Origin: Clostridia bacterium
GTDB lineage: Bacteria > Bacillota > Clostridia > Oscillospirales > Acutalibacteraceae
Length of the DNA: 42,255 bases
NCBI GenBank assembly: GCA_017380615.1
Contig: JAFODQ010000073.1
Span: forward strand, 1 to 42,255
Direction: 5' to 3'
Shown here one piece after another: positions 1-42,255 of this stretch. The notes under the pieces were generated by a model. It was not told where the DNA came from. It did no database searches and saw only the letters and a list, made by a program, of their open reading frames with translations. The first letter of the stretch is position 1; each line of letters starts with the position of its first letter. Made by a program: the position numbers and the translations under genes.

Positions 1-432
1 TTCAGTTGTATGTGTAAATGCATCGTACGAAACATCATATTCCACAGAAATAATGTTTGAGTTATGTTTGTATTGCTCATAAGCATAATTTGTATCAGTC
101 TCATTTTCAAATTGGAGAATATAGAAGTTGGAAAAGCCACTTACTATATCAATCGCATTATATGTATCAATATATTTGTCTGATTGAACAATAAGACGAG
201 GACAATAATTGATTTCTATTTCTTCGTCTGTATTTTCCGCTGTTTGTTCTTCCTCAATAAAATCAGGAGTAACAAACTCGGAATCACTGTATTCCTTTAT
301 CATTTCATTTACATCTTGGCAAAATTCCTCGATATTTTCTGTAGAAACAGCATCTTCTGTTGCCGATACAGGAATACCGAGTATTGATGCAAATAATGAA
401 ATACATAAAATAAAACTTATTACTTTCTTCAT
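1..432 (-). CDS. Secreted S8 (subtilisin-like) serine protease, N-terminal part only
   Basis: The gene starts at ATG 430-432 and runs off the left edge, so only 144 residues are visible and no stop is seen. AAGGAG lies just upstream. Residues 1-24 form a signal peptide (MKK, hydrophobic core, cleavage near VSA-TE). An acidic linker follows, then from about residue 80 a segment beginning PRLIVQSDKYIDTYNAID and ending near ISVEYDVSYDAFTH. That segment matches the inhibitor_I9-like propeptide found before the catalytic domain in clostridial S8 peptidases. The Asp/His/Ser catalytic domain would lie outside the window, so the protease call rests on the propeptide. The promoter carries a direct repeat also found in front of the neighbouring AgrA-like regulator, which suggests that regulator controls this gene. 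Confidence 0.72.
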   Translation of the reverse strand, partial: MKKVISFILCISLFASILGIPVSATEDAVSTENIEEFCQDVNEMIKEYSDSEFVTPDFIEEEQTAENTDEEIEINYCPRLIVQSDKYIDTYNAIDIVSGFSNFYILQFENETDTNYAYEQYKHNSNIISVEYDVSYDAFTHTTE

Positions 433-471
433 TTGTTACTCCTTCTTTCGTGAACATACTTTTTCAACTTT

Positions 472-540
472 ATGGTATTATTCTTCAGATTTCATTTCAA
501 CGAATTTGCCGAAATGCAAGAAAAAGTAATACGAAACGCA
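472..540 (-). promoter_or_regulatory. LytTR-type direct-repeat site plus promoter of the S8 protease
   Basis: On the minus strand, -35 TTGAAA (495-500) and a weak -10 TACCAT (472-477) are 17 bp apart. Nine bases upstream of the -35 are two 9-bp direct repeats, read on the plus strand as CGAAATGCA (510-518) and CGAAACGCA (532-540), separated by 13 bp. Paired 9-bp boxes with 12-13 bp gaps just upstream of a weak promoter are the classic arrangement for AgrA/LytTR activators. Binding by the regulator at 1869-2570 is inferred. Confidence 0.7.
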
Positions 541-544
541 GAAA

Positions 545-578
545 AATGCACCTGACACATCATTGAGTCAGGTGCATT
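545..578 (-). terminator. Rho-independent terminator after the AgrC/AgrA-like genes
   Basis: A perfect 12-bp stem, AATGCACCTGAC (545-556) with GTCAGGTGCATT (567-578), has a 10-nt loop. Read on the minus strand it is followed by a T run. It lies 11 bp past the stop of the kinase gene. Confidence 0.85.
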
Positions 579-588
579 AAGCTATAAA

Positions 589-1872
589 TTATTTTCTTAA
601 AATCATTACTGTTGAAATAAATTCTTTGTTTTGTTCATCGTATTCCCAGTTGTAATCGCCATCATAGTTTTTAAGAGCGGATTTTATGCTTTTTATTCCC
701 AAGCCGTGTTGTTTTTTATTAGCCTTACTTGATTTAAGGCTGTTGCCTTGAGTAACGGGTTTGGTATCACAACTGTTAGTAACTACAATAACATCGTAGG
801 TGTTTCTGTGGTCTGTTTGAAGATGAATTGATTTTTCCTCTGATTTTTCGGCTGATTCCAAGGCATTATCAAGGAGATTACCAAGAATTGAAACAAGGTC
901 AAACATCTGAACACCCGAAAGGTTAGATAACCTTACATCATAATCGAAGCTAACACCTTTAATCTCACATTCGGTTATGTATTTATTGATAATAACATCA
1001 AGATTGTGGTTGCCGCTTGAAGCGTGACGGCTATATTTTTTTAAATCAGCGGTCAAGCGTTCTAAATATTCAATAATATTTTCATCATACGTCATATTAC
1101 GTATTGCCTGAAGATGATTTTTCGTATCGTGAGCATAAACCATAAGGTTATTGTTCTGCCGTTCGAGGATTTCAAAGTATTTGTTATCCGTTTCCTGGGC
1201 TTGTTTAATGGCACGGAGTTCAACAAGTTCTGTTTCATTTTGTGATTGCTTTTGTTGAAGAATACAAGTGCCAATTACCAATATTGAAAGTAACATTGTA
1301 GAAATTGCTATTATCAATCTAAGCCTATCAGATGGATTACCGTAATATGAAACAAGACCAAAGATAGTTACTACAATTAATAAAGAAAACGGATAAATTA
1401 AAGATGTTATATAAGCTTTTTCAATGGAACGAAATTTATTAATGATAAAAGATATTATTTTCAAGAAGACAAACAATAATGATTTGCTTAATATAATTAA
1501 AATTATATATGAAGCTGCGTCATTTATAAAATCTCTGGAAGACCCACCTAAAATTATTGCATCAACCTCTAAAACAATAAACTCAGTAACGCTTACAAGA
1601 CACGTGAATAGTATTGAGTAAAAAATCGAAAAAACACTTTTTAGTTTATATAAAAAATGCAAAAACAAAAACTGAAATACCGTTAATACAATGGTGTTAA
1701 CTACAACATTATAATCAAACGCAAGGTTAATACCGCACATAATCATATAACCTACTGTAATCAAAGCAAAATTACGCAGTTTCTTTTTTGTGGGGGCTAT
1801 ACTTTCATAAAACTCAAAGGAAATTAAACCTTCAACAAACTGCAACAACACATTTAAAATCGCAGTATTCAA
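589..1872 (-). CDS. AgrC-like sensor histidine kinase (GHKL family)
   Basis: A membrane sensor kinase of 427 residues. Residues 1-205 contain about six hydrophobic segments, the layout of peptide-sensing HPK10 kinases such as AgrC and ComD. The H-box AHDTKNHLQAI has the phosphorylated histidine near residue 248. An N-box (GNLLDNALES, about 331-340) and a G-box (QHGLGIKSI, about 388-396) form the HATPase_c_5 domain. The start is a TTG (1870-1872) overlapping the regulator's TGA by two bases as TTGA, with AAAGGGGGAG just upstream, so the two genes are translationally coupled. No agrB or agrD gene lies next to it, so the ligand is unknown. It should phosphorylate the regulator encoded at 1869-2570. 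Confidence 0.9.
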   Translation of the reverse strand: MNTAILNVLLQFVEGLISFEFYESIAPTKKKLRNFALITVGYMIMCGINLAFDYNVVVNTIVLTVFQFLFLHFLYKLKSVFSIFYSILFTCLVSVTEFIVLEVDAIILGGSSRDFINDAASYIILIILSKSLLFVFLKIISFIINKFRSIEKAYITSLIYPFSLLIVVTIFGLVSYYGNPSDRLRLIIAISTMLLSILVIGTCILQQKQSQNETELVELRAIKQAQETDNKYFEILERQNNNLMVYAHDTKNHLQAIRNMTYDENIIEYLERLTADLKKYSRHASSGNHNLDVIINKYITECEIKGVSFDYDVRLSNLSGVQMFDLVSILGNLLDNALESAEKSEEKSIHLQTDHRNTYDVIVVTNSCDTKPVTQGNSLKSSKANKKQHGLGIKSIKSALKNYDGDYNWEYDEQNKEFISTVMILRK

Positions 1873-2570
1873 TACAACTCCCCCTTTAAGTAATTAAACC
1901 AATATTTTCTGAAATCAGCCTGTTTTCGTGTGGCAACAGAAATTCTGTCACCATTTACATACACTTCGGAATAGTCGTACTTGGTAACGTGATGAACATT
2001 GATTATAAAGCTGTTGTGAACAATATAAAAATATGGTTGAGTAAGCTTTTTCACCCATTCATCCCAGGAATCTTTAACAACATAATTGCCGTTGACGGTT
2101 ACGATTGTGATTTTCCGATTTTCACGTTTTACATAGCAGATATCGTTAACGGAAATTTTGGTGTGTTCAGAACCCTGCTTTAAATAAATATCAACAAGCA
2201 TGGTGTTCAGAAACTCCATAGCTTTATCAAGTCCGGAATAAAGTCTTTTTATATCAAAGGGCTTATTGAAAAATCTGAATGCTCTCAAATCCATAGCATC
2301 ATCCTGAAATTCGCTATAGTTGGTTACAAAAAATATGATTATATTTTTGTTCCGTTTTTTAAGAACCTCGGCTAATTTAATACCGTTAATCTCATCCATC
2401 TGTATATCTAAAAAAGCAAGGTCAAATATTACATTGCTCTCTATAACAGCACCTGATGTTTCACTCTCAACTATACTGCAATTAACAAGGTGTTCTTCCA
2501 TATATTTATTAACTGCCTCGCTCAATTCAGCTAAAGCAGTTTTGTTATCATCACAAAGCAATATGTTCAT
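1869..2570 (-). CDS. AgrA/ComE-like response regulator (REC-LytTR)
   Basis: A 233-residue cytoplasmic regulator. Residues 1-120 are a receiver domain with acidic pocket residues D7/D8, the phospho-acceptor D55 in FLDIQM, and the lysine of NKPFD near 105. Residues about 135-230 are a LytTR DNA-binding domain (KISVNDICYVKRENRKITI ... FYIVHNSFIINVHHV). It is the first gene of a two-gene operon with the AgrC-like kinase. Paired 9-bp direct repeats lie upstream of its own operon and upstream of the S8 protease gene, so it probably activates both. The ATG start is set by the REC N-terminus; upstream ribosome-site pairing is modest. Confidence 0.92.
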   Translation of the reverse strand: MNILLCDDNKTALAELSEAVNKYMEEHLVNCSIVESETSGAVIESNVIFDLAFLDIQMDEINGIKLAEVLKKRNKNIIIFFVTNYSEFQDDAMDLRAFRFFNKPFDIKRLYSGLDKAMEFLNTMLVDIYLKQGSEHTKISVNDICYVKRENRKITIVTVNGNYVVKDSWDEWVKKLTQPYFYIVHNSFIINVHHVTKYDYSEVYVNGDRISVATRKQADFRKYWFNYLKGELY

Positions 2571-2609
2571 CCAATCACCCCTTTGTAATATCTCTTTCGG
2601 TATACTACA

Positions 2610-2716
2610 ATTTTACCATCTGTTCCCTTACAAGTCAATTTACAATAAAAGTGTAAAATATGCCATAAAAAAGTCAACAAAAATGACGAAATGCAAGAAA
2701 AACACGTCGAAATGCA
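2610..2716 (-). promoter_or_regulatory. LytTR site and two promoters for the AgrA/AgrC-like operon
   Basis: Identical 9-bp boxes CGAAATGCA occur at 2687-2695 and 2708-2716, separated by 12 bp. Nine bases downstream on the minus strand is a -35 TTGACT (2672-2677), then a weak -10 TACACT (2650-2655, 16-bp spacer). This is the same geometry as at the protease promoter and suggests autoactivation. A second, better promoter, TTGACT (2633-2638) with TAAAAT (2610-2615) and a 17-bp spacer, could give basal expression. Confidence 0.65.
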
Positions 2717-2765
2717 GGGTAAGATGGTAAATTAAGGTTTGCATAAGGCAGGCTATATAAAAAAC

Positions 2766-2834
2766 TTTACCTTAAATATTTAAAGTGCTATAATTACCAT
2801 AAAATATTACTTCTTTAAAATAGAATAATAGGAG
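2766..2834 (+). promoter_or_regulatory. Promoter and ribosome site of the metallopeptidase gene
   Basis: TTTACC (2766-2771) and the extended -10 TGCTATAAT (-10 hexamer 2789-2794) have a 17-bp spacer. The ribosome site AGGAG is at 2830-2834. The 14-mer AAGTGCTATAATTA at 2783-2796 recurs exactly at the PIN gene promoter (16453-16466). Confidence 0.6.
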
Positions 2835-2845
2835 CAGAAATATGT

Positions 2846-3418
2846 ATGTATAATGAAAAATTGTATCGGGAATACGCTAATGAATTTTGGGTTCGGCTGA
2901 ACGAAGTGTTTTTACAAAAGCCAACTGATTGTAACTATCTACCAATTGTTTTTGAAAGGAAGCCAGATGATAAAAAGTACAAATACATCAATGGCTTTAC
3001 TAAAACGCATGTAAACACCAGAACTCAGTTATCTTCATTATTTCCTGTTGTTTTCATCGACGATGAAAGTTGCGATAAACTAAAGGAAACCATTAGGCAC
3101 GAAATCATTCACTATTATTTAGGTTTGCATTACAAACACTACCAAGATGATACGGCTCTCTTTTGGGTTTTGTGTGATTTGTTTGAAGGCGGAGCATATA
3201 TAGAGCTTAGTGAGAGAAATGAGAATATCTTTAAAACAGCAATACCATACATTAAACGCTTGTATAATCACTATGATAAATGTGAAGAAAAATCTTCTGT
3301 AACTATACATTTAGGAGTTATTCTAACGGCGGTTGATGATGCAGAAACCAACCTTGAAAAAAACATAAGTGGGTTCAAAAATATATTTGAGTATTGTTGC
3401 AAAAAGTGTGGATGTTGA
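2846..3418 (+). CDS. Small HEXXH zinc metallopeptidase-like protein (SprT-like)
   Basis: A 190-residue protein of uncertain role. The clear signature is RHEIIHYYLGL near residues 87-97, a HEXXH zinc site preceded by a helix. FEGGAYIEL about 30 residues later may supply further active-site residues, as in SprT-like and related gluzincin proteins. It ends with CCKKCGC, a cysteine cluster that could bind metal. There is no signal peptide, so it should act in the cytoplasm. The ATG at 2846 is used because the nearby ATG at 2842 meets a stop after three codons. It stands alone between the two-component system and the RES cassette and has its own promoter. The substrate cannot be predicted. Confidence 0.65.
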   Translation: MYNEKLYREYANEFWVRLNEVFLQKPTDCNYLPIVFERKPDDKKYKYINGFTKTHVNTRTQLSSLFPVVFIDDESCDKLKETIRHEIIHYYLGLHYKHYQDDTALFWVLCDLFEGGAYIELSERNENIFKTAIPYIKRLYNHYDKCEEKSSVTIHLGVILTAVDDAETNLEKNISGFKNIFEYCCKKCGC

Positions 3419-3435
3419 AAATTACAGAAATACAA

Positions 3436-3474
3436 AAAGAGCTAACAGATTTTTAAGCAATCTGTTAGCTCTTT
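3436..3474 (-). terminator. Terminator hairpin after the RES cassette
   Basis: A 15-bp stem pairs 3436-3450 (core AGAGCTAACAGAT) with 3460-3474. On the minus strand it is followed by a short T run and lies 116 bp past the RES gene stop. It could also serve the metallopeptidase gene from the other side. It closely resembles the hairpin at 6570-6609 on the opposite side of the cassette. Confidence 0.75.
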
Positions 3475-3589
3475 CATCTATAAACAATCAGATTTTTGAA
3501 AAAATGTCACGACAAAACAATACTACTAATAATGATTCTTTTTCTAGAATGTTAGTAATAAAGCTTTTTATGGTTATCATTTCAAATAC

Positions 3590-4699
3590 TTATTTTTGTT
3601 TTGATAACAATTCTTTAGTATAACGAAGCTTCGTTACTTCAAATGTTCGACTGTATGTGCATTTAAAATTTTCGGGGTTAAAAATAGCGAAATTTGAACC
3701 CCGACTATGCATAGCACTCTGGTATTCAATGCCATCAAATACTGTGTTGCCATCCTCATCTGTAATTGACATTACAAAATCACAAATATACTGTGTCGGA
3801 AGATAATCTAACGGGCTATCTCCGCTACGCATTGGCTTGCTCATCTCTTGATTGATTTTCAAGAGATGCTCTCTATTTATAGCCAACGATGTACAATCAA
3901 CATCGACACCAAATGGACTAATTTTATGTATTTGCTTCAAATCAACCACAGTTATCTCTTTGAGTTGTTTAAATGTCCCAACAGAGACATAGTCATACTC
4001 AGCTGCACGAATTTCATGGAAAGTTGTTTCCTTATTATCAGTCAAATATAATCTGCTTATTCCGGCAGAATTTGCACGACCATTTGAAGCGTATTCTTGT
4101 GGTGGAGCGCCCATTTCGCTCGGAGGAAATCCATCTGCATTTTTAGCAACACGACCTCTATAGAATCGTTGTTTGGTTATGGGTATTTTTTTGCTTATAT
4201 CTAAACAATATTTTTTCAGGAGATCTTTATCTATAAGATCTGTATGAAAACGATTTTTATGCTTTATAGACTCTACAAAATCATCCCATTTTTCAGTGCG
4301 TAATATGGAATGAGATTGTAAATACTCCTTATCATATTTTTCTGGAATTCCTACCTTTTTTTCAAAAATAACCGGATAATCTTCCAATATGGTTGGAGAT
4401 AAAGTTTTTAAAATATTGGACACATCAACATCTGAAATGTCAGCAAAAATATCCCACTCATTTCTTACCGCATCTACTATGGTTCTTAATTCCTCTTTAG
4501 GATAATCTGATGGTAAATCATCTTCTGCTGTATATGCAGAAAGTAAATTGTCAAAAATGCCAATCAAAGTCAGGTCTATATCTGTATCGTATATTTTGGC
4601 TTGTTTAGAACCGCATATTGAACAATCGCCTTCAATGCCTCGTTCTTCAATAATTGCTTTTATTTCTAAATTGCGAAAACAATCGCTGCAAAATACCAT
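3590..4699 (-). CDS. RES-domain protein with zinc/HEPN-type N-terminus (putative NAD+-consuming toxin)
   Basis: A 369-residue protein. The N-terminus has two CxxC pairs (C4/C7 and C26/C29), as in the HEPN/RES N-terminal domain family, followed by a helical region. The C-terminal half is a RES domain with its three signature residues: Arg in RFYRGR (R181), Glu in FHEIR (E229) and Ser in YQSAM (S328). Studied RES toxins of toxin-antitoxin systems degrade NAD+ (MbcT by phosphorolysis); that activity here is inferred from family. The ATG overlaps the last base of the upstream sce7725-like stop (TAATG), so the genes are coupled. No Xre/MbcA-type antitoxin is adjacent. The two upstream partners may control it or trigger it. 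Confidence 0.85.
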   Translation of the reverse strand: MVFCSDCFRNLEIKAIIEERGIEGDCSICGSKQAKIYDTDIDLTLIGIFDNLLSAYTAEDDLPSDYPKEELRTIVDAVRNEWDIFADISDVDVSNILKTLSPTILEDYPVIFEKKVGIPEKYDKEYLQSHSILRTEKWDDFVESIKHKNRFHTDLIDKDLLKKYCLDISKKIPITKQRFYRGRVAKNADGFPPSEMGAPPQEYASNGRANSAGISRLYLTDNKETTFHEIRAAEYDYVSVGTFKQLKEITVVDLKQIHKISPFGVDVDCTSLAINREHLLKINQEMSKPMRSGDSPLDYLPTQYICDFVMSITDEDGNTVFDGIEYQSAMHSRGSNFAIFNPENFKCTYSRTFEVTKLRYTKELLSKQK

Positions 4700-5631
4700 T
4701 ATAATTCTCCGTCCAAATAAAGTCCTATCAACTCAAGATGATGCATTAAGGATAATTTTTTGACAACGCCAAGGCCAGGATAAGACTGTTCCTCATAAAT
4801 TTTTTCAAACGTTTTTATACCGATTGTATCAAGACGTTGGGTTTTATTCCATTCCACTAATTGTGTTACTGCTTGATAGAATTTCTTAGCAGGGTCAGTT
4901 ATATCTTCGTTATCTTCTGACACAAAATGGCGGATTCGCAATTCGTGTGCTTCATTAAAATAAACAATATGAATTGCAACAGCGTGCGGTGCAAAACCTG
5001 ATTCTGTGTATTCGCTTCCTATAATTGAATAATCAGAAAAACCTACATAACCATCGTCTTGATAATATAGGTGGTCATCAGAAAAGAATTCATCTGGATC
5101 GTCTAAATAATCTTGATTGCGACTCTTTTTATTGAATTTATCTTCTAATAAAATTCTTCCTTTTCTAATCTTACGGAAAGCAGAAGAATAAGGAACCAGT
5201 GTTTTTACTCCCTCACTACTTTGAAATGTCTCTACATAAAATTTTATGAAATCAGGGTTGGTACACAATGTAATTATATCCGAATCGGAAACACCGTTAT
5301 TACGCCAATTATCAATTCTACTAGGAGTATTTTTATTAATTATATGACCTCTTTTAATTTCTTGGTTTAAAAGAATATCTGATAGTTTTTCTTTATATTG
5401 AGCATTTTTGGGATTTTTTGCATCTGTTTTAAAAGAACCTACTTGTGGATTGCGAATTAAAGCCACTTCTCGGTTTGCTTCTGCAAAAGCTCCAAGTGTA
5501 TTTACAAGTGTAGGTGTTAGTTTAACAGGTTCAATAATGGGAATTATTTTTTCACTTAACACAGACTTGTTTAATAATTCTTTTATTGCTAGAAGTTCAT
5601 TTTGTCTGCCTCTTAATATTGGGTAATACAA
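4699..5631 (-). CDS. sce7725 family protein
   Basis: A 310-residue protein starting MYYPILRGRQNELLAIKEL and IIPIIEPVK, the hallmark N-terminus of the sce7725 family. The opening also resembles the 'beta protein' family (xxPILKxxxxE ... PLIE). I know of no assigned biochemical function. The start is TTG 5629-5631, immediately after the upstream TAA, supported by GAAGGAGTG eight bases before. It is the middle gene of a tightly packed operon. There are no membrane segments. A conserved-looking arginine (ALIRNPQVG, about 78-86) and an acidic stretch near DDPDEFFSDDHLYY may matter. Its constant pairing with sce7726-type nucleases suggests a sensor or partner role, which is inference. Confidence 0.8.
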   Translation of the reverse strand: MYYPILRGRQNELLAIKELLNKSVLSEKIIPIIEPVKLTPTLVNTLGAFAEANREVALIRNPQVGSFKTDAKNPKNAQYKEKLSDILLNQEIKRGHIINKNTPSRIDNWRNNGVSDSDIITLCTNPDFIKFYVETFQSSEGVKTLVPYSSAFRKIRKGRILLEDKFNKKSRNQDYLDDPDEFFSDDHLYYQDDGYVGFSDYSIIGSEYTESGFAPHAVAIHIVYFNEAHELRIRHFVSEDNEDITDPAKKFYQAVTQLVEWNKTQRLDTIGIKTFEKIYEEQSYPGLGVVKKLSLMHHLELIGLYLDGEL

Positions 5632-6492
5632 TTATTTCACTCCTTCGAAAGTTTTATTTAAATATTCATTTAGTGATTTTATTTGAGTTTTATTAAACTT
5701 TGAAAAATACACCAAAAATCTTAATGCATATGGAACGGTGTCAAAATCTACGATGTCAATTTTATTCCTTTTCTTCAATTCTTTTAAACATAATTCATAT
5801 AACTTTTCGATAGGAAGTTTACATGCGATTTTTTTGCACTCACGATAATAATTAACAGGGGTTACACTAGGTAAGCTTTTATTTATCTGTCTTACTATAT
5901 TCTCATATTCTGGTTTATTAAGGATTTTGAAGATTTGTTCTTTATCCAATTGCTCGTCGAATTTTTCAGGTTCTTTCAAATGTTTTATCGTATTTTTTTC
6001 GGTAAGAACATAAATGCCAACAGGCGTGTCTACAAGTTTTTCCATCAACTCTTTTGATTGTGCAACACTAGTAACTACACACACATGGTCAAAAGCTTTA
6101 TAATAATCTGCAATTTGAGACTCTAACCGTTCAAAAGTATCAAGTTCCGTTTTTATTTCATAAACAACAGCTTTACCATTAATCATTATAAAGTCTGCCT
6201 TGGATTTTGCGACAGGAACTTCCGTAAGAGCAGTTGTCGTTTTTAATCTATGTGCACTTATGATTAATTTATTAAGTAAAGTGTTTTTATAAAAATATTC
6301 ATTTCGATAGGAGGTACCTAAATATTGATATATTTCAGATATAACACTTTCATTATTGGTTCCATCATCATAAGAAATTTCATATCGTTTAACGATACTT
6401 GAAAGAATGGAAACATCACTGGGACAATTAATAAAATTTTTCAATGTGTTTTGGGTAAAAACACGTGTCAAAATTGAGTTATTTGTACTCAT
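5632..6492 (-). CDS. sce7726 family protein, PD-(D/E)XK nuclease-like
   Basis: A 286-residue protein matching the sce7726 family: LLNKLIISAHR followed by TEVPVAKSKADFIMINGKA. The segment contains E91, D100, then YEIKTE with E112 and K114, and later R122/Q127. That is the D-x(n)-ExK core of a PD-(D/E)XK nuclease fold. The open frame reaches 6525, but GAAAGGAGG sits eight bases before the ATG at 6490-6492, and the promoter -10 overlaps the upstream ATG, so MSTNN is the start. It is the first gene of the three-gene cassette and ends next to the TTG of the sce7725 gene. Nuclease activity is inferred from motifs. Confidence 0.83.
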   Translation of the reverse strand: MSTNNSILTRVFTQNTLKNFINCPSDVSILSSIVKRYEISYDDGTNNESVISEIYQYLGTSYRNEYFYKNTLLNKLIISAHRLKTTTALTEVPVAKSKADFIMINGKAVVYEIKTELDTFERLESQIADYYKAFDHVCVVTSVAQSKELMEKLVDTPVGIYVLTEKNTIKHLKEPEKFDEQLDKEQIFKILNKPEYENIVRQINKSLPSVTPVNYYRECKKIACKLPIEKLYELCLKELKKRNKIDIVDFDTVPYALRFLVYFSKFNKTQIKSLNEYLNKTFEGVK

Positions 6493-6499
6493 TGGGTTT

Positions 6500-6558
6500 C
6501 CTCCTTTCAAAACACATATATCCATAATTATATTACCACAATTTTATCGTCTTTACAA
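6500..6558 (-). promoter_or_regulatory. Promoter and ribosome site of the sce7726/sce7725/RES operon
   Basis: On the minus strand, -35 TTGTAA (6553-6558) and -10 TAATAT (6530-6535) have a 17-bp spacer; an overlapping TATAAT (6527-6532) would give 20 bp. The ribosome site GAAAGGAGG follows about 20 bases later. No clear operator is seen. Confidence 0.6.
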
Positions 6559-6569
6559 CCCTATTACCT

Positions 6570-6609
6570 AAAAAGAGCTGACAGACTAAAAAATCTGCCA
6601 GCTCTTTTT
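6570..6609 (-). terminator. Terminator after the amidoligase/GGCT genes
   Basis: A 16-bp stem with one mismatch joins AAAAAGAGCTGACAGA (6570-6585) to TCTGCCAGCTCTTTTT (6594-6609). T runs on both sides make it potentially bidirectional. It lies 37 bp beyond the GGCT stop. Its sequence is very similar to the hairpin at 3436-3474. Confidence 0.8.
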
Positions 6610-6645
6610 ATTTATAATTTTCTGTATAGTCTTTTTGTGTGCCAC

Positions 6646-7083
6646 TTATTTCCCAACCGACCGCATAACGCCTTCCTTCAAGTACACTGGGTCGAATTTG
6701 GAGGTTCGGTAGCCTTGCAGGATTGTTGCGTAGTAATATGCACTGGGCTTTCCCAGTGGTCTGCCGGGGTTCATTACATACATCATAACCTGTGTTTTTC
6801 TGCCGTCGATTTTAACTGTTACATTTTCCTTTCTGTAAAGTCGTGGAAAGCCTTCGTAAATATCAAGGCTATCTTCGTCAGCATCGAATATTTCCCAAAT
6901 CATAACCGGTACTCGGTCGTTTTCGGAGGGCTCAACAGTTGCAACTGCATTGCCGTTGTGACCACGGAAGGTGAGCTTGTAGTGTTCCAAGTAGGTGGTT
7001 GCTACCATTCTTGCTGTAGGGCATCTGTAAGCCATTTGTTGTAGGTTCAGGTTTGAACCATAAGCTAAATAAAGTTTTGACAT
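6646..7083 (-). CDS. Gamma-glutamylcyclotransferase-like (AIG2/GGCT) protein
   Basis: A 145-residue cytoplasmic protein. YGSNL at residues 8-12 is the GGCT substrate-binding loop. The catalytic glutamate is E77 in IYEGFPRLYRK. TFRGHNGNAVATVEP fits the rest of the fold, and the length is usual for the family. Known members cleave gamma-glutamyl amine or amino acid bonds with release of 5-oxoproline. It lies 45 bp downstream of an amidoligase gene. Amidoligase/GGCT pairs have been described in Firmicutes and are thought to make and remove an amide bond on an unknown substrate. The substrate here is unknown. Confidence 0.88.
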   Translation of the reverse strand: MSKLYLAYGSNLNLQQMAYRCPTARMVATTYLEHYKLTFRGHNGNAVATVEPSENDRVPVMIWEIFDADEDSLDIYEGFPRLYRKENVTVKIDGRKTQVMMYVMNPGRPLGKPSAYYYATILQGYRTSKFDPVYLKEGVMRSVGK

Positions 7084-7128
7084 AAAAAAGTTCCTTTCGT
7101 AATAAAAATATATTAAGGTAGGTGGTTT

Positions 7129-8034
7129 TTAAGCCACCGTACCATTTCTCCAAGCTGCTGAACCATTAAGGTGTTTGCAAAGGTGCTCTCTGCAGTTTTT
7201 AAATTCATCACCAACCAAGCCGATTCTGTTAAGGTATGTTCTCATTGCAAACTTTTCATTTTCGGTTTGGTTTTTCTTTGTGCTTGCTTTCTTCTGTGTT
7301 AATGCCTGATTGTTAAGTGCTAATGCTAAAACAATGTAACTGCGTATCTTACCTGCGTGTAAGGTGCTGTTGAATCCTCTTAACTCAACTGTGTGGTTTC
7401 CGTGGAAAAAACTGTGTAAGTTTAAGAAATGGTATCTGCTGTCGTGGTAGTGAGTGTCTCTTGATTGATAAAAGCCTGCATACCAAATATTCTCGATTTG
7501 AGAAAAGGTTGCAGGCTTTTTTCTATTCATTGTTTCAACTAATTGTGTATCCATCTTCTTGCACCATCTTGTTCTTGCACTTCCAATTTGAAGGCTCTTG
7601 TAAAGAAGGTCGTTTTTTGATGCGATGATGTTGATGAAGTTTCTGATTGACCTTGGTGTGTGGTCTGCTCCGTTAAGGTGAATGTGAATTCCGCAGCTAC
7701 CTTCGTCCACAAAAGCTCCGCCTTTGCGAAGTTCTCTAATGAGCTCCTGTAGGCTGTCGATGTCTTCTCTGTAGGTTAAAACCGGTGTAACCAATTCGCA
7801 CTTGTAAAGGTCGGATGCATGAACTTTTATTCCGTTTTCCTTCTTAAGAGGTTTAATGCTGCCATCATACATTACTGTCCATTTTCTTCCGTGGTTGTCA
7901 AGAACTACCTTTTTGTCGTAGTAGGTACCCGCTGATGTTACTGTGCTGTTGAAGTGCTTTGCAACTATCTCAGCAGCCTTTGTTCTTGTAATCCCTGTGA
8001 ATTCAACCTCAATACCAATCTTTGCATTTAACAT
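7129..8034 (-). CDS. Amidoligase family protein (Amidoligase_2)
   Basis: A 301-residue enzyme of the glutamine-synthetase-like (COOH-NH2 ligase) fold. Visible motifs are GIEVEFTG (residues 7-14, metal-binding glutamates), YDGSI (56-60), CELVTPVL (79-86, another conserved Glu), GIHIHLNG (115-122, the histidine pair) and VELRGFNSTL (216-225). It should form an amide bond using ATP; the substrate is not known. It is followed by a GGCT-like enzyme that could hydrolyse gamma-glutamyl linkages. The start ATG has AAAGAGGT upstream. Upstream lie two direct repeats that may be an operator. It belongs to the cargo of the mobile element that starts with the XRE gene. Confidence 0.87.
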   Translation of the reverse strand: MLNAKIGIEVEFTGITRTKAAEIVAKHFNSTVTSAGTYYDKKVVLDNHGRKWTVMYDGSIKPLKKENGIKVHASDLYKCELVTPVLTYREDIDSLQELIRELRKGGAFVDEGSCGIHIHLNGADHTPRSIRNFINIIASKNDLLYKSLQIGSARTRWCKKMDTQLVETMNRKKPATFSQIENIWYAGFYQSRDTHYHDSRYHFLNLHSFFHGNHTVELRGFNSTLHAGKIRSYIVLALALNNQALTQKKASTKKNQTENEKFAMRTYLNRIGLVGDEFKNCREHLCKHLNGSAAWRNGTVA

Positions 8035-8079
8035 TTCTGTGTACCTCTTTCTTGTCTTTTGGTAGTGTCATATTAACTC

Positions 8080-8123
8080 TAAAGTACACATATATCCAGT
8101 TAATTCTGAGCATAAAGTACACA
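8080..8123 (-). repeat. Pair of 11-bp direct repeats upstream of the amidoligase gene
   Basis: TAAAGTACACA occurs at 8080-8090 and 8113-8123, exactly 33 bp apart, about three helical turns. This spacing suggests a protein binding site in the amidoligase promoter region. No convincing -35/-10 pair could be fixed. Nothing else is seen between 8035 and 8197. Confidence 0.5.
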
Positions 8124-8197
8124 ATGTTTATTGATACAAATTGTGTATTTTTATCGCAGCTTTATGGCGGTTAACAGTAATGGAATAGATACAAAAT

Positions 8198-8225
8198 ACC
8201 CCTACGACTTCAAAGTCATAGGGGT
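8198..8225 (-). terminator. Terminator of the XRE regulator gene
   Basis: A 13-bp stem with one mismatch pairs ACCCCTACGACTT (8198-8210) with AAGTCATAGGGGT (8213-8225). The 2-nt loop implies the top pairs open. A short T-rich run follows on the minus strand, 20 bp past the XRE stop. Confidence 0.65.
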
Positions 8226-8244
8226 TAACTTCTTTATGCTCTGG

Positions 8245-8670
8245 TTATTTCTTTTCAGGCAGAGCTTGGATTTTTACAACAATATTATCTATATCGCAAA
8301 GAGTCTGCTGATCAAGGCAACGGTGCCTTTCTGCTCGTATAAGATTTTCAACTGCGGTTTTGCCATAATCATCAAGGGATAAATAAGAACGAATAGCTTC
8401 TTTAAAAATTGTTTCAACTTCCCAACTACCCAACTGGTCAATTTCCTCTTCTGTTAAGTTAGGTGATGAGTCATCATCAGAATGCCCGAGAATATAATCA
8501 ATGCGTTTATCAAAAATGTCTGAAAGCACGTTTAATGTTTCAAAGTTGGGTTGGCGTTTCCCGGTTTCCCACATAGCAATAGTTCCTTTTGAAACATCTA
8601 AACGTTCTGCCAATTGAACCTGAGTCATATTACTCTTTTTTCTTAATTCTTTTAACCTTTGTGCAAACAT
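8245..8670 (-). CDS. XRE/Cro-CI family repressor of the mobile element
   Basis: A 141-residue regulator. Residues 3-60 form an HTH_3 domain (LKELRKKSNMTQVQLAERL ... TIAMWETGKRQPN). The C-terminal half is an acidic helical region (LTEEEIDQLGSWEVETIF) typical of element-borne repressors. The frame is open upstream to 8724, but GGAGGTGC precedes the ATG at 8668-8670, so that start is chosen; the longer frame would overlap the operator. It is transcribed away from the excisionase/primase genes. The same near-palindrome lies in its own promoter and in theirs, so it probably acts as a CI-like switch controlling the element. Confidence 0.9.
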   Translation of the reverse strand: MFAQRLKELRKKSNMTQVQLAERLDVSKGTIAMWETGKRQPNFETLNVLSDIFDKRIDYILGHSDDDSSPNLTEEEIDQLGSWEVETIFKEAIRSYLSLDDYGKTAVENLIRAERHRCLDQQTLCDIDNIVVKIQALPEKK

Positions 8671-8692
8671 ATTTAGCACCTCCGACAAACGA

Positions 8693-8721
8693 ATAATATC
8701 ACACAAAGTGAGAAAAGTCAA
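8693..8721 (-). promoter_or_regulatory. XRE gene promoter with overlapping operator
   Basis: On the minus strand, TTGACT (8716-8721) and TATTAT (8693-8698) have a 17-bp spacer. The spacer is almost filled by TATCACACAAAGTGAGA (8697-8713). This matches the perfect dyad at 8823-8839 at 14 of 17 positions, consistent with autorepression. Confidence 0.72.
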
Positions 8722-8761
8722 CATAAAGTTATCAAAATAAATAAAATTGTTTAAAATAGTT

Positions 8762-8839
8762 TAACTAATTGTTAGAAAAAGCCTTGACAAGATAACTAAA
8801 TGTTAATATAATCTAACCGTAATCTCACAGAATGTGAGA
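8762..8839 (+). promoter_or_regulatory. Lytic-direction promoter with two kinds of operator
   Basis: A near-consensus promoter, TTGACA (8784-8789) and TATAAT (8807-8812) with a 17-bp spacer, drives the excisionase and primase genes. Just after the -10 is a perfect dyad TCTCACA-GAA-TGTGAGA (8823-8839), positioned to block initiation. A second motif, TAAC-N5-GTTA, occurs as TAACTAATTGTTA (8762-8774) upstream of the -35 and TAACTAAATGTTA (8793-8805) in the spacer, 31 bp apart. It suggests a second regulator or a cooperative site. Confidence 0.78.
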
Positions 8840-8872
8840 AAACATTAATATTATGTACAAAGGAGTTAGATT

Positions 8873-9055
8873 ATGGATAAAAAAGTTATAAGCGTGCAGG
8901 AGTTAGCTGCACAAATGGGTATCAGCTTACCTAAAGCCTATGAATTAGTCAAGCAACCGGGGTTCCCTAGGGTGCGCGTAGGCTCTCGTATCCTTGTTCC
9001 TGTTGAAGAATTCAATGAATGGTTACGAGAACAGACTAAGTGTGGTGATACTTAA
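8873..9055 (+). CDS. Excisionase-like helix-turn-helix protein
   Basis: A 60-residue DNA-binding protein of the excisionase/AlpA type (HTH_17, MerR-like winged helix). SVQELAAQMGISLPKAYELV is the helix-turn-helix, followed by the wing FPRVRVGSRILVPVEEFNEWL. The length is typical. AAGGAG precedes the ATG. It is the first gene in the rightward operon and its stop overlaps the primase ATG by one base. It could direct excision by the serine recombinases or activate the element's genes, as AlpA-like proteins do in phage satellites; the choice is not settled by sequence. Confidence 0.85.
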   Translation: MDKKVISVQELAAQMGISLPKAYELVKQPGFPRVRVGSRILVPVEEFNEWLREQTKCGDT

Positions 9056-11298
9056 TGGGACACAGTTATAAAGTTTACTATTCTGATTGTAGCGGCAATC
9101 CTAAAAACTGTTATTACCCCAATACCGGGGAGTCAAGCTCAGCTGAAGAGTTAAAAGCGTTTTTAGGTAAGGACCATGTTTTTATACAATTTAAAGATAA
9201 CTATCGCAGCAAAAACAATTTTGTCAGTGCTGATTCTGTAGTTTTTGATTGTGATAATGGGGAGACCGATGATGAGAAGGCGTGGATTTATCCTGATGAT
9301 ATTAAAAGTCTTTTTCCGGACGTTCCCTGTGTCATTAGCACAAGCAGAAACCATATGAAGCAGAAAGGTGATAAATCACCAAGACCGAGATTCCATGTGG
9401 TGTTTCCGGTATGTAAATTTACAGTTGCAGAGGAATATACCGAGTTTATGAGAAAAGTGCAACGCTCTTTTCCATTCTTTGATGGTAATGCTTTAGATGC
9501 TGCACGCTTCTTTTTCGGAAATCATGATACGGAAGTAACTGTGATTGAAGGTACCACCTTATTAAGTGATTTACTTGCAGAGGAGCAAGATGATAGTTTC
9601 GCTAGTTTGGGTGAAACCATCCCAGAAGGAAACCGTAATACTACAATGTCACAGTTTGCAGGAAAGGTTCTGAAGAGATTTGGTGATACGGATGAAGCTT
9701 ATGCGTGTTTTATAAGTAAATCGCAACAGTGCGACCCACCACTCGAAGATGATGAACTTAAAGTAATATGGCGTAGTGCTCAACAATTCTATAAAAAGAT
9801 AAGTTCTCAACCGGGATACATTCCGCCTGAAAAGTACAATGAACCATTCAAGGTAGAATGGGAAGTACCAATCCCACTTGAAAAGCCATTGTTACCATCA
9901 TTCCCGGTAGATGCTTTACCACCCATTATTAGGGATTTTGTTGTTGCAGTATCTGAAAGTACACAAACACCGGTTGATATGAGTGCTTCTGCAGCATTAG
10001 CGGTATTAGCGCTGTGTGAACAAGGTAAGTTTCGTATCAGAGGAAAGGCAGACTGGACAGAGCCGCTTAATTTGTTCGTTGTGGTTGTTGCAGAGCCTTC
10101 TGAAAGAAAAAGTGCTGTTATTAACCTTATGACAAAACCTATCAATTTTTTTGAAGCTGAGTATAACAAACGCAACGCAGCTGTTTTGGAAACCAATAAA
10201 ATGAATAAACGAATTTTGGAAAGAAGACAACGTGCATTGGAGGATAAAGCGGCAAAAGGCAAAATTGAAAAAGGTGAAATAGAGGAGCTCGCACAGCAAC
10301 TTGCTACCTATGAGGAAAAGACACCTTTACGCTTATATGTAGATGATGTCACAACCGAAAAGCTTACTACTGTGTTATCTGAAGGTGGTGGCAAAGCGGC
10401 TATTGTTTCTTCCGAAGGTGGTATATTCGATATGCTTTCAGGTCTCTATTCCAAAAATGTAAATATTGACGTTATGCTCAAGGGTCATTCCGGGGACTGT
10501 ATTCGTGTTGACCGCGTTGGCAGAACAAGCGAAAGCATTATGAACCCTGCGTTAACTGTGTTACTTACTGTGCAACCCAGCGTGTTGTCGGGACTGATGC
10601 AGAATGGAACTTTTCGTGGCAGAGGTTTAACTGCACGATTTTTATACTGTATGCCCAAGTCTATTGTTGGTGGAAGACGGTATCGTACTGAACCAATAGC
10701 AAAAGAAATTACAGAACAGTATTCAATACTTATAAATGACTTGTTGTCGGAGGAGCAAAGTGCTATCCCTGAAGAAATTACGCTTTCGCCTGATGCGGAT
10801 GAATTGCTTGAGTCATTTTCAAATGAGGTTGAAAACAAACTCAATAATGATTTTGCAGAAGTTTCTGACTGGGCGGGTAAATTGGTCGGTGCCGTTCTTC
10901 GTATCGCAGGTGTTTTGTGTCGTGCTTCTGTTATTCGTGGTAGTGATTTCTTAAACGATATTGAACCACTGCTAGTGGATGAAACCATTATGAAGAATGC
11001 CATTACCATTGGAAGATATTTTACAGAACATTCTATTTCAGCCTTTTCACTTATGGGGGCAGATTCGCTTACAAAGCAAAGTTTGTATGTGCTTAATGCA
11101 ATAAAGAAAAATGGTCTGGTGGAGTTTACCCGTCGTGATATTATGCGCCTTTGCAGAACATTTAAAAATGCTGATGAAGTTCAAGCTGTATTTAACCATT
11201 TAACAGAGTATGGATACATCGCGCCTAAAGATTTGGTTGCTGCAAACACTAAAGGCAGACCCACTAATCCTACATACATTGTTAACCCGTATGTATAA
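9055..11298 (+). CDS. DUF3987 primase/helicase-type replication protein
   Basis: A 747-residue replication protein. The N-terminal third looks like an archaeo-eukaryotic primase (Prim-Pol) domain: VFDCDN with D65/D67, PRPRFHVVFP with H114, and FFDGNALDAARFFFGN near 141-156. Residues about 195-245 (MSQFAGKVLKRFG ... CDPPLEDDELKVIWRSA) match a PriCT-like linker domain. Residues about 285-690 are DUF3987 (YfjI-like), with a degenerate P-loop AEPSERKS (346-353). Such proteins initiate replication of integrated elements and phage satellites. It overlaps the excisionase stop by one base. A symmetric AT-rich repeat directly downstream may be its origin. Confidence 0.85.
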   Translation: MGHSYKVYYSDCSGNPKNCYYPNTGESSSAEELKAFLGKDHVFIQFKDNYRSKNNFVSADSVVFDCDNGETDDEKAWIYPDDIKSLFPDVPCVISTSRNHMKQKGDKSPRPRFHVVFPVCKFTVAEEYTEFMRKVQRSFPFFDGNALDAARFFFGNHDTEVTVIEGTTLLSDLLAEEQDDSFASLGETIPEGNRNTTMSQFAGKVLKRFGDTDEAYACFISKSQQCDPPLEDDELKVIWRSAQQFYKKISSQPGYIPPEKYNEPFKVEWEVPIPLEKPLLPSFPVDALPPIIRDFVVAVSESTQTPVDMSASAALAVLALCEQGKFRIRGKADWTEPLNLFVVVVAEPSERKSAVINLMTKPINFFEAEYNKRNAAVLETNKMNKRILERRQRALEDKAAKGKIEKGEIEELAQQLATYEEKTPLRLYVDDVTTEKLTTVLSEGGGKAAIVSSEGGIFDMLSGLYSKNVNIDVMLKGHSGDCIRVDRVGRTSESIMNPALTVLLTVQPSVLSGLMQNGTFRGRGLTARFLYCMPKSIVGGRRYRTEPIAKEITEQYSILINDLLSEEQSAIPEEITLSPDADELLESFSNEVENKLNNDFAEVSDWAGKLVGAVLRIAGVLCRASVIRGSDFLNDIEPLLVDETIMKNAITIGRYFTEHSISAFSLMGADSLTKQSLYVLNAIKKNGLVEFTRRDIMRLCRTFKNADEVQAVFNHLTEYGYIAPKDLVAANTKGRPTNPTYIVNPYV

Positions 11299-11314
11299 GG
11301 TTTACTTGTGTAAT

Positions 11315-11422
11315 CATTTTTGTCCTTTTTGTCACGTGTCCCTAGAAACATAAAAAAGATATATTTCTTTCTTTTTATTAACATGTACATGCTTAGGACA
11401 GTGTGACAAAAAGGACAAAATG
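11315..11422 (+). other. Candidate replication origin: inverted repeats flanking an AT-rich core
   Basis: The left arm (11315-11335) contains TGTCCTTTTTGTCAC. The right arm (11403-11422) contains its reverse complement GTGACAAAAAGGACA. Both arms extend inward with a further TGTCC (11337-11341) or GGACA (11396-11400). The arms enclose about 50 bp of very AT-rich DNA. Symmetric short iterons around an AT-rich core next to a primase/helicase gene is the layout of satellite and SaPI-type origins. A regulatory hairpin is the alternative. The ribosome site of the next gene (AAAGGAGG) follows at 11443-11450. Confidence 0.5.
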
Positions 11423-11457
11423 TTCAAATAGATAGTTTGCTTAAAGGAGGTGACGTT

Positions 11458-11775
11458 ATGCTCGGTTGCAATAAAGCACAGGATGATTTGTGTAAAAGCC
11501 TTGGTGCAAAGTTCTATATTTCTGTTGTGGATGGTGAGCGTTGTATCTGTTTCGACTGTGGAAACAAATTTGATGTTGAAATCAGTGGTACAAATAAGAC
11601 AGGCAAAAATAATCTAGCCAAACTGTATTTATGGTATGACGCACGTATCTGTGTGAAGTACATATTTGACGTGCCGTACAGAAACATCCGTGCAAGGGTT
11701 AATGAGCTACAACAGCTTGTTGACAAAATAATTAGTGAAGGACCTATTGATGAAAGCGTTCTTCATAGCATGTAA
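11458..11775 (+). CDS. Hypothetical protein, 105 aa
   Basis: I do not recognise the family. The start ATG 11458 is set by AAAGGAGGTGA eight bases before; the frame opens at a TTG at 11437, which is not used. The protein has one CxxC-like cluster (CICFDCGNKFDVEI, about residues 30-43), a central aromatic/basic stretch, and a helical end (NIRARVNELQQLVDKII). It is soluble with no signal peptide. It lies between the candidate origin and the cos-like stretch, so it may belong to the element's replication or packaging functions. It is probably translated, given its strong ribosome site. Confidence 0.7.
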   Translation: MLGCNKAQDDLCKSLGAKFYISVVDGERCICFDCGNKFDVEISGTNKTGKNNLAKLYLWYDARICVKYIFDVPYRNIRARVNELQQLVDKIISEGPIDESVLHSM

Positions 11776-11794
11776 TAACACCTTTTTGTCTGCT

Positions 11795-11908
11795 AGGGGG
11801 TGGGGGTATCAAAATCTCTACGACTTATGTATGCGGACAGCGGCGCAGGGGTTCGTGTAAACTTTCGCAAAAGTTTTGACGGGAATACCCCTTGCACGAA
11901 CCCTTGCG
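11795..11908 (+). other. Phage cos-like noncoding region
   Basis: A run AGGGGGTGGGGG (11795-11806) is followed by TATCAAAATCTCTACGACTT (11807-11826). This resembles the G-rich ATCAAAAATCTCTA-type stretch I associate with cos regions next to HNH/terminase genes of Firmicutes phages; I could not confirm it by search. It is followed by a long inverted repeat, CGCAGGGGTTCGTG (11844-11857) with CACGAACCCTTGCG (11895-11908), one mismatch, enclosing a 7-bp hairpin AAACTTT/AAAGTTT (11859-11876). The stretch 11776-11987 otherwise holds no convincing gene. Confidence 0.45.
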
Positions 11909-11987
11909 TATCAACGCTTTTTATTAGAAACTTATTTAAAACTTTTATATATTTTGCCTTGAAAAGTTTTTGTGAAAGGAGAAACAA

Positions 11988-12359
11988 ATGAAACAGCAAG
12001 AAGCGAACAGAATAAATGAAATGCGATTAAAAGGATATAGTGCAGCAGCAATTGCAGCAGTTCTTGATAAGCCTGCCAGTACAATTCGCTCGTACATTCA
12101 CCGACATCCGGAAATCCCAAATACAAAAATCTGCCAGAACTGTGGTGGTAATATACTGCGAACAAAAGAGAATGGAAAGAAAAAGTTCTGTTCTGATGCT
12201 TGCCGTATGCAGTGGTGGAATACCCATAAGGATACCGTAAACCGAAAAGCATTTTACACATTAACTTGTAAGAACTGTGGGGAGGAGTTTGAAAGCTATG
12301 GAAATAAAAACAGAAAATACTGTTGCAGAGCCTGCTACATTGATTCAAGAAACAAATGA
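11988..12359 (+). CDS. HTH and double zinc-finger protein (sigma-70 region 4-like)
   Basis: A 123-residue protein. Residues about 5-40 form a helix-turn-helix like sigma-70 region 4 (INEMRLKGYSAAAIAAVL ... STIRSYIHRHPE). Two treble-clef/zinc-ribbon units follow: CQNCGG ... CSDACRMQWW (about 50-77) and CKNCGEEF ... CCRACY (about 96-117). Proteins of this make-up commonly precede tandem serine recombinase genes in Clostridia and are often annotated as sigma-70-like. AAAGGAG lies 9 bp before the ATG. The 3' end overlaps the next gene by 62 bp in another frame. It may regulate recombinase expression; that is inference from position. Confidence 0.75.
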   Translation: MKQQEANRINEMRLKGYSAAAIAAVLDKPASTIRSYIHRHPEIPNTKICQNCGGNILRTKENGKKKFCSDACRMQWWNTHKDTVNRKAFYTLTCKNCGEEFESYGNKNRKYCCRACYIDSRNK

Positions 12360-12525
12360 TAAATACGACTTTGTAAATATGATGCACTATCGCACATCAC
12401 TTGCGCTTATAAAAAATCTAACTGAAGACGGTATTTTTAATGATGCTGAATATAGAAAAATATGCACAATGTTAAACAAAAAATATGGTCTATCTTCTAA
12501 CAGTATATTTGCAGAAAATGCTTGA
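12298..12525 (+). CDS. SHOCT-domain-like small protein
   Basis: A 75-residue protein starting at ATG 12298-12300, preceded by GGAGGAG at 12281-12287; the frame opens upstream at 12277 but that start lacks a ribosome site. The C-terminal half (SLALIKNLTEDGIFNDAEYRKICTMLNKKYG) is the short amphipathic pattern of SHOCT/YkwC-like small proteins that accompany serine recombinases in Firmicutes elements. It overlaps the end of the zinc-finger gene, an arrangement often seen in these modules. Function is unknown. It lies 61 bp before the first recombinase. Confidence 0.7.
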   Translation: MEIKTENTVAEPATLIQETNDKYDFVNMMHYRTSLALIKNLTEDGIFNDAEYRKICTMLNKKYGLSSNSIFAENA

Positions 12526-12586
12526 TATATATGATGGTTAGAGCAAATATATAGTAACCTTAAATGATACAAAGGAGGTATCAATT

Positions 12587-13834
12587 ATGGAAAGAATCGT
12601 AACACGTGTCCGTTTTGAAAAACCAATTATTCCAAAGCTAAAACGGGTGGCTGCGTATGCTAGGGTGTCGTCAGGTAAGGATGCAATGCTTCATTCATTA
12701 TCGTCGCAGGTTAGTTACTACAGTAATTTGATTCAAACTCATAGCGGTTGGGAATATGCAGGCGTGTATGCGGACGAAGCTCTAACCGGTACAAAAGACA
12801 ACCGTTATAACTTCCAACGACTTATTAACGATTGTCGTGAAGGCAAAATTGATATGGTAATAACCAAATCAATATCTCGATTTGCGAGGAATACGGTAAC
12901 ACTACTTGAAACCGTGCACGAGTTAAAGAGTTTAGGTATTGATGTGTATTTTGAAGAAGAAAAAATACACTCTATGGAAGCACAGGGTGAGCTGATATTG
13001 ACCTTTCTTGCAGGATATGCTCAAGAGGAAAGCTTGTCTGCAAGTGAAAATCAAAAATGGAGAGTGAAACGTAATTTTGAAAGTGGAATGCCGTGGACAG
13101 GAACTATGTTGGGATATCGTTATGAAGATGGCAGATACACCATTGTTCCGGAAGAGGCTAATATAGTTAATATGATTTTTGAAAGTTACCTTTCGGGGTT
13201 AGGAACTGTAGCAATTGCTAACATGCTTAACAGAAAAGAAGTACCTACTCGCTTTGGTAACGAATGGTGTAAGAATAGCGTTGTAAGAGTTTTGCAGAAT
13301 TATTCTTATACAGGAAACCTGATGCTTCAAAAAACTTACAGAGAGAATCACCTAACAAAGCGCAAACTGCAAAATAATGGTGAACTTCCACAGTATCACG
13401 CAGAAAACACACACGCCCCAATCATTGATATAGGTACATATAACTTGGTACAACTGGAAATGAACAGACGTGCAGAGAAATTCGCAAAGCCACACCCAAA
13501 AAAGAAATACCAATTTACCGGGCTTATTACCTGTGCCAACTGTGGTAAGCATTATCGCAGAAAGGTAACCAAAACAAATGTGGTGTGGATTTGCACAACA
13601 TATAATACCCACGGCAAAAGTGAATGTCCGTCAAAAGCAATACCTGAAAGAACCCTATTAGCACTTACAGAGGAATTGGGCGGTATTGATAAAATAACGG
13701 GCATACAAGCCTATAACGGTAATCTTTTAAGGTTTACCCTTGATAACGGAGAAAGCGTTGAAAAACAGTGGAAGGACCGTTCAAGGAGTGAGAGTTGGAA
13801 AAAGGAATGGAGACAGACAAATGGCAACAGCTAA
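12587..13834 (+). CDS. Serine recombinase 1 (resolvase/invertase family)
   Basis: A 415-residue large-type serine recombinase. The N-terminal catalytic domain has the nucleophile S28 in YARVSSGKD and the arginine-rich segment ITKSISRFARN. It is followed by the Recombinase domain (NIVNMIFESYLSGLGTVAIA ... GNEWCKNSVVRVLQNYSYTG) and a zinc ribbon (CANCGKHY ... CTTYNTHGKSEC). It ends soon after the ribbon and lacks the long coiled coil of its neighbour, so it is shorter than most members. AAAGGAGG precedes the ATG. It overlaps the second recombinase by 14 bp. The pair probably works together, as CcrA/CcrB do, to integrate and excise the element; the division of labour is not known. Confidence 0.93.
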   Translation: MERIVTRVRFEKPIIPKLKRVAAYARVSSGKDAMLHSLSSQVSYYSNLIQTHSGWEYAGVYADEALTGTKDNRYNFQRLINDCREGKIDMVITKSISRFARNTVTLLETVHELKSLGIDVYFEEEKIHSMEAQGELILTFLAGYAQEESLSASENQKWRVKRNFESGMPWTGTMLGYRYEDGRYTIVPEEANIVNMIFESYLSGLGTVAIANMLNRKEVPTRFGNEWCKNSVVRVLQNYSYTGNLMLQKTYRENHLTKRKLQNNGELPQYHAENTHAPIIDIGTYNLVQLEMNRRAEKFAKPHPKKKYQFTGLITCANCGKHYRRKVTKTNVVWICTTYNTHGKSECPSKAIPERTLLALTEELGGIDKITGIQAYNGNLLRFTLDNGESVEKQWKDRSRSESWKKEWRQTNGNS

Positions 13835-15410
13835 AAATGTTACAGTGATACCTGCTACACTCAATTTACATACAGGTACACCCAAAGCATCAAACCAAAA
13901 ACGAAGGGTTGCGGGTTACGCTCGCGTGTCTACCGATAGTGATGAACAATTTACAAGCTATGAAGCACAGGTGGATTACTACACCAATTTCATAAAAAGT
14001 CATCCTGAATGGGAGTTTGTTGAGGTGTATACCGATGAAGGTATTTCAGCACTTAACACCAAAAGGCGTGAAGGCTTTAAAAGAATGATTGCTGATGCTT
14101 TGGAAGGGAAAATAGACCTTATTGTAACAAAATCTGTCAGTCGATTTGCGAGAAATACGGTGGACAGTTTAACAACTGTTCGTGATTTGAAGGATAATGG
14201 TGTTGAGGTTTATTTTCAAAAAGAAGAAATATGGACTATGGATTCTAAAGGTGAACTTCTAATAACAATTATGTCTTCACTTGCACAGGAGGAAAGTCGC
14301 TCCATTTCTGAAAATGTCACTTGGGGACAACGCAAACGATTTGCTGATGGGAAAGTAAGTATGCCATACAAGAATTTTCTTGGTTACAAAAAAGGCGCAG
14401 ATGGTTTACCTGAAATCGTACCAGAAGAAGCGAAGGTTGTCCGCGATATTTACAGAATGTTTATGGAAGGCATGACCACCTGTGCTATTGCAACTTACTT
14501 AACGAAAAATGAAATACCTACACCATCCGGAAAACAGAAATGGCAACGACAGACAGTGGAGAGTATTTTAAGGAATGAAAAATATAAAGGCTCTGCGCTT
14601 TTACAGAAGACCTATACTGTGGATTTCCTGCAGAAAAAGATGAAAGTAAATGAGGGTGAGGTGCCACAGTATTATGTGGAACACAGCCACCCGGCTATCA
14701 TAGTCCCTGAAGAATGGGAGCGAGTGCAGCTAGAGTTGAATCGCAGAAAAGATGATAGCAGACGCACTTTATGTAACAGTCCCTTTGCAGGTAAACTTAT
14801 CTGTGGTGATTGTGGTGAAATTCTAGGTTCTAAGGTATGGCATTCCAACAGTAAATATCGCAGAACTATATGGCAATGTAATGCCAAGTTCAAAGGTGAC
14901 AAGAAATGCGCCACTCCTCATTTGTATGAGGACGATATAAAAAGGTGCTTTGTAACTGCATTGAGTCAATTAATCAAGGACCGTAATGCTTTGCTTGATG
15001 ACGGCAGAATGGTAATGCAGCAACTCAAAGATACAACTTCAATTGATACTGAGTGCGAAGAGCTGCTCGGTGAAATGGAGGTGGTAACAGAGCTCATCAA
15101 AAAATGTGTGAGTGATAACAGCACCCAAGCCCTAGACCAAACAGATTACATCAGTAAATACACCGGACTAGTAGAGCGCTATGAAAAGCTGCAAAGCCGG
15201 TATGATTACCTGAAGAGAAAGAAAGAACGACGCTTACGGCAATTTGACTGCATGAGTTATTTCATTTTCGCTGTTATGGAATTGGATGAGCTCGAAATGG
15301 AATTCAACCCGGCACTGTGGAATACCACTGTTGATCATGTAACTGTGTATGCAGATGAGAGATTGTTGTTTTATTTTAAGAATGGTAGTGAGGTTGGGGT
15401 GGCGCTTTAA
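13821..15410 (+). CDS. Serine recombinase 2 (large serine recombinase)
   Basis: A 529-residue large serine recombinase. The start ATG 13821-13823 (MATAKN) is preferred to the earlier opening at 13740, which lies deep inside recombinase 1. The catalytic serine is S37 in YARVSTDSDE. The usual ITKSVSRFARNT-type motif (here VTKSVSRFARNT) and LAQEESRSISENV follow. The Recombinase domain spans about 190-300, a zinc ribbon CGDCGEIL ... CNAKFKGDKKC about 335-370, and a C-terminal coiled coil about 410-475. It is likely the main integrase. A terminator follows 18 bp after its stop. Confidence 0.94.
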   Translation: MATAKNVTVIPATLNLHTGTPKASNQKRRVAGYARVSTDSDEQFTSYEAQVDYYTNFIKSHPEWEFVEVYTDEGISALNTKRREGFKRMIADALEGKIDLIVTKSVSRFARNTVDSLTTVRDLKDNGVEVYFQKEEIWTMDSKGELLITIMSSLAQEESRSISENVTWGQRKRFADGKVSMPYKNFLGYKKGADGLPEIVPEEAKVVRDIYRMFMEGMTTCAIATYLTKNEIPTPSGKQKWQRQTVESILRNEKYKGSALLQKTYTVDFLQKKMKVNEGEVPQYYVEHSHPAIIVPEEWERVQLELNRRKDDSRRTLCNSPFAGKLICGDCGEILGSKVWHSNSKYRRTIWQCNAKFKGDKKCATPHLYEDDIKRCFVTALSQLIKDRNALLDDGRMVMQQLKDTTSIDTECEELLGEMEVVTELIKKCVSDNSTQALDQTDYISKYTGLVERYEKLQSRYDYLKRKKERRLRQFDCMSYFIFAVMELDELEMEFNPALWNTTVDHVTVYADERLLFYFKNGSEVGVAL

Positions 15411-15427
15411 AATGCTTATACGTTAAG

Positions 15428-15458
15428 AAAAGCAGCAGTGTGAAAACTGTTGCTTTTT
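15428..15458 (+). terminator. Terminator of the recombinase operon
   Basis: A 12-bp stem with one G-U pair joins AAAAGCAGCAGT (15428-15439) to ACTGTTGCTTTT (15446-15457), followed by T. Its right arm overlaps the -35 of the next promoter. Confidence 0.78.
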
Positions 15459-15477
15459 GCTTTGTGGGTGATATAAT
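15450..15477 (+). promoter_or_regulatory. Promoter of the HNH gene
   Basis: TTGCTT (15450-15455) and a perfect -10 TATAAT (15472-15477) have a 16-bp spacer. The -35 lies inside the preceding terminator stem. A similar TTGCTT/TATAAT pair precedes the PIN gene. Confidence 0.6.
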
Positions 15478-15514
15478 TATTTTATGATAGAAATTATAAG
15501 AAAAGAGATTTTTT

Positions 15515-16342
15515 ATGAAAGCTGTAAAACACCCCGGGAAATGCAAGTTGTGTGGTGAACTTAAAGATTTAACACCGGAACATATTCCACCCAAAAGCGC
15601 TTTTAATAATAACAACATAACTGTTTTACCATTTGATGAGGTTTGTAAAACTCTAATGGGTACTGACGGTAGGATGCCTTGGGATATAAATGGCTTAAAA
15701 GGAACAATACAACAAGGCGGGCATAAAAAATATTGCCTCTGCAAGACGTGTAACAATAATACTGGGAATTGGTATATGAGAGCATATACTGACTTTGCCA
15801 AAACAATAAATGTAATAATACAAACAAAGGATTTGTTACCGGGAAATGCATATTCGTTTACAATAAAAGATTTATATCCTCTTAGACTGTTTAAAGCAAT
15901 GATGACTATGATATGTGATTTGAATGATAATTGTCTTGGAGATTCTAATCTTCGTGAATTCTTAATGAACAAGGAAAGCAACAAAATAGATACATCCAAA
16001 TATTCTATATATATGTATTTAGTATCCCCGCAAGCGGTTAGAATGAGTGGTATTTCAGCCCAAGTGCATATTGATGACCCTAAAAATCCTGTTTTGGTTT
16101 CAGAAATGTCAGCATATCCTATTGGGTTTGCTATGTATTTAGATAAGCCAAAAGACTATACGCCTTTTGGACTCAATGTTGATTGCTTTGCAGATGCAGA
16201 TTACAATACAAAGTGTAATGTGCAATTTACTGGTATCCCTTATTTGGATATAAACAGCCAATTTCCAATTGATTTTCGTTCAAAGGATGATATTATAAAA
16301 TGCTCTACCGAAAACGATGAAAATATCACAGCTGATGAATGA
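15515..16342 (+). CDS. HNH endonuclease-like protein
   Basis: A 275-residue protein. The N-terminal 90 residues carry an HNH-type zinc site: CKLCGE (C10/C13), TPEHIPPKSAF (E22/H23) and CLCKTCNNNTGNWY (C76/C79, N80-N82). The EHIPPKS ... CNNNTGxWY pattern is common in uncharacterised HNH proteins of defence islands. The remaining 185 residues are a mixed region with no motif I recognise. The catalytic activity is inferred. It is the first cargo gene after the recombinases and has its own promoter. AAGAGA is a weak ribosome site. It may form a defence locus with the PIN and HEPN-motif genes or stand alone. Confidence 0.75.
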   Translation: MKAVKHPGKCKLCGELKDLTPEHIPPKSAFNNNNITVLPFDEVCKTLMGTDGRMPWDINGLKGTIQQGGHKKYCLCKTCNNNTGNWYMRAYTDFAKTINVIIQTKDLLPGNAYSFTIKDLYPLRLFKAMMTMICDLNDNCLGDSNLREFLMNKESNKIDTSKYSIYMYLVSPQAVRMSGISAQVHIDDPKNPVLVSEMSAYPIGFAMYLDKPKDYTPFGLNVDCFADADYNTKCNVQFTGIPYLDINSQFPIDFRSKDDIIKCSTENDENITADE

Positions 16343-16434
16343 GCCGTCAATGATTAACATATAATTCTGCTTGACATTACACAAATATTTATTCGCAATT
16401 TGGTGTACCCTTGTGCGCTGGATTGCTTTTTTTA

Positions 16435-16466
16435 TTGCTTTTTATTATGTTTAAGTGCTATAATTA
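16435..16466 (+). promoter_or_regulatory. Promoter of the PIN/HEPN genes
   Basis: TTGCTT (16435-16440) and the extended -10 TGCTATAAT (hexamer 16459-16464) have an 18-bp spacer. The 14-mer AAGTGCTATAATTA (16453-16466) is identical to the one at 2783-2796. The rest of 16343-16505 holds no gene; the T-rich run at 16425-16440 may end HNH transcription. Confidence 0.6.
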
Positions 16467-16505
16467 TAAAGACTAGAAATATAGAAATTGGGAGAAAAGG
16501 GTTAT

Positions 16506-17660
16506 ATGAAAGAAAACGAAAGAGTTACTTTAGTTTTAGTTGACACATGTGCTTTTAGAGACGTGAATAGTGATTTTCTTGGCATAACAAGGGAATTATT
16601 ACCTTCTTTTTTCTCAACTATTAATGAAAAAGGTATTGTTTTGCTGACTCATCCTATTCTTGATAATGAAATTCGTAAACATATTGAGGATTCGGGGTTG
16701 TATAAAAATTATCAGGCGCTCATTTATCAACTTGTAAAAACCAATGATACTTTAAAATATTTTGAACTCAATAACGAAGAACTGTTTTCAAATATCAAAG
16801 AACTAGACATTAAGGAAAGATTGTTTGAAACTTATAAAGAATATTATAGAAATGCTATTCATCTTGAGTATGGTGACCCTGCTGATGTCTTTTCTCTTTA
16901 TTTTAATGGGGAGCCTCCTTTTGCGCCATCAGGTAATAAGAAGAATGAATTCCCTGATGCCTTTGTTTTTAATGGTGCCAAAAAGTATCTTGAAAATCAC
17001 CCCAATGATATTCTGTTGGTCGTATCAAAAGACAAGGATTGGATATCTGCCTTTAATGGAATTGAAAATACTGTTATTTCTGCTTCTGTATCTGAGGCTT
17101 TAACGAAAATCAGCAGCATAGATAGTATATTAAGTTCAGAAATGCTAGACGAAATTTTTCGTGGTGCATATGACGAAATACTTTCGGATGCTAAATTTCA
17201 TGTAGAGAGTGAATGTTTTGAATTAGAAGATTATGAAACATTTAACGAACTTGAAATAGTGTCAGTGGAAGTTGATAGTGTTAGTGACAGTTTCACTCCT
17301 CTTAAAATAACTCGAGACAGTATATTAATTAGTACAGATATTACGGTTAAAGTTTCTGGTTATGCAGAAGTGTTTGATGAGGATAATTCGATTTGGGATA
17401 GCGTTGACCAGGAATATATCTATATGACTTATGCTGATGTGTATTTTACAGATGCTGAAGTGAATGTTGAGTGTGAAATCCTTATCTCATTTGATTTCGA
17501 TAGTCCTGAAGATACTGCTGAGGTAGTGAGACTCAAATTGCTTAACCAAGGCAATATTTTTATTAATTGCAGAAATGCAACTGTGACACAAATCGATGAT
17601 GATGAAATAGCTTTACGAGTATTGCGAGAAGATAAGGGTTATCCTAGAAGGAATAAATAA
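16506..17660 (+). CDS. PIN-domain (DUF4935-like) protein, putative ribonuclease
   Basis: A 384-residue protein. The first 200 residues read as a PIN nuclease: VDTCAFRDVN (D13), HPILDNEIRKH (E55), EFPDAFV (E148, D151) and VVSKDKDW (D176/D178), matching the acidic quartet of PIN domains and the DUF4935 layout. The C-terminal 180 residues are acidic and beta-rich (EIVSVEVDSVSDSF ... YADVYFTDAEVNVE), with no family I recognise; they could bind a partner or ligand. The start ATG 16506 is preferred over the TTG at 16488; GGGAG and AAAAGGG lie upstream. It is 49 bp before a gene with a HEPN motif, so the two probably form a transcription unit. Confidence 0.82.
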   Translation: MKENERVTLVLVDTCAFRDVNSDFLGITRELLPSFFSTINEKGIVLLTHPILDNEIRKHIEDSGLYKNYQALIYQLVKTNDTLKYFELNNEELFSNIKELDIKERLFETYKEYYRNAIHLEYGDPADVFSLYFNGEPPFAPSGNKKNEFPDAFVFNGAKKYLENHPNDILLVVSKDKDWISAFNGIENTVISASVSEALTKISSIDSILSSEMLDEIFRGAYDEILSDAKFHVESECFELEDYETFNELEIVSVEVDSVSDSFTPLKITRDSILISTDITVKVSGYAEVFDEDNSIWDSVDQEYIYMTYADVYFTDAEVNVECEILISFDFDSPEDTAEVVRLKLLNQGNIFINCRNATVTQIDDDEIALRVLREDKGYPRRNK

Positions 17661-17709
17661 TAAAATACTATAATTTACAGATTGACGGATCGATTGGAGA
17701 GGTATAATT

Positions 17710-18864
17710 ATGGATGTTTCTACTGTGGTGAATCAAATTAAGCATCTCCTAAAAAATATTTCAGTCGTTTCAGAAAACACACAGCGAAACGATGAACATC
17801 TTGTAGAAATTCAGTATGCAGATAATCCACTAGATCCTAATTTATTAGCATATTGTTTCGATAATATTTTAGGCTTTGATGTTCGATATAGGATTTTTGA
17901 AAAAGTCAATTACATTATTCAGTTTGATTATAAAGGTACTTTTGCTGCCGTCGGGCATTTTAAAATGAGCTATACGCTTTCTATTGATAGGCAGTACAAA
18001 GACGAAATAATATCGACATTTCAACAAGTTCTCCCTTTGCTTGAACAATTATTTATGCTGATAGGTGAACAAGCATTAACTAATAATGAGTTTTCAATGA
18101 AAAACGAGGCTGCAGAATACTTTGGAAAACTTTCATTTTATGAAAAGAAAATCGAGTCTCTTGAGAAACGGGAAAAAATCATTAAAGAAAAATGTCGAAA
18201 TAAATATGACGTTACGAAATACTCCAATGGGTGCACTTGTTTTACTCCTAAAGGTCAAGAATATTTACATTCGCTTAGTAGTGAAATAACTTATGATATT
18301 GAGGCGTATATAGATACTTTCTTTTCTGCTCTTGAGCATGTGTTAACACTATTGTATCCGTTCGTTAACTCCTCTAATTTAGTTGATTCCTATTACAAAA
18401 ATTATATAAGAAACACAAGGTGGTCGTGGGACGCAAAAATTCGAGATGTTTGTGGTAATTCAATGCCCACAGGAATATGTGCGGAATTGCGTAGAATCAA
18501 AGAAGTTTATCGAAACCATAATGCACATGGCGGTTTTTCACGCGAGATGATGGCTTATGTTCAAATTCCTAAGTTCGGTCGTTTCCCTATATATGTTGGC
18601 AAAGAATATTTGAAAGGTTTCATCAACTGTTCTTATGATGATATTTCTTATGACATGTATCTTGATGCTAAAGCGGTATTCAATCAGTTTTGGAAAACTT
18701 TAGATTCGGAATTTGAAATACCGATGTTGTTTATTCGCAGTGGTCTTGCAATTCCAATTGATACGTCAATATATACTGATGGGATTAAAACAAAGGAACA
18801 AGCTGAACGGTTTATTGATAAAACATGGTTTGATATTGATAACCAATCTAATATGGATTGGTGA
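17710..18864 (+). CDS. Protein with HEPN ribonuclease-like RNxxxH motif
   Basis: A 384-residue protein not matched to a named family. In the C-terminal half, KEVYRNHNAHGG carries R268-N269-x3-H273, the Rx4-6H active-site motif of HEPN ribonucleases. It lies at the end of a helix after a long helical region (ITYDIEAYIDTFFSALEHVLTLLYPF), as expected for HEPN. Residues 145-165 are a basic coiled-coil-like stretch (KIESLEKREKIIKEKCRNK). The N-terminal 130 residues are mixed alpha/beta and may be a sensor. Ribosome site GGAGAGG precedes the ATG. It is the last cargo gene and directly follows the PIN gene. RNase activity is inferred from the motif. Confidence 0.6.
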   Translation: MDVSTVVNQIKHLLKNISVVSENTQRNDEHLVEIQYADNPLDPNLLAYCFDNILGFDVRYRIFEKVNYIIQFDYKGTFAAVGHFKMSYTLSIDRQYKDEIISTFQQVLPLLEQLFMLIGEQALTNNEFSMKNEAAEYFGKLSFYEKKIESLEKREKIIKEKCRNKYDVTKYSNGCTCFTPKGQEYLHSLSSEITYDIEAYIDTFFSALEHVLTLLYPFVNSSNLVDSYYKNYIRNTRWSWDAKIRDVCGNSMPTGICAELRRIKEVYRNHNAHGGFSREMMAYVQIPKFGRFPIYVGKEYLKGFINCSYDDISYDMYLDAKAVFNQFWKTLDSEFEIPMLFIRSGLAIPIDTSIYTDGIKTKEQAERFIDKTWFDIDNQSNMDW

Positions 18865-19038
18865 TAAGATTAAAAGTCAATAGCTAATAAAACAGAAAGC
18901 ATGAAGCATTATCAAGTTTGGTTGATGAAACATAAAATCAAGAGTATTTAGTACAATTTAGTCGTTTAACGATTATCAGTAATTTAACGATAGGTAAGAG
19001 ATTTTTTCTGAATTATCAACTTAATAACTTATAAAAAG
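18865..19038. other. Noncoding stretch with a 9-bp direct repeat
   Basis: No gene is seen. TTTAACGAT occurs at 18965-18973 and 18983-18991, 18 bp apart, which could be arm-type binding sites or chance in AT-rich DNA. Confidence 0.35.
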
Positions 19039-19086
19039 CGTTGCAGGAGGGAGTGGTTAATTCCCAAATGCAACGTTTATGTTTTT
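19039..19086 (+). terminator. Hairpin after the HEPN-motif gene, likely terminator
   Basis: A 7-bp outer stem CGTTGCA (19039-19045) pairs with TGCAACG (19069-19075), with an inner GGGA/TCCC, followed by TTTATGTTTTT. It is 175 bp past the HEPN-motif gene stop and convergent with the tRNA-Leu gene. Confidence 0.5.
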
Positions 19087-19169
19087 AATATGGCTTAAAT
19101 GCTATGGTTTTCACAGTAAAATAACAATACCACTATCGACACAAATTGTATCAATAGAGGTATTACATT

Positions 19170-19254
19170 TGGTGCGGGTGACAGGACTTGAACCTGCACA
19201 GATCACTCCGCTAGATCCTAAGTCTAGTGCGTCTGCCAATTCCGCCACACCCGC
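19170..19254 (-). tRNA. tRNA-Leu (anticodon UAG)
   Basis: The 85-base minus-strand gene begins GCGGGTGTGGCGGAATTGGC and ends CACCCGC-A-CCA with an encoded CCA. The acceptor stem GCGGGTG/CACCCGC is perfect. The anticodon arm CTAGA-CTTAGGA-TCTAG gives anticodon TAG. A long variable arm and TTCAAGT T-loop fit leucine. The promoter lies 33-61 bp upstream. Confidence 0.95.
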
Positions 19255-19286
19255 ATATTAACTTTTTAGCGTGATTTTTCATCACT

Positions 19287-19315
19287 ATTTTATCACTGAT
19301 TCAGGCATATTTCAA
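19287..19315 (-). promoter_or_regulatory. Promoter of the intact tRNA-Leu gene
   Basis: TTGAAA (19310-19315) and TAAAAT (19287-19292) have a 17-bp spacer on the minus strand. It lies in the 84-bp gap between the intact tRNA and the tRNA remnant, so the intact gene carries its own promoter. Confidence 0.75.
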
Positions 19316-19338
19316 GACCTTGCACTTAGAGTATGTTA

Positions 19339-19376
19339 CCTAAATCTGGCGCGTCTGCCAATTCCGCCACACCCGC
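19339..19376 (-). pseudogene. 5' half of a second tRNA-Leu(UAG) gene
   Basis: The minus strand begins GCGGGTGTGGCGGAATTGGC and continues to CGCCAGATTTAGG, then diverges within the anticodon loop into unrelated sequence. The anticodon-stem sequence differs from the intact copy (CCAGA versus CTAGA), so it comes from a different tRNA-Leu(UAG) gene. A 31-bp stretch covering the first part and 5' flank is identical between the two (19229-19259 and 19351-19381). No 3' half is seen in the window. Confidence 0.85.
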
Positions 19377-19381
19377 ATATT

Positions 19382-19623
19382 TTATTGTTGTGGTAAAGCT
19401 TTGTTGAGGGGATAACCTTACGGGAAGGATACTTAAGGTGCGCATAATCATTGGTTGCTCCTGATGTTGTGCCAGCTCCACCTTTACTGTTGGTGCGTGT
19501 ATTCTCAATGCTGTCATTTTTACCGAAACAACATATGCTTATTGCGATAAATGAAATTCTATCACAAGAAAGAGAAAATTGCAAGGGAATTTTCTCCCGG
19601 GGAAATGAATACCGTATTTTTTG
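19382..19623. other. Noncoding stretch upstream of the phosphatase gene
   Basis: No convincing gene. A 9-bp perfect hairpin GAGAAAATT (19572-19580) with AATTTTCTC (19588-19596) is present. A short minus-strand open frame here runs into the tRNA remnant and is not believed. Confidence 0.4.
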
Positions 19624-19652
19624 TTGCAAAGCTCATAGATAGTTGATATAAT
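19624..19652 (+). promoter_or_regulatory. Promoter of the inositol monophosphatase/yfcE unit
   Basis: TTGCAA (19624-19629) and a perfect -10 TATAAT (19647-19652) have a 17-bp spacer, about 40 bp before the gene start. Confidence 0.7.
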
Positions 19653-19694
19653 AACATAAATTTAAACTTTGTAAAGAATTAGTCGGTGATTGAT

Positions 19695-20441
19695 ATGAAG
19701 GCTTTGGTAAATGATATTTGCGCTCTTGTGAGAGAGTGTGGAAAGATTATTCTTGCAGCAAACAGAGAGAAAATGGCAATTGACATAAAATCCGGTGTTA
19801 CAGACCTTGTTACTGAATATGATAAAAATATTCAGGAGCAGCTGAAGGTGGGCTTGAAAAAGCTTTTGCCCGAGGCAAGGTTTATTGGTGAGGAGGGCTC
19901 AAGCGATGAGCTGACCGAGGAAGGGTATGCATTTGTTGTTGACCCCATTGACGGGACAACTAACTTTATCAAGGATTACCATGTGAGTGCAATATCTGTT
20001 GCCCTTCTCAAAGGTAAAGAGCCTGTGGTAGGTGTTATTTATAACCCGTATCTTGATGAGGTGTTCAGTGCCATAAAAGGGCAGGGTGCGTTCTGCAATG
20101 GGAAGAAAATTACTGTTTCAGCTCAGCCCATAAACAATGCTTTGGTGCTTTTCGGTACATCACCTTATGATAAAGGTCTTTTCGGGAAGACGATAGAGAT
20201 AATCACCGGTTATTTCAATCGTGCTCTTGATATAAGACGAAGCGGCTCTGCAGCTCTTGATTTGTGTTCCGTTGCAGCCGGCAGGGCAGAGCTTTATTTT
20301 GAATTGCAGGTTTCTCCATGGGATTTTGCTGCAGGTAAGCTTCTGGTTGAAGAAGCAGGTGGCGTTGTTACAACATTTGATGGTGAGCCACTTTCCTTTG
20401 AAGGGAAAACCTCCATTCTTGCAAAGAATGGCGTAATATAA
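19695..20441 (+). CDS. suhB: Inositol monophosphatase family protein (SuhB-like)
   Basis: A 248-residue Mg2+/Li+-sensitive-type phosphatase. Signature motifs are FIGEEGSSDE (metal-ligand Glu), DPIDGTTNF (residues about 85-93, metal ligands and substrate loop) and WDFAAGKLLVEEAGG near 209-223. It should hydrolyse inositol 1-phosphate or related sugar or nucleotide phosphates; the physiological substrate cannot be told from sequence. ATG 19695 is chosen; a GTG at 19686 in frame is possible. YfcE-type phosphodiesterase follows after 27 bp, so the two are probably one operon. Confidence 0.9.
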   Translation: MKALVNDICALVRECGKIILAANREKMAIDIKSGVTDLVTEYDKNIQEQLKVGLKKLLPEARFIGEEGSSDELTEEGYAFVVDPIDGTTNFIKDYHVSAISVALLKGKEPVVGVIYNPYLDEVFSAIKGQGAFCNGKKITVSAQPINNALVLFGTSPYDKGLFGKTIEIITGYFNRALDIRRSGSAALDLCSVAAGRAELYFELQVSPWDFAAGKLLVEEAGGVVTTFDGEPLSFEGKTSILAKNGVI

Positions 20442-20468
20442 GTTTAATAATTTTTCCGAGGTTTAGAT

Positions 20469-21011
20469 ATGAAAATTCTTATAGCATCAGATATACATGG
20501 GTCACTTAAATATTGCAGTATGCTTGTGGACAGATATAAAGAAGAAAAATGTGATAAGCTCATTCTTCTTGGCGATGTTCTGTATCACGGTCCTCGCAAT
20601 GATTTGCCTGAGGAGTATAACCCGAAGGGGGTTATAGCCCTCCTCAATTCCATGGCAGATGAAATCCTATGCGTGCGTGGAAACTGTGAGGCAGAGGTGG
20701 ATGATATGGTTCTTGAATTTAATGTTCTTGCTGATTATGCACTTCTCTTCAATGGTGGTAAAACATTTTTTCTTACTCATGGTCACAAGTTCAACCCACA
20801 GAATCCACCAAAGCTGAAAAAAGGGGATGTGCTTTTTAATGGTCACACCCATGTGAGCAGAATTCAGGAAACTGACACATTTCTATATGTGAATCCCGGC
20901 TCTGTTTCCATTCCAAAAGAAAACACACCAAGAGGCTATGTGATTCTTACGGATGAAAAGATTATTCACAAGAATCTTAAGGGTGAATTTCTTGAGGAAC
21001 ATACATTTTGA
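20469..21011 (+). CDS. yfcE: YfcE-type metallophosphodiesterase
   Basis: A 180-residue calcineurin-like phosphoesterase of the YfcE/MJ0936 family. Motifs are SDIHGS (D8/H10), LLGDVLYHGPRN, VRGNCEAEVD, LTHGH and NGHTHVSR, which supply the two-metal site in order. E. coli YfcE cleaves phosphodiesters in vitro with unclear natural substrate. The length matches the family. It ends in a strong terminator that separates it from convergent alaS. Confidence 0.93.
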   Translation: MKILIASDIHGSLKYCSMLVDRYKEEKCDKLILLGDVLYHGPRNDLPEEYNPKGVIALLNSMADEILCVRGNCEAEVDDMVLEFNVLADYALLFNGGKTFFLTHGHKFNPQNPPKLKKGDVLFNGHTHVSRIQETDTFLYVNPGSVSIPKENTPRGYVILTDEKIIHKNLKGEFLEEHTF

Positions 21012-21023
21012 TTTATAAAACTA

Positions 21024-21056
21024 AACTCCGTTGAGATGTCTCAACGGAGTTTTTTG
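21024..21056 (+). terminator. Terminator of the suhB/yfcE unit
   Basis: AACTCCGTTGAGA (21024-21036) pairs with TCTCAACGGAGTT (21039-21051), followed by a T run. It sits between convergent yfcE and alaS and may serve both. Confidence 0.9.
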
Positions 21057-21063
21057 TTGTTTT

Positions 21064-23703
21064 TTATTTTAGTTTCGCTTTAACAATTTCAGCAGCAGCG
21101 TTAAGCGCTTCGGTGATTTTTGAAATATCCTTACCGCCTGCCATTGCTGAATCAGGCTTGCCACCACCGTTACCACCTGCAATCTGTGCAATCTCGCGAA
21201 CAATGTTACCTGCGTGTGCACCGTTTGAAATAGCATCTTTGCCACAGTAGCAAGCAAACGAGCAAGTACCCTTTGCATTCTGTTCTGCAGCGAGGATGAT
21301 AACAATATCATCACCCTTATCCTTTGCAGAGTCAACCATTGAACGAAGAGCGTTAGCATCTGCTTCACCAAGTGAACCTGTGATAAGCTTAACGGCGCCA
21401 AGATCTGTCACATTATCAAAGAGACTGCCTGCCTTCTGCTTTGCAAATTCAGCCTTAAGGTCCTCAAGCTCCTTCTCTTTTGCTTTAAGCTCAGCTGAAA
21501 GAGCAGCAGCCTTTGTTGCAAGGTCTTTGATGTTAGCAAGCTTCATTGCGGCTGCAGTGTTGTGGATGAGCTCCTCGCGGGAGTTGAGGTGATTGATAAC
21601 GCCTGTGCCTGTAACACCCTCAATTCTTCTTACACCTGCTGCAACAGATGATTCTGTGATAATTCTGAAAAGACCAATGTTTCCGGTATTCTTTACATGA
21701 GTACCACCACAAAGCTCTGTGGAGAAATCCCCTGCAGAAACAACACGGACTGTGTCACCATATTTCTCACCGAAGAGTGCCATTGCACCCTTCTTCTTTG
21801 CATCCTCAATTGCCATTTCTTCAGTTGAAACGGTCTGTGCTGAAAGAATGATTTCGTTAACTCTGTTTTCAATCTTAACAATCTCTTCTGCTGTAAGTGC
21901 AGAGAAGTGTGAGAAGTCAAAACGAACAGCATCTGCATTGACAAGCTGACCTGCCTGCTCAACGTGAGTGCCGAGAGTTTCACGGAGTGCTGCCTGAAGA
22001 AGGTGAGCAGCTGTGTGGTTTCTCATGATTGCTTCGCGTCGTGCAAAGTCAATTTCGCCTGTAACAGCATCACCGATATTTAATACATCACCCTCGGTGA
22101 GTGTGCCGTGGTGAAGAATAACGCCCTCAGCTGTTTTTGTGGTATTTGAAACTGTGAACACATTTTCGCCAAGACGGATGATACCTGTGTCGCCAACCTG
22201 ACCACCACTTTCAGCATAGAAGCAGGAGCTGTCAAGAACAAGCACAGCATCTGTGTCAACGCCGACGAAGTCAACCTTTTCGCCATTTGCTGCAAGTGCA
22301 ATGATTTTTGCCTCGCAGGTTTTATCAGCATATCCAGTAAATGTGGTTGCATTGCATTCTGTGAAGGAAACATCTGCGCCCTTCCATCCCTCTGCGCCTG
22401 CAACCTTACGGGAAGCCTTTGCAAGAGCCTTTGCCTCAGCAAGAAGCTTTTCGAACTCTTCGTTGTTAACAGTAAGACCGTTTTCCTCTGCGATTTCTCT
22501 CGTTAAATCAATAGGGAAGCCGAAGGTATCCTGAAGCTTGAATGCTTCTGCACCTGAAAGAACACCATTTTCAGCCTTCTTCATCATTTCGTTAAGGAGC
22601 TCAAGACCACTGTCGATTGTCTTATAGAAGCTGTTTTCCTCCATTGCGATTACTTTAACGATATAATCCTGCTTCTCACGAAGACCCGGGTATGCATTCT
22701 CGTTTTCTTTGATAACAGTTTCGCAAACCTCAGCAAGGAATGGTCTTGTGATACCAAGGAGTCTGCCATGTCTTGCTGCTCTTCTGAGAAGTCGGCGAAG
22801 CACATATCCTCTGCCTACATTGGATGGAATAACACCGTCGCCAATCATAAAGGTTGTTGAACGGATGTGGTCTGTGATAACACGAAGAGAAATATCGCTT
22901 TTTTCGTTTTCGTGGTATTTAACACCTGCAATATCCACAATGTGCTTCATGATGTTTTGTACTGTGTCAACCTCAAAGATGTTGTGAACATCCTGGGCGA
23001 TACAAGCGAGTCTTTCAAGACCCATGCCTGTGTCAATGTTAGGATTTGCAAGAGGGGTGTAGTTGTTTTTGCCATCGTTTTCAAACTGTGTGAAAACAAG
23101 ATTCCAGAATTCAACATAACGGTCACATTCGCAGCCAACCTTGCAATCGGGACTTCCGCAACCATATTTCTCGCCTCTGTCATAATAAAGCTCTGAACAT
23201 GGTCCACAAGGACCCTGACCATGCTCCCAGAAGTTATCCTCTTTGCCGAAGCGTACCATATGATCCGGCTTTACACCAACATCCTTTGTCCAGATATCGT
23301 AAGCCTCATCATCCTCAAGATAAACACTGCAATAAATCTTGTCGGGATCCATCTCCATAACCTTGGTGCAGAATTCCCATGCCCACGGAATAACCTCCTT
23401 TTTGAAGTAATCACCGAAAGAGAAGTTTCCGAGCATCTCAAAATATGTTCCGTGACGGGCTGTGATGCCGACACGCTCAATATCAGGTGTACGGATACAT
23501 TTCTGACAGGTGGTAACTCTCTTGCGTGGGGGAGTTTCCTCGCCTGTGAAAAATTTCTTCATCGGTGTCATACCTGCATTGATGAGAAGAATGCTCTTGT
23601 CATTCTGAGGCACGAGAGGGAAGCTGGGTAAACGAAGGTGATCCTTGCTCTCAAAGAACTTGAGATACTTTTCTCTTAATTCATTAAGTCCTGTCCACTG
23701 CAT
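21064..23703 (-). CDS. alaS: Alanyl-tRNA synthetase
   Basis: A full-length 879-residue class II synthetase that charges tRNA-Ala. The N-terminal catalytic domain contains TTCQKCIRTPDIERVG and the motif-2 region RHGTYFEMLGNFSFGDYF. The editing domain has HTAAHLLQAALRE and CGGTHVKNTG, giving the HxxxH and CxxxH zinc/editing residues. The C-terminal part has a coiled coil (AALSAELKAKEKELEDLKAEF) and a DHHA1 domain with GGNGGGKPDSAMAGG. ATG 23701-23703 follows AAAGGAG. Expression is controlled by the T-box leader immediately upstream. Confidence 0.98.
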   Translation of the reverse strand: MQWTGLNELREKYLKFFESKDHLRLPSFPLVPQNDKSILLINAGMTPMKKFFTGEETPPRKRVTTCQKCIRTPDIERVGITARHGTYFEMLGNFSFGDYFKKEVIPWAWEFCTKVMEMDPDKIYCSVYLEDDEAYDIWTKDVGVKPDHMVRFGKEDNFWEHGQGPCGPCSELYYDRGEKYGCGSPDCKVGCECDRYVEFWNLVFTQFENDGKNNYTPLANPNIDTGMGLERLACIAQDVHNIFEVDTVQNIMKHIVDIAGVKYHENEKSDISLRVITDHIRSTTFMIGDGVIPSNVGRGYVLRRLLRRAARHGRLLGITRPFLAEVCETVIKENENAYPGLREKQDYIVKVIAMEENSFYKTIDSGLELLNEMMKKAENGVLSGAEAFKLQDTFGFPIDLTREIAEENGLTVNNEEFEKLLAEAKALAKASRKVAGAEGWKGADVSFTECNATTFTGYADKTCEAKIIALAANGEKVDFVGVDTDAVLVLDSSCFYAESGGQVGDTGIIRLGENVFTVSNTTKTAEGVILHHGTLTEGDVLNIGDAVTGEIDFARREAIMRNHTAAHLLQAALRETLGTHVEQAGQLVNADAVRFDFSHFSALTAEEIVKIENRVNEIILSAQTVSTEEMAIEDAKKKGAMALFGEKYGDTVRVVSAGDFSTELCGGTHVKNTGNIGLFRIITESSVAAGVRRIEGVTGTGVINHLNSREELIHNTAAAMKLANIKDLATKAAALSAELKAKEKELEDLKAEFAKQKAGSLFDNVTDLGAVKLITGSLGEADANALRSMVDSAKDKGDDIVIILAAEQNAKGTCSFACYCGKDAISNGAHAGNIVREIAQIAGGNGGGKPDSAMAGGKDISKITEALNAAAEIVKAKLK

Positions 23704-23717
23704 AATAATTCTCCTTT

Positions 23718-23945
23718 AAAAAATAAAAGCACATTTGCAAAACGGGACGGAAGAACCGCGGTACCACCCGAATTGTGCAAATGCACCACTCAAATTTACA
23801 GTTAACGCCTGAATACGTACCGTTTCCGGTAAGGCTCCGCAGGTAGCAAATTCAAGGAATTGTGAAAAGCTCACACCAAACGCTTTCTCTCTGAACACTT
23901 TTCGGTGAATCATCCTGCATCTGTGCCGAATGCATATTTAATTAC
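23718..23945 (-). promoter_or_regulatory. T-box leader (alanine-specific)
   Basis: A T-box riboswitch precedes alaS. The conserved box GGGTGGTACCGCGG is at 23756-23769 (minus strand). Stem I ends with GAATTT-GCT-ACC, with the GCT alanine specifier at 23845-23847. The terminator pairs GCATTTGCA with TGCAAATGTGC and ends in a T run at 23718-23728. Uncharged tRNA-Ala would stabilise the antiterminator and allow alaS transcription. Confidence 0.92.
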
Positions 23946-23951
23946 AATAGT

Positions 23952-23979
23952 ATTATATATAAAAAAGAGAAGATGTCAA
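23952..23979 (-). promoter_or_regulatory. alaS promoter
   Basis: TTGACA (23974-23979) and TATAAT (23952-23957) have a 16-bp spacer on the minus strand, just before the T-box leader. Confidence 0.85.
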
Positions 23980-24112
23980 GTTTTTTGGTTTAAGTGAGGT
24001 TCATATTTCTTTGGTAATTATAATTTGTTGTAGAAAGTAAACAATGACGCATCAAAAAAATGATGGTGGCATATAAAATATAAACAAAGTTGGGGATTTT
24101 TCAAAAAAACAC

Positions 24113-24141
24113 TTTACTTTAACGCGTTAAAGTGGTAGAAT
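24113..24141 (+). promoter_or_regulatory. ABC transporter promoter with palindromic operator
   Basis: TTTACT (24113-24118) and TAGAAT (24136-24141) have a 17-bp spacer. An 18-bp perfect palindrome, ACTTTAACGCGTTAAAGT (24116-24133), overlaps the -35 and fills the spacer, the position of a repressor operator. The regulator is not encoded nearby. Confidence 0.72.
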
Positions 24142-24190
24142 AACAACACAAAATATGAGAGCAATGAATTTGCTCATGGAGGAATTTGTT

Positions 24191-24997
24191 ATGAAAAAGA
24201 AAATTTTAGCTATTGTTATGAGCATTGTTCTCGTAGCAGGTATTGTTTGTGCATTTGCTGCTTGTGGTAATGAGCCGGCAAATAACGGTGACGCAAAAGC
24301 ATCTGACCTTGCATACATCAAGGAAAAGGGCACAATGGTTATCGGTATCACAGATTATGCTCCTATGAACTATAAGGATGCTGATGGTAATTGGACCGGA
24401 TTCGACACAGAGTTTGCTGAAGCAGTTTGTGCAAAGCTTGGTGTTAAGGCAGAGTTCTTTGTTCTTTCTGACTGGGATCAGAAGGTTAACGAGCTCAATG
24501 CAAAGACAATTGACGTTGTTTGGAACGGTATGACAATCAGAGATGACCTTAAGACATCAATGAGCATTTCTAACCCATATGTTGTTAATGCACAGGTTAT
24601 CGTTACAAAGGCTGAAAATGCTGAAAAGTATGTTGATTTCGAATCAATCAAGGATGCTAAAATCGCAGTTGAAACAGGTTCAGCAGGTGAAGAGTGCGTG
24701 GCAGATTGCGCTAACGTAACAGCAGTTGCTGCTCAGACAGATGCTCTTCTCGAGGTTAAATCTGGTGCTGCAGATGTTTGTGTTATCGACATCACAATGG
24801 CTGAGGCTATGACAGGCGAGGGCACAAGCTACGAAATGCTCACAAAAACCGGCTCTCTCACAGAGGAAGAATATGGTATCGGTTGCCGTCTTGGTTCAGA
24901 TACATGTGAAGAAATCAACAAGATTATGGCTGAGCTTATGGCTGATGGCACACTTGATGCTCTTGCAAAGAAATACGAGCTTACACTTGTAAAATAA
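24191..24997 (+). CDS. Polar amino acid ABC transporter substrate-binding lipoprotein
   Basis: A 268-residue SBP_bac_3 protein. MKKK and a hydrophobic stretch lead to a lipobox FAAC with C25, so it is a membrane-anchored lipoprotein. Motifs typical of the family are GTMVIGITDYAPMNYKDADGNWTGFDTEFAEAV, DVVWNGMTI, and AKIAVETGSAGEE; specificity within polar amino acids cannot be read. ATG 24191 follows GGAGGAA; the frame opens upstream at 24155 but without a ribosome site. The permease and ATPase genes follow. A hairpin between it and the permease gene may raise its expression relative to them. Confidence 0.94.
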   Translation: MKKKILAIVMSIVLVAGIVCAFAACGNEPANNGDAKASDLAYIKEKGTMVIGITDYAPMNYKDADGNWTGFDTEFAEAVCAKLGVKAEFFVLSDWDQKVNELNAKTIDVVWNGMTIRDDLKTSMSISNPYVVNAQVIVTKAENAEKYVDFESIKDAKIAVETGSAGEECVADCANVTAVAAQTDALLEVKSGAADVCVIDITMAEAMTGEGTSYEMLTKTGSLTEEEYGIGCRLGSDTCEEINKIMAELMADGTLDALAKKYELTLVK

Positions 24998-25024
24998 TTT
25001 TAAAAAAGTCGTTTATTCTCAATC

Positions 25025-25053
25025 GGCAGAGTGCTCTTTAAGGGCTCTCTGCC
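25025..25053 (+). other. Intercistronic hairpin
   Basis: GGCAGAG (25025-25031) pairs with CTCTGCC (25047-25053), with further inner pairing. There is no T run, so it is more likely an mRNA-stabilising or processing hairpin than a terminator. Confidence 0.5.
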
Positions 25054-25078
25054 TTGAGTGTTGTTTAGAGAGGTACAT

Positions 25079-25780
25079 ATGGTTACTGTTGCAGAGGTGT
25101 TCCGCGCCTTATTTGAAGGCTTTGTTGTGTCGGTGGAGATTTTCGCCTTGACATTACTCTTTGCCATTCCGCTTGGTCTTGTTATAAGCTTCGGTTCAAT
25201 GAGTAAATTCAAGCCTTTAAAGTATGTGGTTAAGTTTTTTATATGGGTTATAAGAGGTACTCCTCTTATGCTTCAGCTTATTGTTATATTCTATGGTCCC
25301 GGTCTTATTGCAACCTGGGCTGTAAACACAGGCAGCACAAATCCTTTGGTGATGTGGCTTGCCACCTGGACCGTTATGGAACGATTTACAGCGGTTATAA
25401 TTTCCTTTGTAATAAACTATGCCTGTTATTTCTCTGAAATTTTCAGAGGCGGTATAGAGAGCATACCAAAGGGTCAGTATGAGGCAGGTCAGGTTCTTGG
25501 TATGACAAAAACACAGGTATTCTTCAAGGTTGTGCTTCTTCAGGTTGTGAAAAATATTATTCCACCTATGAGCAATGAAATTATCACACTTGTTAAGGAT
25601 ACATCTCTTGCCCGTGTTATTTCTGTGTATGAGCTTATCTGGGCAGGTCAGGCGTTTATAAAATCGGATGGTCTTTTGTGGCCACTTATGACAACCGCTA
25701 TTTTCTATCTCGCTTTCAGTGGATTGCTTACATTTGTTTTCGGCAAGATAGAAAAGAAGCTTGATTATTACAAAAACTGA
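25079..25780 (+). CDS. Polar amino acid ABC transporter permease
   Basis: A 233-residue inner-membrane permease with about five membrane segments (from [20 protein letters not shown] onward). [16 protein letters not shown] and the EAA loop [21 protein letters not shown] are family hallmarks; the EAA loop contacts the ATPase. ATG 25079 follows AGAGAGGT; the upstream frame start is not used. It probably forms a homodimer, since only one permease gene is present, and works with the lipoprotein before it and the ATPase after it. Confidence 0.95.
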
Positions 25781-25797
25781 GGAAGGAGCTTTTGATT

Positions 25798-26577
25798 ATG
25801 TCTGTGCTTGAAGTAAAAGATTTAAAAAAGAGCTTCGGAAAAACCGAGGTTTTGAAGGGTGTCAGCTTTACTCTTGATGAGGGTGAGGTTTTGAGCATCA
25901 TAGGCTCATCAGGTAGCGGTAAAACAACAATTCTTCGTTGTATAAATCAGCTTGAAATACCCAATAGTGGATATATTTCTGTTGGTGGAGAGATTTTCTT
26001 TGATGGCACTGCCGAAAAAGAAAATGCCAAACAGCGCCGTATGAAGCAACGCCTTGTAGGTCTTGTTTTTCAGGATTTTCACCTTTTCCCACAATACAAT
26101 GTGCATGATAATCTCACTCTTGCTGCAAAGCTTCTTGCTAAAGAGCGCGAAGATTATAAGGAAAATAAAAAGAATATTATTGCTGATATTGAAGCAAAGG
26201 CAGATGAACTATTGAAGAAGGTTGGTCTTTCTGAAAAGAAGGACAGCTATCCTTGTCAGCTTTCAGGCGGACAGAAGCAGAGAGTTTCCATTGCAAGAGC
26301 CTTGATGCTTGAGCCAAAGGTGCTTTTCTTTGATGAGCCCACATCTGCTCTTGACCCTGAATTGACAGGTGAGATTCTCAAGGTTATCAAGAGCCTTGCA
26401 GATGAGAATATGACAATGGTTATCGTAACTCACGAAATGTCCTTTGCAAAGGCTGTTTCTACAAAGGTTATCTTTATGGATGATGGTGTTATTGCAGAAG
26501 AGGGCACACCTGAAGATGTTTTTGATAATCCTAAATCAGAAAGAACTAAGGCGTTTATAAGTAAGTTTGAGGATTAA
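25798..26577 (+). CDS. Polar amino acid ABC transporter ATPase
   Basis: A 259-residue ATPase. The Walker A GSSGSGKT is at residues 36-43, then a Q-loop [12 protein letters not shown], the signature LSGGQKQR, Walker [14 protein letters not shown] and the H-loop VTHEM. ATG 25798 follows GGAAGGAG, 17 bp past the permease. It energises import of the amino acid caught by the lipoprotein. The last 31 bp are duplicated downstream at 26625-26655. Confidence 0.96.
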
Positions 26578-26655
26578 AAAATTAAAATCTTGAGCGAATA
26601 GCTTGTTCAAGTCTGCTCGCAGTATAAGGCGTTTATAAGTAAGTTTGAGGATTAA
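26547..26655 (+). repeat. Duplicated 3' end of the ABC ATPase gene
   Basis: The final 31 bp of the gene including its stop (26547-26577, beginning TAAGGCGTTTATAAG) recur exactly at 26625-26655, 47 bp later. The 47 bp between them are AT-rich with no clear structure. It looks like the scar of a tandem duplication or small insertion. Confidence 0.88.
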
Positions 26656-26658
26656 TAA

Positions 26659-26707
26659 AATATGGAAAGAAATTCTTTGCGAGAATTTCTTTCCATATTA
26701 TTTTTTT
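26659..26707 (+). terminator. Terminator of the ABC transporter operon
   Basis: An 18-bp perfect stem pairs 26659-26676 (AATATGGAAAG...) with 26682-26699, a 5-nt loop, then seven T bases. Confidence 0.92.
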
Positions 26708-26787
26708 GTTACAAAATAGTTACAATCGATAAATTTTTATTGACAAACAATAAAAATATCTGTATTTTTGTGTCAAGGAGTGATAAT

Positions 26788-27234
26788 ATGATAAATTCTC
26801 ACAAGTCAATTAAATTAACAAGGGTATATATAATTATTTTGACAATTGGTTTTATTGCTTTGCTTTTCTCTGCGCCCTTTACAGCGTTTTGGTATACTGA
26901 TTTAACCGGTAAGAGCGATACTGCTGCAAAGGTTTTAATTGGAGTCTTTTACCTTTGCTCACCGGCAGCAGCGATTGTTATTATTTCCTCATTGAAGCTT
27001 TTGAATAATATGAAAAATGGAATGTTTTTCACTGTGGAGAATACAAAGCACCTGAGCAGAATGTCTTGGTCATGTTTTTATGTAACACCTATTTGCCTTA
27101 TTTGTTTTTTATGGTTTTACGGCTTTATTCCCATAGCAGTTTCATCAGCATTTATGTTTTTAATATTACGCATCATCAAAAATGTTTTCGAGTATGGCTG
27201 TGAAATAAAAGAAGAAAATGATTTGATGGTGTGA
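26788..27234 (+). CDS. DUF2975 membrane protein
   Basis: A 148-residue protein with about four membrane segments (YIIILTIGFIALLFSAPF, AAKVLIGVFYLCSPAAAIVI, FYVTPICLICFLWF, FIPIAVSSAFMFLIL) and the loop FFTVENTKHLSRMSW typical of DUF2975. ATG 26788 follows AAGGAG; the frame opens at 26662 inside the previous terminator and is not used there. A YozG-like HTH gene begins 4 bp after its stop, the pairing usual for DUF2975. Its role is unknown; it may sequester or signal to the regulator. Confidence 0.85.
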   Translation: MINSHKSIKLTRVYIIILTIGFIALLFSAPFTAFWYTDLTGKSDTAAKVLIGVFYLCSPAAAIVIISSLKLLNNMKNGMFFTVENTKHLSRMSWSCFYVTPICLICFLWFYGFIPIAVSSAFMFLILRIIKNVFEYGCEIKEENDLMV

Positions 27235-27238
27235 TGAT

Positions 27239-27445
27239 ATGAAAATAATAGTTAATCTTGATGTAATGTTAGCAAAACGAAAAATGTCTTCGGGAGAATT
27301 GGCTGAAAGGATAGGTATTACCCAGGCGAATCTGTCCATTCTCAAAACCGGTAAGGCAAAGGCTATCAGATTTTCAACCCTCTCTGCAATTTGCAAAGAG
27401 CTTGATTGCCAGCCCGGAGATATACTTGAATATTCTGAGGAGTAA
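27239..27445 (+). CDS. Small XRE/YozG-like HTH regulator
   Basis: A 68-residue Cro/CI-type DNA-binding protein: MLAKRKMSSGELAERIGI ... QANLSILKTGKAKAIRFSTLSAICKELDCQPGDIL. The whole protein is one HTH domain with the usual acidic end, LEYSEE. It is the regulatory partner of the DUF2975 protein and probably controls this operon, including the DUF4153 protein 5 bp downstream. Confidence 0.92.
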   Translation: MKIIVNLDVMLAKRKMSSGELAERIGITQANLSILKTGKAKAIRFSTLSAICKELDCQPGDILEYSEE

Positions 27446-27450
27446 TTTTT

Positions 27451-29037
27451 ATGAAACAAAAAACATTTCCTGTTGAAAAGAGTGATTTAATAGCTCTGCT
27501 TCTGACGCTGGGTTCGCTCTTTTTAGTGAGCAGAATAGGTATATTAGGTGGTTTTAACATAGGCTTTTCCATTGGTGGTATATTAGCCTTCTCTATTGGA
27601 TTTATCTATGTCTTTAAGAAAAAAGCAGATTCAAAGGTGTTCGGTGTGTTGCTGTATATGCTGACCGTGGCACTTCTTTTATCCTTTAGCTTGACAAATG
27701 ACAATGTTATTAAATTCTGCACGTTGGTGTTTTTGGCGTTTTTGAGTGTATTTCTTCTTTGCTCGGTTTCAGACAATGTTAGCCTGAAAAATGGTACATA
27801 TATGAGCTTTATTAACACAGCCACAATTACTGTTGAAAGAGTTTTTGAGGGTCTGCTCATAACAGGTAAAAGCTATATCGAGAAAATAACAAAGAACAAA
27901 TCCAAAAATATTGTTTATATAATAATTGGTGTAGTGATATCAGTTGTTTTGTTGTGTATCGTTCTTCCGCTTCTTTCTTCTTCGGATATTGCCTTTGGCT
28001 CATTGGTGGAGTCTCTTTTCAAAAATGGTGCACTTCTGGTTGTTGCTTTAATAATTACACTGGCAATGTTACCGGGGATTTACTCTTTTATGTTTTCTTT
28101 GAGAAAGCAATCCCGTGAGGATTCCCAAAAAGTAAAAACAATTGGTAAAATTCCTAATGTACTCTTTAATATTGTTTTGGGTGCTGTCAGCGTTGTTTAT
28201 TGCGTTTATGCTGTTTCCCAGCTGGCTTACATAACAAAGGCCTTTGCATTTCTTCTTCCCGAGGATTTTACGGCTGCACAATTTGCACGCAGTGGCTTCT
28301 TTCAGATGGGTGCAATTTCATTCATTAACTTTGCACTTCTTGCAATTACTGCAATGCTTGTTAAAAGAACAGGCAAAAAAATTCCCGTATCCACAAAATC
28401 ACTTCTTGCATTTTTGTGTCTTTTCACAATGTTCTATATTTCAACAGCCATCATAAAGATGCTTAAATATATTTCGCTTTATGGTTTGACTCATTTGCGA
28501 GTTCTCACCTCAGTATTTATGCTCATGCTTGCTGCGATTTTCTTTGTGATGCTTCTGCGAGTTTTCATTCCTAAAATCAAGTATGCAAAGGCTGTTGTGG
28601 TTATCTGTGCTATGTCACTTCTGTGTGTTTCATTGGTGGACACAAAAACAGTTATTGCAGAATATAACTACACACAATACAAGGAAGGTAAAATCCAGAT
28701 AGATGTTGAACAAATCGGCTCATTGGGCGTGAGTGGTATTCCCACCCTCGTGAAATTATCAGAAGACGAAGACAAAAAGGTTTCCGATGATGCAATCCGT
28801 GAGCTGATGTATGTTACAGAGAAGGTCTATACTAACGCTTTTGACAAAGAGCCTGATGAGGAATTCACCTTAAAGAAGGACAGCTTTTATCAATACAATC
28901 TGTCCTGGCTCAGAGCAAAGAAAGCCATAGATGAGGGCGTTGATATGACAATGGACTATGAAGCCTTTAACGAGTATTATTACAATGAATATCTCAATGA
29001 GGAGACAACCACTGAAGCGTATGAAGAAGTGTTCTGA
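27451..29037 (+). CDS. DUF4153/DUF4173-type membrane protein
   Basis: A 528-residue polytopic membrane protein with about ten to twelve predicted spans, from SDLIALLLTLGSLFLVS to about residue 395, then a soluble C-terminal tail of about 130 residues with an acidic end. The span spacing and the segment FFQMGAISFINFALLAI fit DUF4153/DUF4173 proteins of Firmicutes. The biochemical function is unknown. GGAG in the end of the HTH gene serves its ATG. It is the last gene of the DUF2975/HTH operon. Confidence 0.78.
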   Translation: MKQKTFPVEKSDLIALLLTLGSLFLVSRIGILGGFNIGFSIGGILAFSIGFIYVFKKKADSKVFGVLLYMLTVALLLSFSLTNDNVIKFCTLVFLAFLSVFLLCSVSDNVSLKNGTYMSFINTATITVERVFEGLLITGKSYIEKITKNKSKNIVYIIIGVVISVVLLCIVLPLLSSSDIAFGSLVESLFKNGALLVVALIITLAMLPGIYSFMFSLRKQSREDSQKVKTIGKIPNVLFNIVLGAVSVVYCVYAVSQLAYITKAFAFLLPEDFTAAQFARSGFFQMGAISFINFALLAITAMLVKRTGKKIPVSTKSLLAFLCLFTMFYISTAIIKMLKYISLYGLTHLRVLTSVFMLMLAAIFFVMLLRVFIPKIKYAKAVVVICAMSLLCVSLVDTKTVIAEYNYTQYKEGKIQIDVEQIGSLGVSGIPTLVKLSEDEDKKVSDDAIRELMYVTEKVYTNAFDKEPDEEFTLKKDSFYQYNLSWLRAKKAIDEGVDMTMDYEAFNEYYYNEYLNEETTTEAYEEVF

Positions 29038-29183
29038 TATTATTCTTCAGATACATTTTTGAGAGAAAATACTGATTAACAATTTTCCAACCATGGCATA
29101 GTATAAATTAAGATAAGCGCAATTTGTACTTGCTTGGTGGCGACAGCCCACAGAATAGCCCTGTGAGTTTGTGCAAAAAAATA
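29038..29183 (+). other. Gap with a possible small RNA
   Basis: No gene is seen. TATAAATTAAG near 29101 could be a -10, followed by GCGCAA (from 29117), a compact GC-rich element with CACAG/CTGTG pairing, TTTGTGC, and the terminator at 29184-29207. A short structured transcript of about 90 bases is possible. No known RNA family was recognised. Confidence 0.3.
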
Positions 29184-29207
29184 ACCGTCCTGAAAAATCA
29201 GGACGGT
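29184..29207. terminator. Bidirectional terminator
   Basis: ACCGTCCTGA (29184-29193) pairs with TCAGGACGGT (29198-29207). A T-rich run follows on the plus strand and a seven-T run on the minus strand, so it serves both convergent units. Confidence 0.9.
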
Positions 29208-29217
29208 GTTTTGCTTT

Positions 29218-29898
29218 TTATAGCTTTTCAAGAGTTTTGAGTATTATATCAGAGAAGGCTGTGATGTCTGTTTTAACAGAGTCCTTGTAATCCTCCACAC
29301 CCACATCATCGGCGCTGTCTGAGATTTTTCTGATGCTGATAAAGGGGATATCTCCCAAGAGATAACACACAGCACCCAGTGCGCCACTTTCCATATCAAA
29401 GGCACTTATGTTAAAAATCTCTTTGTATTTGTTTTTTCTCTCTGCATCTGTTAAGAAAAAGTCGCCTGTGCCAAGGTTACCGTGCTTGAAGCCTTCAATT
29501 GAGACAGCGGCATCGTAAAGAGCATTTTTGCATTCATATATGTATTCTGTCTGACCGGGCTTCTGACCGGGGAGTCTGCCAATTGGTGTAAGATCAAAAT
29601 CACATTCCACAACAGAATCCGAAACGATAATATCGCCCTTTACAACTCCTGAAACGGCACCGCTCCAGCCTGTGTTGATAACACCATCATATTCCTTTTC
29701 ACAAAGAGCAATGGAAGCACCCATGGCAGCATTTACTTTTCCTATTCCGAAGCATACACAGGTGCAGCTGTGCCCGTTATACATAAAATCAAATGCAGGC
29801 ATATGCTTTAAGGTGTATTCTTTTTTAACCAAGCTTCCAAGGGATTCCTTGCAAGGGTTAAACTCGTCAATATCTGCAATTAAAATAAGATAATTCAT
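29218..29898 (-). CDS. mtnN: MTA/SAH nucleosidase family protein
   Basis: A 226-residue nucleoside phosphorylase-fold enzyme. GIGKVNAAMG (51-60), NTGWSGAV (75-82), FDMESGALGAV with the ribose-binding Met-Glu, and IRKISDSADD with the catalytic Asp match 5'-methylthioadenosine/S-adenosylhomocysteine nucleosidase. GGAGGAA fixes the start at ATG 29898; the upstream frame overlaps the TSCPD gene. It is the last gene of the glmU-like/pth/mfd/TSCPD operon. Some divergence around LTPIGRLPGQ leaves open a related purine nucleosidase activity. Confidence 0.84.
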   Translation of the reverse strand: MNYLILIADIDEFNPCKESLGSLVKKEYTLKHMPAFDFMYNGHSCTCVCFGIGKVNAAMGASIALCEKEYDGVINTGWSGAVSGVVKGDIIVSDSVVECDFDLTPIGRLPGQKPGQTEYIYECKNALYDAAVSIEGFKHGNLGTGDFFLTDAERKNKYKEIFNISAFDMESGALGAVCYLLGDIPFISIRKISDSADDVGVEDYKDSVKTDITAFSDIILKTLEKL

Positions 29899-29900
29899 TT

Positions 29901-30149
29901 TTATTCCTCCAAAGCGATTTTCAATGCTCTTGCAAACTGGTCGGGGCAGGAGGTGGATTTGAATCCACATCTGATGCCTGAAAGAACATCAATCACATCA
30001 TAGGCAGATTTGCCCTCGGCGAGTGCGGCAATGCCTTTGAGGTTTCCGTTGCAGCCACCTTCAAAGGTAACGTTTGAAATAATACCGTTTTCCAAATCAA
30101 ATGATATTGTTCTTGAGCAAACGCCCTGTGTTTTGAAATTATGTCTCAT
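29901..30149 (-). CDS. TSCPD domain protein (TIGR03905 family)
   Basis: An 82-residue protein ending near KSTSCPDQFARALKIAL, with FEGGCNGNLKGIAAL earlier. The motif TSCPD and the conserved cysteines C11, C33 and the later pair match the TIGR03905 family. It is sometimes found fused to or near ribonucleotide reductase-type proteins. Function is unknown. It overlaps the end of mfd by 11 bp. Confidence 0.88.
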   Translation of the reverse strand: MRHNFKTQGVCSRTISFDLENGIISNVTFEGGCNGNLKGIAALAEGKSAYDVIDVLSGIRCGFKSTSCPDQFARALKIALEE

Positions 30150-33100
30150 TTGTGTTTTCCTCCTGTGTTTTTATGAGTAAATCAAGTGCCTCTTTAAGAG
30201 CCTCAAGTGGTGATTGACCCGGAGCCTTCTTGACTGTAATATAGGGCTTCGGTCCTGTGGAAACGAGAATTCTTCCTCGCATTGCTCCCACAAGCACAGC
30301 AACCTTGCTCATATCAATTTTGTCAACATAAAGAAGAAGGCTGTTGTTATTCTGTCCGATTTCGTATATACCAAGCTGCGCTGCAGAGTTTCTGAGAAGT
30401 GCAACCTTCACAAGACCCTCCACGCTTGCAGGTGGGTCGCCGAAGCGGTCAATGAGCTCGTCAATAACATCACTGGCGTCTTCTTCAGTTTTTATGTCGG
30501 CAATTCGCTTGTAAATTGAAAGTCTATGGGGGAGGCTGCTGATATAGCTTTCGGGAATGTGTGCATCAATCCTGATATCAATAAGGCATTCCTTTGCTGT
30601 GGTATCGGTTGCTTCGCCCTTTTCTTCCCTCACAGCCTCGGAGAGAAGCTTCATATACATATCATAGCCAACTGCTTCCATGTGTCCGTGCTGTTCCGTT
30701 CCCAGGAGATTACCTGCGCCACGGATTTCAAGGTCTCTCATAGCAATTTTAAAGCCTGAGCCGAACTCGGTATATTCACGGATTGCTGTAAGTCTCTTTG
30801 TGGCAATTTCTGTTAATTCCTTGCCCTTTGTGAATGTAAGATATGCAAAGCCTCTTCTGGCAGACCTGCCTACACGACCTCGTATCTGGTGAAGCTGTGC
30901 AAGCCCTAGATTGTTCGCGTTTTCAATAATGAGGGTGTTTGCATTGGGCACATCCACACCTGTTTCGATGATTGTGGTGCAAACGAGAATATCGATTTCA
31001 CCCTCAAGCAAGGCTTTCCACACATCGGAAAGCTCATCCTCGCTCATTTTACCATGGCCGATGCCGATGTTGGCATCGGGAAGCAATTCTTTAATTTTGA
31101 GTGCAGTTTTTTCAATGGTCTCAACCTTGTTGTGCAGATAATAAACCTGACCACCTCTGCGAAGCTCCTTCTCCATAGCTTCTGCCAGAACGCCCCAATC
31201 ATGCTCTGTAACGTAGGTTTGCACGGGGGAACGGTCTTGGGGAGCTTCTTCAATAACTGACATGTCACGGATTCCTGACATTGCCATGTTCATTGTTCGT
31301 GGAATTGGTGTTGCAGAAAGGGTGAGACAATCCACATCAGGATATAACTCCTTGAGTCTTTCCTTTTGCCCAACACCGAAGCGCTGCTCTTCGTCAACAA
31401 TAATAAGTCCCAGATCACGGAAGGCAATATCCTTTGATATGAGACGGTGGGTGCCAACAATAACATCAATGGTGCCTCGTTTGAGAGCTTTGATTATTCT
31501 TGTTTGTTCTTTGGGCGAACGGAATCGTGAGAGCATTTCAGCTTCAATCGGGAAACCCTCAAAGCGTCTCCTTATAGTGTTATAGTGCTGAAGTGCAAGA
31601 ATTGTGGTGGGCACGAGAATTGCACATTGCTTTCCGTCTGCAATGCATTTGAAAGCAGCACGCAAAGCAACCTCTGTTTTCCCGAAGCCTACATCACCAC
31701 AAAGAAGTCTGTCCATTGGGTGAGCCTTCTCCATGTCACGCTTGATTTCATGGATTGCCTTGAGCTGGTCATCAGTCTCGTCATATTCAAAGCGTCGTTC
31801 AAAGTCACTTTGCATATCAATATCCGGCGAGAAGGCGTAGCCGGGTGTTTTCATTCTGTGGGCATAAAGAGCAATAAGCTCCTTTGCCATATTCTTTGCT
31901 GATGCCTTGACTCTTGTTTTGAGCTTTTCCCAATCCTTGCCGCCAAGGGTGGAAAGCTTCAGGTTTTTGGCATCGTCACGAGGTCCGATGTATTTTGAAA
32001 CCAGGTCAAGCTGTGTAACAGGAACATAAAGACTTGCAGCTTTAGCGTAGGTTATTTTTATAAAATCCTTTGTTACACCTGAAACATCTAATTTCTGTAT
32101 CCCTTCGAAAATACCAATACCGTGCACAGAGTGAACCACATAGTCACCCTTGGAAAGCTCTTCAAGGCTCTGTATTGCATCAGCAGCCTTGTAATTTTTG
32201 CGGCGTTTCTTCAAGGCTGTTGAGCTTTTTCCACCTCGTGCATAAGAGATGATGTTGAATCCCTCGTTGGGATACCTGAAACCGTTTGAAATGCCACCCG
32301 ATAAAACGGTGACTGTCTTTTTTGAGAATTCAGCTGGTAAAACAGGGAAATACATCGCACTGATGTCTTCTGTTTCCAGTGCCTCAGCCAAGGAGGCTGC
32401 TGCCTTTTCTGTGCCGGCAATAACAATACAGCGTTCGTTTCTTCTTAGTGCAGGACGCAGATCGTCAAGAAGCACCTCGAGAGAACCGTTCCATACCGGA
32501 GTCTGCTGAACGTTGAATGTTGTGAGGCTTTTAACGGGTGTGTCAAAAGTGCCTCGTGGGAAAGTGTCAATATAAAATGCTTTTCTCTTTTCATAGAGAT
32601 TGAGAAGCTGTGGGAATGTGAGAGTAAAGGTATCAAGACCCTTTGCAAGAACACCGTTTTCAAACTGTGCCTTGATTTCTCCGTTGATGAGCTTAAGTGA
32701 GGTTTCTGCTCTTTCTTTTACATTTGCACTTTCGATTACAAAGAGCATATCATCATTACAGTAATCAAAAATTGATGCAGGTGCACAATAAGCAAGGCCG
32801 AGATATTTATCAACAGATGAAAGAGGGATTCCGGACTCGAGCATTTCAAGGTCCTTCGATAAAACCTCTTTTGCTTTTCTTGAGCCCTTACCTGATACTG
32901 TGCTTATGAAATCTGTGAGTCTGTTTTTGAAATCAGCCTCGTTATCAAACACAATTTCCGTTGCAGGAGAGATTGTGCAGAAGTCAAGAGTGTCTGTGCG
33001 TCTCTGTGAGGAAGGGTCAAAGGTTGAGATGTTATCAACATTATCACCCCATAGCTCAATTCTTATGGGCTCAGAGGAGTCAGGAGGAAAGAAATCCACG

Positions 33101-33639
33101 ATACCTCCTCTGTGGGCGTATTGCCCCACACCCTCAACACTGTCTGTGCGCTTGAAGCCTGCAGCAGTAAGAAAATCAATGAGCTTTTCGGTGGAAGCCT
33201 CAGTGGATAAATCAATTGTAAGTGTGCGTTTTTTAAGCTCTTCAGGAGGTATTGTCAGTTGTAAAGCAGCTTCCACGGAACAAGCAATAACGCCATAGCT
33301 TTTGTTGACTATGTTGCAAAGTGTTTTGATTCTTATTTGCTCATATTCTCTCGATTGTCCTTGCGAGGAATTAAATGAATAGTCTCTTGCAGGGAAGAGA
33401 AAGGCTGTTTCTTTTCCTGAAAACTCATTTGTGTCATTCACAAATTTCCGTGCAGAAGCTTCATCAGGTAAAACGACAATTGCTCTGCGAGAAAGATCCT
33501 CGCAGAGTGAATGAACAAGGTGCGCTTTGGGTGAGGCGGGCATACCTGTGATGCCTGAAGGGCCGATGCCGTTTTCAATGTAATTGACAACATCCTTGTA
33601 TTCTGTGCAATTGGTGAGAAGTTTTGAATAGCAGGACAT
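30139..33639 (-). CDS. mfd: Transcription-repair coupling factor
   Basis: A full-length 1166-residue Mfd. It removes RNA polymerase stalled at DNA lesions and recruits UvrA. The N-terminal UvrB-like modules (GITGMPASPKAHLVHSL) lead to the CarD-like RNA-polymerase-interacting domain (LSKGDYVVHSVHGIGIFEGI). The RecG-like helicase follows with GDVGFGKTE, VDEEQRFG, TATPIPRT-type SATPIPRTMN and a C-terminal QIRGRVGRS. The TRCF domain ends it. The ATG is 7 bp past the pth stop. Confidence 0.98.
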   Translation of the reverse strand: MSCYSKLLTNCTEYKDVVNYIENGIGPSGITGMPASPKAHLVHSLCEDLSRRAIVVLPDEASARKFVNDTNEFSGKETAFLFPARDYSFNSSQGQSREYEQIRIKTLCNIVNKSYGVIACSVEAALQLTIPPEELKKRTLTIDLSTEASTEKLIDFLTAAGFKRTDSVEGVGQYAHRGGIVDFFPPDSSEPIRIELWGDNVDNISTFDPSSQRRTDTLDFCTISPATEIVFDNEADFKNRLTDFISTVSGKGSRKAKEVLSKDLEMLESGIPLSSVDKYLGLAYCAPASIFDYCNDDMLFVIESANVKERAETSLKLINGEIKAQFENGVLAKGLDTFTLTFPQLLNLYEKRKAFYIDTFPRGTFDTPVKSLTTFNVQQTPVWNGSLEVLLDDLRPALRRNERCIVIAGTEKAAASLAEALETEDISAMYFPVLPAEFSKKTVTVLSGGISNGFRYPNEGFNIISYARGGKSSTALKKRRKNYKAADAIQSLEELSKGDYVVHSVHGIGIFEGIQKLDVSGVTKDFIKITYAKAASLYVPVTQLDLVSKYIGPRDDAKNLKLSTLGGKDWEKLKTRVKASAKNMAKELIALYAHRMKTPGYAFSPDIDMQSDFERRFEYDETDDQLKAIHEIKRDMEKAHPMDRLLCGDVGFGKTEVALRAAFKCIADGKQCAILVPTTILALQHYNTIRRRFEGFPIEAEMLSRFRSPKEQTRIIKALKRGTIDVIVGTHRLISKDIAFRDLGLIIVDEEQRFGVGQKERLKELYPDVDCLTLSATPIPRTMNMAMSGIRDMSVIEEAPQDRSPVQTYVTEHDWGVLAEAMEKELRRGGQVYYLHNKVETIEKTALKIKELLPDANIGIGHGKMSEDELSDVWKALLEGEIDILVCTTIIETGVDVPNANTLIIENANNLGLAQLHQIRGRVGRSARRGFAYLTFTKGKELTEIATKRLTAIREYTEFGSGFKIAMRDLEIRGAGNLLGTEQHGHMEAVGYDMYMKLLSEAVREEKGEATDTTAKECLIDIRIDAHIPESYISSLPHRLSIYKRIADIKTEEDASDVIDELIDRFGDPPASVEGLVKVALLRNSAAQLGIYEIGQNNNSLLLYVDKIDMSKVAVLVGAMRGRILVSTGPKPYITVKKAPGQSPLEALKEALDLLIKTQEENTNET

Positions 33640-33646
33640 AAATACC

Positions 33647-34255
33647 TCAGCTGTTATATTTTGACATAGCTCCCTCTGTGTCGCCCTGAATCATAAGCTC
33701 AAGAGCAGAGAGTGCATTATCCATAGCGTCACGCATCAGGGGAATATCCTTTTTGGGGAAGTTTGAGAGCACCCAATCCGCAAGGTCGTAGTCAGGATGT
33801 GGCTTTTTGCCCACACCGAGCTTTATGCGAGGAAAGTCTTCGCCGCCAAGATGTGCAATGATGCTCTTTATACCATTGTGACCACCGGCACTGCCTTTTC
33901 TTTTGATTCGCAGCTTACCGGGCTCAAGGGAGATATCATCAAAAATAACAATAATGTTTTCTTTGGGGATTTTGTAAAAGGCTGCACATTCGCTGACAGC
34001 GATGCCACTGTTGTTCATCATGGTCTGTGGCTTCATGAAAAGGATTTTCCTATTGCCGATTTTTGTGTCACCGATAAGTGCGTGAAATTTAAGCTTTTTT
34101 ACCTTGAAGCCTAATTTATCCTCAATATTTTCAATACAGAGAAACCCTGCATTGTGGCGTGTTGTTTCGTATTTTGCACCGGGATTGCCAAGACCCACCA
34201 CAAGATAATCATAGGTGGAGCCTCCTGTGCTTTGTTTTTTGAATTTGTTGAACAT
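33647..34255 (-). CDS. pth: Peptidyl-tRNA hydrolase
   Basis: A 202-residue enzyme that recycles peptidyl-tRNA released during translation. VVGLGNPGAKYETTRHNAGF carries the catalytic His region, MKPQTMMNNSG the conserved Asn, and FDDISLEPGKLRIKRKGSAGGHNGIKSI the Asp and substrate loop. A 17-residue N-terminal extension (MFNKFKKQSTGGSTYDY) precedes the usual start. It follows the GlmU-like gene by 10 bp. Confidence 0.97.
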   Translation of the reverse strand: MFNKFKKQSTGGSTYDYLVVGLGNPGAKYETTRHNAGFLCIENIEDKLGFKVKKLKFHALIGDTKIGNRKILFMKPQTMMNNSGIAVSECAAFYKIPKENIIVIFDDISLEPGKLRIKRKGSAGGHNGIKSIIAHLGGEDFPRIKLGVGKKPHPDYDLADWVLSNFPKKDIPLMRDAMDNALSALELMIQGDTEGAMSKYNS

Positions 34256-34265
34256 AATCTTCTTC

Positions 34266-34952
34266 CTATTTTATGTGCTGTCTTTTATATGGTTTTTTTA
34301 TGTTTACCCAATCAGTTTTAATCTGCTGCCTTGAACGCGCCACGGCAAGAGCATTGTCCGGCACATCCTCTGTTATTGTTGAGCCGGCAGCAGTGAAGGC
34401 GTTTTCGCCGACTGTAACGGGAGCCACAAGGTTTGTGTTGCAGCCTATGAATGCACCATCCTTTACAACAGTGCGTGATTTGTTTCTTCCGTCGTAATTT
34501 ACTGTCACACAGCCACAGCCAAAATTAACATCCTTGCCCACATCAGAATCGCCCACATAGAGAAGATGGGGGAGCTTGCTTCCTTCGTCGATTGTTGAGT
34601 TTTTCACCTCAACAAAATTTCCGATGTGAACATTGTCTGCTATGTCGCAATTGGGTCGTATGTGTACAAATGGACCTGCTGTAACACCTGAGCCTATGTG
34701 TGATGAGTAAGCCTGTGTGTTATTGAGCTTTGAATTGTTATCGACAATGGAATCCATAATGAATGAATTGGGACCGATAACACAATCCTTGCCTATGGTG
34801 GTTTTCCCCATGAGGATTGTACCGGGGAGAATCACTGTGCCCTTGTCAACAAAAACCAGTGGCTCAATTATAATGCCGTCAAAGCATGGTATTTGAACAC
34901 CACTTTCAACGAGCTTGTGCAATATTTCAAGGCGTTCAGTATTATTTATCAA
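34266..34952 (-). CDS. Stand-alone GlmU C-terminal-like left-handed beta-helix acyltransferase
   Basis: A 228-residue protein that matches only the C-terminal half of GlmU. Hexapeptide repeats run through the whole length. The segment LPHLLYVGDSDVGKDVNFGCGCVTVNYDGRNK corresponds to GlmU's acetyltransferase site, including the His before LYVGD. The pyrophosphorylase domain is absent, so if it makes UDP-GlcNAc precursors the uridylyltransferase must be elsewhere. The start is TTG 34950-34952 with AAAGGAG seven bases before. It is the first gene of the operon and its promoter lies 35-63 bp upstream. Confidence 0.82.
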   Translation of the reverse strand: MINNTERLEILHKLVESGVQIPCFDGIIIEPLVFVDKGTVILPGTILMGKTTIGKDCVIGPNSFIMDSIVDNNSKLNNTQAYSSHIGSGVTAGPFVHIRPNCDIADNVHIGNFVEVKNSTIDEGSKLPHLLYVGDSDVGKDVNFGCGCVTVNYDGRNKSRTVVKDGAFIGCNTNLVAPVTVGENAFTAAGSTITEDVPDNALAVARSRQQIKTDWVNIKKPYKRQHIK

Positions 34953-34986
34953 AAAAACACTCCTTTAAATATAACTCTAAATATAT

Positions 34987-35015
34987 ATTATATCATATAT
35001 ATGTCGGGATTTCAA
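34987..35015 (-). promoter_or_regulatory. Promoter of the glmU-like/pth/mfd operon
   Basis: TTGAAA (35010-35015) and TATAAT (34987-34992) have a 17-bp spacer on the minus strand. Confidence 0.82.
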
Positions 35016-35039
35016 GATTATGTGCTGTGCTGCTGTGTT

Positions 35040-35130
35040 ACGAAACAGTTTCGTATTATTGCCAAAAATTTGTTGATTTATTCACGGTATTAATGTATAA
35101 TTTTTTATTATGCAGAAAATATGGAGGTGA
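35040..35130 (+). promoter_or_regulatory. Promoter and palindrome of the LytS-like kinase operon
   Basis: TTGATT (35073-35078) and TATAAT (35096-35101) have a 17-bp spacer, followed by GGAGGTGA (35123-35130). Upstream lies a perfect dyad ACGAAAC-A-GTTTCGT (35040-35054), centred about 60 bp before the transcription start. This position suits an activator, perhaps the operon's own response regulator. Confidence 0.7.
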
Positions 35131-35134
35131 GAGA

Positions 35135-37027
35135 ATGTCTGCAGTATTCAAAAGAAATGTTATATTTGTCATAACCCTTATGCTGACATTTATGTCCTGT
35201 ATTGTTCTCCCTCTTTTTTCATATCTTGATGCAGGTCTGTTTAACAGCCTTAAAATGGAAGGTGCAGTTGCTGATGTGAGAGGCTATGACTTCTCGGATG
35301 GCGAAAATCTTTCCCTGGCAGGTGAGTGGGAGTTCTATTGGGATAAGCATGTCGTAAGTGAAGCTGTGGAGAATGCACAGCCGGATATGTATGTGAGCAT
35401 CCCCTCATCGTGGACTGATTATGAGCTTGACGGCACATCTCTTCCTAATGGTGGCAGAGCAAGCTACAGAGCTATTCTTGAGAATGTGACCACCACAAGG
35501 CCTATGGTGGTCAGTGTGCGAAATCTTCCCGGTGAATGCAATGTGTTTATTGATGGAGAGTTCGTTTTCTCGAATCGTTCTGTACCCGAAGGCAAAATCC
35601 GTATGGGCAGAGAGGTTGTAGAGCCTTATGCGGTGCCTGTATCACTGAACGCCACACAGAAAACCCACGAGGTTATTGTTGAGGTTGATTGTGACTATTC
35701 CGGAGGCTTGACCTCGCAGCCGGTGCTTTCTGATTACAACAGCTATCAGAATAATCTTATGACATCAATTGCCCTGAGATTTATCCTTATTGGTATTGTT
35801 GCTTTCTTTGCAGTTGGTGCTACGGTACTGGCTGTGATGAGAAAGGATATTTCCGATCAGCTGTGGCTCATTCTGCTTTGTGTGATTTTCATTTTCAGAA
35901 TGCTCATTTCAAATGAAGGCTACACAGTTGCACACAACTTTTTCGGTAACATGAACTATGAGATAATGCTCTCGTTGATTTTTGTTTCCACATACATCAT
36001 AAAACTGTGTATGATGATGCACCTTGTGAATGTTATGGGCATTAAAATCAAGAATATAACCCTCACACTTATTTCGGTGCTTTTCCTTGTGTGTGCATTT
36101 GTTCCGTATTTCACCTATGACTATATTTATGTTTCAGAAGCATATATGTGGATTCAGAGTGTTGCATATGCATTTGATATTTACATGATTTATAAGCTTT
36201 CAACAGCTGTTGTGAGAAAAAAGAGATTTGCATCACTTTATCTTGTTTTCTATTGCATAACAGCAGCAGCTCTCGTGACGGATAACCTTTACTTGTGTGG
36301 TTATATTTCCGGTAATGTTTCATTCATAATGCCATTTGCCTGCTTCTTGTTTATTACATTGATGCTCTTTGTTCACATTGCAGACACCCTCAATGATTAT
36401 CAGAAGGCACAAAAAGCAGCCAAGCTTGAAACGGAGCTTGCAGAGCTTAACACCACACTTATGATAAGTCAGATTCAGCCACATTTTCTTTATAATGCTC
36501 TGAACACCATAAAATATCTTACAAAGAAGGATCCACAGAAGGCAGAAAGTGCCATTGTTAAGTTCTCGGGTTATCTTCGGACAAATATGGATTCTCTCAC
36601 ACAAAAAGATCCGATTCCCGTCGAGAAGGAGCTTGAGCATGTGCACAACTATGTGGATATTGAGCAAATTCGTTTCGGTGACAGACTCAAGGTTGAGTAT
36701 GACATCGGCACAGTTGATTTTGTTGTTCCTGCTCTTACAATTCAGCCTATTGTTGAAAATGCAATTAAGCACGGTGTTAATCAGCGCCCCGAGGGAGGCA
36801 CAGTGATAATATCCACAAGCGAGACAGGAAGCTATTATATCATCAGAGTTACAGATAATGGGGTTGGCTTTGATATCAATAAGAAAAAAGACGATGGACG
36901 TTCCCATGTGGGGTTGTCCAACATAAAGAAGCGCCTTGAAACTATGCTTGATGCTTACATTGAAACCGAAAGCGTTATAGGAGAAGGCACCACCGTAACA
37001 GTGAAAATACCCAAGAAGGAGAATTGA
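35135..37027 (+). CDS. LytS-like membrane sensor histidine kinase (7TMR-DISM-type)
   Basis: A 630-residue kinase. After one membrane segment (FVITLMLTFMSCIVLPLF), an extracytoplasmic beta-rich domain (LAGEWEFYWDKHVVSE ... VFIDGEFVF) resembles the sugar-binding-like 7TMR-DISM extracellular domain. Seven or so membrane segments follow (about 220-440). The cytoplasmic His_kinase domain has QIQPHFLYNALNTIKYL with the phospho-His, then QPIVENAIKHGV (N-box) and GVGFDI/GLSNIKKRL (G-boxes). ATG 35135 follows GGAGGTGA; the earlier frame crosses the promoter. The partner regulator follows 2 bp after the stop. Confidence 0.9.
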   Translation: MSAVFKRNVIFVITLMLTFMSCIVLPLFSYLDAGLFNSLKMEGAVADVRGYDFSDGENLSLAGEWEFYWDKHVVSEAVENAQPDMYVSIPSSWTDYELDGTSLPNGGRASYRAILENVTTTRPMVVSVRNLPGECNVFIDGEFVFSNRSVPEGKIRMGREVVEPYAVPVSLNATQKTHEVIVEVDCDYSGGLTSQPVLSDYNSYQNNLMTSIALRFILIGIVAFFAVGATVLAVMRKDISDQLWLILLCVIFIFRMLISNEGYTVAHNFFGNMNYEIMLSLIFVSTYIIKLCMMMHLVNVMGIKIKNITLTLISVLFLVCAFVPYFTYDYIYVSEAYMWIQSVAYAFDIYMIYKLSTAVVRKKRFASLYLVFYCITAAALVTDNLYLCGYISGNVSFIMPFACFLFITLMLFVHIADTLNDYQKAQKAAKLETELAELNTTLMISQIQPHFLYNALNTIKYLTKKDPQKAESAIVKFSGYLRTNMDSLTQKDPIPVEKELEHVHNYVDIEQIRFGDRLKVEYDIGTVDFVVPALTIQPIVENAIKHGVNQRPEGGTVIISTSETGSYYIIRVTDNGVGFDINKKKDDGRSHVGLSNIKKRLETMLDAYIETESVIGEGTTVTVKIPKKEN

Positions 37028-37029
37028 TT

Positions 37030-37824
37030 ATGAGAATAATGGCAGTGGATGATGAGTTTCTTGCTCTTGAGGATTTTGAAGATACCTGTAGGTCTCTTGG
37101 TATTACAGATGAAATTGTGAAATTCAGCAATCCTCTTGATGCTTTGGAATATGTGGCAAAGAATAAGGTTGACATTGCATTTCTTGATATTGAGATGCCC
37201 GTTATCAAGGGTATTGAGCTTGCAAAAAGAATAAAGGCTTTGTCAAAAAACACAAGAATAATTTTCACAACAGGATATAGCAACTATGCCCTTGAAGCCT
37301 TTGCTGCAGATGCTGTTGATTATGTGCTCAAGCCTTACGAGGCAGCATCCATCCGGAAGGCTTATGATAAGGCTCTTCTTGTGAAGGAGGCAGATGAGGG
37401 AAGCCACATTTTCATTAAGACCTTCGGTTATTTTGATGTGTTTGTGGACGGAAAGTCAGTTAATTTTTCAAGTGCAAAGTCCAAGGAGCTTCTCGCACTT
37501 CTTGTGGACAGAAACGGTGGGATTGTCAGCACGGAGCAGGCTATCTCCGTCTTGTGGGAGGGCAGAGCCTATGATGAAACGGTTCAGTCGCTTTTCAGAA
37601 AAGTTTTAAGGTCTCTTAGAACAACTCTTGAGGAAGCTGGCATACTTGAAATTCTTGTTGATAACAGAAACCAGCGTAGCGTGGATAAATCAAAATTCAT
37701 TTGCGATTACTATGAGCTTATTGAAAAAGGCAGAAACGAAAACACCAAGTATTTCGGTAAATATATGGAACAGTATTCGTGGGCTGTCGCCACTCAGGAG
37801 CAAATCGATAAAATGTATAATTGA
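37030..37824 (+). CDS. Response regulator with REC and SARP-like DNA-binding domain
   Basis: A 264-residue regulator. REC residues: VDDE near 6-9, phospho-Asp in FLDIEMP (about 53), and the lysine in VLKPYE. The C-terminal half is a winged-helix Trans_reg_C/SARP-type domain (FGYFDVFVDGKSVNF ... KSKELLALLVDRNGG ... SLFRKVLRSLRTTL) rather than the LytTR domain usually paired with LytS kinases. ATG 37030 follows AAGGAG; the TTG at 37024 is not needed. It is co-transcribed with the kinase and may bind the dyad at 35040-35054. Confidence 0.9.
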   Translation: MRIMAVDDEFLALEDFEDTCRSLGITDEIVKFSNPLDALEYVAKNKVDIAFLDIEMPVIKGIELAKRIKALSKNTRIIFTTGYSNYALEAFAADAVDYVLKPYEAASIRKAYDKALLVKEADEGSHIFIKTFGYFDVFVDGKSVNFSSAKSKELLALLVDRNGGIVSTEQAISVLWEGRAYDETVQSLFRKVLRSLRTTLEEAGILEILVDNRNQRSVDKSKFICDYYELIEKGRNENTKYFGKYMEQYSWAVATQEQIDKMYN

Positions 37825-37837
37825 TCGGAATTAAAAG

Positions 37838-37867
37838 AAGGAAGCTGTTACAGCTTCCTTCTTTTTT
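37838..37867. terminator. Terminator between the regulator gene and vanZ
   Basis: AAGGAAGCTG (37838-37847) pairs with CAGCTTCCTT (37851-37860), followed by a seven-T run on the plus strand and a weaker T stretch on the minus strand. It overlaps the end of the vanZ-like gene. Confidence 0.85.
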
Positions 37868-38288
37868 TGATTGATTGAGTCGCTTTTATTATAAGGATAA
37901 ATACTATTGTGCCTGTGACGATTCCTGCAAGATCAACAAGCAGATCGCTTATCTGAAAGGCTCGTCCGTCAACGAAAATCTGGTGGATTTCATCTGTCCA
38001 TGCATAGCACCAGGATAGAATTATTGAAATAATCGGCTTCAATTCATTCCTGAAGGCAAAAAAGCAATTTATTGAGAAAAGTCCGAGAATAGCAAATTCA
38101 CTGTAGTGACCGAAGGTGCGCACAAGTGCTTCGGGAATATTGTTTCCCAGAACCATTGAAAGAAGCTTTGTTACAAAGCCACTGGTTTCAGAGGATTTTA
38201 TTGTATCCTGCTGTGACAGAATAAATATTATCAGCATAACACCGGTCAGACAAATCACAGATATGGTTTTGTAAATTTTGTTTTTCAT
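37848..38288 (-). CDS. VanZ family membrane protein
   Basis: A 146-residue membrane protein with about four spans. The conserved pieces FGHYSEFAILGLF, WTDEIHQIFVDGRAFQISDLLVDLAG are the VanZ hallmark (teicoplanin resistance protein family). The role in this genome is not known. The ATG overlaps the stop of the preceding lipoprotein gene by one base (ATGA). Confidence 0.92.
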   Translation of the reverse strand: MKNKIYKTISVICLTGVMLIIFILSQQDTIKSSETSGFVTKLLSMVLGNNIPEALVRTFGHYSEFAILGLFSINCFFAFRNELKPIISIILSWCYAWTDEIHQIFVDGRAFQISDLLVDLAGIVTGTIVFILIIKATQSIKKRRKL

Positions 38289-39829
38289 CAGCTTTCTTCA
38301 CCCTCGTGAAAATAAACAAGATTGCCGCCATCAGCAATATAAACTCCCTTGTAGCCACTGTTTATGAAAAGTACCTTGCCTGTGTAAAACAGCGGCACGA
38401 AAACACCACTCTCAATCACGAGCTTGTCAGCCTTCATGAACACTGCGGCGTTTTCGTTTGCCACAGAGGATAATCCGTTCTGGAGGGTTTTGAGAGACCT
38501 TACTTCACAATTACAGGGAGCTTGAGAAAATGAATCAAGAATTGCTGCAGCTGTGTTGGTCTGATTGGAAAGAGGAAGAATGCCTAAATCATATTCTCCC
38601 TTTGCCATAACCTCATTTACTTGTGCTCTGTCAAAGAGCGTGAGTTTTATCTCGATTTTTTCACCAAAGGCTGTTTTCCAATCTTCGACTATTTTCTTTG
38701 CAGTCGTTTCCATTTCAGCAGGTGCTACAAATGTCACTTTGTATTCGGTCACTTTGTAGTTTTTCATAAGAGCATCAAGTGTTTCGGCTGCCTTTTTGGG
38801 ATCACCCTTGAAGGTTGTTTTCTCCCAGGTGAAATCTCCACATGTTACATCACCGTTTGTGGCAGAGTGGGGGAATACAAAATCAGCTCTTTCAAGTGCA
38901 AATTCAGGAAGCTCTAATGTGGAGATATCGGAAATACCACTCAGGAGAGCTGTTCTAAAGCTGCCTGAAGCACCAAGCTTTGATTTGCAGTTGAAGGCAA
39001 GTCCCCAGATGCTATCATAGGCTGCAGATGTTGATTCCTGACCAAAAACTGCCTCTCTTGTGTCTGCTACAAGAAGATTATAGCTTCCATCCTTGAAGCG
39101 TTCAGCAAGATTTTCCTTTACTCCTGTGGTGTAAAGCACAATGTGCTTGTTAAGTATCTGGATGTTTCCGTTGTGGTGGGGGTTTCTTTTGATTATTGTT
39201 TCTGCAGGTGATGATTGCTCAATATAATAAGCGCCGTTAGATAGGACTGTTTCAGGCGTTGTGGCATATACTCTGCCAGCCGATGTGTAAAACTCTTCGT
39301 CACAAGGGTAAATGGGTAATGCAGCCAGCTTATAAAGAAGCTCGTGATCGATTTGGGAAAGGGTGATTTCAAGAGTATGGCTGTCCACGGCAGCTACGTT
39401 TTTTACCTTGCTTACCTTTTGGGGGTGAAGCTGCTTGAATCTTTCAAAGCCGAAAACATAGTCCTCGGCAGTTATGCTTTCCTCAAACTCTGTCAGACCG
39501 AGAGATTCAAGTGTAACCGCAATCTCCTTGGAAATATACCATTTCGCATCGGGGTTGAGCTTGAAAATATATGATAATCCGTTTTTTTCAATTGTGTATG
39601 CAGTGGCACCGGCAAGGTTAATTTTTCCGTTGCTGTCAAAACGGAGGAGACCCTCAAAGCAGTTGGTGCTTATTATTCTCTCAATTTCAGATTGGCTTTC
39701 AAGTGGGTCCAAGCTTTTAGCACCCTCAAGCACACCCATTGTGAATGTGGCTTCCGTCAGGGAAAATGAACATGAACAAAGAGAGCAAAGGATAGCTATG
39801 CAAAGAAAAATGCTGATAAATTTTTTCAT
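38288..39829 (-). CDS. OppA-like peptide-binding lipoprotein (SBP_bac_5)
   Basis: A 513-residue secreted lipoprotein. MKKFISIFLCIAILCSLCSC is a lipoprotein signal with the lipid-bearing Cys near 18-20. TFTMGVLEGAKSLDPLESQSEIERII, FEGLLRFDSNG and LSNGAYYIEQSSPAETI ... KRNPHHNG match the SBP_bac_5 family that binds oligopeptides or nickel. No transport permease or ATPase is adjacent, so it may be an orphan receptor or serve a distant transporter. ATG 39829 follows AAAGGAGCC and overlaps the nth stop. Confidence 0.88.
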   Translation of the reverse strand: MKKFISIFLCIAILCSLCSCSFSLTEATFTMGVLEGAKSLDPLESQSEIERIISTNCFEGLLRFDSNGKINLAGATAYTIEKNGLSYIFKLNPDAKWYISKEIAVTLESLGLTEFEESITAEDYVFGFERFKQLHPQKVSKVKNVAAVDSHTLEITLSQIDHELLYKLAALPIYPCDEEFYTSAGRVYATTPETVLSNGAYYIEQSSPAETIIKRNPHHNGNIQILNKHIVLYTTGVKENLAERFKDGSYNLLVADTREAVFGQESTSAAYDSIWGLAFNCKSKLGASGSFRTALLSGISDISTLELPEFALERADFVFPHSATNGDVTCGDFTWEKTTFKGDPKKAAETLDALMKNYKVTEYKVTFVAPAEMETTAKKIVEDWKTAFGEKIEIKLTLFDRAQVNEVMAKGEYDLGILPLSNQTNTAAAILDSFSQAPCNCEVRSLKTLQNGLSSVANENAAVFMKADKLVIESGVFVPLFYTGKVLFINSGYKGVYIADGGNLVYFHEGEES

Positions 39830-40461
39830 TTTGGCTCCTTTCCGCTTTTGCAAACATCTTTTAAAATACACTCTGTGCATTTTGGCCTTCTTGCTATGCA
39901 CACAGCTCTTCCGTGAAGCACGATTCTGTGACAGAAATCATTGCTTTCCTCGGGTTTTAAAATCTTTTTTAATTGCATTTCAACCTTCTTGGGGTCCTTT
40001 GAGTCAGTCAGCCCGAGAAGATTTGTAATTCTTATAACATGGGTATCGGCAACCACTGCAGGCTTCTTATAAACATCACCCACAATAAGGTTTGCTGTTT
40101 TTCTGCCCACACCGGGAAGCTTTGTCAGTTCCTCAATTGTGTCGGGGAGAGTGCCCTTGTGTACATCTCTCACAGCCTGTGCCATTCCAATGAGGTCACG
40201 GGCTTTACCGTGATAGAAGCCACAGGAATGAATGAGGTTTTCAATATCCTCCACCGGAGCCTCAGCCATTTCGTTTTCAGAGGGGTATTTTTCGAAAAGT
40301 GCAGGGGTCACAAGGTTAACTCTTGCATCTGTGCACTGAGCAGAAAGCCTTGTTGCCACAAGAAGCTGAAATGGTGTGTCTGCATTGAGCTGGCACACAG
40401 CCTCAGGGTATGAAAGCTTTAGAAGCTCACATATTTTATTTGCTCTTTTCTTCTTTGTCAA
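39826..40461 (-). CDS. nth: Endonuclease III
   Basis: A 211-residue DNA glycosylase/AP lyase of base-excision repair. The helix-hairpin-helix LPGVGRKTANLI holds the catalytic Lys, VADTHVIR the Asp, and the 4Fe-4S cluster motif C-x6-C-x2-C-x5-C is CIARRPKCTECILKDVC. The start is TTG 40459-40461, the first codon of the family N-terminus; AGGTGGG is upstream. It is the first gene of an operon with the OppA-like and VanZ genes. Confidence 0.97.
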   Translation of the reverse strand: MTKKKRANKICELLKLSYPEAVCQLNADTPFQLLVATRLSAQCTDARVNLVTPALFEKYPSENEMAEAPVEDIENLIHSCGFYHGKARDLIGMAQAVRDVHKGTLPDTIEELTKLPGVGRKTANLIVGDVYKKPAVVADTHVIRITNLLGLTDSKDPKKVEMQLKKILKPEESNDFCHRIVLHGRAVCIARRPKCTECILKDVCKSGKEPK

Positions 40462-40491
40462 AATAATCCCACCTGAAATGTATTTTATTAA

Positions 40492-40520
40492 ATATTAACA
40501 TTAAATTATGAATATTTCAA
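40492..40520 (-). promoter_or_regulatory. nth operon promoter
   Basis: TTGAAA (40515-40520) and TAATAT (40492-40497) have a 17-bp spacer on the minus strand, divergent from the glnA promoter. Confidence 0.7.
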
Positions 40521-40533
40521 TATGCAAACTCCA

Positions 40534-40562
40534 TTGACAAAATAACCCATAATTGTTAATAT
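40534..40562 (+). promoter_or_regulatory. glnA promoter
   Basis: TTGACA (40534-40539) and TAATAT (40557-40562) have a 17-bp spacer, then ribosome site GAAAGAGG. No obvious GlnR-like inverted repeat is seen. Confidence 0.8.
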
Positions 40563-40593
40563 ATTTCTATCAATTTTGGAAAGAGGTTTCATT

Positions 40594-42018
40594 ATGGATA
40601 AAAAAATTCAGGAAATTATCAATCTCATTAAAGAGAAAGATATCAAGATGATTGATTTCAAGATGGTTGACATTAACGGTCAGTATCGTCATGTTACAAT
40701 CCCTGCTTGCAGCTTTGATGAAAGTGTTATGGAGAAAGGTATCGGCTTTGACGCTTCAAATTATGGCTATGCAGTTGTTGAAAAGAGTGACATGGTTTTC
40801 ATTCCGGACCCCGACACAGCAATGATTGACCCATTCTGCGAAATCCCCACACTCACAATCAGTGGTAATGCAATGATTATTGATTCACCCGAAAACAGAC
40901 CTCTTGCACAGTATCCGAGAAACATTGTTCTTGCTGCAGAGAAATACATGAGAGACAGTGGCATTGCTGATAAAATGCTCATTCTCCCTGAATTTGAGTT
41001 CTATCTTTTCGATTATGTTGGTTGGGATGTTTCACCCAACAACATTTCTGCAACACTTGACACAAAGCAGTCTTACTGGAACAGCGATTCTGAAGGTCAC
41101 GGTGTAATCGTGCCAAAACAGAAGGCTTACCACATCGCAAAGCCTTACGATGCTTCCTATGAGTGTCGTAGTGAAATGTGTCTTCTTATGGAAGAAGCAG
41201 GCATCAAGGTTAAATATCATCATCCTGAGGTTGCAGCATCAGGTCAGTTTGAAATTGAGCCACAGCTTGGCGAAATGTCAAAAATGGCAGATGCTACCAT
41301 GATGATTAAATACATTATCAAGAACACAGCGGCAAAATACGGTTTGAGTGCTACACTTATGCCGAAGCCTGTTTATGGTGAGGCAGGTAGCGGTATGCAT
41401 GTTCATATGCAGCTCTTCAAGGATGGCGAGCCAATTTTCTCAGATGATAACGGTTATTCACACCTTAGCGAAACAGCACACTATTTCATCGGTGGTCTTC
41501 TTAAGCACATCTCTTCTCTTTGTGCAATCACAAACCCGAGCACAAACTCCTTCAAGAGACTTATTCCGGGCTTCGAAGCACCTGTTACTGTTGGTTATGC
41601 AACATCAAACAGAAGCGCTGTTATCCGTATTCCTGCTTATGCAAAGCAGCCTGAGGAGAGACGCTTTGAGCTTCGCAACCCTGATGCAACCTGTAACCCA
41701 TATTTCTGCTATGCAGCACTTCTTATGGCAGGTCTTGATGGTATCAAGAATAAGATTGATCCACGCACAAACGGCTGGGGTCCATACGACTTTAACCTTT
41801 ATAATCTGCCCGAGGAGGAGAAGGCAAAGCTTAAGGGGCTTCCCACAAGCCTTGATGAAGCACTTGATGAGCTTGAAAAGGATAACGATTACCTTACAGC
41901 AGGTGGTGTATTCCCCAAGGAGCTTATTGCAAACTTTATTAAGACAAAGCGTGCAGAGCTTGCAGAAATTGCAAAAATTCCTCATCCTGTTGAGTTCGAA
42001 AAATATTATAACCTTTAA
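40594..42018 (+). CDS. glnA: Type I glutamine synthetase
   Basis: A 474-residue enzyme that makes glutamine from glutamate, ammonia and ATP. DFKMVDINGQYRHVTIP is the beta-grasp start; LPEFEFYLFD, GQFEIEPQLGEM, the ATP/glutamate motif GSGMHVHMQLF, NPSTNSFKRLIPGFEAPV and NRSAVIRIP are all present, as is the NLYNLPEEE loop that carries the adenylylated Tyr in some groups. It is slightly longer than Bacillus GlnA. ATG 40594 is chosen; the TTG at 40576 lies close to the ribosome site. Confidence 0.97.
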   Translation: MDKKIQEIINLIKEKDIKMIDFKMVDINGQYRHVTIPACSFDESVMEKGIGFDASNYGYAVVEKSDMVFIPDPDTAMIDPFCEIPTLTISGNAMIIDSPENRPLAQYPRNIVLAAEKYMRDSGIADKMLILPEFEFYLFDYVGWDVSPNNISATLDTKQSYWNSDSEGHGVIVPKQKAYHIAKPYDASYECRSEMCLLMEEAGIKVKYHHPEVAASGQFEIEPQLGEMSKMADATMMIKYIIKNTAAKYGLSATLMPKPVYGEAGSGMHVHMQLFKDGEPIFSDDNGYSHLSETAHYFIGGLLKHISSLCAITNPSTNSFKRLIPGFEAPVTVGYATSNRSAVIRIPAYAKQPEERRFELRNPDATCNPYFCYAALLMAGLDGIKNKIDPRTNGWGPYDFNLYNLPEEEKAKLKGLPTSLDEALDELEKDNDYLTAGGVFPKELIANFIKTKRAELAEIAKIPHPVEFEKYYNL

Positions 42019-42022
42019 TTCC

Positions 42023-42059
42023 AAAAACACCGAGTTGACCAAATCAACTCGGTGTTTTT
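42023..42059 (+). terminator. glnA terminator
   Basis: A 16-bp perfect stem, AAAAACACCGAGTTGA (42023-42038) with TCAACTCGGTGTTTTT (42044-42059), and a T run lie directly after glnA. Confidence 0.93.
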
Positions 42060-42117
42060 CTTGGCGTCGGGATTTTGCCGAATCTAATAACAAAAAAAGC
42101 TTTACACCCATGGGGAT

Positions 42118-42221
42118 GCGTGGGTGTCCTGAGGACACTCACGCAGTTTTATTCGCCTTTCGGCGAGTGATATTGCTTCGCAGTTATATAATGCTACGCA
42201 TTGTGATATTGTCCTTCGGAC
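42118..42221. repeat. Hairpin-array extragenic repeat
   Basis: Successive short hairpins: GCGTG-GTGTCC/GGACAC-CACGC (42118-42144), TCGCC/GGCGA (42153-42166), TGC/GCA (42174-42182), ATGC/GCAT (42191-42201) and GTCC/GGAC (42211-42221). Many are joined by short GTGATATT or GTTTTAT linkers. This resembles dispersed extragenic repeats of Clostridia. No gene is present in 42060-42255. Confidence 0.65.
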
Positions 42222-42255
42222 AGTTTTATGCGAATAAAATAACACTGAAATCGAA

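What the first reader, a model, noticed from the sequence alone, without database searches (positions are those of the whole stretch)
3590..6492. Three-gene sce7726 / sce7725 / RES cassette as a possible defence system
The sequence shows a tightly coupled operon: a PD-(D/E)XK-like sce7726 protein (D100, E112, K114), an sce7725 protein of unknown function, and a RES-domain protein with all three signature residues (R181, E229, S328) and a zinc-type N-terminus. Junctions are stop-start adjacent or overlapping by one base. Known RES toxins consume NAD+. Combining a nuclease-like protein, an unknown partner and an NAD+-depleting effector on a mobile element fits an abortive-infection design: sense, cut or regulate, then kill. 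I know of no characterised system with this gene order.
Basis: partly seen in the sequence, partly recalled or inferred. Interest (0 to 1): 0.78.

Follow-up and report, generated by a model that had tools for sequence, protein, structure and literature searches.

The report
Likely NAD-depleting phage-defence gene cassette
Three genes travel together through very different bacteria and look like a known anti-virus gene set from a phage satellite whose killer part has been swapped for a protein of a family that destroys the cell's NAD; I found no report of anyone testing whether it stops phages.

Summary
In detail: a minus-strand operon encodes sce7726, sce7725 and a RES protein with a zinc-finger-like N-terminus. 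The order is not a local accident. In the 80 best genome loci, sce7726 lies upstream of sce7725 in 80 and a RES match directly downstream in 79, across about seven phyla by record title.

sce7726 is a homologue of P4 Cll (PADLOC 'cll', 1.9e-19). sce7725 is probably a very distant homologue of P4 Beta (profile match over 308 columns, probability 88.5; two control families 0.1). P4 gop-beta-cll is a demonstrated anti-phage system whose Gop is toxic without Beta (PMC9122126, passages). Here Gop is absent and RES takes its place. Of 18 E. coli loci, 9 were opened and all 9 have defence genes nearby.

Best reading: a new variant of gop-beta-cll, an abortive-infection module in which Cll and Beta restrain a RES NAD+ phosphorylase until infection. 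Operon, co-conservation and Cll homology are shown; Beta homology is probable; phage protection, NAD+ loss, restraint and trigger are inferred.

The parts
5632..6492 (-). sce7726 / Cll homologue, PD-(D/E)XK-like (E65, D100, E112, K114, D118, R122, Q126 invariant)
   Evidence: NCBIfam NF033832 3.9e-55; PADLOC cll 1.9e-19; P4 Cll by hhalign Prob 98.0, E 2e-13; 75-row alignment
4699..5631 (-). sce7725, probable distant Beta homologue; invariant polar residues E34, N61, D200, H221, K250, K291, H298
   Evidence: NCBIfam NF033831 3.3e-101; Pfam Beta_protein weak, 0.0046, below cut-off; 76-row profile against 14 Beta proteins, global Prob 88.5 over 308 columns, controls 0.1; invariants from the 76 rows
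3590..4699 (-). RES-domain protein, predicted NAD+ phosphorylase effector, with C4-C7 / C26-C29 zinc-finger-like N-terminus and HEPN_RES_NTD1
   Evidence: Pfam RES 3.9e-12 and HEPN_RES_NTD1 3.8e-7; R181, R183, R208, N210, Y218, E229, S328, N336 invariant in 66 rows
3435..3475 (-). Terminator-like hairpin downstream of RES (perfect 16-bp stem)
6569..6610 (.). Hairpin upstream of the operon, similar in sequence to the downstream one
   Evidence: inverted repeat I13; not in the terminator scan list

Best explanation
The cassette is a toxin-antitoxin-like anti-phage module related to P4 gop-beta-cll, with the Gop toxin replaced by a RES enzyme. Proposed mechanism: the two upstream genes make the regulators Cll (sce7726) and Beta (sce7725), which bind the RES protein, probably through its zinc-finger/HEPN_RES_NTD1 part, and hold it inactive. 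Phage infection is sensed through Cll, whose intact PD-(D/E)XK-type residues suggest that it meets DNA, and/or through Beta. [quoted passage not shown] NAD+ collapses and the cell stops before the phage finishes. Shown: operon, co-conservation, invariant active-site residues, Cll homology. Probable: Beta homology. Inferred: binding, restraint, trigger, NAD+ loss and phage protection.
For: 1) Order kept: of 80 genome loci, 80 have sce7726 upstream and 79 a RES match directly downstream (a few genes broken or cut); three-gene distances correlate, Mantel r 0.90-0.92 over 59 loci, 0 of 1000 permutations as high. 2) sce7726 = Cll. 3) sce7725 probably = Beta; the F-[SG]-D-Y and HH blocks align. 4) Cll pairs with Beta elsewhere: PF14350 Beta occurs in 4 of 199 genomes, and in all 4 lies convergent to a Cll gene, as in P4. 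5) P4 gop-beta-cll protects against lambda and P1 and Gop is toxic without Beta (PMC9122126); the Beta-related PD-lambda-2C is needed for defence (PMC9519451). [quoted passage not shown] 7) E. coli: 18 of 5426 genomes carry it; 9 of the 18 were opened and all 9 have defence genes nearby: Kiwa, TIR/caspase set, SIR2, BREX, AbiE, type I RM, McrBC. 8) It moves as a unit: DNA identity to L018-L020 ends at the cassette edges, and none of 21 genus mates has a DNA match beyond one 38-base one.
Against: No experiment. The Beta link is weak by single sequence (Prob 4.8), 53.3 with 7 rows over the N-terminus only, 65.1 in local mode with 14 rows, and the PADLOC 'beta' model does not hit. Some loci have a broken sce7725 (L049) or sce7726 (L055, L082) beside an intact RES, which a strict antitoxin role does not predict unless these are assembly errors. 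RES proteins with the same N-terminus occur without Cll or Beta (L146-L148). PD-lambda-2C is not needed to neutralise its toxin. A RES protein with the R-E-S residues can be non-toxic (GndR, PMC12457610). A small PADLOC neighbour test in other genomes, mostly Bacillota, was inconclusive. The E. coli loci largely share one island backbone and are not independent.
Confidence: 0.6

Rival explanations
1. A toxin-antitoxin addiction module: RES is the toxin, Cll and Beta neutralise it, and the selected benefit is stability of plasmids, ICEs and islands, not phage defence.
For: It sits on plasmids, beside conjugative-element genes, and on serine- or tyrosine-recombinase elements; [quoted passage not shown]
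Against: The related gop-beta-cll and PD-lambda-2 are demonstrated phage-defence systems; in E. coli it is chromosomal in 18 of 18 and among defence cargo in the 9 opened.
Confidence: 0.2
2. A DNA-damage or stress response unit: Cll recognises damaged or foreign DNA and RES induces dormancy, in the manner suggested by the RES-Xre relative GndRX.
For: Cll keeps D100, E112 and K114 in the 75 rows aligned; GndRX acts in genotoxic stress (PMC12457610 passages).
Against: Sporadic and horizontally acquired (9 of 398 genomes; none of 21 genus mates), unlike a core stress gene.
Confidence: 0.1
3. Cll is the main effector, a phage-DNA nuclease controlled by Beta, and RES is a back-up killer or an ADP-ribosyltransferase that modifies a target without emptying the NAD+ pool.
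For: Invariant D100, E112, K114 in 75 rows; Cll-Beta pairs occur without a toxin that I recognised beside them in Bacillota genomes (no search for Gop was run there), and sce7726-sce7725 pairs without RES in viral contigs.
Against: A RES match is kept in 79 of 80 genome loci and its active site is invariant in the 66 rows aligned.
Confidence: 0.1

Closest known systems
gop-beta-cll of satellite phage P4 (PMC9122126; P4 record X51522)
   Same: Cll homologue and probable Beta homologue beside a toxin gene; carried on mobile elements; one E. coli cassette lies next to genes annotated like a P4-type satellite (psu, Delta, primase; H31).
   Different: No Gop, which in P4 is a 133-aa protein with two hydrophobic stretches by eye; RES instead. 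P4 cll is convergent to beta, whereas here all three genes are co-directional with the toxin last. sce7725 is not hit by the PADLOC beta model.
PD-lambda-2 (PMC9519451; L203 is a full match)
   Same: Contains a Beta-related third protein that is required for defence; L203 matches models A, B and C.
   Different: HigB-like and HigA-peptidase proteins instead of RES and Cll; the weak PD-Lambda-2_C match of the window protein covers only residues 2-40.
RES-Xre toxin-antitoxin modules (NatRT and relatives, PMC11535050)
   Same: RES family by Pfam; the conserved arginine, glutamate and serine are kept.
   Different: No Xre/MbcA/ParS antitoxin in the cassette; an added zinc-finger-like and HEPN_RES_NTD1 N-terminus.

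Membership tests
gop-beta-cll | Cll homologue | tested here: met
   PADLOC cll 1.9e-19; hhalign to P4 Cll Prob 98.0, E 2e-13
gop-beta-cll | Beta homologue | tested here: inconclusive
   Pfam Beta_protein 0.0046 below cut-off; PADLOC beta no hit; profile-profile global Prob 88.5 over 308 columns, local 65.1, two controls 0.1
gop-beta-cll | Gop toxin | tested here: not met
   No third gene other than RES in the operon; RES profile against P4 Gop Prob 0.4
gop-beta-cll | beta and cll convergent | tested here: not met
   All three genes on one strand against the P4 record
gop-beta-cll | toxin relieved by Beta; phage protection | not testable with these tools
   needs experiment
PD-lambda-2 | A, B and C components | tested here: not met
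   No A or B match among the three proteins; C only 0.0068 over residues 2-40
RES domain toxins | RES family match with arginine, glutamate and serine kept | tested here: met
   Pfam RES 3.9e-12; R181, E229, S328 invariant in 66 rows; triad as named in PMC12457610. PMC9503650 describes the RES active site otherwise (S and E replaced by Y and N); Y218 and N336 are invariant too
RES domain toxins | NAD+ phosphorylase activity | not testable with these tools
   needs assay
RES-Xre TA module | adjacent Xre/MbcA/ParS-type antitoxin | tested here: not met
   No HTH gene in the operon; the Xre protein at 8245-8724 shows helix-turn-helix hits but no MbcA/ParS-type toxin-binding domain and lies beyond two other genes
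PD-(D/E)XK nuclease superfamily | D...(D/E)xK residues | tested here: met
   D100, E112, K114 invariant in 75 rows; the superfamily label itself is recalled, no Pfam nuclease model hit
PD-(D/E)XK nuclease superfamily | fold | not testable with these tools
   structure prediction switched off; no credible PDB sequence match (one at 0.85)

The most novel reading that the evidence does not exclude
Cll-Beta is a general phage-sensing and restraint platform onto which different killing effectors have been plugged: a small membrane-protein-like toxin (Gop, P4), HigB/HigA-like proteins (PD-lambda-2, Beta only), and here a RES NAD+ phosphorylase, which would be the first RES effector shown in phage defence. 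Prophages that carry the Cll-Beta pair without RES (7 distinct viral contigs seen) would carry it as a decoy antitoxin against hosts that have the full cassette.
Probability: 0.3. Interest if true: 0.85.

Novelty: new variant of a known kind. Interest (0 to 1): 0.68.

Why it matters
The NatT paper (2024) states that no RES-domain TA system had been implicated in bacterial immunity, and that known NAD-targeting immune systems use TIR and SIR2 enzymes (PMC11535050, passages). A 2022 survey had already suggested that phage-borne RES-HTH pairs might inhibit superinfecting phages (PMC9503650, passages), so the idea is older than this finding but seems untested. If this cassette defends, it adds a third enzyme class to NAD-depletion immunity. 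PADLOC models see only the Cll part clearly, so its rules would presumably not call the system. The close E. coli copies make it testable at once in laboratory strains.

Tried and rejected
PDB sequence searches with the three profiles gave no related structure (none; one at 0.85; four at 0.091 to 1.3, taken as chance).

Defence-island test outside E. coli: 114 neighbour proteins (115 picked, one very long one dropped by me) from 22 of 31 eligible loci, picked at random, against 109 from 16 arbitrary 8-kb regions of eight other genomes (17 regions asked, one did not exist). 73 against 48 PADLOC models matched at 1e-20, 25 of each listed. The models overlap, the control held restriction and Druantia-like hits, and counts per protein were not given, so I count this as inconclusive.

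Single-sequence searches were too weak: viral scan with the window protein, 0 relatives; P4 Beta against the small sce7725 profile, Prob 4.8. Only larger profiles gave the Beta link.

Flanking hairpins as insertion ends: similar hairpins lie on both sides, but the motif was not found in L018-L020, so they are read as terminators.

RES standing alone: looked at three such genes (L146-L148); no common partner was recognised. L149 and L150 were fetched and not analysed.

Literature: I saw search listings only, except passages of five papers (PMC9122126, PMC11535050, PMC9503650, PMC12457610, PMC9519451). No listed title or abstract start describes sce7725/sce7726 or a RES effector shown in phage defence. 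Several listings were capped, the five papers that name sce7725 or sce7726 were not opened, and the library holds only open-licence papers.
Full report
What is there. The window lies at C101:1-42255 of a 1.97-Mb draft genome in 119 contigs. The finding is a three-gene operon on the minus strand: sce7726 (5632-6492), sce7725 (4699-5631) and RES (3590-4699). Ribosome-binding sites (AAAGGAGG before the ATG at 6492, AAGGAG before the TTG at 5631) and the one-base TAATG overlap are read directly from the sequence. Hairpins lie downstream (3435-3475) and upstream (6569-6610). The surroundings look like a mobile element: two large serine recombinases at 12587-15410, a DUF3987 protein and an Xre-type repressor, and a tRNA-Leu at 19170. 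Its ends were not mapped.

Is it more than a local accident? With profiles of the three families, all 80 have sce7726 directly upstream and 79 have a RES match directly downstream. The exception, L035, carries a macro-domain gene in that place. Some genes are broken or cut: sce7726 split in L055 and L082, sce7725 in L049, RES truncated or split in L034, L051 and L096, and RES running off the stretch in others. Titles include Bacillota, Spirochaetales, Arthrobacter, Synergistaceae, Melainabacteria/Gastranaerophilales and a Sphingobacteriaceae assembly; many are metagenome bins, so single odd placements may be contamination. Plasmid records add Moraxella, Pseudorhizobium, Shinella and Rhizobium (5 of 11 plasmid records opened: 4 with all three genes, the Enterococcus one without RES). 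Of 3 records with a match in the phage collection, 1 was opened, a Salmonella contig with all three genes. Evolutionary distances of the three proteins correlate over 59 loci (r 0.90-0.92; 0.73-0.82 over 52 loci without the distant rows), so the genes have largely travelled together.

Frequency. In 398 genomes drawn from the phylum: sce7725 in 9, sce7726 in 24, of which 23 over the family cut-off, the RES profile in 14. All 9 sce7725 genomes also have sce7726, and 8 have a strong RES match. A DNA search of 40 genomes (own and 39 relatives) found nothing in the 21 other members of the genus except one 38-base match in G399. DNA identity of 73-75% to L018-L020 covers the cassette (3592-6567) and stops there; only two weak protein matches lie outside. 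It is a mobile cassette.

What the proteins are. sce7726 hits the PADLOC 'cll' model at 1.9e-19, and its profile matches P4 Cll with Prob 98.0. D100, E112 and K114 are invariant in 75 rows, with E65, D118, R122 and Q126. sce7725 hits Pfam Beta_protein only at 0.0046 over residues 2-37. Against a 14-row alignment of Beta proteins its 76-row profile aligns over 308 columns with Prob 88.5 (global) or over 306 with 65.1 (local); the other two cassette families used as controls gave 0.1. Three blocks line up: the N-terminal Y-P-LR-E-AL-P motif, F-[SG]-D-Y, and the C-terminal HH. I take homology as probable, not proven. The RES protein keeps R181, R183, R208, N210, Y218, E229, S328 and N336 in the 66 rows aligned. 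NatT's active-site residues R23, R82, Y93, S184 and N193 (PMC11535050, passages) are of the same kinds, with similar spacing within the pairs R82-Y93 and S184-N193; I made no alignment to NatT. Two papers describe the RES active site differently: an arginine-glutamate-serine triad (PMC12457610), or S and E replaced by Y and N (PMC9503650).

Link to a known defence system. Rousset et al. 2022 (PMC9122126; passages read; authors' names here and below recalled) report that P4 gop-beta-cII protects against lambda and P1 and that Gop was shown to be toxic without Beta. Vassallo et al. 2022 (PMC9519451; passages read) report that the third protein of PD-lambda-2 is related to a P4 antitoxin, is not needed to neutralise the toxin, and is needed for defence. 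An independent sign that Cll and Beta belong together: of 15 phylum genomes with sce7726 but no sce7725, 14 were fetched and 8 have a Beta gene convergent to the Cll gene, as in P4. One of the 8 (L181) has a split Beta that I recognised by eye only. The 15th, G309, had a match below the cut-off. In the 199-genome Beta search all 4 hits are of this kind. So Cll is found with Beta (convergent) or with sce7725 plus RES (co-directional); in 6 of the 14 I recognised neither.

Exchangeable effector. P4 has Gop, a short protein with two hydrophobic stretches by eye; L203 is a full PD-lambda-2; the cassette here has RES. Two single cases have other genes where RES should be: AriA/AriB-like (PARIS) genes about 80 bases downstream in L109 (L110 shows the same ORFs), and a macro-domain gene followed by a gene that looks like an ADP-ribosylglycohydrolase (my reading, not scanned) in L035. 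They are leads, not proof.

RES-less pairs in viral contigs. Of 32 viral-contig loci, 20 have a RES match (ten with the same match values, so probably copies of one), and 12 do not: 8 with an intact pair (7 distinct, since L109 and L110 are the same), one at a contig end (L121) and three with a broken sce7725. On a quick tree RES presence needs 4 changes, at least 3 forced by well-supported branches; 7 of the 8 RES-less rows are viral contigs. Toxin loss with regulators kept fits a decoy antitoxin, but 6 of these 7 belong to one distant clade.

E. coli context. The Salmonella cassette finds 18 of 5426 E. coli genomes, all chromosomal, 96.9-97.8% identical. I opened 9 of 18. All 9 have genes annotated as, or typical of, defence in the stretch: Kiwa in five (H16, H18, H19, H23, H24), a TIR-caspase set in five (H15, H23, H24, H30, H31), SIR2 (H32), BREX and AbiE (H19), type I RM genes (H18, H23, H31, and a fragment in H32), McrBC (H18), a reverse-transcriptase gene (H15). 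Eight of the 9 show the same kind of relaxase gene, with tRNA-Leu visible in one and fim genes nearby in three, so they are not independent. H31 lies next to P4-like satellite genes.

How it most likely works. Regulators are translated first and the toxin last, coupled by a one-base overlap. Beta, helped by Cll, holds RES. Infection, perhaps seen by Cll as phage DNA ends or by Beta as a phage product, frees RES. RES then removes NAD+ as shown for NatT (PMC11535050). Every step after the homology is inference. Evidence that speaks against a simple antitoxin role: intact RES beside a broken partner (L049, L055, L082), RES proteins with the same N-terminus elsewhere without Cll or Beta (L146-L148), and the RES relative GndR, reported to lack detectable toxicity (PMC12457610, passages).

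Novelty. It cannot be filed as gop-beta-cll, because Gop and the convergent order are absent. It probably works like it. I call it a new variant of a known kind. The statement that no RES system had been tied to immunity is quoted from PMC11535050 (2024); PMC9503650 (2022) had suggested such a role for phage-borne RES pairs. The listings (10, 15 and 12 papers shown) contain no title or abstract start that reports one, within an open-licence library.

Noticed in passing
window 2846-3418 (+): SprT-like protein (weak, Pfam 0.012) with an HEIIH sequence just downstream of the cassette, pointing towards it.
   Followed up: no
window 6646-8034 (-): A gamma-glutamylcyclotransferase-like and an amidoligase-like gene in a row directly upstream of the cassette.
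   Followed up: no
window 12587-15410 (+): Two large serine recombinases with overlapping ORFs, followed by a protein without a Pfam hit (15515-16342), a PIN_12 protein (16488-17660) and another without a hit (17710-18864), up to a tRNA-Leu at 19170.
   Followed up: no
window 589-2570 (-): GHKL histidine kinase and LytTR response regulator pair of the Agr type.
   Followed up: no
window 3435-3475 and 6569-6610: Two similar hairpins flank the cassette; the motif was not found in the three closest relatives.
   Followed up: partly
L109:9009-11322: AriA/AriB-like (PARIS) genes directly behind a sce7726-sce7725 pair that lacks RES.
   Followed up: partly
L035:8941-10912: Macro-domain protein overlapping the end of sce7725, then an ADP-ribosylglycohydrolase-like gene (by eye), where RES should be.
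   Followed up: partly
L185:3970-5629, L190:4592-5876: Convergent Cll and Beta genes whose 3' ends overlap, without a recognised toxin; in L190 a small HicA-like protein (by eye) lies just upstream of Beta.
   Followed up: partly
L208:19064-25874: P4-like satellite genes (psu, Delta, primase) next to the E. coli cassette and a TIR-caspase set.
   Followed up: no
L146, L147, L148: RES proteins with the same zinc-finger-like N-terminus standing apart from Cll and Beta; L146 has a small nuclease-like gene (by eye) nearby.
   Followed up: partly
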